In this document: positions 1 to 46,120 of the stretch, in pieces | How positions within the stretch are numbered: position 1 is the stretch's first letter | Layout: every line of letters starts with the position of its first letter | Source: a virus | DNA: 46,120 nt | Virus record (IMG/VR): IMGVR_UViG_3300034082_001154 | Location: 1 to 46,120 of that record | Reading direction: 5' to 3' (one strand) | Notes under the pieces: model-generated | Databases searched by the model: none | What the model was told of the DNA's origin: nothing | Seen by the model: only the letters and a program-made list of their open reading frames with translations | Position numbers and translations under genes: made by a program

Positions 1-1685
1 TAGCTACTGCGGCAGAAGCTATTACATTTAGTGCTACATCTATACTTGATTATGAGGATGAGTTAGCTAATTTAAAAGCGTTAACGGGTGCAACAGGTGA
101 GCAATTTGAGGGCTTTAAATTGCAGATTGCGGAGGTAGCAAAAGAAAGTAAAAAAAGTTCCGTAGATGTAGTAAAGGCGTTTGGTTCGATAGCTAATAAC
201 ATGCCTGAATTGTTAGATAATGCAAAGGACTTATCAGACGTTACTAAGGCAAGTATATTATTAGGCAAGGCGGCAAGGATGGAAACAGAGGCGGCAGGTA
301 ATGCGGTAACTGACATATTAAATCAATACGGCAAAGGTGCTGAAAGTGCAGGGAAGTTAGTGGAAATGCTTGCTGCTGGTAGTGTTGCTGGTAGTAGTGA
401 AATTAATGATACTCAGGAGGCTTTAAAGAAATTTGGTACAGTTGCAGCAAACATAAATGTAAGTCCTCTTGAGTCTATTGCTGCTATTGAGTTGGTGAGT
501 AAGTTTGAGAAGGGTGCAGAGGCGGGTACTAAACTAAGAAATATACTTTCCGAAATGGCTAAGGGTGAGGGGGCAATAACCCCTAAAGCTCTTGAAGTAA
601 TGAGGCAATACGGTGTAGATGTAAACAAAGTATCTAATACATCAGTTCCCTTTGCGGAAAGGCTTAAAGAGTTATCTAAAATATCGGGTGACACATCTGC
701 TGTAATGCAAGTATTTGGTAAAGAAAACCTTGCATTAGCAACTGGATTACTTCAAAATGCGTCTTTATTGCCTGACTACATTAGTAAGGTTGATTCAGTA
801 GGTGAGTCTACCCGAATGGCGAAAGAAAATACTAATACGCTAAGGAATAAAATAGACGAAACTGTAAATACATTTGTTACATATATAACTACATTAAATG
901 AAACAAGTACAGGTTTGCAAATGGCAAGCGGTTTTTTAGGTTGGCTTGCTGATAACATGGGATGGATATTAGATATAGCTGTACCATTATTGGGTATCTT
1001 AATAGGTGTTAAGGCGGCTATATGGGGTATATCATTGGTGTCTAAGGCAGCGGCAGCATGGACATTTGCCTATGAAATTGCGGCAGGCATAGCAACTATA
1101 ACAAATGGCACATATGCCACATCTTTACTTGCTACTGAAGGGGGGTTATATGCATTGGCTATAGCATCAGGAATAGCGGAGGCGGCACAATGGTTATTAA
1201 ATACTGCTTTTTACGGTTTCCCAGTTATTTGGATTATTGCAGGTATTGCGGCACTAATATACATTATTGTTAAATTGGTGCAACATTGGGATAAAGTTAG
1301 AGAGGCTTTTAAGGTTGGTGGTATATTGGGTGCTATAAAAGAGATTGGAAAGGTGTTATTAGATGTGGTATTAGCCCCACTACAGGCAATACTATCAATT
1401 ATAGCCAAGATAACAGGGGCTGATTGGGCTAAGAATGGCGAGATGGCTATTGAGGTATTCCGCACCAATATGGGTACATATACACCTGAAAAAGAAGGGG
1501 CAACCATGCCAGCAGTTAGCAGCAAGGTTACAGAGCAAAATACATTGTATGAAAGAATACAAGAAAGCAGCAAAAAAGAAAAGATTGAGTTATCTTACAA
1601 CAATATGCCGAGCAATGTTAATGTAGCGGCAACGGCAGGTATAGCGGTTAAAGGAACTACTACAATGATGGGGGGTAACTTATGA
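1..1685 (+). CDS. Tail tape measure protein, 3' part (gene spans the window ends)
   Basis: This is the C-terminal part of the tape measure protein, the rod that sets tail length inside the tube and exits with the DNA. The frame is open from base 3 with no start; through the 127-bp terminal overlap it continues the ORF that begins at 45783, in frame, giving a protein of about 631 residues. Two long hydrophobic stretches are visible around nt 960-1060 and 1210-1290 (for example GFPVIWIIAGIAALIYIIV), typical of the membrane-active segments of tape measures. The N-terminal two thirds are Ala/Gly/Lys rich and helical. It follows the frameshifted tail assembly chaperone and overlaps the next gene by ATGA (1682-1685). 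At about 0.15 nm per residue this family would predict a tail of roughly 95 nm (inference). A TTG at 120 is not the real start. Confidence 0.88.
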   Translation, partial: ATAAEAITFSATSILDYEDELANLKALTGATGEQFEGFKLQIAEVAKESKKSSVDVVKAFGSIANNMPELLDNAKDLSDVTKASILLGKAARMETEAAGNAVTDILNQYGKGAESAGKLVEMLAAGSVAGSSEINDTQEALKKFGTVAANINVSPLESIAAIELVSKFEKGAEAGTKLRNILSEMAKGEGAITPKALEVMRQYGVDVNKVSNTSVPFAERLKELSKISGDTSAVMQVFGKENLALATGLLQNASLLPDYISKVDSVGESTRMAKENTNTLRNKIDETVNTFVTYITTLNETSTGLQMASGFLGWLADNMGWILDIAVPLLGILIGVKAAIWGISLVSKAAAAWTFAYEIAAGIATITNGTYATSLLATEGGLYALAIASGIAEAAQWLLNTAFYGFPVIWIIAGIAALIYIIVKLVQHWDKVREAFKVGGILGAIKEIGKVLLDVVLAPLQAILSIIAKITGADWAKNGEMAIEVFRTNMGTYTPEKEGATMPAVSSKVTEQNTLYERIQESSKKEKIELSYNNMPSNVNVAATAGIAVKGTTTMMGGNL

Positions 1686-2068
1686 CGGACATAGAAATAT
1701 TTGAAAGTGGTAACGGTGGCGAAATAAGGCTAAATGGCAGCGATATAAATACGGTTGAGGGTATTACCAACATGCCGTACTTATCATGCTTTGGTGGGGC
1801 TGATTGGTGGGGTAATGCACTATTACCCGAAGATGTAGGGCAACAGCATACAGCTACTACAGAAGAAACGTTAAGAGTAACACCGTTAAGTAGTTCAGGC
1901 AGACCAGTGATAGAAAGGTCGGTTAGTAATGATTTGGCATACCTTACAGAACAGATTGCAAGTACTACCGTAGTAGTTAGCAGTAGCATACCGCAGACGA
2001 ACAGAATAGACATGAGTGTTAATATCAATGGAGAGGAAGTATTTTTAATGTGGCAACCTAACTTATAA
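1682..2068 (+). CDS. Mu gp46-like baseplate protein
   Basis: 128 residues. Position and a motif of the family (FGGADWWGNALLPED, residues about 37-51) fit the phage Mu gp46 type of baseplate component, where a D..WWG-like segment follows a short beta-rich N terminus. In Mu-type phages gp46 lies just before the baseplate J-like gp47, as it does here. The start overlaps the tape measure stop (ATGA) and the stop is followed at once by the next gene, so the three are translationally coupled. The C terminus (NINGEEVFLMWQPNL) is beta-like. The family assignment rests on one motif plus synteny; the baseplate role is more certain than the exact family. Confidence 0.7.
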   Translation: MTDIEIFESGNGGEIRLNGSDINTVEGITNMPYLSCFGGADWWGNALLPEDVGQQHTATTEETLRVTPLSSSGRPVIERSVSNDLAYLTEQIASTTVVVSSSIPQTNRIDMSVNINGEEVFLMWQPNL

Positions 2069-2070
2069 TA

Positions 2071-3249
2071 ATGGCAACGATAAAAACAAAACAACAGATA
2101 TATGATGAGATAGTACTAGACTTAGAAAATAAGTTAGGTATTACATTATCTACATTTGGCAGGGTGTTACTAAGAATACTTGCATTGGTTTATGCAGGTG
2201 CGTTAAAGCTAGTATATTTATCTATTGGTTTTGTGCAAAAGAATGTAGCACCTGACTTAGCAGACCCCGAAGAGAAAGGCGGTACGCTTGATAGGTTTGG
2301 ATTGCTTAAATTAGGTCGTAGGCGTTTCCCAGCTACACAAGCGCAATATACAGCTACGGTAACAGGCACAACGGCAGCAGTGATACCAGCAGGCACAACA
2401 TTTAAAAGCGATAGCAACGCTTTAAATGCGGGTTTTTTGTTTATCCTAGATAATGCCTACACTATGCCAGCAGGCACAGGAACGATAACAATACGTGCAT
2501 TAACGGCAGGCAGTGAAAGTAGGTTAGTAGTTGGTAATACACTGACAGCTACAAGCCCAATTAATGATGTTAATAGGGGTATTACAGTAGCTACAGAAAC
2601 AGTTATACCACAGGCAGCGGAAACGGTTGAAGAGTACAGGACTAAGATAATACAGGCGTATAGGATTGAGCCACAGGGCGGCAGTAAGGGTGATTATAGA
2701 TTATGGGGATATGATGCACAAGGTACAAGAGAAATATACCCCTATGCAAGTAGTGGTAATAATAACGAAGTAGATATATATGTTGAGGCTACCATTGCAG
2801 ATAGTACAGACGGTAGGGGTACACCAACATCAGCAATATTAACAGATGTAGAAGATGTGATTGAAGCCAGCCCCGATGTAACCCTAACACTTGCCGAGCG
2901 TTCACGTAGACCATTAGGCGTATTTTTAGTAAATGTTTATCCTATTGTATTGCGTGAGATAGATATTAATATTGCGTCATTTGCAGACCTTACGGCAGGT
3001 AAGCAAGCTACTATATTAGCAGCTATTACAGAGGCTTTATATGATGTTAGACCGTTTATTGCAGGCATTGACATTGTGGCAGAGAGGAACGATATATTTG
3101 ATACTAATAGGATAGGTGCGATAGTATTATCAGCGTTGGCAGGTAGTAGTTTTGGCACTATTACGATGCGTGTTGATGGTGTCATAATGTCAAGCTATCA
3201 ATTTGATAATGGCGAAATTCCATATCTTGACACAATAACTTACGTATAA
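2071..3249 (+). CDS. Baseplate J-like protein (Mu gp47 type)
   Basis: 392 residues, a usual length for the baseplate J / Mu gp47 family that forms wedges of contractile tail baseplates. The order of features fits: a helical N-terminal segment ending in DPEEKGGTLDRFGL, then a Thr/Ala-rich beta domain with the family hallmark VIPAGTTFKSD (about residues 102-112, compare IPAGT), then GGSKGDYRLW and YPYASSGNNNEVDIYVE in the C-terminal half. Starts immediately after the gp46-like stop and its own stop overlaps the next start (TAATG), in the Mu order gp46-gp47-gp48. Confidence 0.9.
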   Translation: MATIKTKQQIYDEIVLDLENKLGITLSTFGRVLLRILALVYAGALKLVYLSIGFVQKNVAPDLADPEEKGGTLDRFGLLKLGRRRFPATQAQYTATVTGTTAAVIPAGTTFKSDSNALNAGFLFILDNAYTMPAGTGTITIRALTAGSESRLVVGNTLTATSPINDVNRGITVATETVIPQAAETVEEYRTKIIQAYRIEPQGGSKGDYRLWGYDAQGTREIYPYASSGNNNEVDIYVEATIADSTDGRGTPTSAILTDVEDVIEASPDVTLTLAERSRRPLGVFLVNVYPIVLREIDINIASFADLTAGKQATILAAITEALYDVRPFIAGIDIVAERNDIFDTNRIGAIVLSALAGSSFGTITMRVDGVIMSSYQFDNGEIPYLDTITYV

Positions 3250-3962
3250 TGGGAGATAGAATATTTAGGTTATTAAGGTTACTATATCCGAGAGGTAGGG
3301 CGTTTAAATTGCCCTATCTCGGTACGTTTTGGAAGTTGACCGATGCACTTAGTTTGTCATTAGCAAGGGCGGCAAGTGATGGCGTAAGTATATTGGATAG
3401 CATTATACCTGACAATGCTAATTTTACGGCACAAGATGCAACAGATTGGGAACGTAGATTAGGTATGATTACCAATAGTACCGTATCATTGACTGATAGA
3501 AAGTTAGCTATATATCGCAAGATGGCACACCCTAACGGACAGCCAGCAAGGCAGCACTATCTATTTATTGAATTTCAGTTAAGGTTGGCAGGTTTTGATG
3601 TACGACTATATGAGAATAGGTTTTTAGTTGGTTCGCCTGCGGTAATGGAAACCAAAACACCTAGCGATATATTAGGTATTCCGATAGGGTTAGCAATTTA
3701 CGGTGATATTAGTTATGGCGAAACTGCTTATGGCAGTGGGTGGATAGATGAGGGTATTACAATTATAGCAAATAATTTAGAAGCGGTAAGGGATGCCACT
3801 TTTGATTTTGGTGCAAATTATCGCAGTACATTTTACATTGCAGGCAGCACAATTACTACCTTTGCTAATGTAGATGCAGATAGGGAAATTGAATTTAGGG
3901 AATTAGTATTAAAATTAAAGCCAGCGCAAACGGTGGCGTTCGCATTTGTAAACTATATATAA
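3249..3962 (+). CDS. Mu gp48-like (YmfQ/DUF2313) tail protein
   Basis: 237 residues. The N terminus (LLRLLYPRGRAFKLP) matches the LLPRGRAW-like opening of the Mu gp48/YmfQ family, and the central ATDWERRLG and HPNGQPARQHY segments correspond to its conserved WE..L.. and G..a..y.. blocks. This family joins the outer baseplate to fibres and follows gp47 directly in Mu-like phages. Start overlaps the gp47 stop by one base (TAATG). The next gene is fibre-like, consistent with a role as fibre-binding adaptor. Confidence 0.78.
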   Translation: MGDRIFRLLRLLYPRGRAFKLPYLGTFWKLTDALSLSLARAASDGVSILDSIIPDNANFTAQDATDWERRLGMITNSTVSLTDRKLAIYRKMAHPNGQPARQHYLFIEFQLRLAGFDVRLYENRFLVGSPAVMETKTPSDILGIPIGLAIYGDISYGETAYGSGWIDEGITIIANNLEAVRDATFDFGANYRSTFYIAGSTITTFANVDADREIEFRELVLKLKPAQTVAFAFVNYI

Positions 3963-3966
3963 TATT

Positions 3967-4848
3967 ATGGCACGTAAAATAACAGATTATAACGGTACAG
4001 TAGTTGCGGTAGGTGGTGCATATCCTTACGGAGATATTAAGGACAATCCAAGCGGTACGATTATAGACCGTAAGAGTAATGCAGATTTGCAACAGTTTTT
4101 TCAAAAGTTGGCAGACAGCGCAGGTATAACGCTTAACAGTTTAGCCGATAATTCTACTAATGGATTTCAGTTAACAGAGGCTTTGAGCAAGGTTATAGGA
4201 AACCATGCAGCACAGATAGTTGTTAGTTTAATTGGTGGTGCGTATGACCCTACAAAGGTGTATATTTTATGGGGTTGTGCTACTAGGTCGGATAGTGGTT
4301 TTGCTTTGTATGATGGAGAGTTATATTATATACAAGGTAATGCGGGTTCGCCATGTGGCGGTGCGTTAGTTGATATAGTTACGGTATTTAGCCCAGTATT
4401 ATATACTAATGGCGTACAAACATTACAAATTGCATGCGGTACAAGCGGTACAGGTATTGCGAATTTTGCGAATGTTATTTATGTGAATAAGTGGAAGGCG
4501 GTAACAGGTACAACATTTACAGGGGTAGGAGGTACAATAACAGTAGCCCCCACTGATGTAGTACTGAATAAATACATGAGAACAGGTAATACTATACAGT
4601 ATCAGCTCATCATAGATGAAGTTACTATAAGCGGAACATTTAATCAGTTTCTTATATCTCTTCCATTTTTAAGCACTAACTTAAAAATTACACCAACGCA
4701 AGTATGCGGTATAGGTGATATTTCTTCTGCTTTAGTGTGTGAATTCGCATCTACTTTTTTAAGCATTAAAAGACTAGACCAAGCAAACTTTACAGCAGGA
4801 GTCGATAATAATATATTTCAAATATCAGTAACTTTTGAAATAGAATAG
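3967..4848 (+). CDS. Tail fibre / adhesin-like structural protein
   Basis: 293 residues starting MARKITDYNGTVVAVG, with PYGDIKDNPSGTIIDRKSNADLQQFFQKLADSAGIT near residues 19-55 (the pattern PYG.IKD..G.....N.D..QFFQKL..AGIT is familiar from N termini of phage structural proteins in Bacteroidota phages, from memory). The remainder is Gly/Thr/Val-rich and beta-like, as in receptor-binding fibres. It closes the outer baseplate group and is followed by an oppositely oriented lipoprotein gene, so it probably ends a transcription unit. Precise function is inferred from position and composition. Confidence 0.6.
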   Translation: MARKITDYNGTVVAVGGAYPYGDIKDNPSGTIIDRKSNADLQQFFQKLADSAGITLNSLADNSTNGFQLTEALSKVIGNHAAQIVVSLIGGAYDPTKVYILWGCATRSDSGFALYDGELYYIQGNAGSPCGGALVDIVTVFSPVLYTNGVQTLQIACGTSGTGIANFANVIYVNKWKAVTGTTFTGVGGTITVAPTDVVLNKYMRTGNTIQYQLIIDEVTISGTFNQFLISLPFLSTNLKITPTQVCGIGDISSALVCEFASTFLSIKRLDQANFTAGVDNNIFQISVTFEIE

Positions 4849-4849
4849 A

Positions 4850-5179
4850 CTAACGCCAGTACTTAAAAGGTGCGTTTGGGTATGGGTTTACAGGATATAC
4901 TATTAAAGTGTCGTTTTTAAACTCATACCCAAAATCAGCTACCCTAACAGTGTTGTTAAATAGAAAGTAAACGCTATCGTCAGTAATAGCATAAGGAGTG
5001 AAAAACTGATTTGTTTTTGAAAAAAGACTATCAGTAAAGCAAATAAAAGCACCGTTGTTACCAACCCAACACCCACTATTTATTTTAGGAGGTACAGGTG
5101 GATTAACAGGAGGGCAAGCAGGCTGTTTGCCACAAGAAACAAAAGAGATTAAAGCGATTGCAAATAGTGTGTGTTTCAT
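4850..5179 (-). CDS. Small lipoprotein, probable moron
   Basis: 109 residues from the Met whose codon is 5179-5177. The N terminus MKHTLFAIALISFVSCGKQ is a lipoprotein signal peptide: a basic start, a hydrophobic core and a lipobox-like FVSC with Cys16. After a proline-rich linker (CPPVNPPVPPK) comes a beta-rich domain. It points against the surrounding tail genes and has its own promoter-like element (5198-5229), the layout of a moron. Outer or inner membrane lipoproteins of phages often block superinfection; that role is inference. An upstream in-frame ATG at 5200 would add seven residues ahead of the signal and is less likely. Confidence 0.72.
   Translation of the reverse strand: MKHTLFAIALISFVSCGKQPACPPVNPPVPPKINSGCWVGNNGAFICFTDSLFSKTNQFFTPYAITDDSVYFLFNNTVRVADFGYEFKNDTLIVYPVNPYPNAPFKYWR
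4875..4933. repeat. 16-bp inverted repeat (strong hairpin) inside the lipoprotein gene
   Basis: TTTGGGTATGGGTTTA at 4875-4890 pairs with TAAACTCATACCCAAA at 4918-4933: 16 positions with a single G-U pair, loop of 27 nt. It lies in the 3' end of the leftward lipoprotein gene and just past the rightward fibre gene stop (4848), so it may attenuate rightward transcription or protect the 3' end of the leftward transcript. There is no clear T-run after it, so it is not a classical intrinsic terminator. Confidence 0.6.
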
Positions 5180-5197
5180 TTTTAGTTTAGTTTTGTG

Positions 5198-5229
5198 CAA
5201 ACATAATGAATGTATTTCTAAATATCAAT
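5198..5229 (-). promoter_or_regulatory. Bacteroidota-type promoter for the lipoprotein gene
   Basis: Read leftward, ATTG (5229-5226), a 20-bp spacer, then TATGTTTG (5205-5198), matching the TTTG / TAnnTTTG consensus with one mismatch in the -33 box. Transcription would begin near 5191, 11-13 nt before the ATG at 5179. It overlaps the 5' end of the rightward gene at 5206. Confidence 0.55.
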
Positions 5230-5946
5230 AGTAGCGAAGTTGTAACATATACGGCAAGGCTAGAACGTATGCGTAAATCAGCGTTACCAAATGCTATAAG
5301 AAACACATTGAGTAAGGCGGCATTAGATGTGAAACAAAACACCATGCCAAAAAGTGCAAAGCGTACATTTATACAACGTAAGCCACAGTTCTTTAAAGCA
5401 GCTAGTACAGTAGTATTTGCAAAGGGTAGCGACATATCACAAATGAAGTCAGCAGCAGGTTTCAAGCAATTACCGAATGATAAAGGTAGGGCGGTAGATG
5501 ACTTAAAGCAGCAAGAGTTTGGGGGCAAAATAGGCGGTAGAGATTACGTAGCGTTAAAGGGTGCAAGGTCTGCAAAATCATGGCATAAAGGAGTAAGAAA
5601 AGACCTAAGAATATCGGCACTTGATAGGATGATTGATAGCGATAAGGCAAGCGGTAAAAATGATAAACAAAAGTTTGTTAAATCTGCAATTCATGCAGGT
5701 AAAGGGGGATTAGTGAGGGGTAATATTAAAAATAGTAGTGGGGCGAGAACGATATATTTAGTAAACAAAGTAATGCGTAAAGGCAAAAATACTGTAATAG
5801 GTAAGACGGCAGTTTATAGCGAAAAAAATAATAGGCAAGTAAAGCCACCAGCTACGCATTTTATGGGCAAGGCGGCAGAACAAAGCAGTAAAAGAGTAGA
5901 ACAAATATTTATTAATGAGGCGGCAAAACAATTAGCTAGAATATGA
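5206..5946 (+). CDS. Minor tail protein Z-like / tail completion protein
   Basis: 246 residues, highly basic (many Lys/Arg), N terminus with LPNAIRNTLSKAALDVK followed by TFIQRKPQFFKAAS. This resembles the prophage minor tail protein Z family (helical N terminus, then phage-type RNPFT-like motif), often found beside tail terminator genes. It lies between the fibre and the hub genes, and its stop overlaps the next start (ATGA at 5943-5946). The assignment is by pattern and context only; a head-tail completion role is equally possible. Confidence 0.45.
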   Translation: MNVFLNINSSEVVTYTARLERMRKSALPNAIRNTLSKAALDVKQNTMPKSAKRTFIQRKPQFFKAASTVVFAKGSDISQMKSAAGFKQLPNDKGRAVDDLKQQEFGGKIGGRDYVALKGARSAKSWHKGVRKDLRISALDRMIDSDKASGKNDKQKFVKSAIHAGKGGLVRGNIKNSSGARTIYLVNKVMRKGKNTVIGKTAVYSEKNNRQVKPPATHFMGKAAEQSSKRVEQIFINEAAKQLARI

Positions 5947-7178
5947 GTTGGATTGAAAAGATGGCACAGCCATACGTTATTAAAATGGGTGACGGTGCAG
6001 AATACCGACCGAAGTACATACCTACTCAAATTCAGCAGGCGTTTAATATGTCGTTATTTGAATTTCCAAACGTAGCAGGTACAGTAGTTGAGCGTAAGAA
6101 TGTAAAGGGTGAGCGGTATTCATTAGATGTATTTTTTGATGGTGATAATCATTTGGATTTGATGGAACGGTTTAAACAATCGGCACGTAATCCAAAGTAT
6201 TGGACAGTTCAGCACCCCATGTACGGCACACTGTTTGTACAGCCATTAGAACTAACATACGACAATAAAGACTATAATGTTAGCCATATTACAGGGGTAA
6301 TGATTGCAACGGTTATAGGTAAAAAACCAACTAAAAAAGATGCACAAAGTAAGATAGTAGCGGATAAACTTGCTATTGATAAGTTGCAAGCCGATACGTA
6401 TGCAGTGGATATACAGACCCCAACATTAGCCGATGTGCAAGAGTATAAGGGTAATCTATCAAAGATGTATAATGATGGCGTAAATGGCGTAGGAACTACA
6501 TTAGATGCACAGGTGTACTTTAATGCTTTTACGGCAGCCAATACAGGGCTTAACAATCTTATAGCAAAGCCAGCAGCAGCAGTAAGATTAGCACAAAGAA
6601 TGATTGAAGCCCCTTATAACTTTGCTCAAACTGTAAAGGCTAGAATGATGCTATTTTTACAGCAAATCAATACATTAAATAGAAGTTTAGATACTATACT
6701 TAACAGGAAACAAAAGCGGCAGTATGAAACAAATGTAGGGGCTATAATTACCGCAATGGCTAAGACTACGGTAACTAATACCGATGGCAGTTACAGGAAT
6801 AGACCCGATGCGATTGCCATAGCCGATATACTTGCAAATGCGTATAACGGCTATATAATTAATCTTGATAGCTTACAAACTGCTACAGGTGGTAGTGCCG
6901 ATGGGTATATACCCGATTATGATAGCGTGTCAGGTATTACGGAATTGATTACCTTTGCTATAAATAATCTTTATAATGTTGCGGCAGACGGCAGGCTACA
7001 GGTTACATTTAGATTAGAAGAAGATACAGACCCGATTAACCTAACACAAAGGCTATACGGTGCAGACCCTACAGATGAGTTTTTGAATGAGTTGTTAGAT
7101 GCTAACATGATAGGATTAAGCGAGATATTTATAATACCAAGAGATAGGTTAATCACATACTACGAAAATGCAAATTAA
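5943..7178 (+). CDS. Mu gp43-like (DNA circulation N-like) baseplate/tail protein
   Basis: 411 residues. The N-terminal domain (residues about 1-130: YVIKMGDGAEYRPKYIPTQI, FEFPNVAGTVVERKN, PKYWTVQHPMYGTLFVQP) matches the DNA circularisation N family, Mu gp43, in which a beta domain contains F.FPN..GTVV and H-P..G. The rest is helical and carries the family's long linker. In Mu-like baseplates this protein joins the hub gp44 to the tube. The order here, gp43 then gp44 then gp45, is the Mu order, which strongly supports the call. Confidence 0.82.
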   Translation: MSWIEKMAQPYVIKMGDGAEYRPKYIPTQIQQAFNMSLFEFPNVAGTVVERKNVKGERYSLDVFFDGDNHLDLMERFKQSARNPKYWTVQHPMYGTLFVQPLELTYDNKDYNVSHITGVMIATVIGKKPTKKDAQSKIVADKLAIDKLQADTYAVDIQTPTLADVQEYKGNLSKMYNDGVNGVGTTLDAQVYFNAFTAANTGLNNLIAKPAAAVRLAQRMIEAPYNFAQTVKARMMLFLQQINTLNRSLDTILNRKQKRQYETNVGAIITAMAKTTVTNTDGSYRNRPDAIAIADILANAYNGYIINLDSLQTATGGSADGYIPDYDSVSGITELITFAINNLYNVAADGRLQVTFRLEEDTDPINLTQRLYGADPTDEFLNELLDANMIGLSEIFIIPRDRLITYYENAN

Positions 7179-8307
7179 GATTGAAGATGTTGTTATTGAT
7201 ACATACACAAACCTTAGACTAACAGTAAGGTATGATAGCCTTGTATCTGATTTTCAATTTTCGGTATTATACAATCCTAACAATGCCACGCATAGACGCA
7301 TATATAAGCCGTTAGGTTATCAGCGAATAGTTATCAGCGATGGTGGCAGTAGATTGCTAACAGGTACGGTATTAAATATTGAGTATGAGGATAGCCCCGA
7401 ACCTACACTTATAACATTGTCAGGGTATAGCCGTACAGGTGTATTAGAAGATTGCCAAATACCACTAGAAGAGCCACAACAATGGTTTACATCTAACCTT
7501 AAAGAGATTACAGAAAAGTTAATAGAACCATTTGATTTGAAGTTGGTTATAGACCCACTAATAGCGCAATATGTAAATATAAATTACGCAAATGTTGAGG
7601 CTAAAGAAACACAAAGTATAAAGGACTTTTTAGCAAAAATAGCCAGTCAGAAACACGTTATCCTTACACATGATGAATTTGGAAACGTAAGATATACAAA
7701 GGCTAGAGTAGGCAGCGAAACAACTACAGATGATACACTAACTACGGTTACAGTTACACCAGTGGCGGCAGACATAGACGGTGCGGCAGACTATAACGCA
7801 CAAAGGATAGTAGTAGCGGTTACTTATGAGCCAGTATTTACATTTAATGGCACTAATCCAAATACTAAAATAAAGCTAGTTACCAACGGTCAAAACATGC
7901 ACAGCACTATATCGGTTGTAAAGCAAAGCGATGTGGTTGATGTGCAACAGGTAGTAGATGCTACTATTCCTAACCCCTACGTGCAATCGGTTTATAGACC
8001 TAATGTAAGCGTACAATCTGCAAGTACAGGAGGCGATGTACCAATTACGGCAAGAAATATTTTATCAGAAGAATTAAAAAATATATCTTTATCTATTGAA
8101 ACTAATAGCTGGTATTTTGGAAAGACATTAGCAAAGGTTAATAACATGGTAAATGTAATTAGTCCTAACTGTTTTCTATTTACAAAAACATTATTTTTTA
8201 TACGTGAGGCAACATATAGCGGTGATGCTGAAAAACAAATACTAACTTTGAATTGTTGCTTACCTGATGTGTTTACAGATGGTGAGCCTAAAAATATATT
8301 TGGATAA
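7168..8307 (+). CDS. Baseplate hub protein (Mu gp44 / gpP type)
   Basis: 379 residues, the usual size for Mu gp44/T4 gp27-like hub proteins. N-terminal beta domain with the phrase FSVLYNPNNATHRRIYKPLGYQ..., then RLLTGTVLNIEY and LSGYSRTGVLEDCQIP (the family's G.S....L.D), a helical part KEITEKLIEPFDLKLVID, and later AKIASQKHVILTHDEFGNVRYT. It trimerises under the tube and holds the spike. Starts 11 nt inside the gp43-like gene and its stop overlaps the spike gene start (TAATG), so all three are coupled. Confidence 0.86.
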   Translation: MQIKIEDVVIDTYTNLRLTVRYDSLVSDFQFSVLYNPNNATHRRIYKPLGYQRIVISDGGSRLLTGTVLNIEYEDSPEPTLITLSGYSRTGVLEDCQIPLEEPQQWFTSNLKEITEKLIEPFDLKLVIDPLIAQYVNINYANVEAKETQSIKDFLAKIASQKHVILTHDEFGNVRYTKARVGSETTTDDTLTTVTVTPVAADIDGAADYNAQRIVVAVTYEPVFTFNGTNPNTKIKLVTNGQNMHSTISVVKQSDVVDVQQVVDATIPNPYVQSVYRPNVSVQSASTGGDVPITARNILSEELKNISLSIETNSWYFGKTLAKVNNMVNVISPNCFLFTKTLFFIREATYSGDAEKQILTLNCCLPDVFTDGEPKNIFG

Positions 8308-8801
8308 TGTTCTTAGCAAATGTACTAGGTAGCGTAATTAGGGGTACTAGGCGAATAGTACAGGTATCGCTATTTAAAAAAGCTAGGGAGATACCACAGG
8401 CACTACCGTATGGAGTTGACAGCGCACCAGTTAGGGAAATGGTAGCGGTGTATGCTAATACGGCAGATATGGGTAATAGTGTGATAGTTGGGTATGTGTA
8501 TAAAGATGCAGTTGCAGAAGTTGGTAGTATAAGGTTGTATAGTGAGAATGGTTATGTATATTTGAGGGCTAACGGTAATTTGGAGTTATTGGGCGATAGT
8601 AAGCACATGGTAAGGTATGAGGAACTAGAAACAGGATTTAACAGTTTAAAGCAATCGGTTACAGATTTAGTTACTGTATTTAATGCACACACACATACAT
8701 CAACAGCTCCTACTACACCTACAAGTACACCATTATCGGCAGCCATACCACCAACAGCAACAATTACAGGTGCTAAAATAAACGAAATAAAAACATTATG
8801 A
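8307..8801 (+). CDS. Baseplate central spike (Mu gp45 / gpV type)
   Basis: 164 residues. An N-terminal OB-like part (residues 1-75), a beta-helix-like segment (SIRLYSENGYVYLRANGNLELLG) and then VFNAHTHTST, giving an H-x-H pair at His128 and His130. H-x-H residues bind iron at the tip of P2 gpV and Mu gp45-type spikes. The Thr/Pro-rich tail after it is typical. Position directly behind the hub gene fits. It pierces the outer membrane at infection (family knowledge). Confidence 0.85.
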   Translation: MFLANVLGSVIRGTRRIVQVSLFKKAREIPQALPYGVDSAPVREMVAVYANTADMGNSVIVGYVYKDAVAEVGSIRLYSENGYVYLRANGNLELLGDSKHMVRYEELETGFNSLKQSVTDLVTVFNAHTHTSTAPTTPTSTPLSAAIPPTATITGAKINEIKTL

Positions 8802-9109
8802 TAGAATATAGCAACGCATTAATGTACGTAACAACAGCCACTACCATACAGGATAGGTTGGTTAAGATACGTTTAATCATAGATAAACTTTATATCCTTG
8901 CATCAAGTACAAGCGATGCAGGGAATGGCATATATGAGAGTTACGAACTTGATGACGGTCAAGTAAAGATAGCTGCTAAGTATCGCAGTTCAAAACAGAT
9001 ACAAGCGGATATAATAGCGTATGAGAGAATGGAAAATAGGTATCTTGCACAATTAAACGGCAGAAGGTACATTTTACGTGACGGTCAAAACTTTAGAAGA
9101 GTATGTTAA
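8798..9109 (+). CDS. Probable head-tail joining protein (gpW-like)
   Basis: 103 residues, alpha-helical, with a C-terminal pattern YRSSKQIQADIIAYERMENR followed by LNGRRYILRDGQNFRR. A helix, then a beta hairpin, in a short protein just before the portal is what lambda gpW and its relatives look like. It would bind the portal and allow the tail to dock. Start overlaps the spike stop (ATGA); the stop overlaps the portal start by 7 nt. The family call is tentative; gene position carries most of the weight. Confidence 0.5.
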   Translation: MIEYSNALMYVTTATTIQDRLVKIRLIIDKLYILASSTSDAGNGIYESYELDDGQVKIAAKYRSSKQIQADIIAYERMENRYLAQLNGRRYILRDGQNFRRVC

Positions 9110-10686
9110 AGATATTTGGATTTGAGATTGGTAAAGCAAAACCTGAAAAACAGGCAGCAAGCACACGCCCCGTAAGGCGTTTTTACCAGTACGATATATT
9201 TGATGGCGAGAAAAATGCAGGTGCAGTCGGACCAGTAAAGGATTATTTTTTAGATACGCAAGTATTAAGGGCTAGGTCGTGGCAGTTGTATTTGGAGAGT
9301 GAAATATGTTCAATGGCTATTAACCGTCTTGCAAGGTGGGTAATAGGTAAAGGGCTTGATTTGCGTTCTATCCCTGAAACATCATATCTTGCTACTGAAG
9401 GTATAAAGCTAAATAGCGAAACATTTAATAATGTGGTTGAAAGTAGGTGGCAAGTATTTGCTAATAGTTGCACTGCTGATTACAGCAACAAACGTAATTT
9501 ACATGAGTTGGCTAATGATGCGTTAGTAAATGGTAAGGTAGGGGGCGATGTGTTGGTAATATTGCGTATTATAAATGGTTCGCTAAGGGTGCAGTTAATA
9601 GATGGAGCGCACGTAAGCAATCCAATGTCTACAGGTGTAGCTATTACAGGTGCAGATTTTATTTATAATGGCAATATAGTACGTGATGGGGTAGAAATAA
9701 ACAGCGAAGGCAAGCCAATAGCATACCATGTAAAGTTTGAGCCGTTTAATTGGGAAAGAATAGAGGCGTATAATAATAAAACAGGGCAAAAGATGGCATG
9801 GCTATATAGTGGCAATCAGTTTAGGCTTGATGATTATAGGGGGCTTGCTATGTTGGCTACAGTAATCGAAAGTGCAAAAACACTAGACCGATACAAAGAG
9901 GCTACAGTTAGTAGTGCAGAAGAAAGGGCTAAGATAGCTTACTATATTAAGCATGGTACACAATCAGATGAAGAAGATATATTTGCTAAAAATGCTACTA
10001 AGATAAGCAACTATAACGACCAAGATGATGTACCAGTTGATAAGTTCGGTACTATGTTAGCCGAAAACATATACGCTACTACTAACAAACAGACATTTAA
10101 CATGCCGAGAGATACGGCTATTGAATCGCTAGAGAGTAAACAAGAGTTACATTTTAAGGATTTCTTTATGACTATATCAAACGATATATTTAGTGCGGTA
10201 GGAATACCACCTAATGTAGCACGTATGATGTACGATAGTAATTTCAGCGCAAGTAGGGCAGCTTTAAAGGATTGGGAACATACACTAGATGTTGAGCGCA
10301 AGAACTTTGCAAACGGCTTTTATTTGCCTATCTATTCGGTATGGTTAGATATTGAGGTAGCAAAAAATAAAGTACAGGCACAAGGATATTTAAGGGCTTT
10401 AATGTCAAAGGATTATTTAACTTTGGAGGCGTTTAAGGCAAGCGCATGGAGAGGTGCAAACGTACCGCATATAGACCCAGTTAAAGAGGTTACAGCCGAG
10501 AGATTGAAGCTAGGTAAGATGTTTGAAGATAAACCGCTTACTACACTTGAAAATGCTACTATTAACGTTAACGGTGGCGATAGTGAGGATAACATGGAGC
10601 AAGCCGCAAAGGAAATAGAGCAAGCGGAAAACTTAGGATTGAAATACATAGAACCGATAGTAGTACCAATAAACACAAATCCGTAA
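9103..10686 (+). CDS. Portal protein (lambda gpB type)
   Basis: 527 residues, the size of lambda-type portals. Recognisable features: the early RSWQLYLESEICSMAINRLARWVIGKGL block (residues about 56-85) as in the lambda portal family (R.R.l.rns..a..ai....v.G.Gl), the middle WLYSGNQFRLDDYRGLAML block with R..RG.-like character, and the C-terminal FFMTISNDIFSAVGIPPNVARM....NFSASRAA motif, where G(I/L)P....... .nyssaR is diagnostic. It forms the dodecameric portal for DNA packaging and exit. Placed between the connector and the glycan module rather than beside the terminase. Confidence 0.9.
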   Translation: MLKIFGFEIGKAKPEKQAASTRPVRRFYQYDIFDGEKNAGAVGPVKDYFLDTQVLRARSWQLYLESEICSMAINRLARWVIGKGLDLRSIPETSYLATEGIKLNSETFNNVVESRWQVFANSCTADYSNKRNLHELANDALVNGKVGGDVLVILRIINGSLRVQLIDGAHVSNPMSTGVAITGADFIYNGNIVRDGVEINSEGKPIAYHVKFEPFNWERIEAYNNKTGQKMAWLYSGNQFRLDDYRGLAMLATVIESAKTLDRYKEATVSSAEERAKIAYYIKHGTQSDEEDIFAKNATKISNYNDQDDVPVDKFGTMLAENIYATTNKQTFNMPRDTAIESLESKQELHFKDFFMTISNDIFSAVGIPPNVARMMYDSNFSASRAALKDWEHTLDVERKNFANGFYLPIYSVWLDIEVAKNKVQAQGYLRALMSKDYLTLEAFKASAWRGANVPHIDPVKEVTAERLKLGKMFEDKPLTTLENATINVNGGDSEDNMEQAAKEIEQAENLGLKYIEPIVVPINTNP

Positions 10687-10687
10687 A

Positions 10688-11287
10688 ATGGACACACTAA
10701 GCCAATTAGCAGAAATATATAAAACAGATAAGGGGATGTGGCATCATGGCTACACCCCTATTTATAATATGTATTTTGAGGCACTAAAAGACAAACAAAT
10801 AACACTTTTAGAAATTGGCATAGGTGGTTATGAGTATGTAAATAAAGGCGGTGAGAGTTTAAAAATGTGGCGTGATTATTTTAGCAATGCCAATATAATT
10901 GGATTTGATTTTTACAAAAAGGAATTAAATATAAAAGGTGTTTCTATTTATCAAGGTAGTCAAATAGACAATGACTTTTTAAAATCATTACCTGCTCCAT
11001 TTGACATAATTATTGATGATGGCAGCCATGTTAGTAGCCACATAATAAGCACGTTTGACACACTATTTTGCAAGCTAAATAGTGGCGGTATATATGTAGT
11101 TGAAGATACAGAAACAAGCTATTGGAACGAGCATTACGGTGGCGGTACATTACCAACAGATACAACATCAATGAATTTTTTTAAGGGGTTATGCGATACG
11201 CTAAATCCTGAATATGGAGTTGAGGACATTTACGGAATTAAAACAATACACTTTTATAGCGGTTTAATATTTATCTTTAAGAAGTAA
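10688..11287 (+). CDS. Class I SAM-dependent methyltransferase (sugar O-methyltransferase-like)
   Basis: 199 residues. N terminus YKTDKG..HHGYTPIYNMYF then LLEIGIGG (residues 40-47, SAM motif I), a Gly-rich loop, IIGFDFYKK (acidic end of beta 2) and FDIIIDDGSHVSSH (residues 105-118, motif with a catalytic-type Asp/His cluster). This pattern is that of small-molecule and sugar O-methyltransferases related to the rhamnosyl 2'-O-methyltransferases of antibiotic pathways and to cephalosporin hydroxylase-like folds. It heads a four-gene cassette with glycosyltransferases, so a sugar substrate is inferred. Starts 2 nt after the portal stop. Confidence 0.8.
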   Translation: MDTLSQLAEIYKTDKGMWHHGYTPIYNMYFEALKDKQITLLEIGIGGYEYVNKGGESLKMWRDYFSNANIIGFDFYKKELNIKGVSIYQGSQIDNDFLKSLPAPFDIIIDDGSHVSSHIISTFDTLFCKLNSGGIYVVEDTETSYWNEHYGGGTLPTDTTSMNFFKGLCDTLNPEYGVEDIYGIKTIHFYSGLIFIFKK

Positions 11288-11289
11288 CT

Positions 11290-11850
11290 ATGCCAACAGA
11301 TACAGGAATATGGGAACAGCACGAAGCAAATCAATATCATGATTTTAGTTACAGATTAGCACAATACATAGGTCAATATTTCCCTAAAAATAAACAAGTA
11401 ATAGACTTAGGTTGTGGGCTTGCTACATACCTTAGATATTTGCATGATATAGGGTTTACTAATTTACTAGGGGTTGAAGGTACAAAGCTAACTAATTTCG
11501 AGTTTGGCAATGTATTAGTACATGATTTATCTACACCTATTGAGTTAGGAAAAAAGGGTAATGTAATTTGTTTAGAAGTAGGGGAGCATATAGCAAAAGA
11601 ATATGAAGATGTGGTAATAGATAACATTTGCAAATTATGTGCTGATGACGGATTTATTATTATGTCGTGGGCTATTCCTACACAAGATGGTATAGGGCAT
11701 GTAAATTGCCAGCATAACATTTACATTTTAGATAAAATAGTAAAAAAAGGGTTTAGTCTATTGTTAGATGATACATTAAAGGTAAGAGGAGTTGTGGAAG
11801 ATAGGCTAAACTATTTTCGTAACACACTAATGGTATTTAAAAAGCTATGA
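11290..11850 (+). CDS. Class I SAM-dependent methyltransferase
   Basis: 186 residues. Motif I is VIDLGCGLATYLRYL (residues 37-51, DLGCG), followed by LLGVEGT (acidic residue binding the SAM ribose) and VICLEVGEHI, the usual (C/S)LEV.EH(I/L) of the Methyltransf_23-like group, then NICKLCADDGFIIMSWA. Two nt after the first methyltransferase; stop overlaps the fucosyltransferase start (ATGA). Substrate unknown; a glycan or aglycone substrate is suggested by neighbours. Confidence 0.82.
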   Translation: MPTDTGIWEQHEANQYHDFSYRLAQYIGQYFPKNKQVIDLGCGLATYLRYLHDIGFTNLLGVEGTKLTNFEFGNVLVHDLSTPIELGKKGNVICLEVGEHIAKEYEDVVIDNICKLCADDGFIIMSWAIPTQDGIGHVNCQHNIYILDKIVKKGFSLLLDDTLKVRGVVEDRLNYFRNTLMVFKKL

Positions 11851-13364
11851 TAACATTTAGCAAGTTTGGCAACTATGGCAGATTAGGTAATCAGCTATTT
11901 CAATATGCGTCATTAATTGGTTTAGGTGAAACATTTGGCAAAGATGTTGTTTTACCTAAATGCGATTTTGCGGAATATTTAGAAAACAAACCAAACATTA
12001 AAGGCGTTTCAGATTGTAAATTGGTACAGGAAAAGTACTATCACTATGATGTTGAACAATTTAAAGTAGTTGGCAATATTGATATTGTTGGTTGGCTGCA
12101 ATCTGAAAAGTATTGGCAACACTGCAAGGATAAAGTAAAAAAAGCATTGCAGTTTAACGCTAAAAAGTGCAATGAATTACAAGGCTATCAACAAAAGTTT
12201 TTTGGTAAACAATCAATAGCAATATCTGTAAGGCGTGGTGATTATGTAGATAATCCTAACTATGCACAGTTAGGTGCTGATTACTACTACCTTGCTATGA
12301 TGCAACATATCCCTAATTGGCAAGATTGCAACATACTGATATTTTCAGATGATATAGAGTATTGCAAGGTGCATTTTGAGTGCTTGCCTAATGTGCATTT
12401 TATTGAGGATTTAACCCCTATGCAACAGTTAATAGTAGGTTCTTGTTGCGACCATTTTATAATTGCAAATAGTACCTTTAGTTGGTGGTTAGCTTATTTG
12501 GGAGAAAAAGAACATAGCAAAGTAATTAGACCTAATTATTTGTTTGAAGGTAATTTGTTAAAACAAAATGATAGCAAAGATTTTTACCCCGAAAGATGGA
12601 TTTGCTATGACCACAAAAACAATAAAATAGACCTAAAAGATACTACATTTATTATACCAGTTAGCATAGATAGCACAGACAGAATAGAAAATATCAATAC
12701 TTGCATATCCTACATTAACACATATTTTGACACTAACATTATTATAGGTGAGCAAGGCACTGATGTTATAAATCATAGTAAGGTAAAATTCAATTATCCT
12801 AAATTTCACCGCACTAAAATGCTAAATGAAATGACTAAACAAGCTAACACGCCAATAGTCATTAACTATGATGCTGATGTGTTTTTGCCACCGTTGCAAA
12901 TATGGTTATCCATTGATTACATAAGAAATTATGTAGCTGATTATGTTTATCCTTATGACGGTCAATTTGCAAGAGTTGGCAGAGGATTTTATAACCTAAT
13001 AAATGACAAAAAAGATTTAGGCAGACTAAGCAAATACACATTTAAAGGTACGTTTAAAAATGACCCAAACACGCCTAAAAGCGTAGGCGGAGCAATAGCA
13101 TTTAACAAACAAGCATATACCAAAATAGGATTGGAAAATGAAAGGTTTATTAGCTATGCACCCGAAGATATAGAGCGATTTTATAGAATGGCTAATACAC
13201 GCAGATTAAAGCGAATAAAAGGCGTGATATATCATCTTGACCATGAAGTAACAATTAATAGCAGTATAGGGCATTCAGACTATGCAAATAATGTAAAGGT
13301 ATGCAATGAGTTAACAGGTTTAACCATGAACGAACTATGGAGGCTTATAGGACAGTATCAATAG
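11847..13364 (+). CDS. Two-domain glycosyltransferase: GT11-type fucosyltransferase fused to a GT-A domain
   Basis: 505 residues. Residues 1-255 match alpha-1,2-fucosyltransferases (GT11): GNYGRLGNQLFQYASLIGL at the start, AISVRRGDYV at about 125-134 (the GDP-fucose binding R-R-G-D-Y motif) and ANSTFSWWLAYLG at 207-219. Residues about 266-505 are a second glycosyltransferase: FIIPVSIDSTDR, VINYDADVFLPP (DAD at 342-344, metal-binding DxD), GGAIAFNKQAY and YAPEDIERFYR, resembling galactosyltransferase C-terminal-type GT-A folds. The His usually seen before RRGD is Ser here. The protein probably adds fucose and another sugar to one glycan. Coupled to both neighbours (ATGA before, 28-nt overlap after). 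Confidence 0.85.
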   Translation: MITFSKFGNYGRLGNQLFQYASLIGLGETFGKDVVLPKCDFAEYLENKPNIKGVSDCKLVQEKYYHYDVEQFKVVGNIDIVGWLQSEKYWQHCKDKVKKALQFNAKKCNELQGYQQKFFGKQSIAISVRRGDYVDNPNYAQLGADYYYLAMMQHIPNWQDCNILIFSDDIEYCKVHFECLPNVHFIEDLTPMQQLIVGSCCDHFIIANSTFSWWLAYLGEKEHSKVIRPNYLFEGNLLKQNDSKDFYPERWICYDHKNNKIDLKDTTFIIPVSIDSTDRIENINTCISYINTYFDTNIIIGEQGTDVINHSKVKFNYPKFHRTKMLNEMTKQANTPIVINYDADVFLPPLQIWLSIDYIRNYVADYVYPYDGQFARVGRGFYNLINDKKDLGRLSKYTFKGTFKNDPNTPKSVGGAIAFNKQAYTKIGLENERFISYAPEDIERFYRMANTRRLKRIKGVIYHLDHEVTINSSIGHSDYANNVKVCNELTGLTMNELWRLIGQYQ

Positions 13365-13927
13365 TAACCCCTACTACTCAAGACAGGCAAGTATTTAATG
13401 AGCGTATTTCTACTATTAAAAAGTTGCAAGATTACCCATACATAGTAGAGCATCTATTTGACTACTCAGATAGTATAATAGGAACTAAGCGAAATAAATT
13501 AGTATCTAAAACTATTGGGGATATTATTGTTCACATGGATAGTGATGATGTGTATGCTACAGATTGGGTAAGTAAATGTGTACAGGAGCTGCAAGACAAT
13601 CCCACAGCCGACATAGTAGGTCTATCACAATTTTATGCTACAGGTGGGTATAAATATATAGGTTCAAATACTAGCAAAATAGTATGGGGTGCTACAATGG
13701 CATACAGAAAAGAATTTTGGAAGCGCAATAAATTTGCAGACATGCACATAGGTGAAGACTATATGTTTTGCAAAAAAGCAAATACACATATCAACCCATA
13801 TATTAACGGATTTTTAGCCACTATACATAGCGGAAATACAAGCCCAAAAAATACAACTAACAGGGCATGGGTTAGTCTTTGTCGCAAGGATATTCCCGAT
13901 AGTCCTTTGGGTACTGCTGGATTATAA
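13337..13927 (+). CDS. GT2-like glycosyltransferase
   Basis: 196 residues. The N terminus VSIVTPTTQDR is the first beta strand of GT-A family 2 enzymes, GTKRNKLVSK the helix before the metal site, and IIVHMDSDDVYATDWV (DSDD at 68-71) the DxD motif. GGYKYIG, IVWGATMAYRKEFW and DMHIGEDYMFCKK (E-D acid near the active site) follow in family order. It ends early for the family, with no membrane anchor, so it acts in the cytoplasm on a soluble or protein-linked acceptor. Overlaps the preceding gene by 28 nt, and its 3' end overlaps the convergent gene at 13872-14045 by 56 bp. Confidence 0.82.
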   Translation: MEAYRTVSIVTPTTQDRQVFNERISTIKKLQDYPYIVEHLFDYSDSIIGTKRNKLVSKTIGDIIVHMDSDDVYATDWVSKCVQELQDNPTADIVGLSQFYATGGYKYIGSNTSKIVWGATMAYRKEFWKRNKFADMHIGEDYMFCKKANTHINPYINGFLATIHSGNTSPKNTTNRAWVSLCRKDIPDSPLGTAGL

Positions 13928-14045
13928 CATGCAAATTCTTTTTTATCAATTCACCCATACTACAGCCTACATGAGATGCTATATTTTTAACCTCATTATG
14001 CTGCTTAGTGCCTATGTTGTTTACTCTTACATCTTTCTTATCCAT
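13872..14045 (-). CDS. Putative ribbon-helix-helix DNA-binding protein
   Basis: 57 residues starting MDKKDVRVNNIGTKQH. A short beta strand (VRVNNI) followed by two helices (HNEVKNIASHVG and SMGELIKKNLHVIIQQYP), with the turn VGCSMGE between them, is the plan of Arc/CopG-like RHH proteins. It points against the late genes. A promoter-like sequence (14049-14081) contains a CCGA-N5-TCGG palindrome in its spacer, so autoregulation is likely; the same palindrome lies before the tail sheath. A longer reading from 14162 is open, but its extra residues cross the promoter and are not protein-like. RHH membership is inferred from length and pattern. Confidence 0.6.
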   Translation of the reverse strand: MDKKDVRVNNIGTKQHNEVKNIASHVGCSMGELIKKNLHVIIQQYPKDYREYPCDKD

Positions 14046-14048
14046 ACG

Positions 14049-14081
14049 CAAAATTAATAATTTACCGACAATATCGGCAAA
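14049..14081 (-). promoter_or_regulatory. Promoter of the RHH-like gene with embedded operator
   Basis: Leftward TTTG (14081-14078), 21-bp spacer, TAATTTTG (14056-14049). The ATG at 14045 is only 3 nt beyond the -7 box, so the transcript would be leaderless or nearly so. The palindrome at 14065-14077 fills the spacer where a repressor would block RNA polymerase. The -33 box is itself inside a second palindrome, GCAAA-CC-TTTGC (14077-14088). Confidence 0.6.
14061..14079. promoter_or_regulatory. Operator-like palindrome, copy 1
   Basis: TTTACCGACAATATCGGCA, with the inverted repeat CCGA-CAATA-TCGG. A copy differing at two positions lies at 43185-43203. Sited between the RHH-like gene and the capsid protease operon, so one bound protein could control both directions. 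Confidence 0.6.
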
Positions 14082-14122
14082 CCTTTGCAATGTTTTTTTT
14101 CGTAGCGTTATTTTACAAGCGA

Positions 14123-15097
14123 ATGAAAGAAATAATACTATATAATTACCTCTATGACGCATCGGCTGCTAACTTTATAGCGCAGCTAGAGGCGTATAAA
14201 GATGAAGATGTAGTTATACGTATGAATACAGGCGGTGGCAGTCCTGAAAGTACATTTGGTATGATTGCCAAACTTTCAGAACGTACCAAAGCAACTAAAA
14301 TAAAGGTTGACGGTAAGGCACATAGTATGGGTGCATTTATGTTAGCTTATACCCAAGATAACGAAGCGTTAGATGTATCGGAAATATTAGTACATCGGGC
14401 TGCTTATCCATCATGGGTAGAAAAAGACCCTAACATAATGACTGCTGAAATGTGGGCATCATTAAACAGGGTTAACGGTAAATTACGTGAGGCGTTAGAA
14501 GCTAAGGTTAATACTACTTTGTTTCAATCTATTACAGGCAAATCAATGGATGATGTGTTTTCTACTGATACCCGAATAGATGTATTGCTTACAGCGAAAC
14601 AAGCGAAAGAAATAGGGCTAATAAATAAGGTGGTAAACATTACACCTACAATGCAAGCGGAACTAAAAGGGCATTACGCAATGGCAGCACAATCGGGCTA
14701 TGAAGTAATGCCGTTCGCAATACCTGAAATAAAAGAGGCTAATACAACAATAACAATAAAAAACAATAAAATGACAGTAACAGAATTAAAGGCACAGCAC
14801 CCAGAATTGGTAAATGCTATTCTTGCCAGCGAGCGTGATAGAGTTAATTCATTTATGGTATTTGCGCACCTTGATTTGGAGGCTTGCAAAAAAGGTATCA
14901 CAGAAGGTAGCGCACTATCTGCTACACAAATGGCAGAATTTAGCCTAAAAGCAGCACAAGCACAGTTTATGCTTAATGCTGAAAATGGTAGCCCTGCAAG
15001 CGTAACACCTGCAAAGGTTGAAGCCCCAGCAACTACAGAGGCTAAGCAAGAAGAAGATTTTTGGAAAGAGGCAATCGAAAACGTAAACTTAAAATAA
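14123..15097 (+). CDS. Head maturation protease (ClpP-like) with C-terminal scaffold region
   Basis: 324 residues from MKEIILYNYLYD. The N-terminal domain is a ClpP-like serine protease: VVIRMNTGGGSPESTFGM (oxyanion glycines), KVDGKAHSMGAFML with nucleophile Ser68, and EILVHRAAY with His91; the third acid probably lies in STDTRIDVLLTAKQAKEIGL. After residue 215 the chain becomes Asn/Thr/Ala/Glu/Lys rich with a helical tail (TELKAQHPELVNAILASERDRV), as in lambda-type protease-scaffold fusions. It cleaves scaffold and other head proteins during prohead maturation. An upstream ATG at 14090 adds hydrophobic residues unlike the family, so 14123 is preferred. Confidence 0.87.
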   Translation: MKEIILYNYLYDASAANFIAQLEAYKDEDVVIRMNTGGGSPESTFGMIAKLSERTKATKIKVDGKAHSMGAFMLAYTQDNEALDVSEILVHRAAYPSWVEKDPNIMTAEMWASLNRVNGKLREALEAKVNTTLFQSITGKSMDDVFSTDTRIDVLLTAKQAKEIGLINKVVNITPTMQAELKGHYAMAAQSGYEVMPFAIPEIKEANTTITIKNNKMTVTELKAQHPELVNAILASERDRVNSFMVFAHLDLEACKKGITEGSALSATQMAEFSLKAAQAQFMLNAENGSPASVTPAKVEAPATTEAKQEEDFWKEAIENVNLK

Positions 15098-15106
15098 TTT
15101 AATATC

Positions 15107-15571
15107 ATGGCAAATCCGCAAATAGCAAATTTTGATACCTCGAAATTATTTCTAGGTCGCAATTATTACGATACCGCTACATTTACTAATGCAAGTGGTA
15201 GCGAAGTTACAATAGCCGCAGGTCGTTTGCTCGGTCGTGTTGGTTCTAGTAACCTTATAGCACTACAAGACAAAGACAATACAAACGGTTCACAAATACC
15301 ACTAGGTGTATCTGCTGATACTTTTGTAGTAGCTAACGGTGCAAGTGCAACTATTACCTATTGCATAGCTGGTAGAGTAGCAAGCGAGTTGTTAGGTTTT
15401 GCGTCAGGCGAAACACTTGCAACAGTTGTAAACTATATCGGTACAGATGGTTCTAGCCCAGCAGGCGTAGCTACAGTGCCAGCAGGTACAATTAAAGATG
15501 TAATGCAGCGTTCAGGGTTTCAGATAATTACTTCTACTGAATTAACAGCAATCGATAATCCACAATCTTAA
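15107..15571 (+). CDS. Head decoration protein (lambda gpD-like)
   Basis: 154 residues between protease and major capsid genes, the lambda gpD position. Sequence is beta-rich and Gly/Thr-rich with EVTIAAGRLLGRVG near residue 34 and IPLGVSADTFVVANGASATITYCIAGRV in the middle: the pattern G.L.g........ and (I/P).G(I/V)....v.aga...v.....G is that of the HDPD/gpD family. It trimerises on the capsid surface and stabilises it. Codon use is slightly richer in C than neighbouring genes, as in highly expressed genes. Confidence 0.78.
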   Translation: MANPQIANFDTSKLFLGRNYYDTATFTNASGSEVTIAAGRLLGRVGSSNLIALQDKDNTNGSQIPLGVSADTFVVANGASATITYCIAGRVASELLGFASGETLATVVNYIGTDGSSPAGVATVPAGTIKDVMQRSGFQIITSTELTAIDNPQS

Positions 15572-15595
15572 TTAACAAAGTAAATAACTTATAAA

Positions 15596-16648
15596 ATGGC
15601 AATACCCAGTTCATTAATACGGTCAACAATTACCACCAAGTTTTTAGCATTGTGGAAAGAGCGTCTACGCCCTACTACGTTCCTTGCTACATGGTTTCCC
15701 GACACTACCCCAACTGCTACACGTTACGTAAGTATCGAAGTACAGAGAGGTAAAGAAAAGATTGCAGTCGATGTACTTCGCAATGCAGAAGGCAATCATA
15801 ACAAGTTTGAAAAGTCTACGCAAAAAGACTTCGACCCTACTTACTTTGATGAAAACTTTACAGTTGATTCATTGCGTATGTATGACCGTCTAATTGGTAG
15901 CGGTTCAGTTGATGCAGGTGTAGTAACTGCTATCCTTAATGAGGGTACAGAGAAAATGCAAATGCTTGCTGATAAGATTGAGCGTAGATATGAGTTGCAA
16001 AGAGCGCAAGCCCTACAAACAGGTATCGTAACTGCTACATCTACCGAAAACATAGATTTTCAGCGTAAAGCATCTATGATACTTGCTTACAATTCAGCGC
16101 ACAACTTCGCAGACAATACAGTAAGTATATCATCTTTCTTAGGCACATGGGGCAGCCTTATGCGTTCAGTTGGTAAGGTTGGTACAGGTACATTTGATTT
16201 GTTGATGGGTTCATCTGCATATCAGGCAATGATAGCTAACACTAAGTTTCAAGCCGAAGCGGATATCCGTAGAATAGCACTTACAGACATTGTAAGCCCA
16301 GTTAAGAATACCGAAGGTGCTGATTACATGGGTATGTTTAGCGCAGGTACTTGCAACTATCGTATATGGGTTTATGACCAATATTATGAAGATGCAAGCG
16401 GCACACTACAGCCTTACATCGACCCAAAGAAAATAATCATACTGCCACCTAACCCAGCCTTTATGATGGCTTATGCAGGTGTACCACAGTTGATTGATGA
16501 AGATAACCCAGTAGTGCGTACAGGTAAATTCATTTACTATAGCTACACAGACGAGCGCAGACGTTCAAGAGTGTACGGTGTACAGTCAGCAGGTTTGCCA
16601 ATACTACTAGAAGTAGACAAACTGTTTACAGCTACAGTACTAGCATAA
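15596..16648 (+). CDS. Major capsid protein (lambda gpE type)
   Basis: 350 residues, close to lambda gpE in length. N terminus then FLATWFPDTTPTATRYVSIE, EKIAVDVLRNAEGN and FDENFTVDSLRMYDRLIGSG follow the phage capsid E family order (F....t..V.ie...g...lap.v..g..g), and the C-terminal SYTDERRRSRVYGVQSAGLPIL is the usual R.....v.s..lPi end. It forms the HK97-fold head shell. Followed by a hairpin at 16671-16704 that probably reduces read-through into the connector genes. Confidence 0.9.
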   Translation: MAIPSSLIRSTITTKFLALWKERLRPTTFLATWFPDTTPTATRYVSIEVQRGKEKIAVDVLRNAEGNHNKFEKSTQKDFDPTYFDENFTVDSLRMYDRLIGSGSVDAGVVTAILNEGTEKMQMLADKIERRYELQRAQALQTGIVTATSTENIDFQRKASMILAYNSAHNFADNTVSISSFLGTWGSLMRSVGKVGTGTFDLLMGSSAYQAMIANTKFQAEADIRRIALTDIVSPVKNTEGADYMGMFSAGTCNYRIWVYDQYYEDASGTLQPYIDPKKIIILPPNPAFMMAYAGVPQLIDEDNPVVRTGKFIYYSYTDERRRSRVYGVQSAGLPILLEVDKLFTATVLA

Positions 16649-16670
16649 GATAAATAAATACCTTAACTTT

Positions 16671-16706
16671 AATAGCCATGCCGTTAACAAATGGCATGGC
16701 TATTTT
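16671..16706 (+). terminator. Hairpin terminator/attenuator after the major capsid gene
   Basis: Perfect 12-bp inverted repeat AATAGCCATGCC (16671-16682) and GGCATGGCTATT (16693-16704), loop of 10 nt, then two further T residues. The short T-run suggests partial termination, which would keep capsid transcripts above those of the connector and fibre genes. Confidence 0.72.
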
Positions 16707-16719
16707 AAATTAACAAAAC

Positions 16720-16917
16720 ATGCAAAAACAATACAAGGTTATACCAATCGCAATAACAGGTAGTGGAAATAAAATACATTATGCAGGCGATGTAGTTACT
16801 CAAGATATGTTAGCTACCGATGCTGCTATATTGGTTAAAGGTGGGTATCTTTGCGAATTAGCCCCTGAAATAGTAGAACCAATAAAAGATACCAAACAGA
16901 AAAAACAAAGCAAATGA
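16720..16917 (+). CDS. Small protein of the head-tail connector region
   Basis: 65 residues: a beta-rich core (YKVIPIAITG, KIHYAGDVV) followed by a helix and a Lys/Gln-rich tail. Small proteins with an N-terminal .y.v....i...g....G..v sit between capsid and connector genes in many phages. No family recognised. Its stop overlaps the next start (ATGA at 16914-16917). Confidence 0.55.
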   Translation: MQKQYKVIPIAITGSGNKIHYAGDVVTQDMLATDAAILVKGGYLCELAPEIVEPIKDTKQKKQSK

Positions 16918-17282
16918 GCCTACTAGAATTGGCAAGGCGTGATATTGCAAACATTAGCAGTAACGCTAGTGGGTTCGGGGTATCTATGTCTTTCATTTCA
17001 CCTGCCAGCCCACCCGAAACATGCACCGTTAACGGTTTGTTTTCTAGGCATCACATTGATGTAAATCGGCAAGGGGTAGCGTTCAATAATAGAATGGCAC
17101 ACGTATCAGTATCGGAAGATGTATTTGATGAAGCTAACTATACTATACGCAATGCAAACGGTGAGGTAGATTTTAAAGGGCATAAGGTTACGGTTGAGGC
17201 GGTGCAGTATGTTGTTAATCAGTGGTTTCCATCTGATACAGGTAGATTAATTACGTTAATATTGGGCAAGTATGGCACTTAA
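16914..17282 (+). CDS. Probable head-tail connector / stopper protein
   Basis: 122 residues. The pattern LELARRDIANISSNASGFGV then SPPETCTVNGLFSRHHIDVN, PVSI-like beta strands and a final GRLITLILGKYGT resembles Mu- or lambda-like head-tail attachment proteins with small beta barrels. It overlaps the following gene by 11 nt, in the usual position of a stopper before a tail terminator. Function inferred from position and fold character, not from a diagnostic motif. Confidence 0.5.
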   Translation: MSLLELARRDIANISSNASGFGVSMSFISPASPPETCTVNGLFSRHHIDVNRQGVAFNNRMAHVSVSEDVFDEANYTIRNANGEVDFKGHKVTVEAVQYVVNQWFPSDTGRLITLILGKYGT

Positions 17283-17928
17283 TGGAGTAATAGCACCGCA
17301 GAAATATGAACTAATACGTGACCGTATCGGGGCTATACTATTTGCCGAATTTGCTAATCAATTTACACTTTCAGGCGGCACAACTCCCAACCCTGCATTT
17401 TATTGCGAGCGTATCATACAGTTTGACCATACCGAAGCACCAGCAGTAAATGTAACGCTACAACGTGCCGATTATGATAATCGTGATAGGCATCAAGTTA
17501 ACGGCATATACTTGTTTACTATTGATGTTTATACGGCAGCACACGCCACTAATAACGTAAGGGGTGATTATCGTGGGGCGGTAGAAATGCACCGTATATT
17601 AGGTATGATAAGGGCTATATTTGAAAGCCCTGAATATAAAGAACTATTGTATGGTTTTGGTGTGCTTTGTAGCACAAAAATTAAGTCAATATCTATACCC
17701 GAAGCACCCAACAATAATGAAAGTGTATTTGAGGCTACAGGGCGAATAGAGTATGAGGTAACAGTACCCGAAACGGTTGAATTACAAGAGGGTGTACCAC
17801 TTGAATTAGCTACTACAGTGGTTAAACTTTACAATACTGATAAGGGCTATTTATGGGGTGCAGAAAGCGCACCACCACCAAACCTATTTATAGATGAAAT
17901 TGCAATTAATTACTTCATAGCAGAATAG
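17272..17928 (+). CDS. Probable tail terminator / completion protein
   Basis: 218 residues. N-terminal helix (APQKYELIRDRIGAILFAEF), then beta strands, a helix (DYRGAVEMHRILGMIRAIFESPEYKEL) and a strand containing FEATGRIEYEV: helix-sheet organisation as in lambda gpU-like and Mu gp37-like terminators that cap the tail tube. Gene position after the stopper-like gene supports this. The C-terminal 40 residues exceed the family average. No catalytic motifs. Confidence 0.45.
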   Translation: MALNGVIAPQKYELIRDRIGAILFAEFANQFTLSGGTTPNPAFYCERIIQFDHTEAPAVNVTLQRADYDNRDRHQVNGIYLFTIDVYTAAHATNNVRGDYRGAVEMHRILGMIRAIFESPEYKELLYGFGVLCSTKIKSISIPEAPNNNESVFEATGRIEYEVTVPETVELQEGVPLELATTVVKLYNTDKGYLWGAESAPPPNLFIDEIAINYFIAE

Positions 17929-17934
17929 AACGAT

Positions 17935-18279
17935 ATGCCAAATATTAAATTTTCAGAATTAAATACAGCTCCCGAATTTTCGGAGTTAGATTATATTGTT
18001 GGTATTCGATACAATGAAGAAACGGAACTATACGAAAACTATATCTATGAGGCGGCAGATGTAAAGGAATACGTAAAGGCACAGCTAAGGAAAATAATTA
18101 CAGTTAGCGAAGATGGCAATTCAGTTACAAATGTAGCATTTGAGGGTAACAATGTACAGGCACTATTAACAGACAATCAAGTTTATATAAGAGATGTAGA
18201 CTTTACGCAAGACGGAGATACAATTACAGGTATAATTATTTCATTTTACACATCACAAAAAATATTAGTATTGTTATGA
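17935..18279 (+). CDS. Hypothetical fibre-associated protein
   Basis: 114 residues beginning MPNIKFSELNTAPEFSELDYIVGI, a pattern common at the N termini of phage fibre and appendage proteins (F.eL......l.d.D...G). The rest is beta-rich with acidic residues. Its stop overlaps the start of the long fibre gene (ATGA at 18276-18279). Possibly an adaptor or chaperone for that fibre. Confidence 0.5.
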   Translation: MPNIKFSELNTAPEFSELDYIVGIRYNEETELYENYIYEAADVKEYVKAQLRKIITVSEDGNSVTNVAFEGNNVQALLTDNQVYIRDVDFTQDGDTITGIIISFYTSQKILVLL

Positions 18280-20258
18280 GGATTATTATAGTAGCATTAT
18301 TGCTAGTTTTATCGGTAGGTGCTAATGCACAGAGAATAGTGCCAATAGGTAACGGCAGAACAACAGATACAGGATTGATAGTTGGTAGTTTAAAGGTGGA
18401 TAGTGTGCTAGTATTCCCAGCATACAGAACTACTAATACTAACATGGTGCTAGGGTTTGATTCAAGAGGTAAGGCGGTATTAAGGATAAACAATGATAGC
18501 CTTATTTGGGCTACTAATGCTTATGTAGATAGTGGATTGGCAAGCATATCAGCAGGGGCGGTAGATACCAATAACTACATATCATCTATTACCCGATTGA
18601 ACAGGGAAATTGACAGCGTTAGTAACATCATTGACAGCAACAATACTATTATATACGGGAACATAGCCACATTGCAAAGTGATATAGTTACAATTGATAG
18701 TGCCGTTGGTGTTGCGTTTGGGGCTATATCCACCCTTTATGACACTAAAGCGGATAAGGATACATTAACCAATTTCCTTTTAAAATCCGATACCGCAACA
18801 TTATCAAATCGGATAAATTTAAAGCAAAACTATTCAGATACTACAACATGGGATGCAACAAGATATTGGGTATCTACTCAAATACCGTCATTGGCGGGGT
18901 ATGTACCATATACAGGGGCTACTACTGACGTAGACTTAGGTACACATGCCATATCGGCACGTACGGGCGTAATTAACAAGCCGTCAGGTAGTGGCACTGC
19001 ATTATCAGTAACTAAGGGCGGTAGCGGTGAGGCTTTGACTGTTACAAAAAGTAGCGGTAGCGGTAATGCTATGAGTGTTACAGGTGGCGTTACGCAACTA
19101 TCAGAACTACACACCACTACAGCAATAGCAGACGCATACATAGCAAGTGCTGCAACGTGGAATGCTAAGGGTACGGTAAGTAGTATTCAGCTAGTAGGCG
19201 GCACTAATGTAACAATTACGCCTACAACAGCAATTACAACAAGTGGCACATATACTATCAGTGCTACAGGCGGCAGTAGTACCCTAGTTAAAGCCAATGA
19301 GTTTAACATGCTTTATAAAGCGAATGGCGATACTACTATTCGTGGGACAACTAAGGTACGGATAGATACAACAGATATGCGGTTGGAATTTGCATGGGAC
19401 ACAACAACATCTGCCGTTGTAAATGATTATCATGGCGGTGTAAAGATGTGGGGCAGTAACAGAATGGGTATGGGTGCAATTAGGATAAATGATACTGTAA
19501 GCATACCAGCGGCTTTGCAACGTGCTATAAATACACAGATTACAAGTACTATGTTGCCAACAGTGACAGGAAACATAGCATATACTAACAACTATGTCTA
19601 TGGCGGTATGGTGCAAACGGCAGGTACATTAGGTTATATACCGGCTGCATGGAATAGTACTATACAGCACCTTAACTACAATAAAACAACATTTACAACC
19701 GCATCGGGGGCTAATTCAAGTTCGTTAATTAGAATTGGTAGCATAGCACTATCGGCAGGTATAATTTGTGGTAACACTAAGTTTAGTGGTGGTGGTGGTA
19801 GGGGTACATTTACATTTTCGTTCCCTACCTATCTAAGCACACAAAGGATAATGATAGGATATTCAGAGGCGGTAGCAGCATTAAGCGGTGACCCATCTAC
19901 ATTCCTTACAGCACCTACGCCATATTCATCATTAATGGTTATAAAAGATGCCGCAGACACAACACTACAATTTGCACACTATAGCGGAACTGGCGTAGTT
20001 ACAAAGGTTAATACAGGCATCAAACCTAATAACGAAGATGTATACAGGCTTACGGTTTATATAGCCCCTAATAGCACCTATTACATGCAGTTAGAAGTTA
20101 TAAGTAAAACAGCAGCAATAAGGGTAGTAACATTAAATCCTACTACTAACGTACCACCAGTAGGTGACAGATTAGTGCAACAACAAGCGGTAAATAATGG
20201 TACCGTAGGTGGCGTTGTTGTTTATGGATTAATTCAGCATTTGGAAGAAATATACTAG
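18276..20258 (+). CDS. Large tail fibre-like protein with N-terminal signal peptide
   Basis: 660 residues. Residues 1-18 (MRIIIVALLLVLSVGANA) form a clear Sec signal peptide with an A-N-A cleavage site before Gln19. The rest is fibre-like: Ser/Thr/Asn-rich helical-coil repeats (RINLKQNYSD, KADKDTLTNF), then GYVPYTGATTDVDLGTHAIS, a motif typical of phage tail fibres, Gly/Ser/Thr repeats (GGSGEALTVTKSSGSG) and a C-terminal beta domain that may bind the receptor. A signal peptide on a virion fibre is unusual, since virions assemble in the cytoplasm. It could be left from a host surface protein, or the protein may be exported. Confidence 0.72.
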   Translation: MRIIIVALLLVLSVGANAQRIVPIGNGRTTDTGLIVGSLKVDSVLVFPAYRTTNTNMVLGFDSRGKAVLRINNDSLIWATNAYVDSGLASISAGAVDTNNYISSITRLNREIDSVSNIIDSNNTIIYGNIATLQSDIVTIDSAVGVAFGAISTLYDTKADKDTLTNFLLKSDTATLSNRINLKQNYSDTTTWDATRYWVSTQIPSLAGYVPYTGATTDVDLGTHAISARTGVINKPSGSGTALSVTKGGSGEALTVTKSSGSGNAMSVTGGVTQLSELHTTTAIADAYIASAATWNAKGTVSSIQLVGGTNVTITPTTAITTSGTYTISATGGSSTLVKANEFNMLYKANGDTTIRGTTKVRIDTTDMRLEFAWDTTTSAVVNDYHGGVKMWGSNRMGMGAIRINDTVSIPAALQRAINTQITSTMLPTVTGNIAYTNNYVYGGMVQTAGTLGYIPAAWNSTIQHLNYNKTTFTTASGANSSSLIRIGSIALSAGIICGNTKFSGGGGRGTFTFSFPTYLSTQRIMIGYSEAVAALSGDPSTFLTAPTPYSSLMVIKDAADTTLQFAHYSGTGVVTKVNTGIKPNNEDVYRLTVYIAPNSTYYMQLEVISKTAAIRVVTLNPTTNVPPVGDRLVQQQAVNNGTVGGVVVYGLIQHLEEIY

Positions 20259-20261
20259 ACT

Positions 20262-20495
20262 ATGATACAGATACAGCCAAGAGAATATACCACAGGGACT
20301 GCAACACTATTGCACGTAACAGCCACTATTGCAGATGGTAGCGGTGCTATATGGTACAAGTTATTAGACGCTAACCATAAAATAGTGACTGAGGGTAATT
20401 TACCAGTAGATAGTGAGTTCGCACTTGCTTACAATGGTAGCGAAATAATGGCAGGTAATTACATAGCTAATTATTTGGGGGTTGTGATTTTATAA
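20262..20495 (+). CDS. Small fibre-associated protein
   Basis: 77 residues, beta-rich: TATLLHVTATIADGSGAIWYKLLDANHKIV. The string YKLLDANHK..TEGNLPV resembles short beta-sandwich proteins next to fibre genes. Four nt after the fibre gene. Its stop is followed by a promoter, so it ends the fibre operon. Confidence 0.5.
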   Translation: MIQIQPREYTTGTATLLHVTATIADGSGAIWYKLLDANHKIVTEGNLPVDSEFALAYNGSEIMAGNYIANYLGVVIL

Positions 20496-20504
20496 CTATA
20501 TTTG
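20474..20504 (+). promoter_or_regulatory. Bacteroidota-type promoter for the lysis genes
   Basis: TTTG (20474-20477), 19-bp spacer, TATATTTG (20497-20504): a perfect match to the consensus. Transcription should start near 20510, about 17 nt before the ATG at 20527. The -33 box lies inside the end of the preceding gene. Confidence 0.8.
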
Positions 20505-20526
20505 TCAAAACTAATTTAAGTAGCAA

Positions 20527-20775
20527 ATGTCACCCAAAGAAGAAACGGTTTTAACCAAGAAAATAACAGGCATTACATGGGGTGTAATTATTACCATTAC
20601 CACTATTACAGGCGGTGTGTTAACAATGGGAGTTAAAGGTTATACCAACATACTTTATGCTATTGAGCGCAATAACAGCGATTATAGACAAGTACAGGAG
20701 CAGATTAAGTACATGGGCAATGATGTGAATAGGCACGAACAACAGATACAATACTTAATGACCACTAAAAAATAA
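20527..20775 (+). CDS. Small single-pass membrane protein, lysis-associated
   Basis: 82 residues. One transmembrane segment (ITWGVIITITTITGGVLTMGV, about 15-35) and then a charged coiled-coil-like tail (NNSDYRQVQEQIKYMGNDVN). It lies directly before a holin candidate. This layout resembles the small membrane proteins of Bacteroidota phages that precede holins. Holin or antiholin role is plausible; no diagnostic motif. Confidence 0.55.
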   Translation: MSPKEETVLTKKITGITWGVIITITTITGGVLTMGVKGYTNILYAIERNNSDYRQVQEQIKYMGNDVNRHEQQIQYLMTTKK

Positions 20776-20778
20776 ACA

Positions 20779-21024
20779 ATGAACAACAAAATACTTAAAT
20801 TTGGTGTGCAAGGGTTTGAGGGTACTACACCACCTACCCTTAAAGTTATATACCGTTTCTTTATGGCTGCATTGGCTATATGGCAGCTAATAAATATCAC
20901 GTTTCCCGAAATTAACGATGTAGTTGCAAGCTATGTAAGTCGGGTTTTGGATATAGGTGTTCCTATCCTATACGCTGTAAGTAATGCGTTTGGGTATGTA
21001 AATGATGATACTAAGAGTGAGTAA
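20779..21024 (+). CDS. Putative holin
   Basis: 81 residues. Two hydrophobic segments (FFMAALAIWQLINITF, about 28-43, and VLDIGVPILYAVSNAFGYV, about 55-73) separated by a short polar turn and followed by a charged C terminus (NDDTKSE), a class II holin plan. Directly followed by a terminator and, further on, a spanin-like gene and an M15 endolysin. Confidence 0.58.
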   Translation: MNNKILKFGVQGFEGTTPPTLKVIYRFFMAALAIWQLINITFPEINDVVASYVSRVLDIGVPILYAVSNAFGYVNDDTKSE

Positions 21025-21043
21025 AGATGTGTGTTTAGTGTGT

Positions 21044-21080
21044 AGCCCTCAACTGTGTGTGTTTCGGTTGGGGGCTTTTT
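21044..21080 (+). terminator. Intrinsic terminator after the holin candidate
   Basis: AGCCCTCAAC (21044-21053) pairs with GTTGGGGGCT (21067-21076) with one G-U pair, loop of 13 nt, then TTTTT at 21076-21080. Clean rho-independent terminator. Confidence 0.85.
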
Positions 21081-21136
21081 AAAATGTTTTAGGGTTAAAA
21101 ATGGGGCTGCATTATTCTTAGTGCGGCTTTTTTGTT

Positions 21137-21144
21137 TATATTTG
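21137..21144 (+). promoter_or_regulatory. -7 promoter element, leaderless spanin-like gene
   Basis: TATATTTG, a perfect -7 box, ends 4 nt before the ATG at 21149. No good -33 TTTG at the usual distance. The transcript would start at or beside the initiation codon. Confidence 0.5.
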
Positions 21145-21148
21145 CGTC

Positions 21149-21742
21149 ATGACATTCACATCAAATAATCACCCCAACGATAAGTTTTTTGCAGCACTGT
21201 TATTAGGCTGCATACTTTGCATAGCTGCATTTTTTATATTGCTATCTAGTAGCTGCAAAAGTGCCGAAAAGAAACAAGCCAAGTTATACGGCAAGTTCGA
21301 CAAACTGAAACGCAAAGCAGATGCAGACAGTGTGCTAAAGGTTGTGCCGAGCAAATGGAGTTTGGCTAATTTCCCAGTGAAATTAAGCGGAACTAAAACC
21401 GTTTATTTGCCGAGTAAGAAAGTAGTAACGCATGATACCATTACTAAAACCAACACGATAAATGATACTACATACATCACTAAGTATGTAACCAAGTACA
21501 GTCATTCAGTTGACACACTACGCACAACCGACACAATACTAGATAATAGACCATTGACGCAATTACAGACCGATTACAGGGCGTTAGATGCCAAGTTGAT
21601 ACAAAGTACTACTAGGGAACTATTAGCCACAGAAACGAAAAATAAACAGCGTAGTAAGTTATTGTGGTCAATCGGATTGAACATACTACTAATACTGCTT
21701 ATAATTGCACACTTTTTGCGTAGATTTGGAATATTGAATTAG
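21149..21742 (+). CDS. Membrane protein, possible unimolecular spanin
   Basis: 197 residues. An N-terminal hydrophobic segment (FFAALLLGCILCIAAFFILL, about 13-32) ends at a Cys (LSSSC, lipobox-like but with Ser at -3), then a long periplasmic region rich in Lys, Asp and Thr repeats (TKTNTINDTTYITKYVTKYS), and a C-terminal transmembrane segment (WSIGLNILLILLIIAHFL). Lipid or helix at one end, TM helix at the other and a coil between is the u-spanin plan joining the two membranes, but the lipobox is weak. The neighbouring endolysin supports a lysis role. Confidence 0.5.
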   Translation: MTFTSNNHPNDKFFAALLLGCILCIAAFFILLSSSCKSAEKKQAKLYGKFDKLKRKADADSVLKVVPSKWSLANFPVKLSGTKTVYLPSKKVVTHDTITKTNTINDTTYITKYVTKYSHSVDTLRTTDTILDNRPLTQLQTDYRALDAKLIQSTTRELLATETKNKQRSKLLWSIGLNILLILLIIAHFLRRFGILN

Positions 21743-21805
21743 TCAAGTCGTTTCAATGGTAAGACGGCACATTTGCTGATACGGGTTCGAGTCCTGTCTT
21801 GACTA
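21741..21805 (+). tRNA. Truncated tRNA-like element (65 nt, defective anticodon arm)
   Basis: A 7-bp acceptor stem AGTCAAG/CTTGACT (21741-21747 with 21798-21804), a 4-bp D stem GTTT/AGAC with an 8-nt GG-containing D loop (21750-21765) and a canonical T arm ACGGG-TTCGAGT-CCTGT (21781-21797) are all present. Only 15 nt separate D and T arms, against about 23 in a tRNA. The best remaining helix is CGGCA/TGCTG closing the 4-nt loop CATT, so no normal seven-base anticodon loop exists; if the 5' half is read in register the anticodon would be TGC, with the 3' anticodon strand and variable loop lost. CCA is not encoded; a T7 run follows at 21809-21815. The 5' end starts inside the preceding stop codon. 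Probably a decayed tRNA or a tRNA mimic. Confidence 0.6.
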
Positions 21806-21904
21806 CGGTTTTTTTCATACGATTTAATTTTCCCTGACTATTTCTATGGTTGGGGTTTTTTATTGCTACCTTTACCACCAATAAGTGTAAGCATATAATT
21901 TGAC

Positions 21905-21935
21905 ATTGCAATTATTTAGTAATAATATACCTTTA
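21905..21935 (+). promoter_or_regulatory. Promoter of the endolysin gene
   Basis: ATTG (21905-21908), 19-bp spacer, TACCTTTA (21928-21935): one mismatch in each box. The ATG at 21940 is 4 nt after the -7 box, so the message would be leaderless. Confidence 0.5.
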
Positions 21936-21939
21936 CAAC

Positions 21940-22383
21940 ATGAAAGACCCATTAAGCATACAGCGAATAGCAACTACACACCCATTAGTACGTGATACCT
22001 TTACACGCTTCATAGATGCCGCAGAAAGCGAGTTAAATATAACGCTAAGGGTAACACATGCACTCCGTACAATAGCCGAGCAAAACGCACTATATGCGCA
22101 AGGGAGAACAACAGCAGGTAAGATAGTTACTAATGCTAAAGGGGGGCAATCGTTTCATAATCTAGGACTTGCCATTGATGTAGTGGAGTTAGTAGGTAAA
22201 ACTGTAAATTGGAACTTTGATTACAGCAAATTAAAGCCTATAGCGGATAGGTTCGGCATAGAGTGGGGCGGTACATGGAAATTTGTTGATAAGCCACATT
22301 TTCAGATAACATTTGGTTATACTAAAGCTACACAATTAGCAGTGTTACCAAAAGATAGTAAAGGATACCCAATAATAAAATAA
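21940..22383 (+). CDS. Endolysin, M15 peptidase family (L-alanyl-D-glutamate or D-Ala-D-Ala type)
   Basis: 147 residues, single catalytic domain. Motifs in order: LRVTHALRTIAEQNALYAQG (residues 36-55, the R..E.Q..LY.QGRT block of phage M15 lysins), SFHNLGLAIDV with zinc ligands His73 and Asp80 (S.H..G.A.D) and DKPHFQI with His120 as third ligand. This matches T5-lysin-like and A500-type endopeptidases that cut stem peptides of peptidoglycan. No signal peptide, so release through the holin is needed; the holin candidate lies 0.9 kb upstream. Confidence 0.92.
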   Translation: MKDPLSIQRIATTHPLVRDTFTRFIDAAESELNITLRVTHALRTIAEQNALYAQGRTTAGKIVTNAKGGQSFHNLGLAIDVVELVGKTVNWNFDYSKLKPIADRFGIEWGGTWKFVDKPHFQITFGYTKATQLAVLPKDSKGYPIIK

Positions 22384-22408
22384 TAATTTCAACCTACTTA
22401 AATTTGTG

Positions 22409-22416
22409 TATTTTTG
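22409..22416 (+). promoter_or_regulatory. -7 promoter element for the phosphoesterase gene
   Basis: TATTTTTG, a perfect -7 box. The -33 partner is weak (TTTC at 22387-22390, 18-bp spacer). The ATG at 22444 is 27 nt further on. Confidence 0.45.
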
Positions 22417-22443
22417 CCGACATTATTCACATAATCACGTATA

Positions 22444-23589
22444 ATGGCTAATCAATACACACCGAGTAAGTATGAGTATTTGAATGATGAGATATTAGCA
22501 GAACTAAATTCAGGCGGTTCAGCAGCAGGTACAGCCCGAAAAATAGTCGATAAACACAAGTTAGATGTAACCCCCGAAGCATTTAGGCTGCATATAAGGG
22601 CGTTACAAAAGAAACAACAGCACCCACTATTAAGTGATGAATGTGAACAATTAGGAATACCGTTAGATGAAGTTAAGCACTATTGGCACAAGGGTAAGCA
22701 TTTCTCTTTATTTGTTGATGGTAAAGGTCAGCAAGTTAGCTATGAAGATATACGCAATTCTATCATAGCAGATATAACCAACTATGCACCCATATACCCG
22801 ACCATACAATACAATCAAGACAGCGAAGGTTATCTGCTAGTAATTGACCCAGCAGATATACACCTAAACAAGTTATGCAGTGCATTTGAAACGAATGATG
22901 CATGTAATCATGACATAATTTACAATAGAGTAATAGAGGGCGTTAAAGGTATATTAGGGTACGTAAGGGGCTTTAAGATTGACCAGATACTATTTGTAGC
23001 AGGTAACGACATACTGCATGTTGATAGCCCTAAAAACACAACCACAAGCGGTACGCCACAAGATGCGTCAATGATGTGGTATGATGCTTTTGTATTAGCT
23101 CGGAAACTACTAACAGAGTGCATAGAATTACTACTACCTATTGCACCAGTTCACTTTCAGTATAACCCTAGCAATCATGATTTTACAAATGGTTTTTTCC
23201 TTGCACAAACTATACATGCGTGGTTTGCGAAATGCGAAAACATTACATTCGATACATCAATGCAGCACCGTAAGTACTACACATACGGTCAGAACATAAT
23301 CGGTACTACACATGGCGATGGAGCAAAAGAAACAGATTTAGCATTATTAATGGCACATGAAGTTGGTGAAAATTGGCACAAATGCAAACATAGGTACTAC
23401 TATACGCACCACATTCACCATAAGAAAAGTAAAGAGTATATGAGTGTATGTGTGGAGAGTTTACGTAGCCCAAGTGGTACAGACGGTTGGCATCATCGCA
23501 ATGGTTACCAGCACAGCCCAAAGGCGATAGAGGGGTATATACATAGTAAGAATAACGGTCAGATTAGTAGGCTAACGTACATATTTTAA
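22444..23589 (+). CDS. Calcineurin-like metallophosphoesterase with N-terminal helical DNA-binding-like region
   Basis: 381 residues. The C-terminal two thirds hold the complete metal-binding set: DPADIH (Asp138, His140), VAGNDILHVD (Gly-Asn-Asp at 187-189), NPSNHDF (Asn244, His245, Asp246), TTHGDG (His290) and YTHHIHHKK (322-326), the usual D-H / G-D / G-N-H / H / G-H-H order. Residues 1-60 are helical and resemble an HTH (ILAELNSGG-AAGTARKIV). Such proteins occur in many Bacteroidota phages next to lysis or late genes; the substrate is unknown (nuclease or cyclic nucleotide hydrolase are both possible). Ends the late block at a bidirectional terminator. Confidence 0.85.
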   Translation: MANQYTPSKYEYLNDEILAELNSGGSAAGTARKIVDKHKLDVTPEAFRLHIRALQKKQQHPLLSDECEQLGIPLDEVKHYWHKGKHFSLFVDGKGQQVSYEDIRNSIIADITNYAPIYPTIQYNQDSEGYLLVIDPADIHLNKLCSAFETNDACNHDIIYNRVIEGVKGILGYVRGFKIDQILFVAGNDILHVDSPKNTTTSGTPQDASMMWYDAFVLARKLLTECIELLLPIAPVHFQYNPSNHDFTNGFFLAQTIHAWFAKCENITFDTSMQHRKYYTYGQNIIGTTHGDGAKETDLALLMAHEVGENWHKCKHRYYYTHHIHHKKSKEYMSVCVESLRSPSGTDGWHHRNGYQHSPKAIEGYIHSKNNGQISRLTYIF

Positions 23590-23593
23590 AAGA

Positions 23594-23624
23594 AATAGCC
23601 CACTATTTAAGGTAGTGGGCTATT
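23594..23624. terminator. Bidirectional terminator between late and leftward early genes
   Basis: AATAGCCCACTA (23594-23605) pairs perfectly with TAGTGGGCTATT (23613-23624), loop TTTAAGG. It lies between a rightward stop (23589) and a leftward stop (23628), with A-rich sequence on one side and T-rich sequence on the other, so it can act in both directions. Confidence 0.85.
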
Positions 23625-23627
23625 AGT

Positions 23628-23834
23628 TTATTTTGTGTTTATTTCACGTTGCAAATACCAAATAGCTTTATTAATATCTTGTTCTTTGTTTCCTTTCCTA
23701 TCAGCACGTAAAAGATATTTCAATGCGTTTCCCATATTAAAATTTAGCTTAAAGGCATCAATAATATCTATTACCTCAATGCCGTTAACGGTGTAATGCG
23801 GTGGGTGGTTGACCATGTCGGGCGTATTATTCAT
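23628..23834 (-). CDS. DUF3310 family protein
   Basis: 68 residues. HPPHYTVNGIEVIDIIDAF, then NMGNALKYLLRADRKGN and DINKAIWYLQREI is the complete signature of DUF3310 (H(P/S).HY...g.E.id......gf..Gn..KY..R...K.g.ed..KA..Yl). These small phage proteins are linked to nucleotide metabolism in annotations, but their function is not established. Last gene of the leftward operon. Confidence 0.9.
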   Translation of the reverse strand: MNNTPDMVNHPPHYTVNGIEVIDIIDAFKLNFNMGNALKYLLRADRKGNKEQDINKAIWYLQREINTK

Positions 23835-23837
23835 GTT

Positions 23838-23981
23838 CTAGTTAGTTTTTGATTCTATTATAGTTAAAAATTCGGTTGCGTTCAATGCGTAAGTATCACC
23901 CATTATAACATCTTGTAATTCAGGGTGCATACCTAGCAGATTGTCTATAATGGCTATTACCTCATCTCGTGTGTAGTGCAT
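23838..23981 (-). CDS. Small hypothetical protein
   Basis: 47 residues: MHYTRDEVIAIIDNLLGMHP then LQDVIMGDTYALNATEFLTI. Acidic and helical. It starts 25 nt inside the preceding gene and stops 3 nt before the DUF3310 start, filling an otherwise empty gap, which supports coding. No family recognised. Confidence 0.6.
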   Translation of the reverse strand: MHYTRDEVIAIIDNLLGMHPELQDVIMGDTYALNATEFLTIIESKTN

Positions 23982-24205
23982 TTTAAATTGTTTAAAAAGT
24001 TATCAAAGTCATTATCATCATTTAAAAAGCTATAATTAAAAGCCTCTCTCATCATCTCATAAACCACACCAGCAAGCACCATTTTAGCCTCAATTTCGGC
24101 TTCAATTTCGCTTTGTGAGGTAATCTCTACAAATGGTTTGTTTTGGGCTTGTTTTAGCTTATTAATCAGCAGTTCGGCTATTTTAGTTTGTTGGGTGGGT
24201 GTCAT
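23957..24205 (-). CDS. Hypothetical early protein
   Basis: 82 residues. Entirely helical character: LLINKLKQAQNKPFVEITSQ and IEAEIEAKMVLAGVVYEMMRE, ending in an acidic Asn/Asp-rich tail. Overlaps both neighbours by a few nt, so it is part of the same polycistronic unit. No family recognised; small size and operon context suggest a host-takeover or anti-defence protein (inference). Confidence 0.6.
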   Translation of the reverse strand: MTPTQQTKIAELLINKLKQAQNKPFVEITSQSEIEAEIEAKMVLAGVVYEMMREAFNYSFLNDDNDFDNFLNNLKCTTHEMR

Positions 24206-24588
24206 TGTTTATGTTTTTTAAGTATAGTTAAAATAAAATCAATACCATGTGATAATGCAAGGTCGTGAGTGTTAAATGGTGTTTCGTCATTATCCCCGTA
24301 TGTATAAGTATGACCGTCATCATCAGTAACAATGTATGACCATGTGCGATGTTTATGACCTGCTATTACAGCTACATGCCAACCATGTACAGTACGTGTC
24401 CATGTTGCAACATCTACTAACTTTGGTGCAGACATAGCCAACTCTAATATGTTATAGTTGTATTTATATGCTATTCTTTCATAAATTATGCTACCAACGA
24501 CTGAACTGTAGTAATGCGTATCAGGCACATCATACCCAATCTTTTTGAGTATTACCGATTGTTCGGGGGTGGTTCTTGTGTGTTCCAT
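24202..24588 (-). CDS. Hypothetical early protein
   Basis: 128 residues. A helical N terminus, then a beta-rich region VATWTRTVHGWHVAVIAGHKH, WSYIVTDDDGHTYTYGD. Aromatic and His-rich, possibly a small alpha/beta domain. The stop overlaps the next gene (ATGA); the start overlaps the preceding stop as TAATG. Family not recognised. Confidence 0.62.
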   Translation of the reverse strand: MEHTRTTPEQSVILKKIGYDVPDTHYYSSVVGSIIYERIAYKYNYNILELAMSAPKLVDVATWTRTVHGWHVAVIAGHKHRTWSYIVTDDDGHTYTYGDNDETPFNTHDLALSHGIDFILTILKKHKQ

Positions 24589-24695
24589 TATTTTTTATGT
24601 TGTTTTAAAATGTTCATTGCATCGTTTAGCGTACTAATTGTAGCCGCTAACAATATGCAGTTTAGGAATATTAAGCCTATTATAATTTGCTGCAT
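24588..24695 (-). CDS. Tiny single-pass membrane peptide
   Basis: 35 residues: MQQIIIGLIFLNCILLAAT followed by a short polar tail. One transmembrane helix. It begins and ends with TAATG overlaps to both neighbours, an exact fit to the tight operon spacing that strongly supports it as a gene despite its length. Role unknown. Confidence 0.6.
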   Translation of the reverse strand: MQQIIIGLIFLNCILLAATISTLNDAMNILKQHKK

Positions 24696-25105
24696 TATTT
24701 AGCGTTTAGTTTGGTTATGTAATCTTGATATTCGGCTTCGGTGGCTGGCTGCAAATTACAATCTACAAGCCAACTAAATATATTGTGGTCAAACTCACGT
24801 AATAATAAATTACTACCTTCCATTTTCCAAATTACTTTAAATACCCCTACAGGTTTAGAAGATAATAATTTACCTTTTACGTATTCAGGTAGTTCATTTT
24901 TTGATACATGTTCCCACCACTTTAAAGGGCGAAATAAATGCGGAAAATCAGGGCAAAATGTAACCCATCTTTGTGGATTAGTTTCCTCATCATGACCCCA
25001 ACAATCGCCACATAATGCGTGTTGCTTTGGGTATAATATATCCCCTTTGAACAAGTGCGTAAAATGCGGCATCGGTGCTACTACCTCGTATCTGTTATTG
25101 CTCAT
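24695..25105 (-). CDS. Hypothetical early protein
   Basis: 136 residues, with many Trp, His and Cys (CGDCWGHDEE, WVTFCPDFPHLFRPLKWWEHV). The C-x-x-C pair could bind a metal. C terminus EAEYQDYITKL is a common end in short phage proteins of unknown role in Bacteroidota phages. TAATG overlap downstream, 11-nt overlap upstream. No function can be assigned. Confidence 0.65.
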   Translation of the reverse strand: MSNNRYEVVAPMPHFTHLFKGDILYPKQHALCGDCWGHDEETNPQRWVTFCPDFPHLFRPLKWWEHVSKNELPEYVKGKLLSSKPVGVFKVIWKMEGSNLLLREFDHNIFSWLVDCNLQPATEAEYQDYITKLNAK

Positions 25106-25304
25106 TATATTGTGCTTTTAATAGTTCCAAATGTTTAATTGCCTTATCGCTTTCCTCACGTATTACACGTATCATATCGTCTGCTAAGGGTGGCGGTATC
25201 TGCTTAGTTTTACCCTTGCAAATGTCATATACATATTGGGGGTGTACTTTTAGTACCATCTTATCCCATAGCTTGATTGCTTTAAATAGGTCGTTTATTC
25301 TCAT
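25095..25304 (-). CDS. Hypothetical early protein
   Basis: 69 residues, two amphipathic helices: MRINDLFKAIKLWDKMVLKV and DDMIRVIREESDKAIKHLELLKAQ. Basic overall, with the look of a small DNA- or protein-binding helical hairpin. Overlaps both neighbouring genes. No family recognised. Confidence 0.58.
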   Translation of the reverse strand: MRINDLFKAIKLWDKMVLKVHPQYVYDICKGKTKQIPPPLADDMIRVIREESDKAIKHLELLKAQYNEQ

Positions 25305-25506
25305 TAGTTTGTGTATGTTTTAGTGAAGTAATTTTGTTTGCTAAATTTTCCCATGCCTGTTCAGGGGTGTTAAATTTTATAGTTATATCGTCACCGCCCT
25401 TTTTATTTTTTATATAATACTTAAAAGAGTGAGTTCCCGATACGTTGTAATCCCATTCGCAATATGCCATAGGGTACACCGATAGTACCTTTTCTTTCGC
25501 TGTCAT
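25282..25506 (-). CDS. Hypothetical early protein
   Basis: 74 residues beginning MTAKEKVLSVYPMAYCE, a motif I associate with short phage proteins in which (K)E.VL..YP.A.C. is followed by a beta hairpin; here HSFKYYIKNKKGGDD and then TPEQAWENLANKI. A similar opening, VKVLQVYPDAVCKEL, is present in the leftward gene at 38353-38655. Function unknown. Confidence 0.62.
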   Translation of the reverse strand: MTAKEKVLSVYPMAYCEWDYNVSGTHSFKYYIKNKKGGDDITIKFNTPEQAWENLANKITSLKHTQTNENKRPI

Positions 25507-25508
25507 TG

Positions 25509-25760
25509 TTATTGGTTGTATGTTTTGGTGAAGTAATCTTGTGTGTTTCTATACTCTGAAATACCATTGAATGAGATTGCTTTGCTATTTATGCCACCTA
25601 CCTTATAAGCAGTCTCGATTGTTTCACGCTCGTAGGGTAAAAGGTCGGTAAGTATCTGTATTGCTTCATTAAAGCATGTAGCGGCATTATCTACACCGTC
25701 ATAATCTTTTATTTTACTTTGTAGTTGCTCAATAGCCCGTTGTAGTGCTGTATCTGCCAT
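25509..25760 (-). CDS. First gene of the leftward early operon, hypothetical
   Basis: 83 residues, helical, with MADTALQRAIEQLQSKIKD and LPYERETIETAYKVGG. The YERE.I..AY..G segment is typical of small phage proteins of unknown role that sit first in early operons. Its ATG lies about 11 nt after the predicted start site of the leftward promoter, so it should be the most strongly expressed of this operon. Confidence 0.62.
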   Translation of the reverse strand: MADTALQRAIEQLQSKIKDYDGVDNAATCFNEAIQILTDLLPYERETIETAYKVGGINSKAISFNGISEYRNTQDYFTKTYNQ

Positions 25761-25776
25761 GTGTTATAATTTTTCA

Positions 25777-25807
25777 CAAAGATACACTACTTTCCCGAAT
25801 AAACAAA
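25777..25807 (-). promoter_or_regulatory. Leftward early promoter
   Basis: Read leftward: TTTG (25807-25804), 19-bp spacer, TATCTTTG (25784-25777), a perfect consensus. The -33 box lies 22 bp from that of the divergent rightward promoter, with an A/T-rich track between. Confidence 0.85.
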
Positions 25808-25829
25808 TAAAAATATTTTTTTACAAAAG

Positions 25830-25860
25830 TTTGTAGTGTCAAAAAGTATTTGTACATTTG
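25830..25860 (+). promoter_or_regulatory. Rightward early promoter
   Basis: TTTG (25830-25833), 19-bp spacer, TACATTTG (25853-25860), a perfect consensus. Predicted start near 25866, about 17 nt before the first ATG at 25883. Drives the tiny-ORF and replication operon. Confidence 0.87.
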
Positions 25861-25882
25861 CTAAACATTAAACGATAAAAAC

Positions 25883-26011
25883 ATGACAAAAGAAACACAA
25901 AACACAATAGTAGCGGAGATTATTCCGTACGATTTCAGACAGTCAGAACAATACGGCATGAAGCCACAGCCAAATGACGATGATGACGATTACGAAGACA
26001 CAGATAATTAA
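25883..26011 (+). CDS. Small acidic protein, first gene of the rightward operon
   Basis: 42 residues: a polar N terminus (MTKETQNTIVAEIIPYDFRQ) and a strongly acidic tail of Asp/Glu. Small, acidic, first in the early operon and directly behind a perfect promoter: the profile of DNA-mimic or host-takeover proteins (inference only). No family recognised. Confidence 0.6.
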   Translation: MTKETQNTIVAEIIPYDFRQSEQYGMKPQPNDDDDDYEDTDN

Positions 26012-26033
26012 TTTAACCGATAAAAACAACACA

Positions 26034-26195
26034 ATGGCAAACATGGCATACTGTAGGTTTGAGAATACCTACAACGATTTACTAGACTGTTACGAACACT
26101 TTGAAGAGCCAAAAAACGACAGTGAAAAAGAGTACAGATATAAGCTACTGAAATTAGCAAAACAAATTGTAAACGAATATTCAACAGAAGACTAA
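26034..26195 (+). CDS. Small hypothetical protein
   Basis: 53 residues from MANMAYCRFENTYNDL. Continues DCYEHFEEPKNDSEKEYRYK, then LLKLAKQIVNEY. The pattern MAYCRFENTY.DL.DC.e......(L/S).(E)......L..lA..I.. is familiar from small proteins in Bacteroidota phages. The in-frame ATG at 25974 would overlap the preceding gene and adds low-complexity residues, so 26034 is preferred. Confidence 0.65.
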   Translation: MANMAYCRFENTYNDLLDCYEHFEEPKNDSEKEYRYKLLKLAKQIVNEYSTED

Positions 26196-26206
26196 AACCA
26201 AACAAA

Positions 26207-26449
26207 ATGAGCGCACTAAAAAAACTACTCGATTTCGCAGACCAATTACCTACTAATACAGGGATTGAATTTCTGCAACTGGTACAAGCCTATCAAAAGG
26301 AAATGATAGCCGATAAAATGCAACTAATTGAGGGCTACGAGCGTATTATAAGAGGTACGCAAAACACGCCACCTTATGAAGTTGTCGCAATCGCAGGTAC
26401 AGCAGAAACGTTATTATCTAACCCTTTAAATTCAGTTGAAGGATGTTAG
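26207..26449 (+). CDS. Small hypothetical protein
   Basis: 80 residues, helical: ALKKLLDFADQLPTNTGIEF and KEMIADKMQLIEGYERIIRG. Mildly acidic. Lies in the operon between two tiny genes, overlapping the next by 7 nt. No family recognised. Confidence 0.58.
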   Translation: MSALKKLLDFADQLPTNTGIEFLQLVQAYQKEMIADKMQLIEGYERIIRGTQNTPPYEVVAIAGTAETLLSNPLNSVEGC

Positions 26450-26598
26450 ACCCAAAGAACCCAACAACGGCAGACAGCGCACTAATTATTGCTGCAATAG
26501 TAGTAGTAATGGTATTCGTTATGATTGTGAGAGAAAGCATAACCACTACTAAGCGCAAAAAACAACACAATATTTTTGACGAAACAGATATATACTAA
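26443..26598 (+). CDS. Small single-pass membrane protein
   Basis: 51 residues. A transmembrane segment ALIIAAIVVVMVFVMIV (13-29) followed by basic residues (TTTKRKKQ), so N-out, C-in is likely. Overlaps the preceding gene by 7 nt and ends 1 nt before the next ATG. Role unknown; early membrane peptides of phages can block superinfection or alter host membranes. Confidence 0.58.
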   Translation: MLDPKNPTTADSALIIAAIVVVMVFVMIVRESITTTKRKKQHNIFDETDIY

Positions 26599-26599
26599 C

Positions 26600-26686
26600 A
26601 TGATACCGCAAAACATAGAACTAATAGCCTACACCGTAATGGCACTAATCGGAATTATTTACCTACTAAAAAACGCCACAACATGA
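26600..26686 (+). CDS. Tiny membrane peptide
   Basis: 28 residues: MIPQNIELIAYTVMALIGII then YLLKNATT. One hydrophobic helix. Adjoins the preceding small membrane gene and overlaps the next by ATGA, so a pair of membrane peptides is encoded. Short length keeps confidence modest. Confidence 0.45.
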   Translation: MIPQNIELIAYTVMALIGIIYLLKNATT

Positions 26687-26826
26687 CACGTAAACGCAAA
26701 CACGACCTATTTGTAACATTCCACTACCATACCGCAAGACGCAATAAACGCAAGTACACTAATCTTTTAGCCAACTTTTTAAACCAACTAAAATGCACAT
26801 TTTCAAAGCAATCGAAAACAAATTAA
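26683..26826 (+). CDS. Tiny basic protein
   Basis: 47 residues, very basic (MTRKRKHDLFVTFHYHTARR, then NKRKY). Starts by ATGA overlap with the preceding peptide and overlaps the following gene by 34 nt. Could bind nucleic acid. The long overlap makes coding less certain. Confidence 0.4.
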   Translation: MTRKRKHDLFVTFHYHTARRNKRKYTNLLANFLNQLKCTFSKQSKTN

Positions 26827-27173
26827 CAATAGTTACCACATCAATCGAGCAGCGCAATTTTTTAACGCAAGTACTAGATTACATGGAGCAAGAACCAGCA
26901 TTACCGTTTAATGCTGATAATGATTGTGTGTGTTTATGGCTGGATGATAGCACGTATTTGTATATTTTCACCAAACCTAACGAAGTAACCGACCATATAC
27001 TATTTGCCGACCTAGACCTAACATTCAACATCAAAGAGCTATCCGCAATTTGGGGCAAACATAGCAGCACAGTTCACCAGCTACTTAAACGACCTAACAA
27101 CTGGAAAGCCCACAACATAGCAAGTAAAAATAAATGTGGTAAAGAGATACAAGTTACTTTGAAATTCAAATAA
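26793..27173 (+). CDS. Hypothetical protein with possible HTH C terminus
   Basis: 126 residues. The middle FTKPNEVTDHILFADLDLTF is beta-like, while FNIKELSAIWGKHSSTVHQL (about 89-108) has helix-turn-helix spacing: a helix, a short GKH turn and a second helix with Ser/Thr/His. A regulatory role is possible but not shown. Followed by the promoter of the recombination operon. Confidence 0.55.
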   Translation: MHIFKAIENKLTIVTTSIEQRNFLTQVLDYMEQEPALPFNADNDCVCLWLDDSTYLYIFTKPNEVTDHILFADLDLTFNIKELSAIWGKHSSTVHQLLKRPNNWKAHNIASKNKCGKEIQVTLKFK

Positions 27174-27188
27174 CATTTTGTACATTTA
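27158..27188 (+). promoter_or_regulatory. Promoter before the recombination/replication genes
   Basis: TTTG (27158-27161), 19-bp spacer, TACATTTA (27181-27188), one mismatch. The ATG at 27217 follows after 28 nt. Confidence 0.68.
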
Positions 27189-27216
27189 CACATCGTTAAA
27201 CTAAACACACAAACAC

Positions 27217-28053
27217 ATGAGTACATTAAGAAAAGCCACAAGACAAAAGGCTAAAATCAGATTAGGACTATCAGCCGTAAGCGGTGGTGGTAAAACATTC
27301 AGTGCTATACTTATCGCTAAAGGATTAGCAGGTGGCGACTTGTCAAAGGTAGCTATCATAGATACTGAAAATGGCAGTGCCGACCTTTACGCACATTTAG
27401 GGGATTACAGCGTGTTATCACTTACAGCACCATATACACCCGAAAAGTATATAACCGCCATTAAGGAATGTGAAAATGCTGGTATGGAAGTTATTATAGT
27501 AGATAGCATTACACATGAGTGGGACGGTAAAGGCGGTATATTAGAAATATCCAATAGTATGACTGGTAACAGCTACACTAACTGGGCTAAGATTACCCCA
27601 CGTCATCAGGCTTTCCTAGATGCAATTTTACAGTCCCCTTGCCACATGATTACCACCGTTAGGCGTAAGACTGATTATGAGTTAGTAGATGTGAATGGGA
27701 AAAAAGTACCGCAAAAAGTAGGACTAAAAGAGGTTACTAGAGAAGGTTTTGAATACGAGTTGACTTGTAACTTAGAACTTGACACAAAACACAGTGCAAC
27801 AGTTAGCAAAGACCGTACAGGTTTATTCGATGCAAATATTCCATTTATGCCAAGTGAGGAAACTGGCAGAATGATACTAGAGTGGTGTAATAGTGGTGTG
27901 ATACTACCTGAAGTAACACTAGAACAAAAGATACAACGATGCAACACAATCGAAGGTTTATCCATGCTATTTGCAGCAAATACAGACCTTAGTGATGATA
28001 TGAAACAACTATTTTCAGAACGCAAACAAACTATACTAAATGCACACAAATAA
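27217..28053 (+). CDS. RecA-fold ATPase, Sak4-like / AAA_24 phage recombination protein
   Basis: 278 residues. Walker A SAVSGGGKTFSA (SGGGKT at 22-27), then VAIIDTENGSADLYAHL (the DTE.GSA..Y strand typical of phage AAA_24/Sak4 proteins) and MEVIIVDSITHEWDGKGG as Walker B with its Asp. ITTVRRKTDYEL and REGFEYELTCNLEL (the EYE(F)...l.l motif) complete the family. Sak4 proteins are single-strand-annealing or strand-exchange helpers that work with an SSB; the OB-fold protein at 32566 could be its partner (inference). Overlaps the next gene by 14 nt. Confidence 0.82.
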   Translation: MSTLRKATRQKAKIRLGLSAVSGGGKTFSAILIAKGLAGGDLSKVAIIDTENGSADLYAHLGDYSVLSLTAPYTPEKYITAIKECENAGMEVIIVDSITHEWDGKGGILEISNSMTGNSYTNWAKITPRHQAFLDAILQSPCHMITTVRRKTDYELVDVNGKKVPQKVGLKEVTREGFEYELTCNLELDTKHSATVSKDRTGLFDANIPFMPSEETGRMILEWCNSGVILPEVTLEQKIQRCNTIEGLSMLFAANTDLSDDMKQLFSERKQTILNAHK

Positions 28054-28531
28054 CGAATTATCAGCAACATCAATTTTAAGCCTATTTGAAACCACCAAAG
28101 CCGAGCGTACATCATTTGTACGTTCGGTAATAAACAGCCTAAAAGACGGCATTACAGACCCATTAAAGGTGCATTTACAGGTAAAGAATACAGAGGCTTT
28201 GATTAAGGAACTATCAGAGGATAAAGAGTACAAGGAAATGCTACTTACCCAAGCCGCAAAGCATGGTAAAAACTTTGATTTGCATAACGCTAATTTTCGT
28301 ATTCAAGAGGTAGGAACGAAGTATGATTTTGCACATTGTGGAGATAGCGTGATTGATGGGTTGTATGCAGAAATGGCAGAACTAAAAGCCAAGATAAAGG
28401 AACGTGAGGAGTTTTTAAAATCATTACCGCCTAGTGGATTGGATATAGTGGACAGTGCCACAGGAGAAGTGTCTACACTACTAAAACCAATCAAAACATC
28501 TACTACATCTATTGCAGTTACACTTAAATAA
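28040..28531 (+). CDS. Hypothetical protein with coiled coil
   Basis: 163 residues. An N-terminal helical part (ERTSFVRSVINSLKDGITDP, then LKVHLQVKNTEALIKELSED) and a coiled coil (LYAEMAELKAKIKEREEFLK) ending in a Ser/Thr-rich tail. The block GTKYDFAHCGDSVIDGLYAE is conserved in my memory of similar proteins from Bacteroidota phages, located next to Sak4-like ATPases. Function unknown; probably part of the recombination set. Confidence 0.65.
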   Translation: MHTNNELSATSILSLFETTKAERTSFVRSVINSLKDGITDPLKVHLQVKNTEALIKELSEDKEYKEMLLTQAAKHGKNFDLHNANFRIQEVGTKYDFAHCGDSVIDGLYAEMAELKAKIKEREEFLKSLPPSGLDIVDSATGEVSTLLKPIKTSTTSIAVTLK

Positions 28532-28538
28532 CCCTAAC

Positions 28539-28889
28539 ATGATAATAACAGCAAAATACATAGAAGAGCAGTTTTGGTTGGAGCGCAAATACAAAGGAGT
28601 GCTAACAGTTGAACGAATAGAACAAGTAGTTTGCAGCCATTTTAAGGTGACTATTGAGCAAGTGAAGACAGGTAGCAGACGATACAATATTACAGAATGT
28701 AGGCACTTAATTTGGTACTATTTGCGCACTACAGGAATGACATTGCAAGCGATTACCAATATGTACAATAAGAAAGACCATACAAGCGTAATACATGCAC
28801 TAAATAAGGTTGAAAGGTTACTGCAAAACGATGACGAAATGAAGTACAATATATCAGCAATTAACACACAGCTAAACTTACAAAAATGA
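28539..28889 (+). CDS. Stand-alone DnaA domain IV-like DNA-binding protein
   Basis: 116 residues. The second half matches the DnaA C-terminal domain: SRRYNITECRHLIWYYLR (R....aR...ymlr), TTGMTLQAITNMYNKKDHTSVIHALNKVE (residues 65-92) with the signature DHTSVIHA at 80-87, as in DnaA box-binding D-H-T-T-V. There is no AAA+ domain, so it can bind DNA but not remodel an origin. It may recognise the iterons at 37190-37511, recruit the host's initiator or repress. Start taken at the ATG after the preceding stop. Confidence 0.85.
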   Translation: MIITAKYIEEQFWLERKYKGVLTVERIEQVVCSHFKVTIEQVKTGSRRYNITECRHLIWYYLRTTGMTLQAITNMYNKKDHTSVIHALNKVERLLQNDDEMKYNISAINTQLNLQK

Positions 28890-29278
28890 CTCCCACAAAA
28901 AGAACATACGCAGAAATAGCATTTGATGACTTAATGAATGACCTTAGACGAATACTATACCTTAACACTATTGCATCTTATACGCTTGAATCATTGCGAC
29001 TTAATCCATACCTAATTGAAAGTAAAAGAACTGGTACAGATGATTTGAAAAAAGCTATAAGCAGACAAATAAGCGCAATGGAAATCATAAGAACCGAATT
29101 AAAGTTATTTGGCAATAGTGATAGTTGGCATGTACTAGAACAAGATTATACAAGCGAACGAATAGAAGATATCGGGCTATTACTTGACTTTATTTCGGGT
29201 GTAAAAAATGTAGCTGAAGTAACTAAAGTGCTACAAGAAATATTTAACGAACAACTAAAATCTAATCAAAATGCCTAA
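28886..29278 (+). CDS. Hypothetical protein
   Basis: 130 residues, helical throughout: DDLMNDLRRILYLNTIASYT, LKKAISRQISAMEIIRTELK and a final DIGLLLDFISGVKNVAEVTK. Overlaps the DnaA-like gene by ATGA and the following gene by 8 nt. No domain recognised. Confidence 0.6.
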   Translation: MTPTKRTYAEIAFDDLMNDLRRILYLNTIASYTLESLRLNPYLIESKRTGTDDLKKAISRQISAMEIIRTELKLFGNSDSWHVLEQDYTSERIEDIGLLLDFISGVKNVAEVTKVLQEIFNEQLKSNQNA

Positions 29279-29810
29279 AATTGGACACTTTAAAGTAAAG
29301 GCGGCACGTAACGCATATCATGTAATGGAACACATCGGGGAAGGTAGTTACAAAAAGATTGCCACACTGTATAAGTTTGCGGACACCTTACCATACAGAA
29401 ATAAAAAGTGGATGACACACAACGGTCAACTAAAGTATCGTGATTTTCCCGACCCAAAAGAAAAAACAACAACACCAATTAAAAGCCGTAACATTGCACC
29501 ACCAAAACCAAAAAGAACAAAGGTAGTACAAACGATGGAGTGTAGTTTGGCTGCTAAGGATAAAGCACTACAACGGATTGAAACTAAAGAGGGGATAGTA
29601 ATAGCAGAGCAAAATAGACCGCAAAAAGTAAGGGTGATAGTAGATAGTAAGACTAGCATAATGGTGTACCCTAATGAAGCGGAAAATGCCATAGCAAGGT
29701 TTAATAAAAGGTATCAGCAATCACAAGAACAAAGCCATATCCACCAGCGAAAGCCGATACCCAAAGCAAAGGTTAAACAACAGCAATCAGATTTAATATT
29801 TTATAACTAA
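29271..29810 (+). CDS. Hypothetical basic protein
   Basis: 179 residues. Residues 1-60 (GHFKVKAARNAYHVMEHIGE, then GSYKKIATLYKFADTLPYRN) look folded; from 65 on the chain is Lys/Pro/Arg-rich, possibly disordered (KTTTPIKSRNIAPPKPKRTK), and ends with a basic Gln-rich tail. A nucleic acid-binding role fits composition. No family recognised. Confidence 0.58.
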   Translation: MPKIGHFKVKAARNAYHVMEHIGEGSYKKIATLYKFADTLPYRNKKWMTHNGQLKYRDFPDPKEKTTTPIKSRNIAPPKPKRTKVVQTMECSLAAKDKALQRIETKEGIVIAEQNRPQKVRVIVDSKTSIMVYPNEAENAIARFNKRYQQSQEQSHIHQRKPIPKAKVKQQQSDLIFYN

Positions 29811-29827
29811 ACACACAAATAACACAC

Positions 29828-31354
29828 ATGTTTAATGCAGACTTTTACCCTACGCCAGCCAATGTAATTGAGCAAATGTGTATGGGTGTTACTATTGACG
29901 GCAGCATAGTACTAGAGCCTTCAGGCGGTGCAGGTCATATAGTTGACTACCTGAAATCAAGTGGAGCAAAACAGGTTATATCATGTGAGAAACATAACGA
30001 TTTACGTAGCATATTAATGCGTAAATGCAAGGTAATTTCAGATGATTTCCTGACCGTACAGTCAAGCGACATAAGCCACATTAATTTAATAATTGGCAAT
30101 CCACCATTTAGCAGAGGCGATGAGCATATATTACACGCTTACAAAATAGCCCCAGCAGGTTGCACAATAGTAATGCTATGCAACTACGAAACGTACAACA
30201 ACAGCTACAGTGCCACACGTAAGGAACTACGCACCATTATTGATACCTACGGCAGTTGCACCAATATAGGCGAAGCGTTCACCACAGCAGAGCGCACAAC
30301 CTACACTAAAGTTGGATTAATACGCATACACAAGCAAGGTGAAAGCAAAGCAGAATTTGAGGGGTTTTTTATGGAAGATGAGCCAGCAGAGGCACAAGGA
30401 AATGGCATAATGCCTTACAACTTTGTACGTGATTTGGTTAATCGTTATGTATCAGCAGTACAGTTATATGATAAGCAGTTACAGATAGGTGCAGAAATGA
30501 ATGAGTTAACAAGTTCATTTTTCACAAGTAAACTTTCATTTACATGCCAAAAAGATAGCCTGCCAGTAATGCGCAATGATTTCAAAAAAGACTTACAAAA
30601 ATCAGCGTGGCAATGGGTATTTACCAAAATGAATATGCAAAAGTATTCTACTACAGGGCTAAAGAGTGATATTAATAAGTTTGTGGAGCAACAAAGCGAA
30701 GTACCTTTCTCTATGCGTAACATCTATAAGATGATAGAAATAGTGATAGGTACTACAGGCAATAGAATGGATAGGGCTATCATTGAGGTTTTCGACAAAC
30801 TAACAGAACACTATAGCGAAAACAGGTATAATGTAGAAGGATGGAAAACTAACAGCCACTACCTAGTAAATGAAAAGTTCATCATGCCTTATGGAGTTAA
30901 CAGGGGTTGGAGCGGTGAAATAGAATTTAGGTGGGGTAGCAAAGGAACGGAGTTAATGGACGATTTGCAAAAGGCTTTATGCTTTATCACAGGCACAAAC
31001 TATGATGACATGTATTCGCTACATAGTGCAGGCAGCCACCGCTACAAAATAGAGATTGATGGCAAGATATTGATGGATAACAGACATAGTCATTTACCCT
31101 ACTTAGAAAGTATAGATATTGCACAGCCGTATGCAGACAGGTTAATTTCAGAGGGTAAAAAGAACGTAAAAGTAATACCACCGATGCAGTGGGGTGAGTG
31201 GACAAAATGGGGATTTTTCGAGATTAAATGTTACAAAAAAGGTACGGTACATTGCAAGTTTATTGATACTGATTTGTGGGCTACCTTTAACCAACATGTA
31301 GCAAGAATAAAGGGCTACCCATTACCCGAAGGAATGAAAAACAAAAAAAAGTAA
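29828..31354 (+). CDS. DNA adenine methyltransferase-like protein with DUF4942 C terminus
   Basis: 508 residues. N-terminal Rossmann methyltransferase: FYPTP...IEQM, VLEPSGGAGHIVDYL (29-43, motif I), ISCEKHNDL, ISDDFLTV and INLIIGNPPFSRGDEH with NPPF at 91-94, the catalytic motif of N6-adenine methyltransferases. The C-terminal half (from about residue 230) matches the DUF4942 pattern: WQWVFTKMNM, KFVEQQSEVPFSMRNIYKM, AIIEVFDKLTEHYSENRYNV and GWKTNSHYLVNEKFIMPYGV. This fusion is common in phages of Bacteroidota and may shield phage DNA from restriction. Confidence 0.87.
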   Translation: MFNADFYPTPANVIEQMCMGVTIDGSIVLEPSGGAGHIVDYLKSSGAKQVISCEKHNDLRSILMRKCKVISDDFLTVQSSDISHINLIIGNPPFSRGDEHILHAYKIAPAGCTIVMLCNYETYNNSYSATRKELRTIIDTYGSCTNIGEAFTTAERTTYTKVGLIRIHKQGESKAEFEGFFMEDEPAEAQGNGIMPYNFVRDLVNRYVSAVQLYDKQLQIGAEMNELTSSFFTSKLSFTCQKDSLPVMRNDFKKDLQKSAWQWVFTKMNMQKYSTTGLKSDINKFVEQQSEVPFSMRNIYKMIEIVIGTTGNRMDRAIIEVFDKLTEHYSENRYNVEGWKTNSHYLVNEKFIMPYGVNRGWSGEIEFRWGSKGTELMDDLQKALCFITGTNYDDMYSLHSAGSHRYKIEIDGKILMDNRHSHLPYLESIDIAQPYADRLISEGKKNVKVIPPMQWGEWTKWGFFEIKCYKKGTVHCKFIDTDLWATFNQHVARIKGYPLPEGMKNKKK

Positions 31355-31357
31355 GAC

Positions 31358-31525
31358 ATGGACTACTCCACACGCCTAACACACTACATCAATATGTACC
31401 TTCGCTATCTTGCAGAGGGCAACATTAAGAAAACAGAATTGTATCGTAAGCGTGTGGAGTTGTTGCTTAATAATCCACCTAAACAAATAAAACTAAATTA
31501 CACCGATGCTGACAATAACGAATGA
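31358..31525 (+). CDS. Small hypothetical protein
   Basis: 55 residues: MDYSTRLTHYINMYLRYLAE then GNIKKTELYRKRVELLLNNP, helical and basic. Ends 20 nt inside the next methyltransferase gene and starts 4 nt after the DUF4942 stop, so it belongs to the operon. No family recognised. Confidence 0.55.
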   Translation: MDYSTRLTHYINMYLRYLAEGNIKKTELYRKRVELLLNNPPKQIKLNYTDADNNE

Positions 31526-32123
31526 AGACAACATGGCTTTAATGGCACGATACCCCGATAAGTATTTCGATTTGGCTATTGTTGACCCTCCGTATGGGTT
31601 GGGTGAAAAGTTAACGCAAGGTGGAACTTGGGCAAAGAAGTGGCAAAAAAAGGGTTCTGACTGGGATTTTATTCCTGACGAAAAATATTTCAAAGAGTTA
31701 TTCAGGGTGTCGGTAAATTGGATAGTTTGGGGAGGTAATTACTTCATTGAACATTTGCCAAACAGTAGGTGCTTTGTAGTTTGGCACAAACCATACATGG
31801 ACGGAATGCACACGATGAGCAATGTAGAATTAGCACTTACTTCTTTTGATAAAAATTCAAAAAAAATATCTTTAAACAAAGATTTAGGAATAGAAGAAAG
31901 GGTACACGTCACACAAAAACCAGTCGCACTTTACAAATGGCTACTTGACAAATACGCAAAACAGGGTGATAAAATACTCGACACACATTTAGGTAGCGGA
32001 AGTATCGCAATAGCTTGCCATGATTACGGATTTGATTTGACAGCTTGCGAATTGGATAAAGAGTACTTTGATGCAGCAATGAAACGAATTAATAACCATA
32101 CCAAACAAATAAAACTATTTTAA
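31506..32123 (+). CDS. DNA methyltransferase (N6_N4_Mtase, DPPY type)
   Basis: 205 residues. FDLAIVDPPYGLG (catalytic DPPYG at 27-31) precedes the SAM-binding motif ILDTHLGSGSIAIACHDYG in the C terminus, which is the beta-class order. HVTQKPVALYKWLL (the KP....l...l motif) sits between them. Probably methylates adenine or cytosine N4 in a short site. No restriction nuclease lies beside it, so it is an orphan methyltransferase likely protecting phage DNA. Confidence 0.9.
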   Translation: MLTITNEDNMALMARYPDKYFDLAIVDPPYGLGEKLTQGGTWAKKWQKKGSDWDFIPDEKYFKELFRVSVNWIVWGGNYFIEHLPNSRCFVVWHKPYMDGMHTMSNVELALTSFDKNSKKISLNKDLGIEERVHVTQKPVALYKWLLDKYAKQGDKILDTHLGSGSIAIACHDYGFDLTACELDKEYFDAAMKRINNHTKQIKLF

Positions 32124-32124
32124 C

Positions 32125-32361
32125 ATGATAGACATTCGCAAAGCACTCAGTCAAAGGTGCTACATTAAGTTCGACACAAATCAGCAGCTATGCAAGTTCC
32201 TAACAGACAACAATTTAACAACCTTTCTAGGGATTGCAGATAACGAAACAATAATAAGCGTACATCTTGACAATGACCTTATTAGCCTTGCAAAGAAAGT
32301 AGACCACGACATACCAACTTACCACCACACCGAGTTAACAATAACAGACGATGGAGAATAA
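32125..32361 (+). CDS. Small hypothetical protein
   Basis: 78 residues, alternating helices and strands (LCKFLTDNNLTTFLGIADNE, then IISVHLDNDLISLAKKVDHD). Between the methyltransferase and the next small gene, overlapping the latter by 11 nt. No family recognised. Confidence 0.55.
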   Translation: MIDIRKALSQRCYIKFDTNQQLCKFLTDNNLTTFLGIADNETIISVHLDNDLISLAKKVDHDIPTYHHTELTITDDGE

Positions 32362-32539
32362 CAGATACCGCCTAAAAGAAGATAAGGTACTAGGCAAAAT
32401 TAAGGTAGCAAGTAAGGGGGATGTAGTAACGGTGGTATGTATGCATGAGGGTGCAGACGGTATGTTTTGCAAAGTAAGCCGAGAAAAAGACGATAATTTA
32501 TTTATAGTATCAACAAAACTTTTAACACCAATAATTTAA
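32351..32539 (+). CDS. Small hypothetical protein
   Basis: 62 residues with beta character (RYRLKEDKVLGKIKVASKGD, VVTVVCMHEGADGMFCKVSR), a small beta barrel or SH3-like sequence. Precedes the OB-fold gene. No family recognised. Confidence 0.52.
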   Translation: MENNRYRLKEDKVLGKIKVASKGDVVTVVCMHEGADGMFCKVSREKDDNLFIVSTKLLTPII

Positions 32540-32565
32540 CCGCCAATAGGCACAAAACAAACAAT

Positions 32566-32955
32566 ATGAGTAGCTTTAATCTAACAGGCACACTGATTGC
32601 CAAATCTGAAACACAACAGGTATCAGATAAGTTTAAGAAACGTGAATTTGTCTTAATGACAGTAGAAAACGTAAACGGTACGGAATACCCAAATCCACTC
32701 AAAATGCAAGCCGTACAGGCGAAGTGTGATGTGTTGGATAAGTACGCAATCGGCAGCCAAGTATCGGTATCGTTCAATGTAAAGGGCAACAGCTATGTTG
32801 ACAAAAAAGATGGTAGCACTAAGTACATTGTAAATTTGGATATGTGGAAAATTGAGCCAGTAGCAGCCAGTACCACAGCACCACAGCAGCAGCAAAGCGC
32901 ACCAGTAGAAAACCAACAAGCTATGCAACAAGCTATAGATAAACTACCATTTTAA
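32566..32955 (+). CDS. DUF3127-like single-strand DNA-binding protein (OB fold)
   Basis: 129 residues. N terminus FNLTGTLIAKSETQQVSDKF then KKREFVLMTVE (the KR.fvl...e motif of DUF3127), PNPLKMQAVQAKCDVLDKYA and IGSQVSVSFNVKGNSYVDKK, closing with VNLDMWKIEP, an OB fold. The Gln/Ala-rich linker and final DKLPF resemble the flexible tail and tip of SSB, which binds partner proteins. It probably covers single-stranded DNA during replication and annealing. Confidence 0.83.
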   Translation: MSSFNLTGTLIAKSETQQVSDKFKKREFVLMTVENVNGTEYPNPLKMQAVQAKCDVLDKYAIGSQVSVSFNVKGNSYVDKKDGSTKYIVNLDMWKIEPVAASTTAPQQQQSAPVENQQAMQQAIDKLPF

Positions 32956-32994
32956 CACCCTATAAACCCTATCATTATCTAAACACACACAACT

Positions 32995-34503
32995 ATGTTC
33001 ACACTAAGAGATTATCAATTAGAAAATGTACTTGAAGTAGCACATGCGGTACACAATTACAAGCGTATAATTAACTGCATTGCTACAGGTGGAGGTAAAA
33101 CTAAGATAGCCATATCCATTACCAACAGAGCATTAAGCAAGGGTAAAACAGTGCTATTTATAACGGAAAGTGATAAGATATACAAGCAGTTAGATGCTGA
33201 AATAACAGACACAACCAACATCAACAGCACTGCAAAACTTAGCTACTTAGCACCTAATCGCTTATATCTTGCAATGGCACAAACATTAGCACGTAGGGCA
33301 GAACTGATTAAACAGTTCGCTACTATGGGTAACAGCCTATTAATTATCAATGATGAAGCGCACGTAGGCACAGCTACAAAACTACTACTACAGCTACCAC
33401 ATGCACTACTGATAGGGCTTACAGCTACCCCAGCTATGAAGTGGGCAAAACACCTACCAACGCTATACAATTCAATAGTAGTAGGCAAACAGCCTGAATG
33501 GTTAGTAGCTAACAACTACCTTATAAAGTATCAACATGCACAGGTAACAGCAGCAAATTTAAATAGTCTGCAAATCAAAGCAGGGGAGTTTACAGAGGAA
33601 AGCCAAGAACGTATTTTTGACACCGTTAATTCACACCAGTTTGTACTACAGCACCTACGCCAATACAGGTACACTAAATGTATGATATTTTGCGCATCAA
33701 TCAAATCGGCAGAGTCATTACATTCGTACCTGACCCAACAAGGCTATAAAGTTTGTACACAACATAGCAAATACGAAATACGTAGTGAATCAGTACAGGC
33801 ATACGAATTAGCACAATTTACAAACCTACATAGCGGTGTAAATATTTGTATCAGCATTGCATCAATGAATAAGGGCTTTGACTTTCCGCCAGTTGACTTA
33901 ATACTACTATACAGAGCAACTACAAGCCTACCATTATACTTGCAGATGTGTGGCAGGGCAAGCCGTACAAGCCCCGACACAGGTAAAGCAATGTGGACTG
34001 TACTTGATTACGGGGGTAACGGTAAGCGACATGGCAGATGGGATTACCCATGTATAAACGGTGAGCCAGTAGACTGGAATGTAGTTTGGAACACCATACC
34101 AAAAAAACGTGAAGGGGTAGCACCGATAAAAGAATGTCCGAAATGTAAATACCTATTGCCAATATTAGCACAAGAATGTAGTAATTGTGGGCATGTGTTT
34201 GTGAAAACAAAGCAGCCCAACGAGATTGAGCAGGTGCATATTGTTATGTTGGAGCAGCAAAACGCACAACTTAAAGAGATTAAAGGTAAACGCCTATCAC
34301 AACTAACCCCGATTGAACTTGCTAACTATGCAAAAATTAAAGATAAGAAACCGTATGCTGCAAGGGTAGCGAAAGCCTTAACACTTACTACCCCTACATA
34401 TATCTATGAGTACGCTAAAGCTATGGGATATAAAGAAAGTTGGGCAGATTTCAACGCACCAAGTTACGGAGAAAGAATTGATTTTTTCGACAAAATAGTT
34501 TAA
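32995..34503 (+). CDS. SF2 DEAD/DEAH-type helicase with C-terminal zinc ribbon
   Basis: 502 residues. RDYQ (5-8, Q motif), CIATGGGKTKIA (TGGGKT 31-36, motif I), LLIINDEAHVG (DEAH 120-123, motif II), LIGLTATPAMKW (motif III), then helicase C-terminal CMIFCASIKSAESLHSYL, ISIASMNKGFDFPPVDLILL and MCGRASRTSPD (Q.(C/I)GR..R, motif VI). After residue 375 a four-Cys zinc ribbon (CPKC...CSNC) leads to a helical tail. Resembles phage replication or repair helicases of the RecG/RAD3-like SF2 type. Its last codons overlap the promoter of the ncRNA at 34514. Confidence 0.9.
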   Translation: MFTLRDYQLENVLEVAHAVHNYKRIINCIATGGGKTKIAISITNRALSKGKTVLFITESDKIYKQLDAEITDTTNINSTAKLSYLAPNRLYLAMAQTLARRAELIKQFATMGNSLLIINDEAHVGTATKLLLQLPHALLIGLTATPAMKWAKHLPTLYNSIVVGKQPEWLVANNYLIKYQHAQVTAANLNSLQIKAGEFTEESQERIFDTVNSHQFVLQHLRQYRYTKCMIFCASIKSAESLHSYLTQQGYKVCTQHSKYEIRSESVQAYELAQFTNLHSGVNICISIASMNKGFDFPPVDLILLYRATTSLPLYLQMCGRASRTSPDTGKAMWTVLDYGGNGKRHGRWDYPCINGEPVDWNVVWNTIPKKREGVAPIKECPKCKYLLPILAQECSNCGHVFVKTKQPNEIEQVHIVMLEQQNAQLKEIKGKRLSQLTPIELANYAKIKDKKPYAARVAKALTLTTPTYIYEYAKAMGYKESWADFNAPSYGERIDFFDKIV

Positions 34504-34508
34504 CTTTG
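34477..34508 (+). promoter_or_regulatory. Promoter for the structured RNA before the primase gene
   Basis: ATTG (34477-34480), 20-bp spacer, TAACTTTG (34501-34508), which uses the stop codon of the helicase gene. RNA would start near 34513-34515, exactly at the first base of hairpin 1. Confidence 0.6.
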
Positions 34509-34513
34509 CAGAC

Positions 34514-34603
34514 CACTAGCGGCAACTAGTGACAAAGATATTATAACTAACCTTTAGTGGGGGATGCTTTGCCGAGCTGAACCCATTAAAGGTTAATTTT
34601 TTT
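34514..34603 (+). ncRNA. Candidate structured RNA: two hairpins with complementary loops, ending in a terminator
   Basis: Hairpin 1: CACTAG/CTAGTG (34514-34519, 34526-34531) closing the loop CGGCAA (34520-34525). Hairpin 2: a 13-bp stem (34549-34561 with 34582-34594, one G-U), a 4x4 internal loop GGAT/TGAA that allows stacked G-A pairs, a 3-bp stem GCT/AGC (34566-34568, 34575-34577) and the apical loop TTGCCG (34569-34574). The two six-base loops are exact complements, so a kissing interaction closes the RNA. T7 follows at 34597-34603, making hairpin 2 an intrinsic terminator. The segment at 34621-34632 can pair with the 5' arm of hairpin 2 (11 bp with one bulge), giving a competing anti-terminator. 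No known riboswitch consensus was recognised. Function and ligand unknown. Confidence 0.7.
34549..34603 (+). terminator. Intrinsic terminator (hairpin 2 of the structured RNA)
   Basis: AACCTTTAGTGGG / CCCATTAAAGGTT, 13 bp with one G-U, followed by AATTTTTTT. It would stop RNA before the primase-helicase gene at 34676 unless the competing pair with 34621-34632 forms or the polymerase reads through. Confidence 0.8.
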
Positions 34604-34675
34604 AACATACTCGCACCGTACCCACTACAAGGGAGAGGTTATATTTCCTAACTAAATTACTAATATTTTTACACA

Positions 34676-37183
34676 ATGCAAGAACTATCTGCCGTATTCG
34701 GGCAAGTACAGGAATTATTATCTGCTGGTATATCCATTGTACCAGTACGTGACAAAGCAGAAACAAAACAAGATGGAACTATCATACCTGCTAAAGTTGC
34801 CTATTCAGGTTGGAAACAATACCAATCTAATATAATTAGCAAAGAGGCGTTATGGTACGAGATGGATAAGCATAATACTACAGCTATTGCTATGGTATGC
34901 GGTGCAGTATCTGGTAACTTAGAGATAATAGACATAGACTGTAAGCACTGGAACGGTATAGATGGTAGACTTTTTAGCGATATACGCCAAATATACCCCG
35001 AACTATGGTACAGGCTGCGCATACACAAAACACCGTCAGGGGGCTATCACATACTATACAGAATTGCAGACGGTAAAGCGCAAGGGAATAAAAAATTGGC
35101 ATGGAAAGCAGATGTTAAAGAATGTGGTATTGAAACAAGGGGAGAAGGTGGTTACGCACTCGCACCGCCATCAATGGGCTATTCCATACATCAGGGTGCT
35201 AACATACCACTAATCACACAATCAGAGCGTGATAGCTTGATTAATCTTTGCATCAGCTACAACCAACGCATAAAGGCAGAAGTAAGCTACAAGCCCACTA
35301 AAAAACAGACTGACTACTACGATGAAAACCCATTCGACCATTTTAACGGTAGCATAGCAGCAGAGGACATATTAACAGCTAATGGTTATAAGATATTTAA
35401 TGACCATGATATGTACCGCAGGTGGACACGACCTAACAGAAATGAAGGGGGCGTATCTGTAACATTTCGCAAAGATTACCGATTATATTATTTTTTTACC
35501 ACCAGTACCGAATTTGAGGCGGGCAAATGGTTAACACCAGCAGCAGTACTATGTACTTTACAATTCGGTGGTGACTACAAAAAACTATACCGTCACTTAG
35601 TAGATAGTGGATATGGTAAAATTAAACATGAACATGAACAACGGATAATTAAGACCGCTACAGCCTATAATACCCCTACACCTGCTAACATATCAGATGA
35701 GGCAAAGCAGTTTGTACAGGACATACTACAAAAGGCTACAGAAACGCACCCACATGGCATATTTTGGGCGATAAATGACAAGGGCGGCACATACATCAGC
35801 CGAGAAAAATTGTACACCGTATCGCATGGCTTAGGCTATCGCTTACATAAAGAAGATGTAACCAAAATACAAGGGTACAAAATATGTCGTACCGATGCAC
35901 GTACATACTTTGATGAATTAAAATCATACATACATATCGAAGATGCCGAAGAGTATGAAACAGTTTTTAATGCGTTAGATGAATTTATCCAAAAGTCAGG
36001 CAAACATATTATTGCCAGCCTACCCATATTAGATACATCAGTCATACTGACCCCCACTAAACACCTATCATATAAGTTCTATAACAACTGCTATGCTACT
36101 ATTGATAAAGATGGAGTTGAAGTGCTACCCTACAGCAATCTACCAGCTAACAAATTAATATGGGAAAACAAAATACAACTACGTGACCTAACAGTAACAA
36201 CAGATAACACCCATAAAAATTCACTTTATTACAAATATCTTGACCTATCAGTTAGTGTTACACCGCACGTATTGCAATGTATTGGCTATCTATGCCACGA
36301 ATTTAAAGACGAATCAGACGCATATATAGTAGTATTAGTTGAGCAATGTCCCGACCCAAAGTCAGGGGGCGGTAGCGGTAAAAACATATTTAGCAATATG
36401 CTTAAATACGCTACAAGTGTTAAGAACCTGCCAGGAAGTCAAGTAGTATTAGATAAGGATTTTTTGCAGTCATGGGACTACGAAAAAGTACTATCAATAT
36501 CAGATGTGCCGAAAAAGTTTGATTTCCTATTTCTTAAAGAACTGTCAAGCGGTAACGGTATCAACAAAAAGTTATTCAAAAATATTAGTACCGTTGATGT
36601 GGGAGATATGCCTAAGCTATTAGTCAGCACAAATTACAGTTATGAGGTGTCAGACGGTGGTTTAAGGCGTAGAATTATACCGATTGAATTTACTGACTTT
36701 TTTACAAAAGCAGGTGGCGTAAATACCCACTTTGGCAAGATGTTTCCTACCGACTGGACTACCGAAGATTGGCAAGCCTACGACAACATTATCCTTGCAT
36801 CTATTCAGCAGTGGCTCAAGGTCATGAGGCTTACAGCCCCACAATTAACGGAAGGTGGGTGGCAAAAACAATTTGAACAAGAGTACGGATTATTAACTTT
36901 ACAGTTCATAGAGGAAAATATTACAGAATGGAAACTTATAAAAAAAGTGCAAGTTAAAGCGTTCAATAACACCTACGATACCTTTTATTCTGATAATGGG
37001 GGTAATAAATTGTATAAGTTATCATCTATACGGCTTAATTCAGCACTAGAAAGCTATTGTCAAAAACATGAAATACACTTTGAAAAACAAGTGCTAATCA
37101 AAGAAAATGGTATAGTTGATAGATATAAGTTATTTGATAGTCCCGAAAAAAATAGCAATTTAGCAGCGGAAGTGCCATTTTAA
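34676..37183 (+). CDS. Primase-polymerase fused to SF3 (D5-like) replicative helicase
   Basis: 835 residues. N-terminal Prim-Pol: LEIIDIDCKH (DID at 86-88, metal site), HKTPSGGYHILYR (SGGYH, 121-125) and CGIETRGEGGYALAPPS (153-165), the archaeo-eukaryotic primase trio. The C-terminal part holds an SF3 helicase: CPDPKSGGGSGKNIF with Walker A Gly/Lys (S563-N570), VLDKDFLQSWDYEKVLSISD (Walker B-like), KLLVSTNYSYEVSDGGLRRR (sensor N plus arginines) and IIPIEF. It makes primers and opens the fork, and it sits between a control RNA and the iteron origin. No polymerase gene was found, so elongation should use a host polymerase or an unrecognised one. Confidence 0.88.
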   Translation: MQELSAVFGQVQELLSAGISIVPVRDKAETKQDGTIIPAKVAYSGWKQYQSNIISKEALWYEMDKHNTTAIAMVCGAVSGNLEIIDIDCKHWNGIDGRLFSDIRQIYPELWYRLRIHKTPSGGYHILYRIADGKAQGNKKLAWKADVKECGIETRGEGGYALAPPSMGYSIHQGANIPLITQSERDSLINLCISYNQRIKAEVSYKPTKKQTDYYDENPFDHFNGSIAAEDILTANGYKIFNDHDMYRRWTRPNRNEGGVSVTFRKDYRLYYFFTTSTEFEAGKWLTPAAVLCTLQFGGDYKKLYRHLVDSGYGKIKHEHEQRIIKTATAYNTPTPANISDEAKQFVQDILQKATETHPHGIFWAINDKGGTYISREKLYTVSHGLGYRLHKEDVTKIQGYKICRTDARTYFDELKSYIHIEDAEEYETVFNALDEFIQKSGKHIIASLPILDTSVILTPTKHLSYKFYNNCYATIDKDGVEVLPYSNLPANKLIWENKIQLRDLTVTTDNTHKNSLYYKYLDLSVSVTPHVLQCIGYLCHEFKDESDAYIVVLVEQCPDPKSGGGSGKNIFSNMLKYATSVKNLPGSQVVLDKDFLQSWDYEKVLSISDVPKKFDFLFLKELSSGNGINKKLFKNISTVDVGDMPKLLVSTNYSYEVSDGGLRRRIIPIEFTDFFTKAGGVNTHFGKMFPTDWTTEDWQAYDNIILASIQQWLKVMRLTAPQLTEGGWQKQFEQEYGLLTLQFIEENITEWKLIKKVQVKAFNNTYDTFYSDNGGNKLYKLSSIRLNSALESYCQKHEIHFEKQVLIKENGIVDRYKLFDSPEKNSNLAAEVPF

Positions 37184-37567
37184 GCAAAAGGTAACAAACT
37201 TCCTTGTTACCTTTTCAAAGTTTGTTACCAAGTTTGTTACCGATAAGCCTTTGATTATCAATGACTTATACAAAAGGTAACAGAGTTACAGACTTTTTTA
37301 CTTAATTACGTGTATAGAGAAAAAAAAAGAAGAGAGTAGTAAAAGCAAAAAATAAAAGGGCTGCAACTTTTTTTATTATTATAGAATGCTATGAAAAATG
37401 GGTAAAAGTTTGTTACCCGACGTTTTGGGCGAAAAAAGCACTGATTATCAATGAGTTAGCGGTAACAAAGTTGCAAAAAAAAGGTAACAAAGTTGGTCAA
37501 AGTTTGTTACCCAACATTTAAATAACAAAACACAATTAAAGCTAAAATAACTTTTACACTTAGAGCA
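37184..37567. other. Candidate origin of replication (iteron region)
   Basis: A 384-bp gap with no credible ORF. It holds nine copies of an iteron of type GGTAACAAACTT (or its complement AAGTTTGTTACC): 37190, 37204 (partial), 37218, 37230, 37276, 37406, 37461, 37483 and 37500. Five are exact 12-mers, two have one mismatch (GGTAACAAAGTT) and two are poorer. Copies at 37218 and 37230 are exactly tandem. Two TGATTATCAATGA boxes stand at 37252 and 37442, 190 bp apart. A/T-rich DNA between 37300 and 37400 could melt. It adjoins the primase-helicase and follows a phage DnaA domain IV gene in the same operon. Confidence 0.78.
37186..37215. terminator. Bidirectional hairpin terminator after the primase-helicase gene
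   Basis: AAAAGGTAACAA (37186-37197) and TTGTTACCTTTT (37204-37215) are perfect complements around a 6-nt loop, with A4 before and T4 after. It uses the first two iteron copies and begins 3 bp after the stop codon. Confidence 0.72.
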
Positions 37568-37948
37568 ATGACAAAACAACAACTACTCGAACAAGATGCA
37601 ATAGGGTGGGCATCAGAAGATAAACTACAAGCCGCATGTTACCAGTGGGCGCATAATACCTATCCCGAAATAAGAGGTACATTATTCAGTGTGCCGAATG
37701 GTGGGTACAGGAACAAAATTGAGGTAATGAAAATGAAAGCGACAGGGCTTACATCAGGTGTACCTGATATGCTTTGTGTGTACGGTGGTAAATTAACGGC
37801 AATAGAGCTGAAAAATGGGGCGAATGGTGTACTTAGTAGGGAACAGAAAGAACTACACCTTATTTGGGCTAATAATGGGCATTACGTGCATGTTTGCAGA
37901 ACGGCAAGTGATTGGATAAATGTAATTGAAACAATACTCAACAATTAG
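37568..37948 (+). CDS. VRR-NUC domain nuclease
   Basis: 126 residues. FSVPNGGYRNKIEVMKMKATGLTSGVPDMLCV (40-71), LTAIELKNGANGVLSREQKE (77-96) and NGHYVHVCRTASD fit the VRR-NUC PD-(D/E)XK fold: catalytic Asp67 in GVPD, Glu80 and Lys82 in IELK, and a Q at Q93. These phage proteins act as Holliday-junction or flap nucleases in DNA processing. Placed directly beyond the origin. Confidence 0.92.
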   Translation: MTKQQLLEQDAIGWASEDKLQAACYQWAHNTYPEIRGTLFSVPNGGYRNKIEVMKMKATGLTSGVPDMLCVYGGKLTAIELKNGANGVLSREQKELHLIWANNGHYVHVCRTASDWINVIETILNN

Positions 37949-37951
37949 GGC

Positions 37952-38263
37952 ATGAAAACACAAATCAGAATAAGCCGACAAGACCGAGAAAACGTGCTAA
38001 ACAAGTATGGGTGCAAATGTGCATATTGCGGTAATGCGTTAAGTATGCAAATTCTAAAACTAGACAGCACTAATAACCAGTTATATCCAAGCTGCATGAG
38101 GTGTAAAAGGCGTAAGGGGAGTAAGAGTATTCAACAGTTTAGATTTCATATTCGGGTACAGCACGACAAACTAAGGGAACTGAATTCTAAATTTACTTTG
38201 TGTTTAGATTATGGCTTAGTAACCGATGTAACAAACGATGTAATTTTCCACTTTGAAAAATAG
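37952..38263 (+). CDS. HNH endonuclease-like zinc protein with degenerate active site
   Basis: 103 residues. CKCAYCG (Cys23, Cys26) and CMRCKRRKGSKS (Cys48, Cys51) are the zinc-binding pairs of an HNH domain, and RRKGSKSIQQFR its typical end. The catalytic stretch between them is shortened: KLDSTNNQLYPS lacks the usual DHI.P.s.GG and so the key His. It may be a structural zinc finger or a DNA-binding relic rather than an active nuclease. Confidence 0.7.
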   Translation: MKTQIRISRQDRENVLNKYGCKCAYCGNALSMQILKLDSTNNQLYPSCMRCKRRKGSKSIQQFRFHIRVQHDKLRELNSKFTLCLDYGLVTDVTNDVIFHFEK

Positions 38264-38314
38264 GCGAAATAAGGCGTTATAATTACAAACCTATATCTAT
38301 ATACCATTTAACTA

Positions 38315-38348
38315 AAAAACCCCCGTAATCGAAAGATTAGGGGGGTTT
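38315..38348. terminator. Bidirectional terminator between converging operons
   Basis: A-rich ACTAAAAAA, then CCCCCGTAATC (38320-38330), GAAA loop, GATTAGGGGGG (38335-38345), then TTT. Stem with one mismatch at the G. Rightward early genes end on one side (38263), leftward genes on the other (38353). Confidence 0.85.
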
Positions 38349-38352
38349 AAAG

Positions 38353-38655
38353 CTATATTGCGGTGGTCATACTATCAACCCACTTTTGAACGCTACCATG
38401 TTTACTGATTATGTTAGCTTTTACAGTGGGTTTTATTCTTATTGTGGTAATCTCTTTTGGTGCGTTACCGTCTGATTTGCGTTGTTCGGCTCGGATAATC
38501 TGCCAAGCCCTATTCCATGCCTTAGCCTCGCTTTGTTGTTTAGGTAGCCAATTAGCATTTATTATTATCAAAAATGTGTTTGTGTTTAGTTCCTTACAAA
38601 CCGCATCGGGGTAAACTTGTAAAACCTTTACTTTACTTATGATTGTTCTAGGCAT
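38353..38655 (-). CDS. Hypothetical protein with possible RHH-like C terminus
   Basis: 100 residues. N terminus ISKVKVLQVYPDAVCKEL recalls the leftward early gene at 25282-25506 (VLSVYPMAYCE). The C terminus TTIRIKPTVKANIISKHGSV then QKWVDSM has a strand-helix-helix look. Function unknown. Confidence 0.6.
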   Translation of the reverse strand: MPRTIISKVKVLQVYPDAVCKELNTNTFLIIINANWLPKQQSEAKAWNRAWQIIRAEQRKSDGNAPKEITTIRIKPTVKANIISKHGSVQKWVDSMTTAI

Positions 38656-38656
38656 G

Positions 38657-38722
38657 TTAGTAGTTTTGGATTAGTGCCGCAAGTAGCAGCAGCGTTAAGA
38701 ATATTATTATTTTGCGTATCAT
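38657..38722 (-). CDS. Tiny hydrophobic peptide
   Basis: 21 residues: MIRKIIIFLTLLLLAALIQN then Y. One membrane-spanning helix with a basic start. It fits exactly in the gap between two leftward genes (1 nt after its stop the next start region begins). Coding is uncertain at this size. Confidence 0.35.
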   Translation of the reverse strand: MIRKIIIFLTLLLLAALIQNY

Positions 38723-38726
38723 GTGG

Positions 38727-39161
38727 TTAAATTGTTTCGTCTGAAAATATTACATGGCATTTCATTTCGTTATCTATCTCGGTGTATAGGGCTTGTATTT
38801 TATTTCTTAACTCATCTCTATATGCTTTATCGTCTGCAAATACTTCTATCAGATTTGCGTCTAATCCCAGTGTGTAATAGTAAGGGCGTATGCCTACACT
38901 CATGTCACCTCTAAACTCTATTGTAGCACTAAATGTATCAGACCCTAGTATCTCTACATTCAATGTAATACCCCTATCATTTTGCGTGTAGCACCAAATT
39001 TTGTAGCCGTTTTGAAAGTCTACATAAATGCAAACATCTGGAGTGTTGTTAAGTAATATGTCAACTATTACACCTGCCATGTTGTTAAACATATCAGAGT
39101 CGACAACATTTGCCCCTGTTATTACTCTTACTTTTTGCCCTACTTTAAATTGTGTGTTCAT
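38727..39161 (-). CDS. Hypothetical SH3-like protein
   Basis: 144 residues from MNTQFKVGQKVRVITGANVV, an SH3-like opening (F.vGqkV.V......) with beta strands through VIVDILLNNTPDVCIYVDFQ. A helical C terminus DDKAYRDELRNKIQALYTEI follows. An ATG nine codons upstream (39188) is less likely as it lies in the leader hairpin. No function assigned. Preceded by a structured leader at 39182-39221. Confidence 0.58.
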   Translation of the reverse strand: MNTQFKVGQKVRVITGANVVDSDMFNNMAGVIVDILLNNTPDVCIYVDFQNGYKIWCYTQNDRGITLNVEILGSDTFSATIEFRGDMSVGIRPYYYTLGLDANLIEVFADDKAYRDELRNKIQALYTEIDNEMKCHVIFSDETI

Positions 39162-39181
39162 AAAATGTGTGTTTTGTTTTG

Positions 39182-39221
39182 CCCACAATAGCCGCCTGAA
39201 TTAACAGAGCGGCTCGGTGGG
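39182..39221 (-). promoter_or_regulatory. Structured GC-rich leader hairpin
   Basis: On the leftward strand: CCCAC, CG, AGCCGC, T, CTG, loop TTAATT, CAG, GCGGCT, ATT, GTGGG. The two-tier stem (5 + 6 + 3 bp) is GC-rich in an AT-rich genome. It sits in the 76-nt gap before the gene at 38727-39161, in its likely 5' leader, 20 nt from the start codon. It could be a regulatory leader or a transcription pause; there is no T-run. Confidence 0.55.
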
Positions 39222-39237
39222 GGAGTGTAAGATTGTA

Positions 39238-39744
39238 TTATGCGTTTACTGTATTTTGTGCATATTCCAGAACATCAGAAGGTAAGTATCCGCTATAGTC
39301 AGCTATTAGCTGTAATTGTGCATCGGAACAATCTTTAAGATAGCAAGTGAAAGTAGTATCATATTGATTGTCTATGTTTATGCTGCCAATACCAGTAGCT
39401 TCATCTTCTGTAGTCAAACCTACTATTTCACCGTTATCGGCAACATAAACCAACGCACCCAAATCAAGACCTGTACGTGATTTGAATTTTGCAGCCAAAT
39501 TAAGGTCGTTATCGCTATCCATTACCTCAATGTATGCAGCTTGCAGGTTCTCACGATTACCGATAGCTTTCCATACTTTCATGGCGTTTTCAAATGCCAA
39601 ATTTAAATCGCTTGTAAAGTAACCTATATTTTTGCAGCCCAAAAAGGTAACGTGACCTGCATTGTAAAATTGTCCGCCTCTACCAATGTGAAAGGCTACT
39701 ATTGTGTTTTCTATTGTCTGTGTGTTTGTTGTCTGTGTGTTCAT
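39238..39744 (-). CDS. Hypothetical protein
   Basis: 168 residues. Features: VAFHIGRGGQFYNAGHVTFL, then AFENAMKVWKAIG and DYSGYLPSDVLEYAQNTVNA at the end. F.IGRGG.f.N.Gh..f.g is a motif I have seen in unassigned proteins from Bacteroidota phages and mobile elements. Function unknown. A possible -7 element TACTTTTA (read leftward 39773-39766) lies 21 nt before the ATG. Confidence 0.65.
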   Translation of the reverse strand: MNTQTTNTQTIENTIVAFHIGRGGQFYNAGHVTFLGCKNIGYFTSDLNLAFENAMKVWKAIGNRENLQAAYIEVMDSDNDLNLAAKFKSRTGLDLGALVYVADNGEIVGLTTEDEATGIGSINIDNQYDTTFTCYLKDCSDAQLQLIADYSGYLPSDVLEYAQNTVNA

Positions 39745-39847
39745 AACTATGTGTGTTTGTGATTGTAAAAGTAATACACTTTGAATTAATAACCTAATTT
39801 ATTTTGAAAAGTTTTGCAGTTGTACGGATGCTGCACCCCGAAATAAG

Positions 39848-40069
39848 TTAATCCACATAGCAGTAACTAATTGCTACTATCGGCATAAAATTCTTATCAA
39901 AACTTTTATAAAGTCTAAATAATTTAGCACCAGTATTGGTATCAAAACCTTCAAACATTAGGTTTGCGCAATCGCTTGCGGCTACTAAATTTGATGTGCT
40001 ATTACATTTGTTATCAGCTATTATTTTTGCTGAATTGATTTGAGCGGTAGTAAATGTTGTCTGTGTCAT
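39848..40069 (-). CDS. Hypothetical small protein
   Basis: 73 residues: TTFTTAQINSAKIIADNKCN, TNTGAKLFRLYKSFDKNF. Mixed alpha/beta, small. First gene of the second leftward cluster; a possible -7 element (TACCTTTA read leftward, 40097-40090) lies 20 nt upstream of its ATG. Function unknown. Confidence 0.55.
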   Translation of the reverse strand: MTQTTFTTAQINSAKIIADNKCNSTSNLVAASDCANLMFEGFDTNTGAKLFRLYKSFDKNFMPIVAISYCYVD

Positions 40070-40236
40070 TGTGTGTTTGTTTAATACTGTAAAGGTAATC
40101 CATTATGTAATACAATGTGCATTTATTTTGAGATATTTTTTATTGTAATACTGCATAGCCGATACAGGATATTCAATAGATAGAATAGATAATAACAAAG
40201 GATATTATAAAGAAAATTGTAGGTGGGCTACACAAC

Positions 40237-40388
40237 ATGAACAGCAAAACAATAAGAGAGATAGAAAACAAAGATGTAATTTTCAATAGATTTTATCTAT
40301 ACGCACCCATGAGAAAGGCACGGGTCCTCCCATAGATTTTTTCTATATCGCAATGGATGAAACCCGCAAAAGAAAGAATGTGGCATAG
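40237..40388 (+). pseudogene. Small reading frame interrupted by a -1 shift
   Basis: ATG at 40237 opens MNSKTIREIENKDVIFNRFY then LYAPMRKARVLP and stops at 40333-40335. Re-reading one base (A40332) lets the frame continue as IDFFYIAMDETRKRKNVA to a stop at 40386-40388, giving a basic protein of about 50 residues. There is no classical slippery heptamer at the shift. Either a decayed gene, a sequence error, or two unrelated frames. Confidence 0.35.
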
Positions 40389-40406
40389 GTTTTCAACCTT
40401 TGTTGT

Positions 40407-40445
40407 TAGTTTTGTTGTTAGTTTTGACAACATGCCGTAATTTTG
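40407..40445 (+). promoter_or_regulatory. Three stacked -7 boxes before the terminase genes
   Basis: TAGTTTTG at 40407-40414 and 40419-40426 and TAATTTTG at 40438-40445. The third has a -33-like GTTG at 40414-40417 with a 20-bp spacer, and the terminase small subunit ATG (40452) follows after 6 nt, so a leaderless message is likely. The direct repeat TTTTGACAACA occurs at 40422-40432 and 40441-40451. Confidence 0.55.
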
Positions 40446-40451
40446 ACAACA

Positions 40452-41150
40452 ATGGCGGTAGTTACAAAAAAATCCTTTGCTAATCAGTGCGATATTGAAA
40501 CTAAATATCTTTCCGTAGATATTAGCAGGGGGAAGGTTATAGTTAACGATGATGGTATGATTGATACGAGCAATCCAAAGAATCAAATCTACATTCAGAA
40601 AAAGTTAATGGGCAAAGAACCAAACCCAATTAGCAGCACACCAGAACCTATAAAGCCAAAAGCCGAAAAGATTAGCGTACCTCGTGGCAATGTAGCACCA
40701 CAACAACCAAAGGCAAGCATGCAGCTACCCGATGGGATAACGGAAGGTGAAGTTAGCACAGCTATGCAAATGATTGAGGGTATGGATTACCAGCAATTAG
40801 AAATGTTATATAAATATCTGCAAGGCGAAAAGCTAAAAACAGATATTGAAAAAAACAAAATAGACATTGAAAAAAAGATGGGCGTAGTTGTGCCGTCAGA
40901 GCCATTAATACCAATAGTAAAACAACACAATCATTTTATTTTACAGGAGCAAAAAAATGCAGATGAAGAGTTATTGTTAGCAATGGCACATAAGTATGAC
41001 ATTGCACCGAGTGATACCGCTTACTTACGTGGTGAGTGGATAAGGCTAAGGAATGATGCAGTTACTAAGGCTACCAATTTAACAGTCAAGTCTATTGAAG
41101 ATGTAATTAATGACTATTCCGAAAAGAGAGGGGTAGGGCAAAGAATGTAA
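40452..41150 (+). CDS. Terminase small subunit (putative)
   Basis: 232 residues from MAVVTKKSFANQCDIETKYL. The N terminus looks like an HTH (KSFANQCDIETKYLSVDISRG with KVIVNDDGMIDTSNPKNQIY), as in Nu1-type small subunits where a DNA-binding domain ends with (g)k....dg.ID...p.n. Pro-rich linker, then helices MIEGMDYQQLEMLYKYLQGE and a coiled coil LKTDIEKNKIDIEKKM, which would form the oligomer and contact the large subunit. It lies two nt before the large subunit gene. A TTG at 40443 is not preferred. Confidence 0.72.
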   Translation: MAVVTKKSFANQCDIETKYLSVDISRGKVIVNDDGMIDTSNPKNQIYIQKKLMGKEPNPISSTPEPIKPKAEKISVPRGNVAPQQPKASMQLPDGITEGEVSTAMQMIEGMDYQQLEMLYKYLQGEKLKTDIEKNKIDIEKKMGVVVPSEPLIPIVKQHNHFILQEQKNADEELLLAMAHKYDIAPSDTAYLRGEWIRLRNDAVTKATNLTVKSIEDVINDYSEKRGVGQRM

Positions 41151-41152
41151 TT

Positions 41153-43183
41153 ATGCTTAACGATAACAACCTACTTTATTTACCGCAATTAGAACGGATA
41201 TTAACGCAAGGTAATGCGCAGATATCCACTATCTTACCTGCTGATTGGGCAGAGGCTAATATGATAATGGATAAGCCAAGACCGGGAGCATTACGGTACA
41301 GCCAAACACCATATACAAAGGAAATTATAAATAGGTTTTCACCTTATGATGATGCTAGGGTAGTGGCGGTAATGAAAGGTGCGCAGATTGGATTTAGTAC
41401 CACAGTGCTAGTACCTGCTATTGGTTGGATGATTGTTAATAACCCTGCTAATAGTTACCTTATGGTAGGTAGCCCCGACCTTATACCAAAGGCAAGTGAA
41501 CGTGTAGATAAGATGATTGATAGTGCAGGCATAGCTAGTTACATACGTTCACAATCAGCACGTAGGGCAAATAGGAAAACAGGCGATACCGATACTAAGA
41601 AGGATTTTGCAGGCGGTTATGTATCAATAGGTAGTGCAAACAATCATAAAAATATTGCTCAGGTAGATTTGCAATATATATTACTTGATGACTTAGACCA
41701 GATGAAAGGCGAAAGTAAAACAAGTGGTAATTTATTAAAATTAATTGAGAAACGTGCGGCAGCGTATAAGGATAGTTATAAGATGTTTCTTATAAGTACG
41801 CCAATGGAAAAACATAAGTCGCTTATACTACCTGCATATCTTGAAGGTGATAGGCGGCACTACTACATAGAGTGCCAATGTTGCCATGAACCTATATTGA
41901 TAAAGTGGGATATAAGAGAGGGCGAAATTATTAACCCATTGACAGGTGAGGTGGCAAATAATAGGGGCGGTATAACGTGGGATGTAGACCCTATAAGCGG
42001 AGAGTTAGATGAAAAAAGCGTAGGTTATTGTTGCTATAAGTGTGGCGGTTGGTTTAGTGATAAAAATAAATATGATTTTTTAAATGGTGGTATATGGCAG
42101 CCAACAGCAAAAGCGCAAAGACCGCAATATTACAGCTATCATATATCGTCATTATACGCCCCTTTATGGATGTTTGATTGGAAACATAGTGTAAGAGATT
42201 GGATTAAGGCACACCCCGAAGGAGATAAGCGAGATGAGCGAGAATATCAAGTATTTGCAAATACTGTACTAGGCGAATGTTACGAAGGTGAGGCTATAGA
42301 AACAAGTAGTAAGAACATACAGCGCAATAGGCAAGACTATCCATCGGGTATTATTCCCGAAAGCCTTAGTAAGCAGTATGGCAATGGTGATATAGTTATG
42401 TTAACATGCAGTGCGGACTTAAACGGCATGGTAGACGATGCAAGGCTTGACTATGAAGTAGTTGCATGGGATAGGTTGGGTGCAAGTTGGAGCGTTATAC
42501 ATGGCAGTATTGGTACGTTTCAGCGTGGGGACAGCGCCAATAAGGATAGACCTAAGATGAGTTATGAATATGGAAAGGAAAACAGCGTATGGAAACAATA
42601 TGAAAAGGTATTAGATACGATATGGCAGGTAGATACAGGTAGGCAAATGAAAATAGTAGTAAGCGGATTAGATACATCTAACTTTACTACTTATGCTTAC
42701 GAGTTTATGGATAGGACAAACCATTATATTTTAGGTATAAAAGGAGATACCGAAAGTAAATTTAAGCGTAAAGCGGCAGATGTGGCACTGTTTAAGCGTG
42801 GTGCAAGCCGTTCCGATATGTGGATATTGGAAGTAAACGCTATTAAGGACATAAACAGTGAGTATATGGCTTTAAAGTGGGATAAGTCAGAGGATAGTCA
42901 GCCGATAGGCTTTATGAATTTTCCCCAAATATCTAATGATGGAATTTACAATAAAGCTAATTTCTTTGACCATTTCGAGGCGGAAGAGTGCATTATATCG
43001 GTAAATAGTGTAGGTGAAACGGTTAGTAAATGGCAAAAAAAGCACAGCAAAGTAGCTAACCACATGCTAGATTGTAGGATATATAACATAGCCGTAAGGG
43101 ATATAGCAGTGTATATATTTGGGGTTAAGATGAAAAAGGGTAAAGAGTTTAGTTGGATAGACTACTGTAACATGATTAAATAA
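41153..43183 (+). CDS. Terminase large subunit (GpA-like)
   Basis: 676 residues, close to lambda gpA. LPADWAEANMIMDKPRPGAL is the family N terminus, VAVMKGAQIGFSTTVLVPAI (72-91) the Walker A-like region with the (K/R)..Q.G.ST motif, DLQYILLDDLDQMKGE the Walker B with DD, FLISTPMEKHKSLI the coupling motif, CQCCHEP and CCYKCGG a four-Cys zinc site, and VVSGLDTSNFTTYAYEFM a nuclease-domain Asp. GpA terminases cut at cos and translocate DNA. Confidence 0.93.
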   Translation: MLNDNNLLYLPQLERILTQGNAQISTILPADWAEANMIMDKPRPGALRYSQTPYTKEIINRFSPYDDARVVAVMKGAQIGFSTTVLVPAIGWMIVNNPANSYLMVGSPDLIPKASERVDKMIDSAGIASYIRSQSARRANRKTGDTDTKKDFAGGYVSIGSANNHKNIAQVDLQYILLDDLDQMKGESKTSGNLLKLIEKRAAAYKDSYKMFLISTPMEKHKSLILPAYLEGDRRHYYIECQCCHEPILIKWDIREGEIINPLTGEVANNRGGITWDVDPISGELDEKSVGYCCYKCGGWFSDKNKYDFLNGGIWQPTAKAQRPQYYSYHISSLYAPLWMFDWKHSVRDWIKAHPEGDKRDEREYQVFANTVLGECYEGEAIETSSKNIQRNRQDYPSGIIPESLSKQYGNGDIVMLTCSADLNGMVDDARLDYEVVAWDRLGASWSVIHGSIGTFQRGDSANKDRPKMSYEYGKENSVWKQYEKVLDTIWQVDTGRQMKIVVSGLDTSNFTTYAYEFMDRTNHYILGIKGDTESKFKRKAADVALFKRGASRSDMWILEVNAIKDINSEYMALKWDKSEDSQPIGFMNFPQISNDGIYNKANFFDHFEAEECIISVNSVGETVSKWQKKHSKVANHMLDCRIYNIAVRDIAVYIFGVKMKKGKEFSWIDYCNMIK

Positions 43184-43184
43184 A

Positions 43185-43203
43185 TTTACCGATAATGTCG
43201 GCA
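43185..43203. promoter_or_regulatory. Operator-like palindrome, copy 2
   Basis: TTTACCGATAATGTCGGCA, with inverted repeat CCGA-TAATG-TCGG; 17 of 19 bases equal copy 1 at 14061-14079. It lies between the terminase stop (43183) and the tail sheath gene. A -7-like TAAATTTA (43233-43240) follows, with no clear -33 box. Confidence 0.6.
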
Positions 43204-43258
43204 TAATGTGTAGTAATGGCGTTATAGGTGGGTAAATTTACACCCAAAGCAAATAATT

Positions 43259-44776
43259 ATGTCAAATATAGGAGTAGGAGCAGAAAGGTTAAGTAGAGTA
43301 GTCGGCTATAATGTTAGTGCAGGCAATAAAGCTACCACATCTGCTAACTTGCCAATATCAATAGCCATATTAAGCCAAATAAATGACGCTAACGAAAGCG
43401 GTTTTGATTTTACAATACCTTATACTGTAACATCGGCACAGCAGGCAGGTGATTTGTTTGGTTATGGTTCGCCAGCACATCGCATAATGTCAATTTTGCG
43501 CCCTCAAAATGGCGGTGTTGGTGGTATTCCTACAATAGTTTACCCTATTGAAAAGGCGGCAGGTAGTGCAAACAACATTAAGTCAATCACACCAACAGGA
43601 ACGGCTACAGGCAATGTAACACATACTATTGTTATTGCAGGTAGAAGGGCTACAGATGTACGTTATGATATAAATATTGAAACAGGAGATACGCCAGCAG
43701 ACATATCAGCAAAGATATTTGATATGATTGGCAGTTCTTTGAATGTACCAGTAAACGCAGCGTTAGATAGCCCAGTTACTTTGTGTAATCTTACTGCTAA
43801 GTGGCGTGGTTTGTCATCAGCATTTGAATTGAGCGTAGATACAAACGGAGATGCGGCAGGTATAACGTATGCAGTAGCACAAACAACGGCAGCAAGCGGC
43901 ACACCATCAGTAACGGCAGCACTTGCGATAATTGGCAATCGTTGGGATAATATGATTATCAATGCAATAGGCAGCGATAGCACTACATTGTCAGCGTTTG
44001 AAACATGGAACGGCATACCTTCACAGACAGCCCCAACAGGTCGCTATACAGGTATTATAATGCGCCCAGCTACAGTATTTACAGGTAGCACATTGGCTAA
44101 TCCGTCAAGCCTTACAAGTGCAAGGCGTAATAATTGCACAATAGCAATTTCACCAGCACCAAATAGTAAAGGGTTTGATTTTGAAGCCGCTGCAAACATG
44201 GTAGCATTGTATGCACCAATAGCGCAAAGCAATCCGCATATTGGTGCAGGTGGGTTAAATTACCCTGATATGCCAGTACCTTCAGACGGTGTTATAGGTG
44301 TGATGAGTGAATATAATGACCGTGATGCAATCGTTAAATTAGGTTGTTCTACAGTTGATTTGGTTGCAGGTGTTTATCAGATACAAGACATGGTAACGAC
44401 TTACAGACCTATAGGCGATGCAGACCCTAAGTTTAGATTTGTACGTGATTTGTTTGTTGATTGGAATATCCGTTATGCTTACTACCTTAGAGAATTGCTA
44501 TATGTAGTTGACAAGGTTATAACTAGCGATGGAGCGCAGGTAGCGGTAGGTAATACTATTACCCCTAAAAAATGGAAACAACTACTTGCAGCATTAGCGA
44601 ATGAGTTTGAGCGCAGGGCGTTGATTGCAAGGGCTAGCTACATGATAGAAAATACTACAGTTGTAGTAAATTCTACTAATCCAAATCGTTTAGATACCGA
44701 GTTTGCTTATGAGCGTACAGGTGTAGCTAACATATCAAGTACAATGGCATTTGCTAATTCATATTTCGGAGAATAA
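43259..44776 (+). CDS. Tail sheath protein (Mu gpL type)
   Basis: 505 residues. N terminus RLSRVVGYNVSAGNKATTSANLP and SIAILSQINDANESGFDF are the Mu-like sheath opening (.r.pg.y.e.....a......p....i.G), QQAGDLFGYGSPAHRIMSIL the SA.QA...FG.GS.l..M block, and FVRDLFVDWNIRYAYYLREL and TPKKWKQLLAALANEFERRA the conserved C-terminal region. Proves a contractile tail. The AT-rich region before it carries the operator copy 2. Confidence 0.93.
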   Translation: MSNIGVGAERLSRVVGYNVSAGNKATTSANLPISIAILSQINDANESGFDFTIPYTVTSAQQAGDLFGYGSPAHRIMSILRPQNGGVGGIPTIVYPIEKAAGSANNIKSITPTGTATGNVTHTIVIAGRRATDVRYDINIETGDTPADISAKIFDMIGSSLNVPVNAALDSPVTLCNLTAKWRGLSSAFELSVDTNGDAAGITYAVAQTTAASGTPSVTAALAIIGNRWDNMIINAIGSDSTTLSAFETWNGIPSQTAPTGRYTGIIMRPATVFTGSTLANPSSLTSARRNNCTIAISPAPNSKGFDFEAAANMVALYAPIAQSNPHIGAGGLNYPDMPVPSDGVIGVMSEYNDRDAIVKLGCSTVDLVAGVYQIQDMVTTYRPIGDADPKFRFVRDLFVDWNIRYAYYLRELLYVVDKVITSDGAQVAVGNTITPKKWKQLLAALANEFERRALIARASYMIENTTVVVNSTNPNRLDTEFAYERTGVANISSTMAFANSYFGE

Positions 44777-44800
44777 TACAAACTATAAAATAATTATACA

Positions 44801-45208
44801 ATGGCAGTAATAGGTGGTGATATTGTCGATATATCGGTAGCACATGATACGGTAGGGGTATTTTCTCTACGTGCTAAAAGTAATGAAGATGCTACTCGTG
44901 ATTTGGGTGGTTTCCGTAACAATGACGATACTAACGGCTTAGATGGTGGCGGTCAAAACATCATTATTAAAAATCGTTTTCGTTGGATGTTTGAGGCTAC
45001 TATATCAAGTGATGATAATGTAGCTGAGGATATGCAGAAGATAGTAGCGGTGGCAGCTAGTCCACTAGAAGCTAACTTTACTTATACCTTTGCATCGGGC
45101 GTTACAATGGGTGCTACAGGTACGTTTGTTGGCGATATCCAAGACGCTACCAATACTGCTACTATGACAATTAAAATGTCAGGTGCAGGTCAATTAATCA
45201 AACTATAA
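44801..45208 (+). CDS. Tail tube protein
   Basis: 135 residues. After VIGGDIVDISVAHDTVGVFSL come ESNEDATRD-like residues and a run DLGGFRNNDDTNGLDGGGQN, typical of Mu/P2-like tube proteins (a loop GG......g), then beta strands NRFRWMFEATISSD and VTMGATGTFVGDIQDATNTA. Directly behind the sheath gene and followed by the chaperone gene, so tube identity is well supported. Confidence 0.82.
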   Translation: MAVIGGDIVDISVAHDTVGVFSLRAKSNEDATRDLGGFRNNDDTNGLDGGGQNIIIKNRFRWMFEATISSDDNVAEDMQKIVAVAASPLEANFTYTFASGVTMGATGTFVGDIQDATNTATMTIKMSGAGQLIKL

Positions 45209-45216
45209 TTAAGTAT

Positions 45217-45609
45217 ATGAACACACAAATTAACAAAGACACAGCAACAGAAGAGGTAAGTAAATGGCTTGAAACTATGCGTATTGCACCACGTAAGCGT
45301 GATGGTAAAACGGAGCAGATTAACAAGCTAATTGAAATGGTAATGTATGGTGAGGTTAGGTTTAATGAGCAAGGTAACCCAGTTCAAAAACTTGAAGAGC
45401 CACTACCAAATTATGAAGAGTTGGTATATGCTAATAGGATTAAAGTAGACGGTTTAATTTCAAAGGGTAAGTTAGAGAGTAGCGCAGACGCATTTACGAC
45501 AACTTGTATTATGATTTCGAGTGCAACAGGTATATCGGTGGCATTGGCTAAGAAATTAGATATGAAAGACTTGGAAGTGCCAAGTGTTATTTTATCTTTT
45601 TTTCAATAA
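45217..45609 (+). CDS. Tail assembly chaperone, short form (G product)
   Basis: 130 residues. Helical and acidic: EEVSKWLETMRIAPRKRDGK, LIEMVMYGEVRFNEQGNPVQ, TTCIMISSATGISVALAKKL and the end VPSVILSFFQ. Lies between tube and tape measure genes, the fixed place of lambda G / Mu gp41-type chaperones. The stop TAA at 45607 comes 3 nt after a T7 slippery run, so this is the product of ribosomes that do not shift. Confidence 0.85.
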   Translation: MNTQINKDTATEEVSKWLETMRIAPRKRDGKTEQINKLIEMVMYGEVRFNEQGNPVQKLEEPLPNYEELVYANRIKVDGLISKGKLESSADAFTTTCIMISSATGISVALAKKLDMKDLEVPSVILSFFQ

Positions 45610-45782
45610 ACCCCGAAGACATAAACAACGCTATAAAGACAGTAGTCAGAGAGCATCATTGGAAGCCTGCCGTAATAGGTGGGCTTTTTTTAGATAATTG
45701 GGATTTTCGGGGGCTATATTATTGGTATGAGGATATTGTGGCGGTTAATGATGAAATAAAAGCACAAACAAAAAAGAAGTAA
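45217..45782 (+). CDS. Tail assembly chaperone, long frameshift form (GT product)
   Basis: About 188 residues: 129 from the zero frame, then 59 from the -1 frame after slippage at 45597-45603. The extension reads SINPEDINNAIKTVVREHHW, KPAVIGGLFLDNWDFRGLYY and WYEDIVAVNDEIKAQTKKK, with no start codon of its own, and its stop TAA (45780-45782) touches the tape measure ATG. W.P..IggLflD..D..GL.yWyeD is a well-formed protein sequence, so the frame is real. The long form chaperones the tape measure. Confidence 0.88.
45597..45603 (+). promoter_or_regulatory. Programmed -1 frameshift site
   Basis: Slippery heptamer T-TTT-TTT in zero frame (preceded by TC, followed by CAA TAA), matching X-XXY-YYZ. 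The zero-frame stop is one codon further on. No strong stimulator at 5-9 nt; the nearest hairpin starts 61 nt downstream (45664). Confidence 0.85.
45664..45691 (+). terminator. Terminator-like hairpin inside the chaperone extension
   Basis: AGCCTGCC (45664-45671) pairs with GGTGGGCT (45678-45685) with two G-U pairs, loop GTAATA, then T7 (45685-45691). It falls inside translated codons for IGGLFLD, so translating ribosomes would melt it. It may stop transcripts that are not translated past the frameshift site. Confidence 0.45.
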
Positions 45783-46120
45783 ATGAACATAGCAGCATTA
45801 ACCATACCAGCGATATTTACGGCAGTTGACAGGCTAACAGCACCATTCAAGAATATGAATAGTTCTGTTAGTGGTTTTGCACGTAATGCTGAGGTAGCTG
45901 CTGCAAGGGCAGATAGGGCGTTTAATAAAATGTTACCTTCGTTTGGTGAAAAGACAAATGAGGTAGTTGATTATGCAAAAGGCATAGCTACGGTAGCTAC
46001 TGCGGCAGAAGCTATTACATTTAGTGCTACATCTATACTTGATTATGAGGATGAGTTAGCTAATTTAAAAGCGTTAACGGGTGCAACAGGTGAGCAATTT
46101 GAGGGCTTTAAATTGCAGAT
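45783..46120 (+). CDS. Tail tape measure protein, 5' part (gene spans the window ends)
   Basis: Starts MNIAALTIPAIFTAVDRLTA then PFKNMNSSVSGFARNAEVAA. The IPAIFTAVDRLTAPFKNM pattern (.fkaiDkaTapfk.m) is the common N terminus of Mu-like tape measures. The ATG touches the stop of the frameshifted chaperone. It runs off the window end and continues in frame at base 3 of the window through the 127-bp overlap, for 631 residues in total. Confidence 0.9.
   Translation, partial: MNIAALTIPAIFTAVDRLTAPFKNMNSSVSGFARNAEVAAARADRAFNKMLPSFGEKTNEVVDYAKGIATVATAAEAITFSATSILDYEDELANLKALTGATGEQFEGFKLQ
45994..46120. repeat. 127-bp exact copy of the window start
   Basis: Bases 45994-46120 equal bases 1-127 with no mismatch. 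Both lie inside one continuous reading frame, so the repeat joins a circle rather than marking two genomic loci. A length of 127 is a common assembler k-mer size. Confidence 0.97.

Follow-up and report, generated by a model that had tools for sequence, protein, structure and literature searches.

The window analyzed here, a 46,120-nucleotide stretch of viral metagenome DNA (IMG/VR record IMGVR_UViG_3300034082_001154), contains between two replication genes a compact unit made of a promoter-like sequence and two hairpins, the second of which has the form of an intrinsic terminator. The unit and the genes that flank it are as follows:

32995..34503, + strand: upstream gene, DEAD/ResIII helicase of 502 aa (Pfam PF04851/PF00271, PHROG 16)
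34478-34603, + strand: whole unit, namely promoter, hairpin 1, 16-nt linker and terminator hairpin (read from sequence)
34478..34480, + strand: -33 element TTG, with a 20-nt spacer to the -7 box (sequence)
34501..34508, + strand: -7 box TAACTTTG, consensus TAnnTTTG, within which falls the TAA stop codon of the helicase ORF (34501-34503) (sequence)
34514..34531, + strand: hairpin 1, 6-bp stem CACTAG/CTAGTG and loop CGGCAA (34520-34525) (sequence, RNAfold)
34532..34547, + strand: A-rich 16-nt linker between the hairpins (sequence)
34548..34595, + strand: hairpin 2, the intrinsic-terminator stem (sequence, RNAfold)
34597..34603, + strand: T7 tract of the intrinsic terminator (sequence)
34676..37183, + strand: downstream gene, Prim-Pol primase/helicase of 835 aa (Pfam PF09250, E 8e-10; PHROG 19930)

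The terminase gene of the window lies 4 kb beyond the unit, which itself adjoins the replication genes. TTG-N20-TAACTTTG is a Bacteroidota-type promoter with Bacteroidota spacing, and the window contains 13 copies of the promoter pattern versus 4.3 ± 2.1 in shuffled sequence. Elsewhere in the window, promoter-like TTG-N19-21-TAnnTTTG patterns on the two strands begin less than 30 nt apart (25831 on the + strand, 25806 on the - strand), and 25806-25831 may be a promoter pair in the early region. Hairpin 1 is predicted to lie near the RNA 5' end. Hairpin 2 consists of a 14-bp outer stem, a symmetric 4x4 internal loop GGAT (34562-34565)/TGAA (34578-34581), a 3-bp inner stem GCT/AGC, and an apical loop TTGCCG (34569-34574) that is complementary to the hairpin 1 loop CGGCAA. 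Both hairpins are present in the MFE and centroid structures calculated with RNAfold for 34509-34603 (-31.7 kcal/mol, z = -5.7), and none of 200 shuffled sequences was as stable.

A scan of the window for a box, a hairpin, a terminator hairpin and complementary loops found this one unit, whose score was matched in 0/100 dinucleotide-shuffled windows; 4/100 passed a looser cut, and the tighter cut had been placed just under the score of the window's own unit. The original prediction had put the chance of the six-base loop match at 1 in 4096, a figure that neglects the search space and is replaced here by the whole-window shuffles. Its other structural claims fared better: the CGGCAA/TTGCCG complementarity and the coordinates of the loops and of hairpin 1 were verified, hairpin 2 proved to extend one pair further on either side than the 34549-34594 proposed, and the promoter box and T7 terminator are present in the sequence and recur in other examples, with a T-run in all that were accepted. 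The internal loop is likewise present in the window and is not found in all leaders. A free RNA of about 90 nt, also claimed, is consistent with the predicted promoter and terminator, its ends being inferred.

Scanning viral contigs with the window's own loop letters gave mostly chance matches in other genomes, and only close relatives were retained. The -7 box TAACTTTG is kept in relatives L001-L003 and L005-L007, and both loops are kept in the window relatives whose DNA spans the region. In the diverged leader of L003, the hairpin 1 stem CACTAG/CTAGTG is replaced by CCAG/CTGG around the same loop, and the inner stem of hairpin 2 changes in a compensated manner from GCT/AGC to GCA/TGC, again with the loop unchanged; the stems thus have compensatory support. 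Because both loops are invariant among these relatives, the window's own loop pair is without covariation. In the window, the T-run is separated from the primase ATG by 72 nt, and a second promoter before the primase is therefore not excluded; a GGTTA...TAACC inverted repeat and a box-like sequence, TATATTTC, lie between the terminator and the ATG (34640-34675) and are kept in L003.

Loci with more distant helicases, taken like the others of the viral collection from metagenomes, carry the same kind of leader with different loop letters. L140, whose helicase is 59% identical to that of the window, has a promoter-like box, a hairpin loop AGGTAGAAGC and a terminator hairpin with GCTTCTACC; L153 has GGTAGAATC and GATTCTACC, which differ from L140 by one compensatory exchange; and L158, with a helicase only 31% identical to the window's, has GGTCGAATA and TATTCGGCC, with one G-U pair. 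Many further leaders were recovered when the L158 helicase and the L199 primase served as queries, and a hand count of the search outputs gives about 25 different loop pairs.

The clearest evidence that pairing between the loops is kept comes from groups of related leaders. In L225, L227 and L280 (alignment A3), in which the primase DNA is 83-92% identical, the loop pairs read GAGTAAG/CTTACTC, GAGCAAG/CTTGCTC and GGTCAAG/CTTGACC, so that 3/7 loop-loop pairs have changed on both sides and all still stand. The whole-structure values of A3 were reached in 0/500 shuffles, except for the number of pair types (7/500), and slid structures were at most 46% paired. Cultured Flavobacterium phages provide a second case, with loops GTGGAACG/CGTTCCAC in mymlan6-1, GTGAGACG/CGTCTCAC in filifjonk9-1 and GTGAGAAG/CTTCTCAC in morran9-1 and the rest of the leaders similar; in their alignment (A5), 3/8 loop-loop pairs have changed on both sides and all 29 structure pairs stand. 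Among L169, L171, L220 and L221, one pair is exchanged from A-U to G-C. These alignments hold only three or four sequences each, and the strength of the evidence thus rests on repeated, independent cases.

We also compared leaders with themselves and with each other, using 25 leaders picked for having a promoter box, a terminator and an ATG close by, with complementarity ignored, and taking as hairpin 1 the first hairpin of the RNAfold prediction. Matches of at least 6 nt between the hairpin 1 loop and hairpin 2 were found in 16/25 leaders versus 27/600 swapped combinations, some of the latter being between related leaders, and matches of at least 7 nt in 12/25 versus 8/600. As the scanner thresholds were chosen while the examples were being viewed, it is this swap control and the compensatory changes that carry the argument; the first loose scanners had a high background (40 real versus 29 shuffled hits), and for this reason only strict scores and independent controls were used. 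Loop-loop complementarity is maintained by compensatory changes, which is what an intramolecular kissing hairpin calls for; that the loops pair within one RNA rather than between two is inferred. In the absence of transcript data, loop-loop pairing and intrinsic termination ahead of the start codon are inferences, with good support from the sequence.

The order of elements recurs in leaders unrelated in sequence: a promoter box, hairpin 1 some 2-16 nt further on, a linker (10-32 nt, median 19 in 25 leaders), a terminator hairpin that often has an internal loop, a T-run and, mostly 8-25 nt beyond it, the ATG. By rough geometry with hand-entered stem lengths, the linker is long enough for an intramolecular coaxial stack in 23/25 leaders and too short for a straight one in the other 2/25. 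The GGAT/TGAA internal loop occurs with identical letters in the unrelated leader L171 and as near variants in L221 and L307. ACATT is present in the linkers of 12/25 leaders versus 3.3 ± 1.5 after shuffling, an enrichment that is suggestive only, since some of the leaders are related to each other and the motif was picked after looking. The strict whole-record scan of G396, G400 and G401 gave 3 units, and none in three shuffle rounds.

Units occur before replication genes, and sometimes before other genes, in both metagenomic and cultured phages. The mymlan/filifjonk/morran leader is carried by 46 database records, a count that includes GenBank and RefSeq duplicates of the same phage, and its bearers infect the named hosts Flavobacterium LMO6 and LMO9. 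The replication module behind this leader in mymlan differs from that in filifjonk and morran, so the leader is not tied to one protein. In phage snusmum6-1 there are three units, which differ in their loop pairs and are placed before a helicase, an endonuclease and a helicase-primase block, and in mumin-type phages a unit precedes an endonuclease. Also in mumin-type phages, one leader (L307 12675-12802, L313 1495-1656) stands before two different replication modules, comprising either a helicase and a VirE primase or another type of primase/helicase, and it likely marks a module-swap border. The primase of L228 is 84-89% DNA-identical to those of L225, L227 and L280, and its leader (1702-1850, loops ATCTGAC/GTCAGAT) is an unrelated replacement (47-55% identity) in the same place with the architecture retained, which suggests that leaders at this border turn over fast or recombine. 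The presence of the element is patchy: no such unit was found in the helicase-primase gap of L011, L149-L152 or L162, no strong unit in six other cultured Bacteroidota phages, and none in G046, a Bacteroidota genome with a similar primase.

Rfam 15 gave no match at gathering thresholds in the window or in 20 unit-bearing loci, cultured phages included; a permissive scan of the window returned noise only, and the covariance model of c4 antisense RNA (RF01695) matched neither the window nor the unit-bearing loci. No description of the class was found in the open-access literature searched, which did not cover the supplementary tables of structured-RNA surveys (e.g., PMC8040213). We consider it very likely, transcript data being absent, that this is a real structured RNA class that is missing from Rfam and apparently undescribed. 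The original prediction, that the window holds a kissing-loop RNA with a terminator and belonging to no known class, is supported, every example tested being without an Rfam match, and the element occurs more widely than it had supposed. The complementary loop changes on which it had hinged were found in related RNAs, the window's closest relatives keeping their loops invariant, and the proposed regulatory role remains an inference.

Several known systems resemble the unit in part. Satellite phage P4 halts transcription ahead of its replication genes via RNA pairing (PMC4825925), and its CI RNA with seqA and seqC shares with the unit a leader RNA before replication genes and, in P4, RNA-RNA pairing that leads to premature termination (PMC4825925). 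The position and terminator of the unit agree with termination of this kind, its dependence on RNA being inferred. However, CI RNA arises by processing of a longer transcript and is antisense to separate sites, whereas in the phage unit the partners are the loops of adjacent hairpins, one of them the terminator hairpin; the complementarity found was between hairpins 1 and 2 only, with no systematic search for short flanking sites like seqA and seqC. By analogy, P4 is the nearest known system in effect, and its design is not the same. The c4 RNA of phages P1 and P7 is linked to a leader, and whether the downstream gene is expressed depends on pairing of its loops with complementary sites (PMC12197685). 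The unit would resemble it as a phage RNA acting through loops, but c4 targets the region around the ant ribosome binding site, and no terminator-loop partner is described for it.

ColE1 RNAI/RNAII and the pT181-type attenuators control replication genes through fully complementary hairpin loops of 6-8 nt, like those of the unit; their partners are on two RNAs from opposite strands, whereas both partners of the unit are on one RNA from one promoter. In the pRNA of phage phi29, two complementary loops likewise vary in their letters and keep their complementarity, but that RNA is a packaging-motor part of different structure, and the unit is a terminator hairpin beside replication genes. Leader attenuators in general, such as ribosomal-protein leaders and riboswitches, have the promoter, structured leader, intrinsic terminator and gene of the unit. 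In contrast to them, no conserved ligand-binding core was seen in the unit, and its loop letters are free to change.

Given that a terminator separates the promoter from the start codon, we infer that the unit folds on itself and attenuates transcription of the phage replication operon, a reading to which we give a probability of roughly 0.5 in the absence of RNA data. RNA polymerase would start just ahead of hairpin 1 and yield a promoter-driven leader of about 90-95 nt. Hairpin 1, the A-rich linker and hairpin 2 would be made in turn, the loop of hairpin 2 would pair with that of hairpin 1, and transcription would mostly stop in the U-tract directly after hairpin 2. The replication gene, for which most examples show no recognized promoter after the terminator, would be made only by read-through, and the loop-loop helix may set hairpin 2 formation or the efficiency of termination. 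Because the terminator precedes the ATG and most examples leave no room for a promoter, the downstream gene would depend on transcripts that read through, whether begun at this promoter or further upstream. The promoter, the two hairpins, the terminator, the kept loop complementarity and the position before a gene are supported by the sequence alone, and the layout of an attenuator leader upstream of a same-facing gene is met; that the RNA exists with these ends, pairs within one molecule, controls read-through and responds to a signal is all inferred.

No signal or alternative anti-terminator fold that holds across leaders was found. A CCACTA/TAGTGG anti-terminator pairing, seen by eye in the window, is not kept in L003 or other leaders. 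Small ORFs start in hairpin 1 or the linker and cross the terminator to the next ATG in L175 (457-570, MTKNILLTPVRK...GFFI), L244 (2354-2475), L232, L236 and L280, running through hairpin 2; they may have arisen by chance or encode a leader peptide in some leaders only. No such ORF exists in the window, L153, L158, L169 or L308, so a leader peptide is not general.

The alternative that survives best, unlikely and not excluded, is a trans-acting, self-recognizing RNA whose loops pair with nascent leaders of other genome copies, making it a copy-number or superinfection sensor; on that reading, the loops diverge so that each phage recognizes only itself. In its favor, fully complementary loops of 6-8 nt recall ColE1-type kissing pairs, the loops of close relatives change yet stay complementary, units precede replication genes, and P4 controls such genes by RNA-directed termination (PMC4825925). 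Against it, both partners share one RNA, so an intramolecular helix should normally outcompete one between molecules; no clearly faster change is seen in the leader than at third codon positions (identity 0.70 versus 0.77, L225-L227); there is no longer complementarity to give a lasting duplex; and other genes follow some of the units, for instance the endonuclease of mumin-type phages. A bolder form, also unlikely and not ruled out, is a widespread class of Bacteroidota phage RNA in which the terminated leader recognizes its own kind and the loop pairs drift into compatibility groups. If this were true, replication-gene read-through would sense genome copies of the same phage and ignore others, an RNA-based control of superinfection or copy number.

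Also unlikely is a free structured small RNA acting elsewhere (by protein binding, as an anti-defense decoy or by pairing with host mRNA), placed before replication genes because of compact gene order and module borders. The unit has its own promoter and terminator, mymlan and filifjonk have the same leader ahead of different replication modules, and snusmum6-1 holds three different units; however, the T-run usually lies a mere 8-25 nt short of the ATG, the units are oriented toward the gene that follows, and an outside target should conserve sequence, yet only complementarity is conserved. An ordinary intergenic terminator and promoter, with loop complementarity as a by-product or merely as a stabilizer of the RNA 3' end, is very improbable: both elements are common between genes and the window's loop pair is merely 6 nt, but chance is largely refuted by the swap control together with the compensations seen in several lineages. 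The reading as an origin or a primer RNA in phage DNA replication, suggested by the adjoining helicase and primase genes, the defined promoter and the structured RNA, can be all but set aside, as the cumulative GC skew curves of the window, mymlan and snusmum do not turn at the unit, and one genome has three units.

We therefore favor the cis attenuator over a trans-acting small RNA, and on this inferred reading the unit would be comparable to P4 CI RNA. Because the leader is present in cultured Flavobacterium phages with named hosts, its ends, fold and effect are directly testable, with the loop variants found in nature serving as compensatory mutants already at hand. A class whose loop letters change would tend to escape covariance searches that rely on sequence. 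Phage leader RNAs controlling replication genes have so far been represented by a few enterobacterial systems (P4, P1); the unit described here, if it acts as inferred, would add a compact design spread over Bacteroidota phages, in which complementarity is kept while the letters change.
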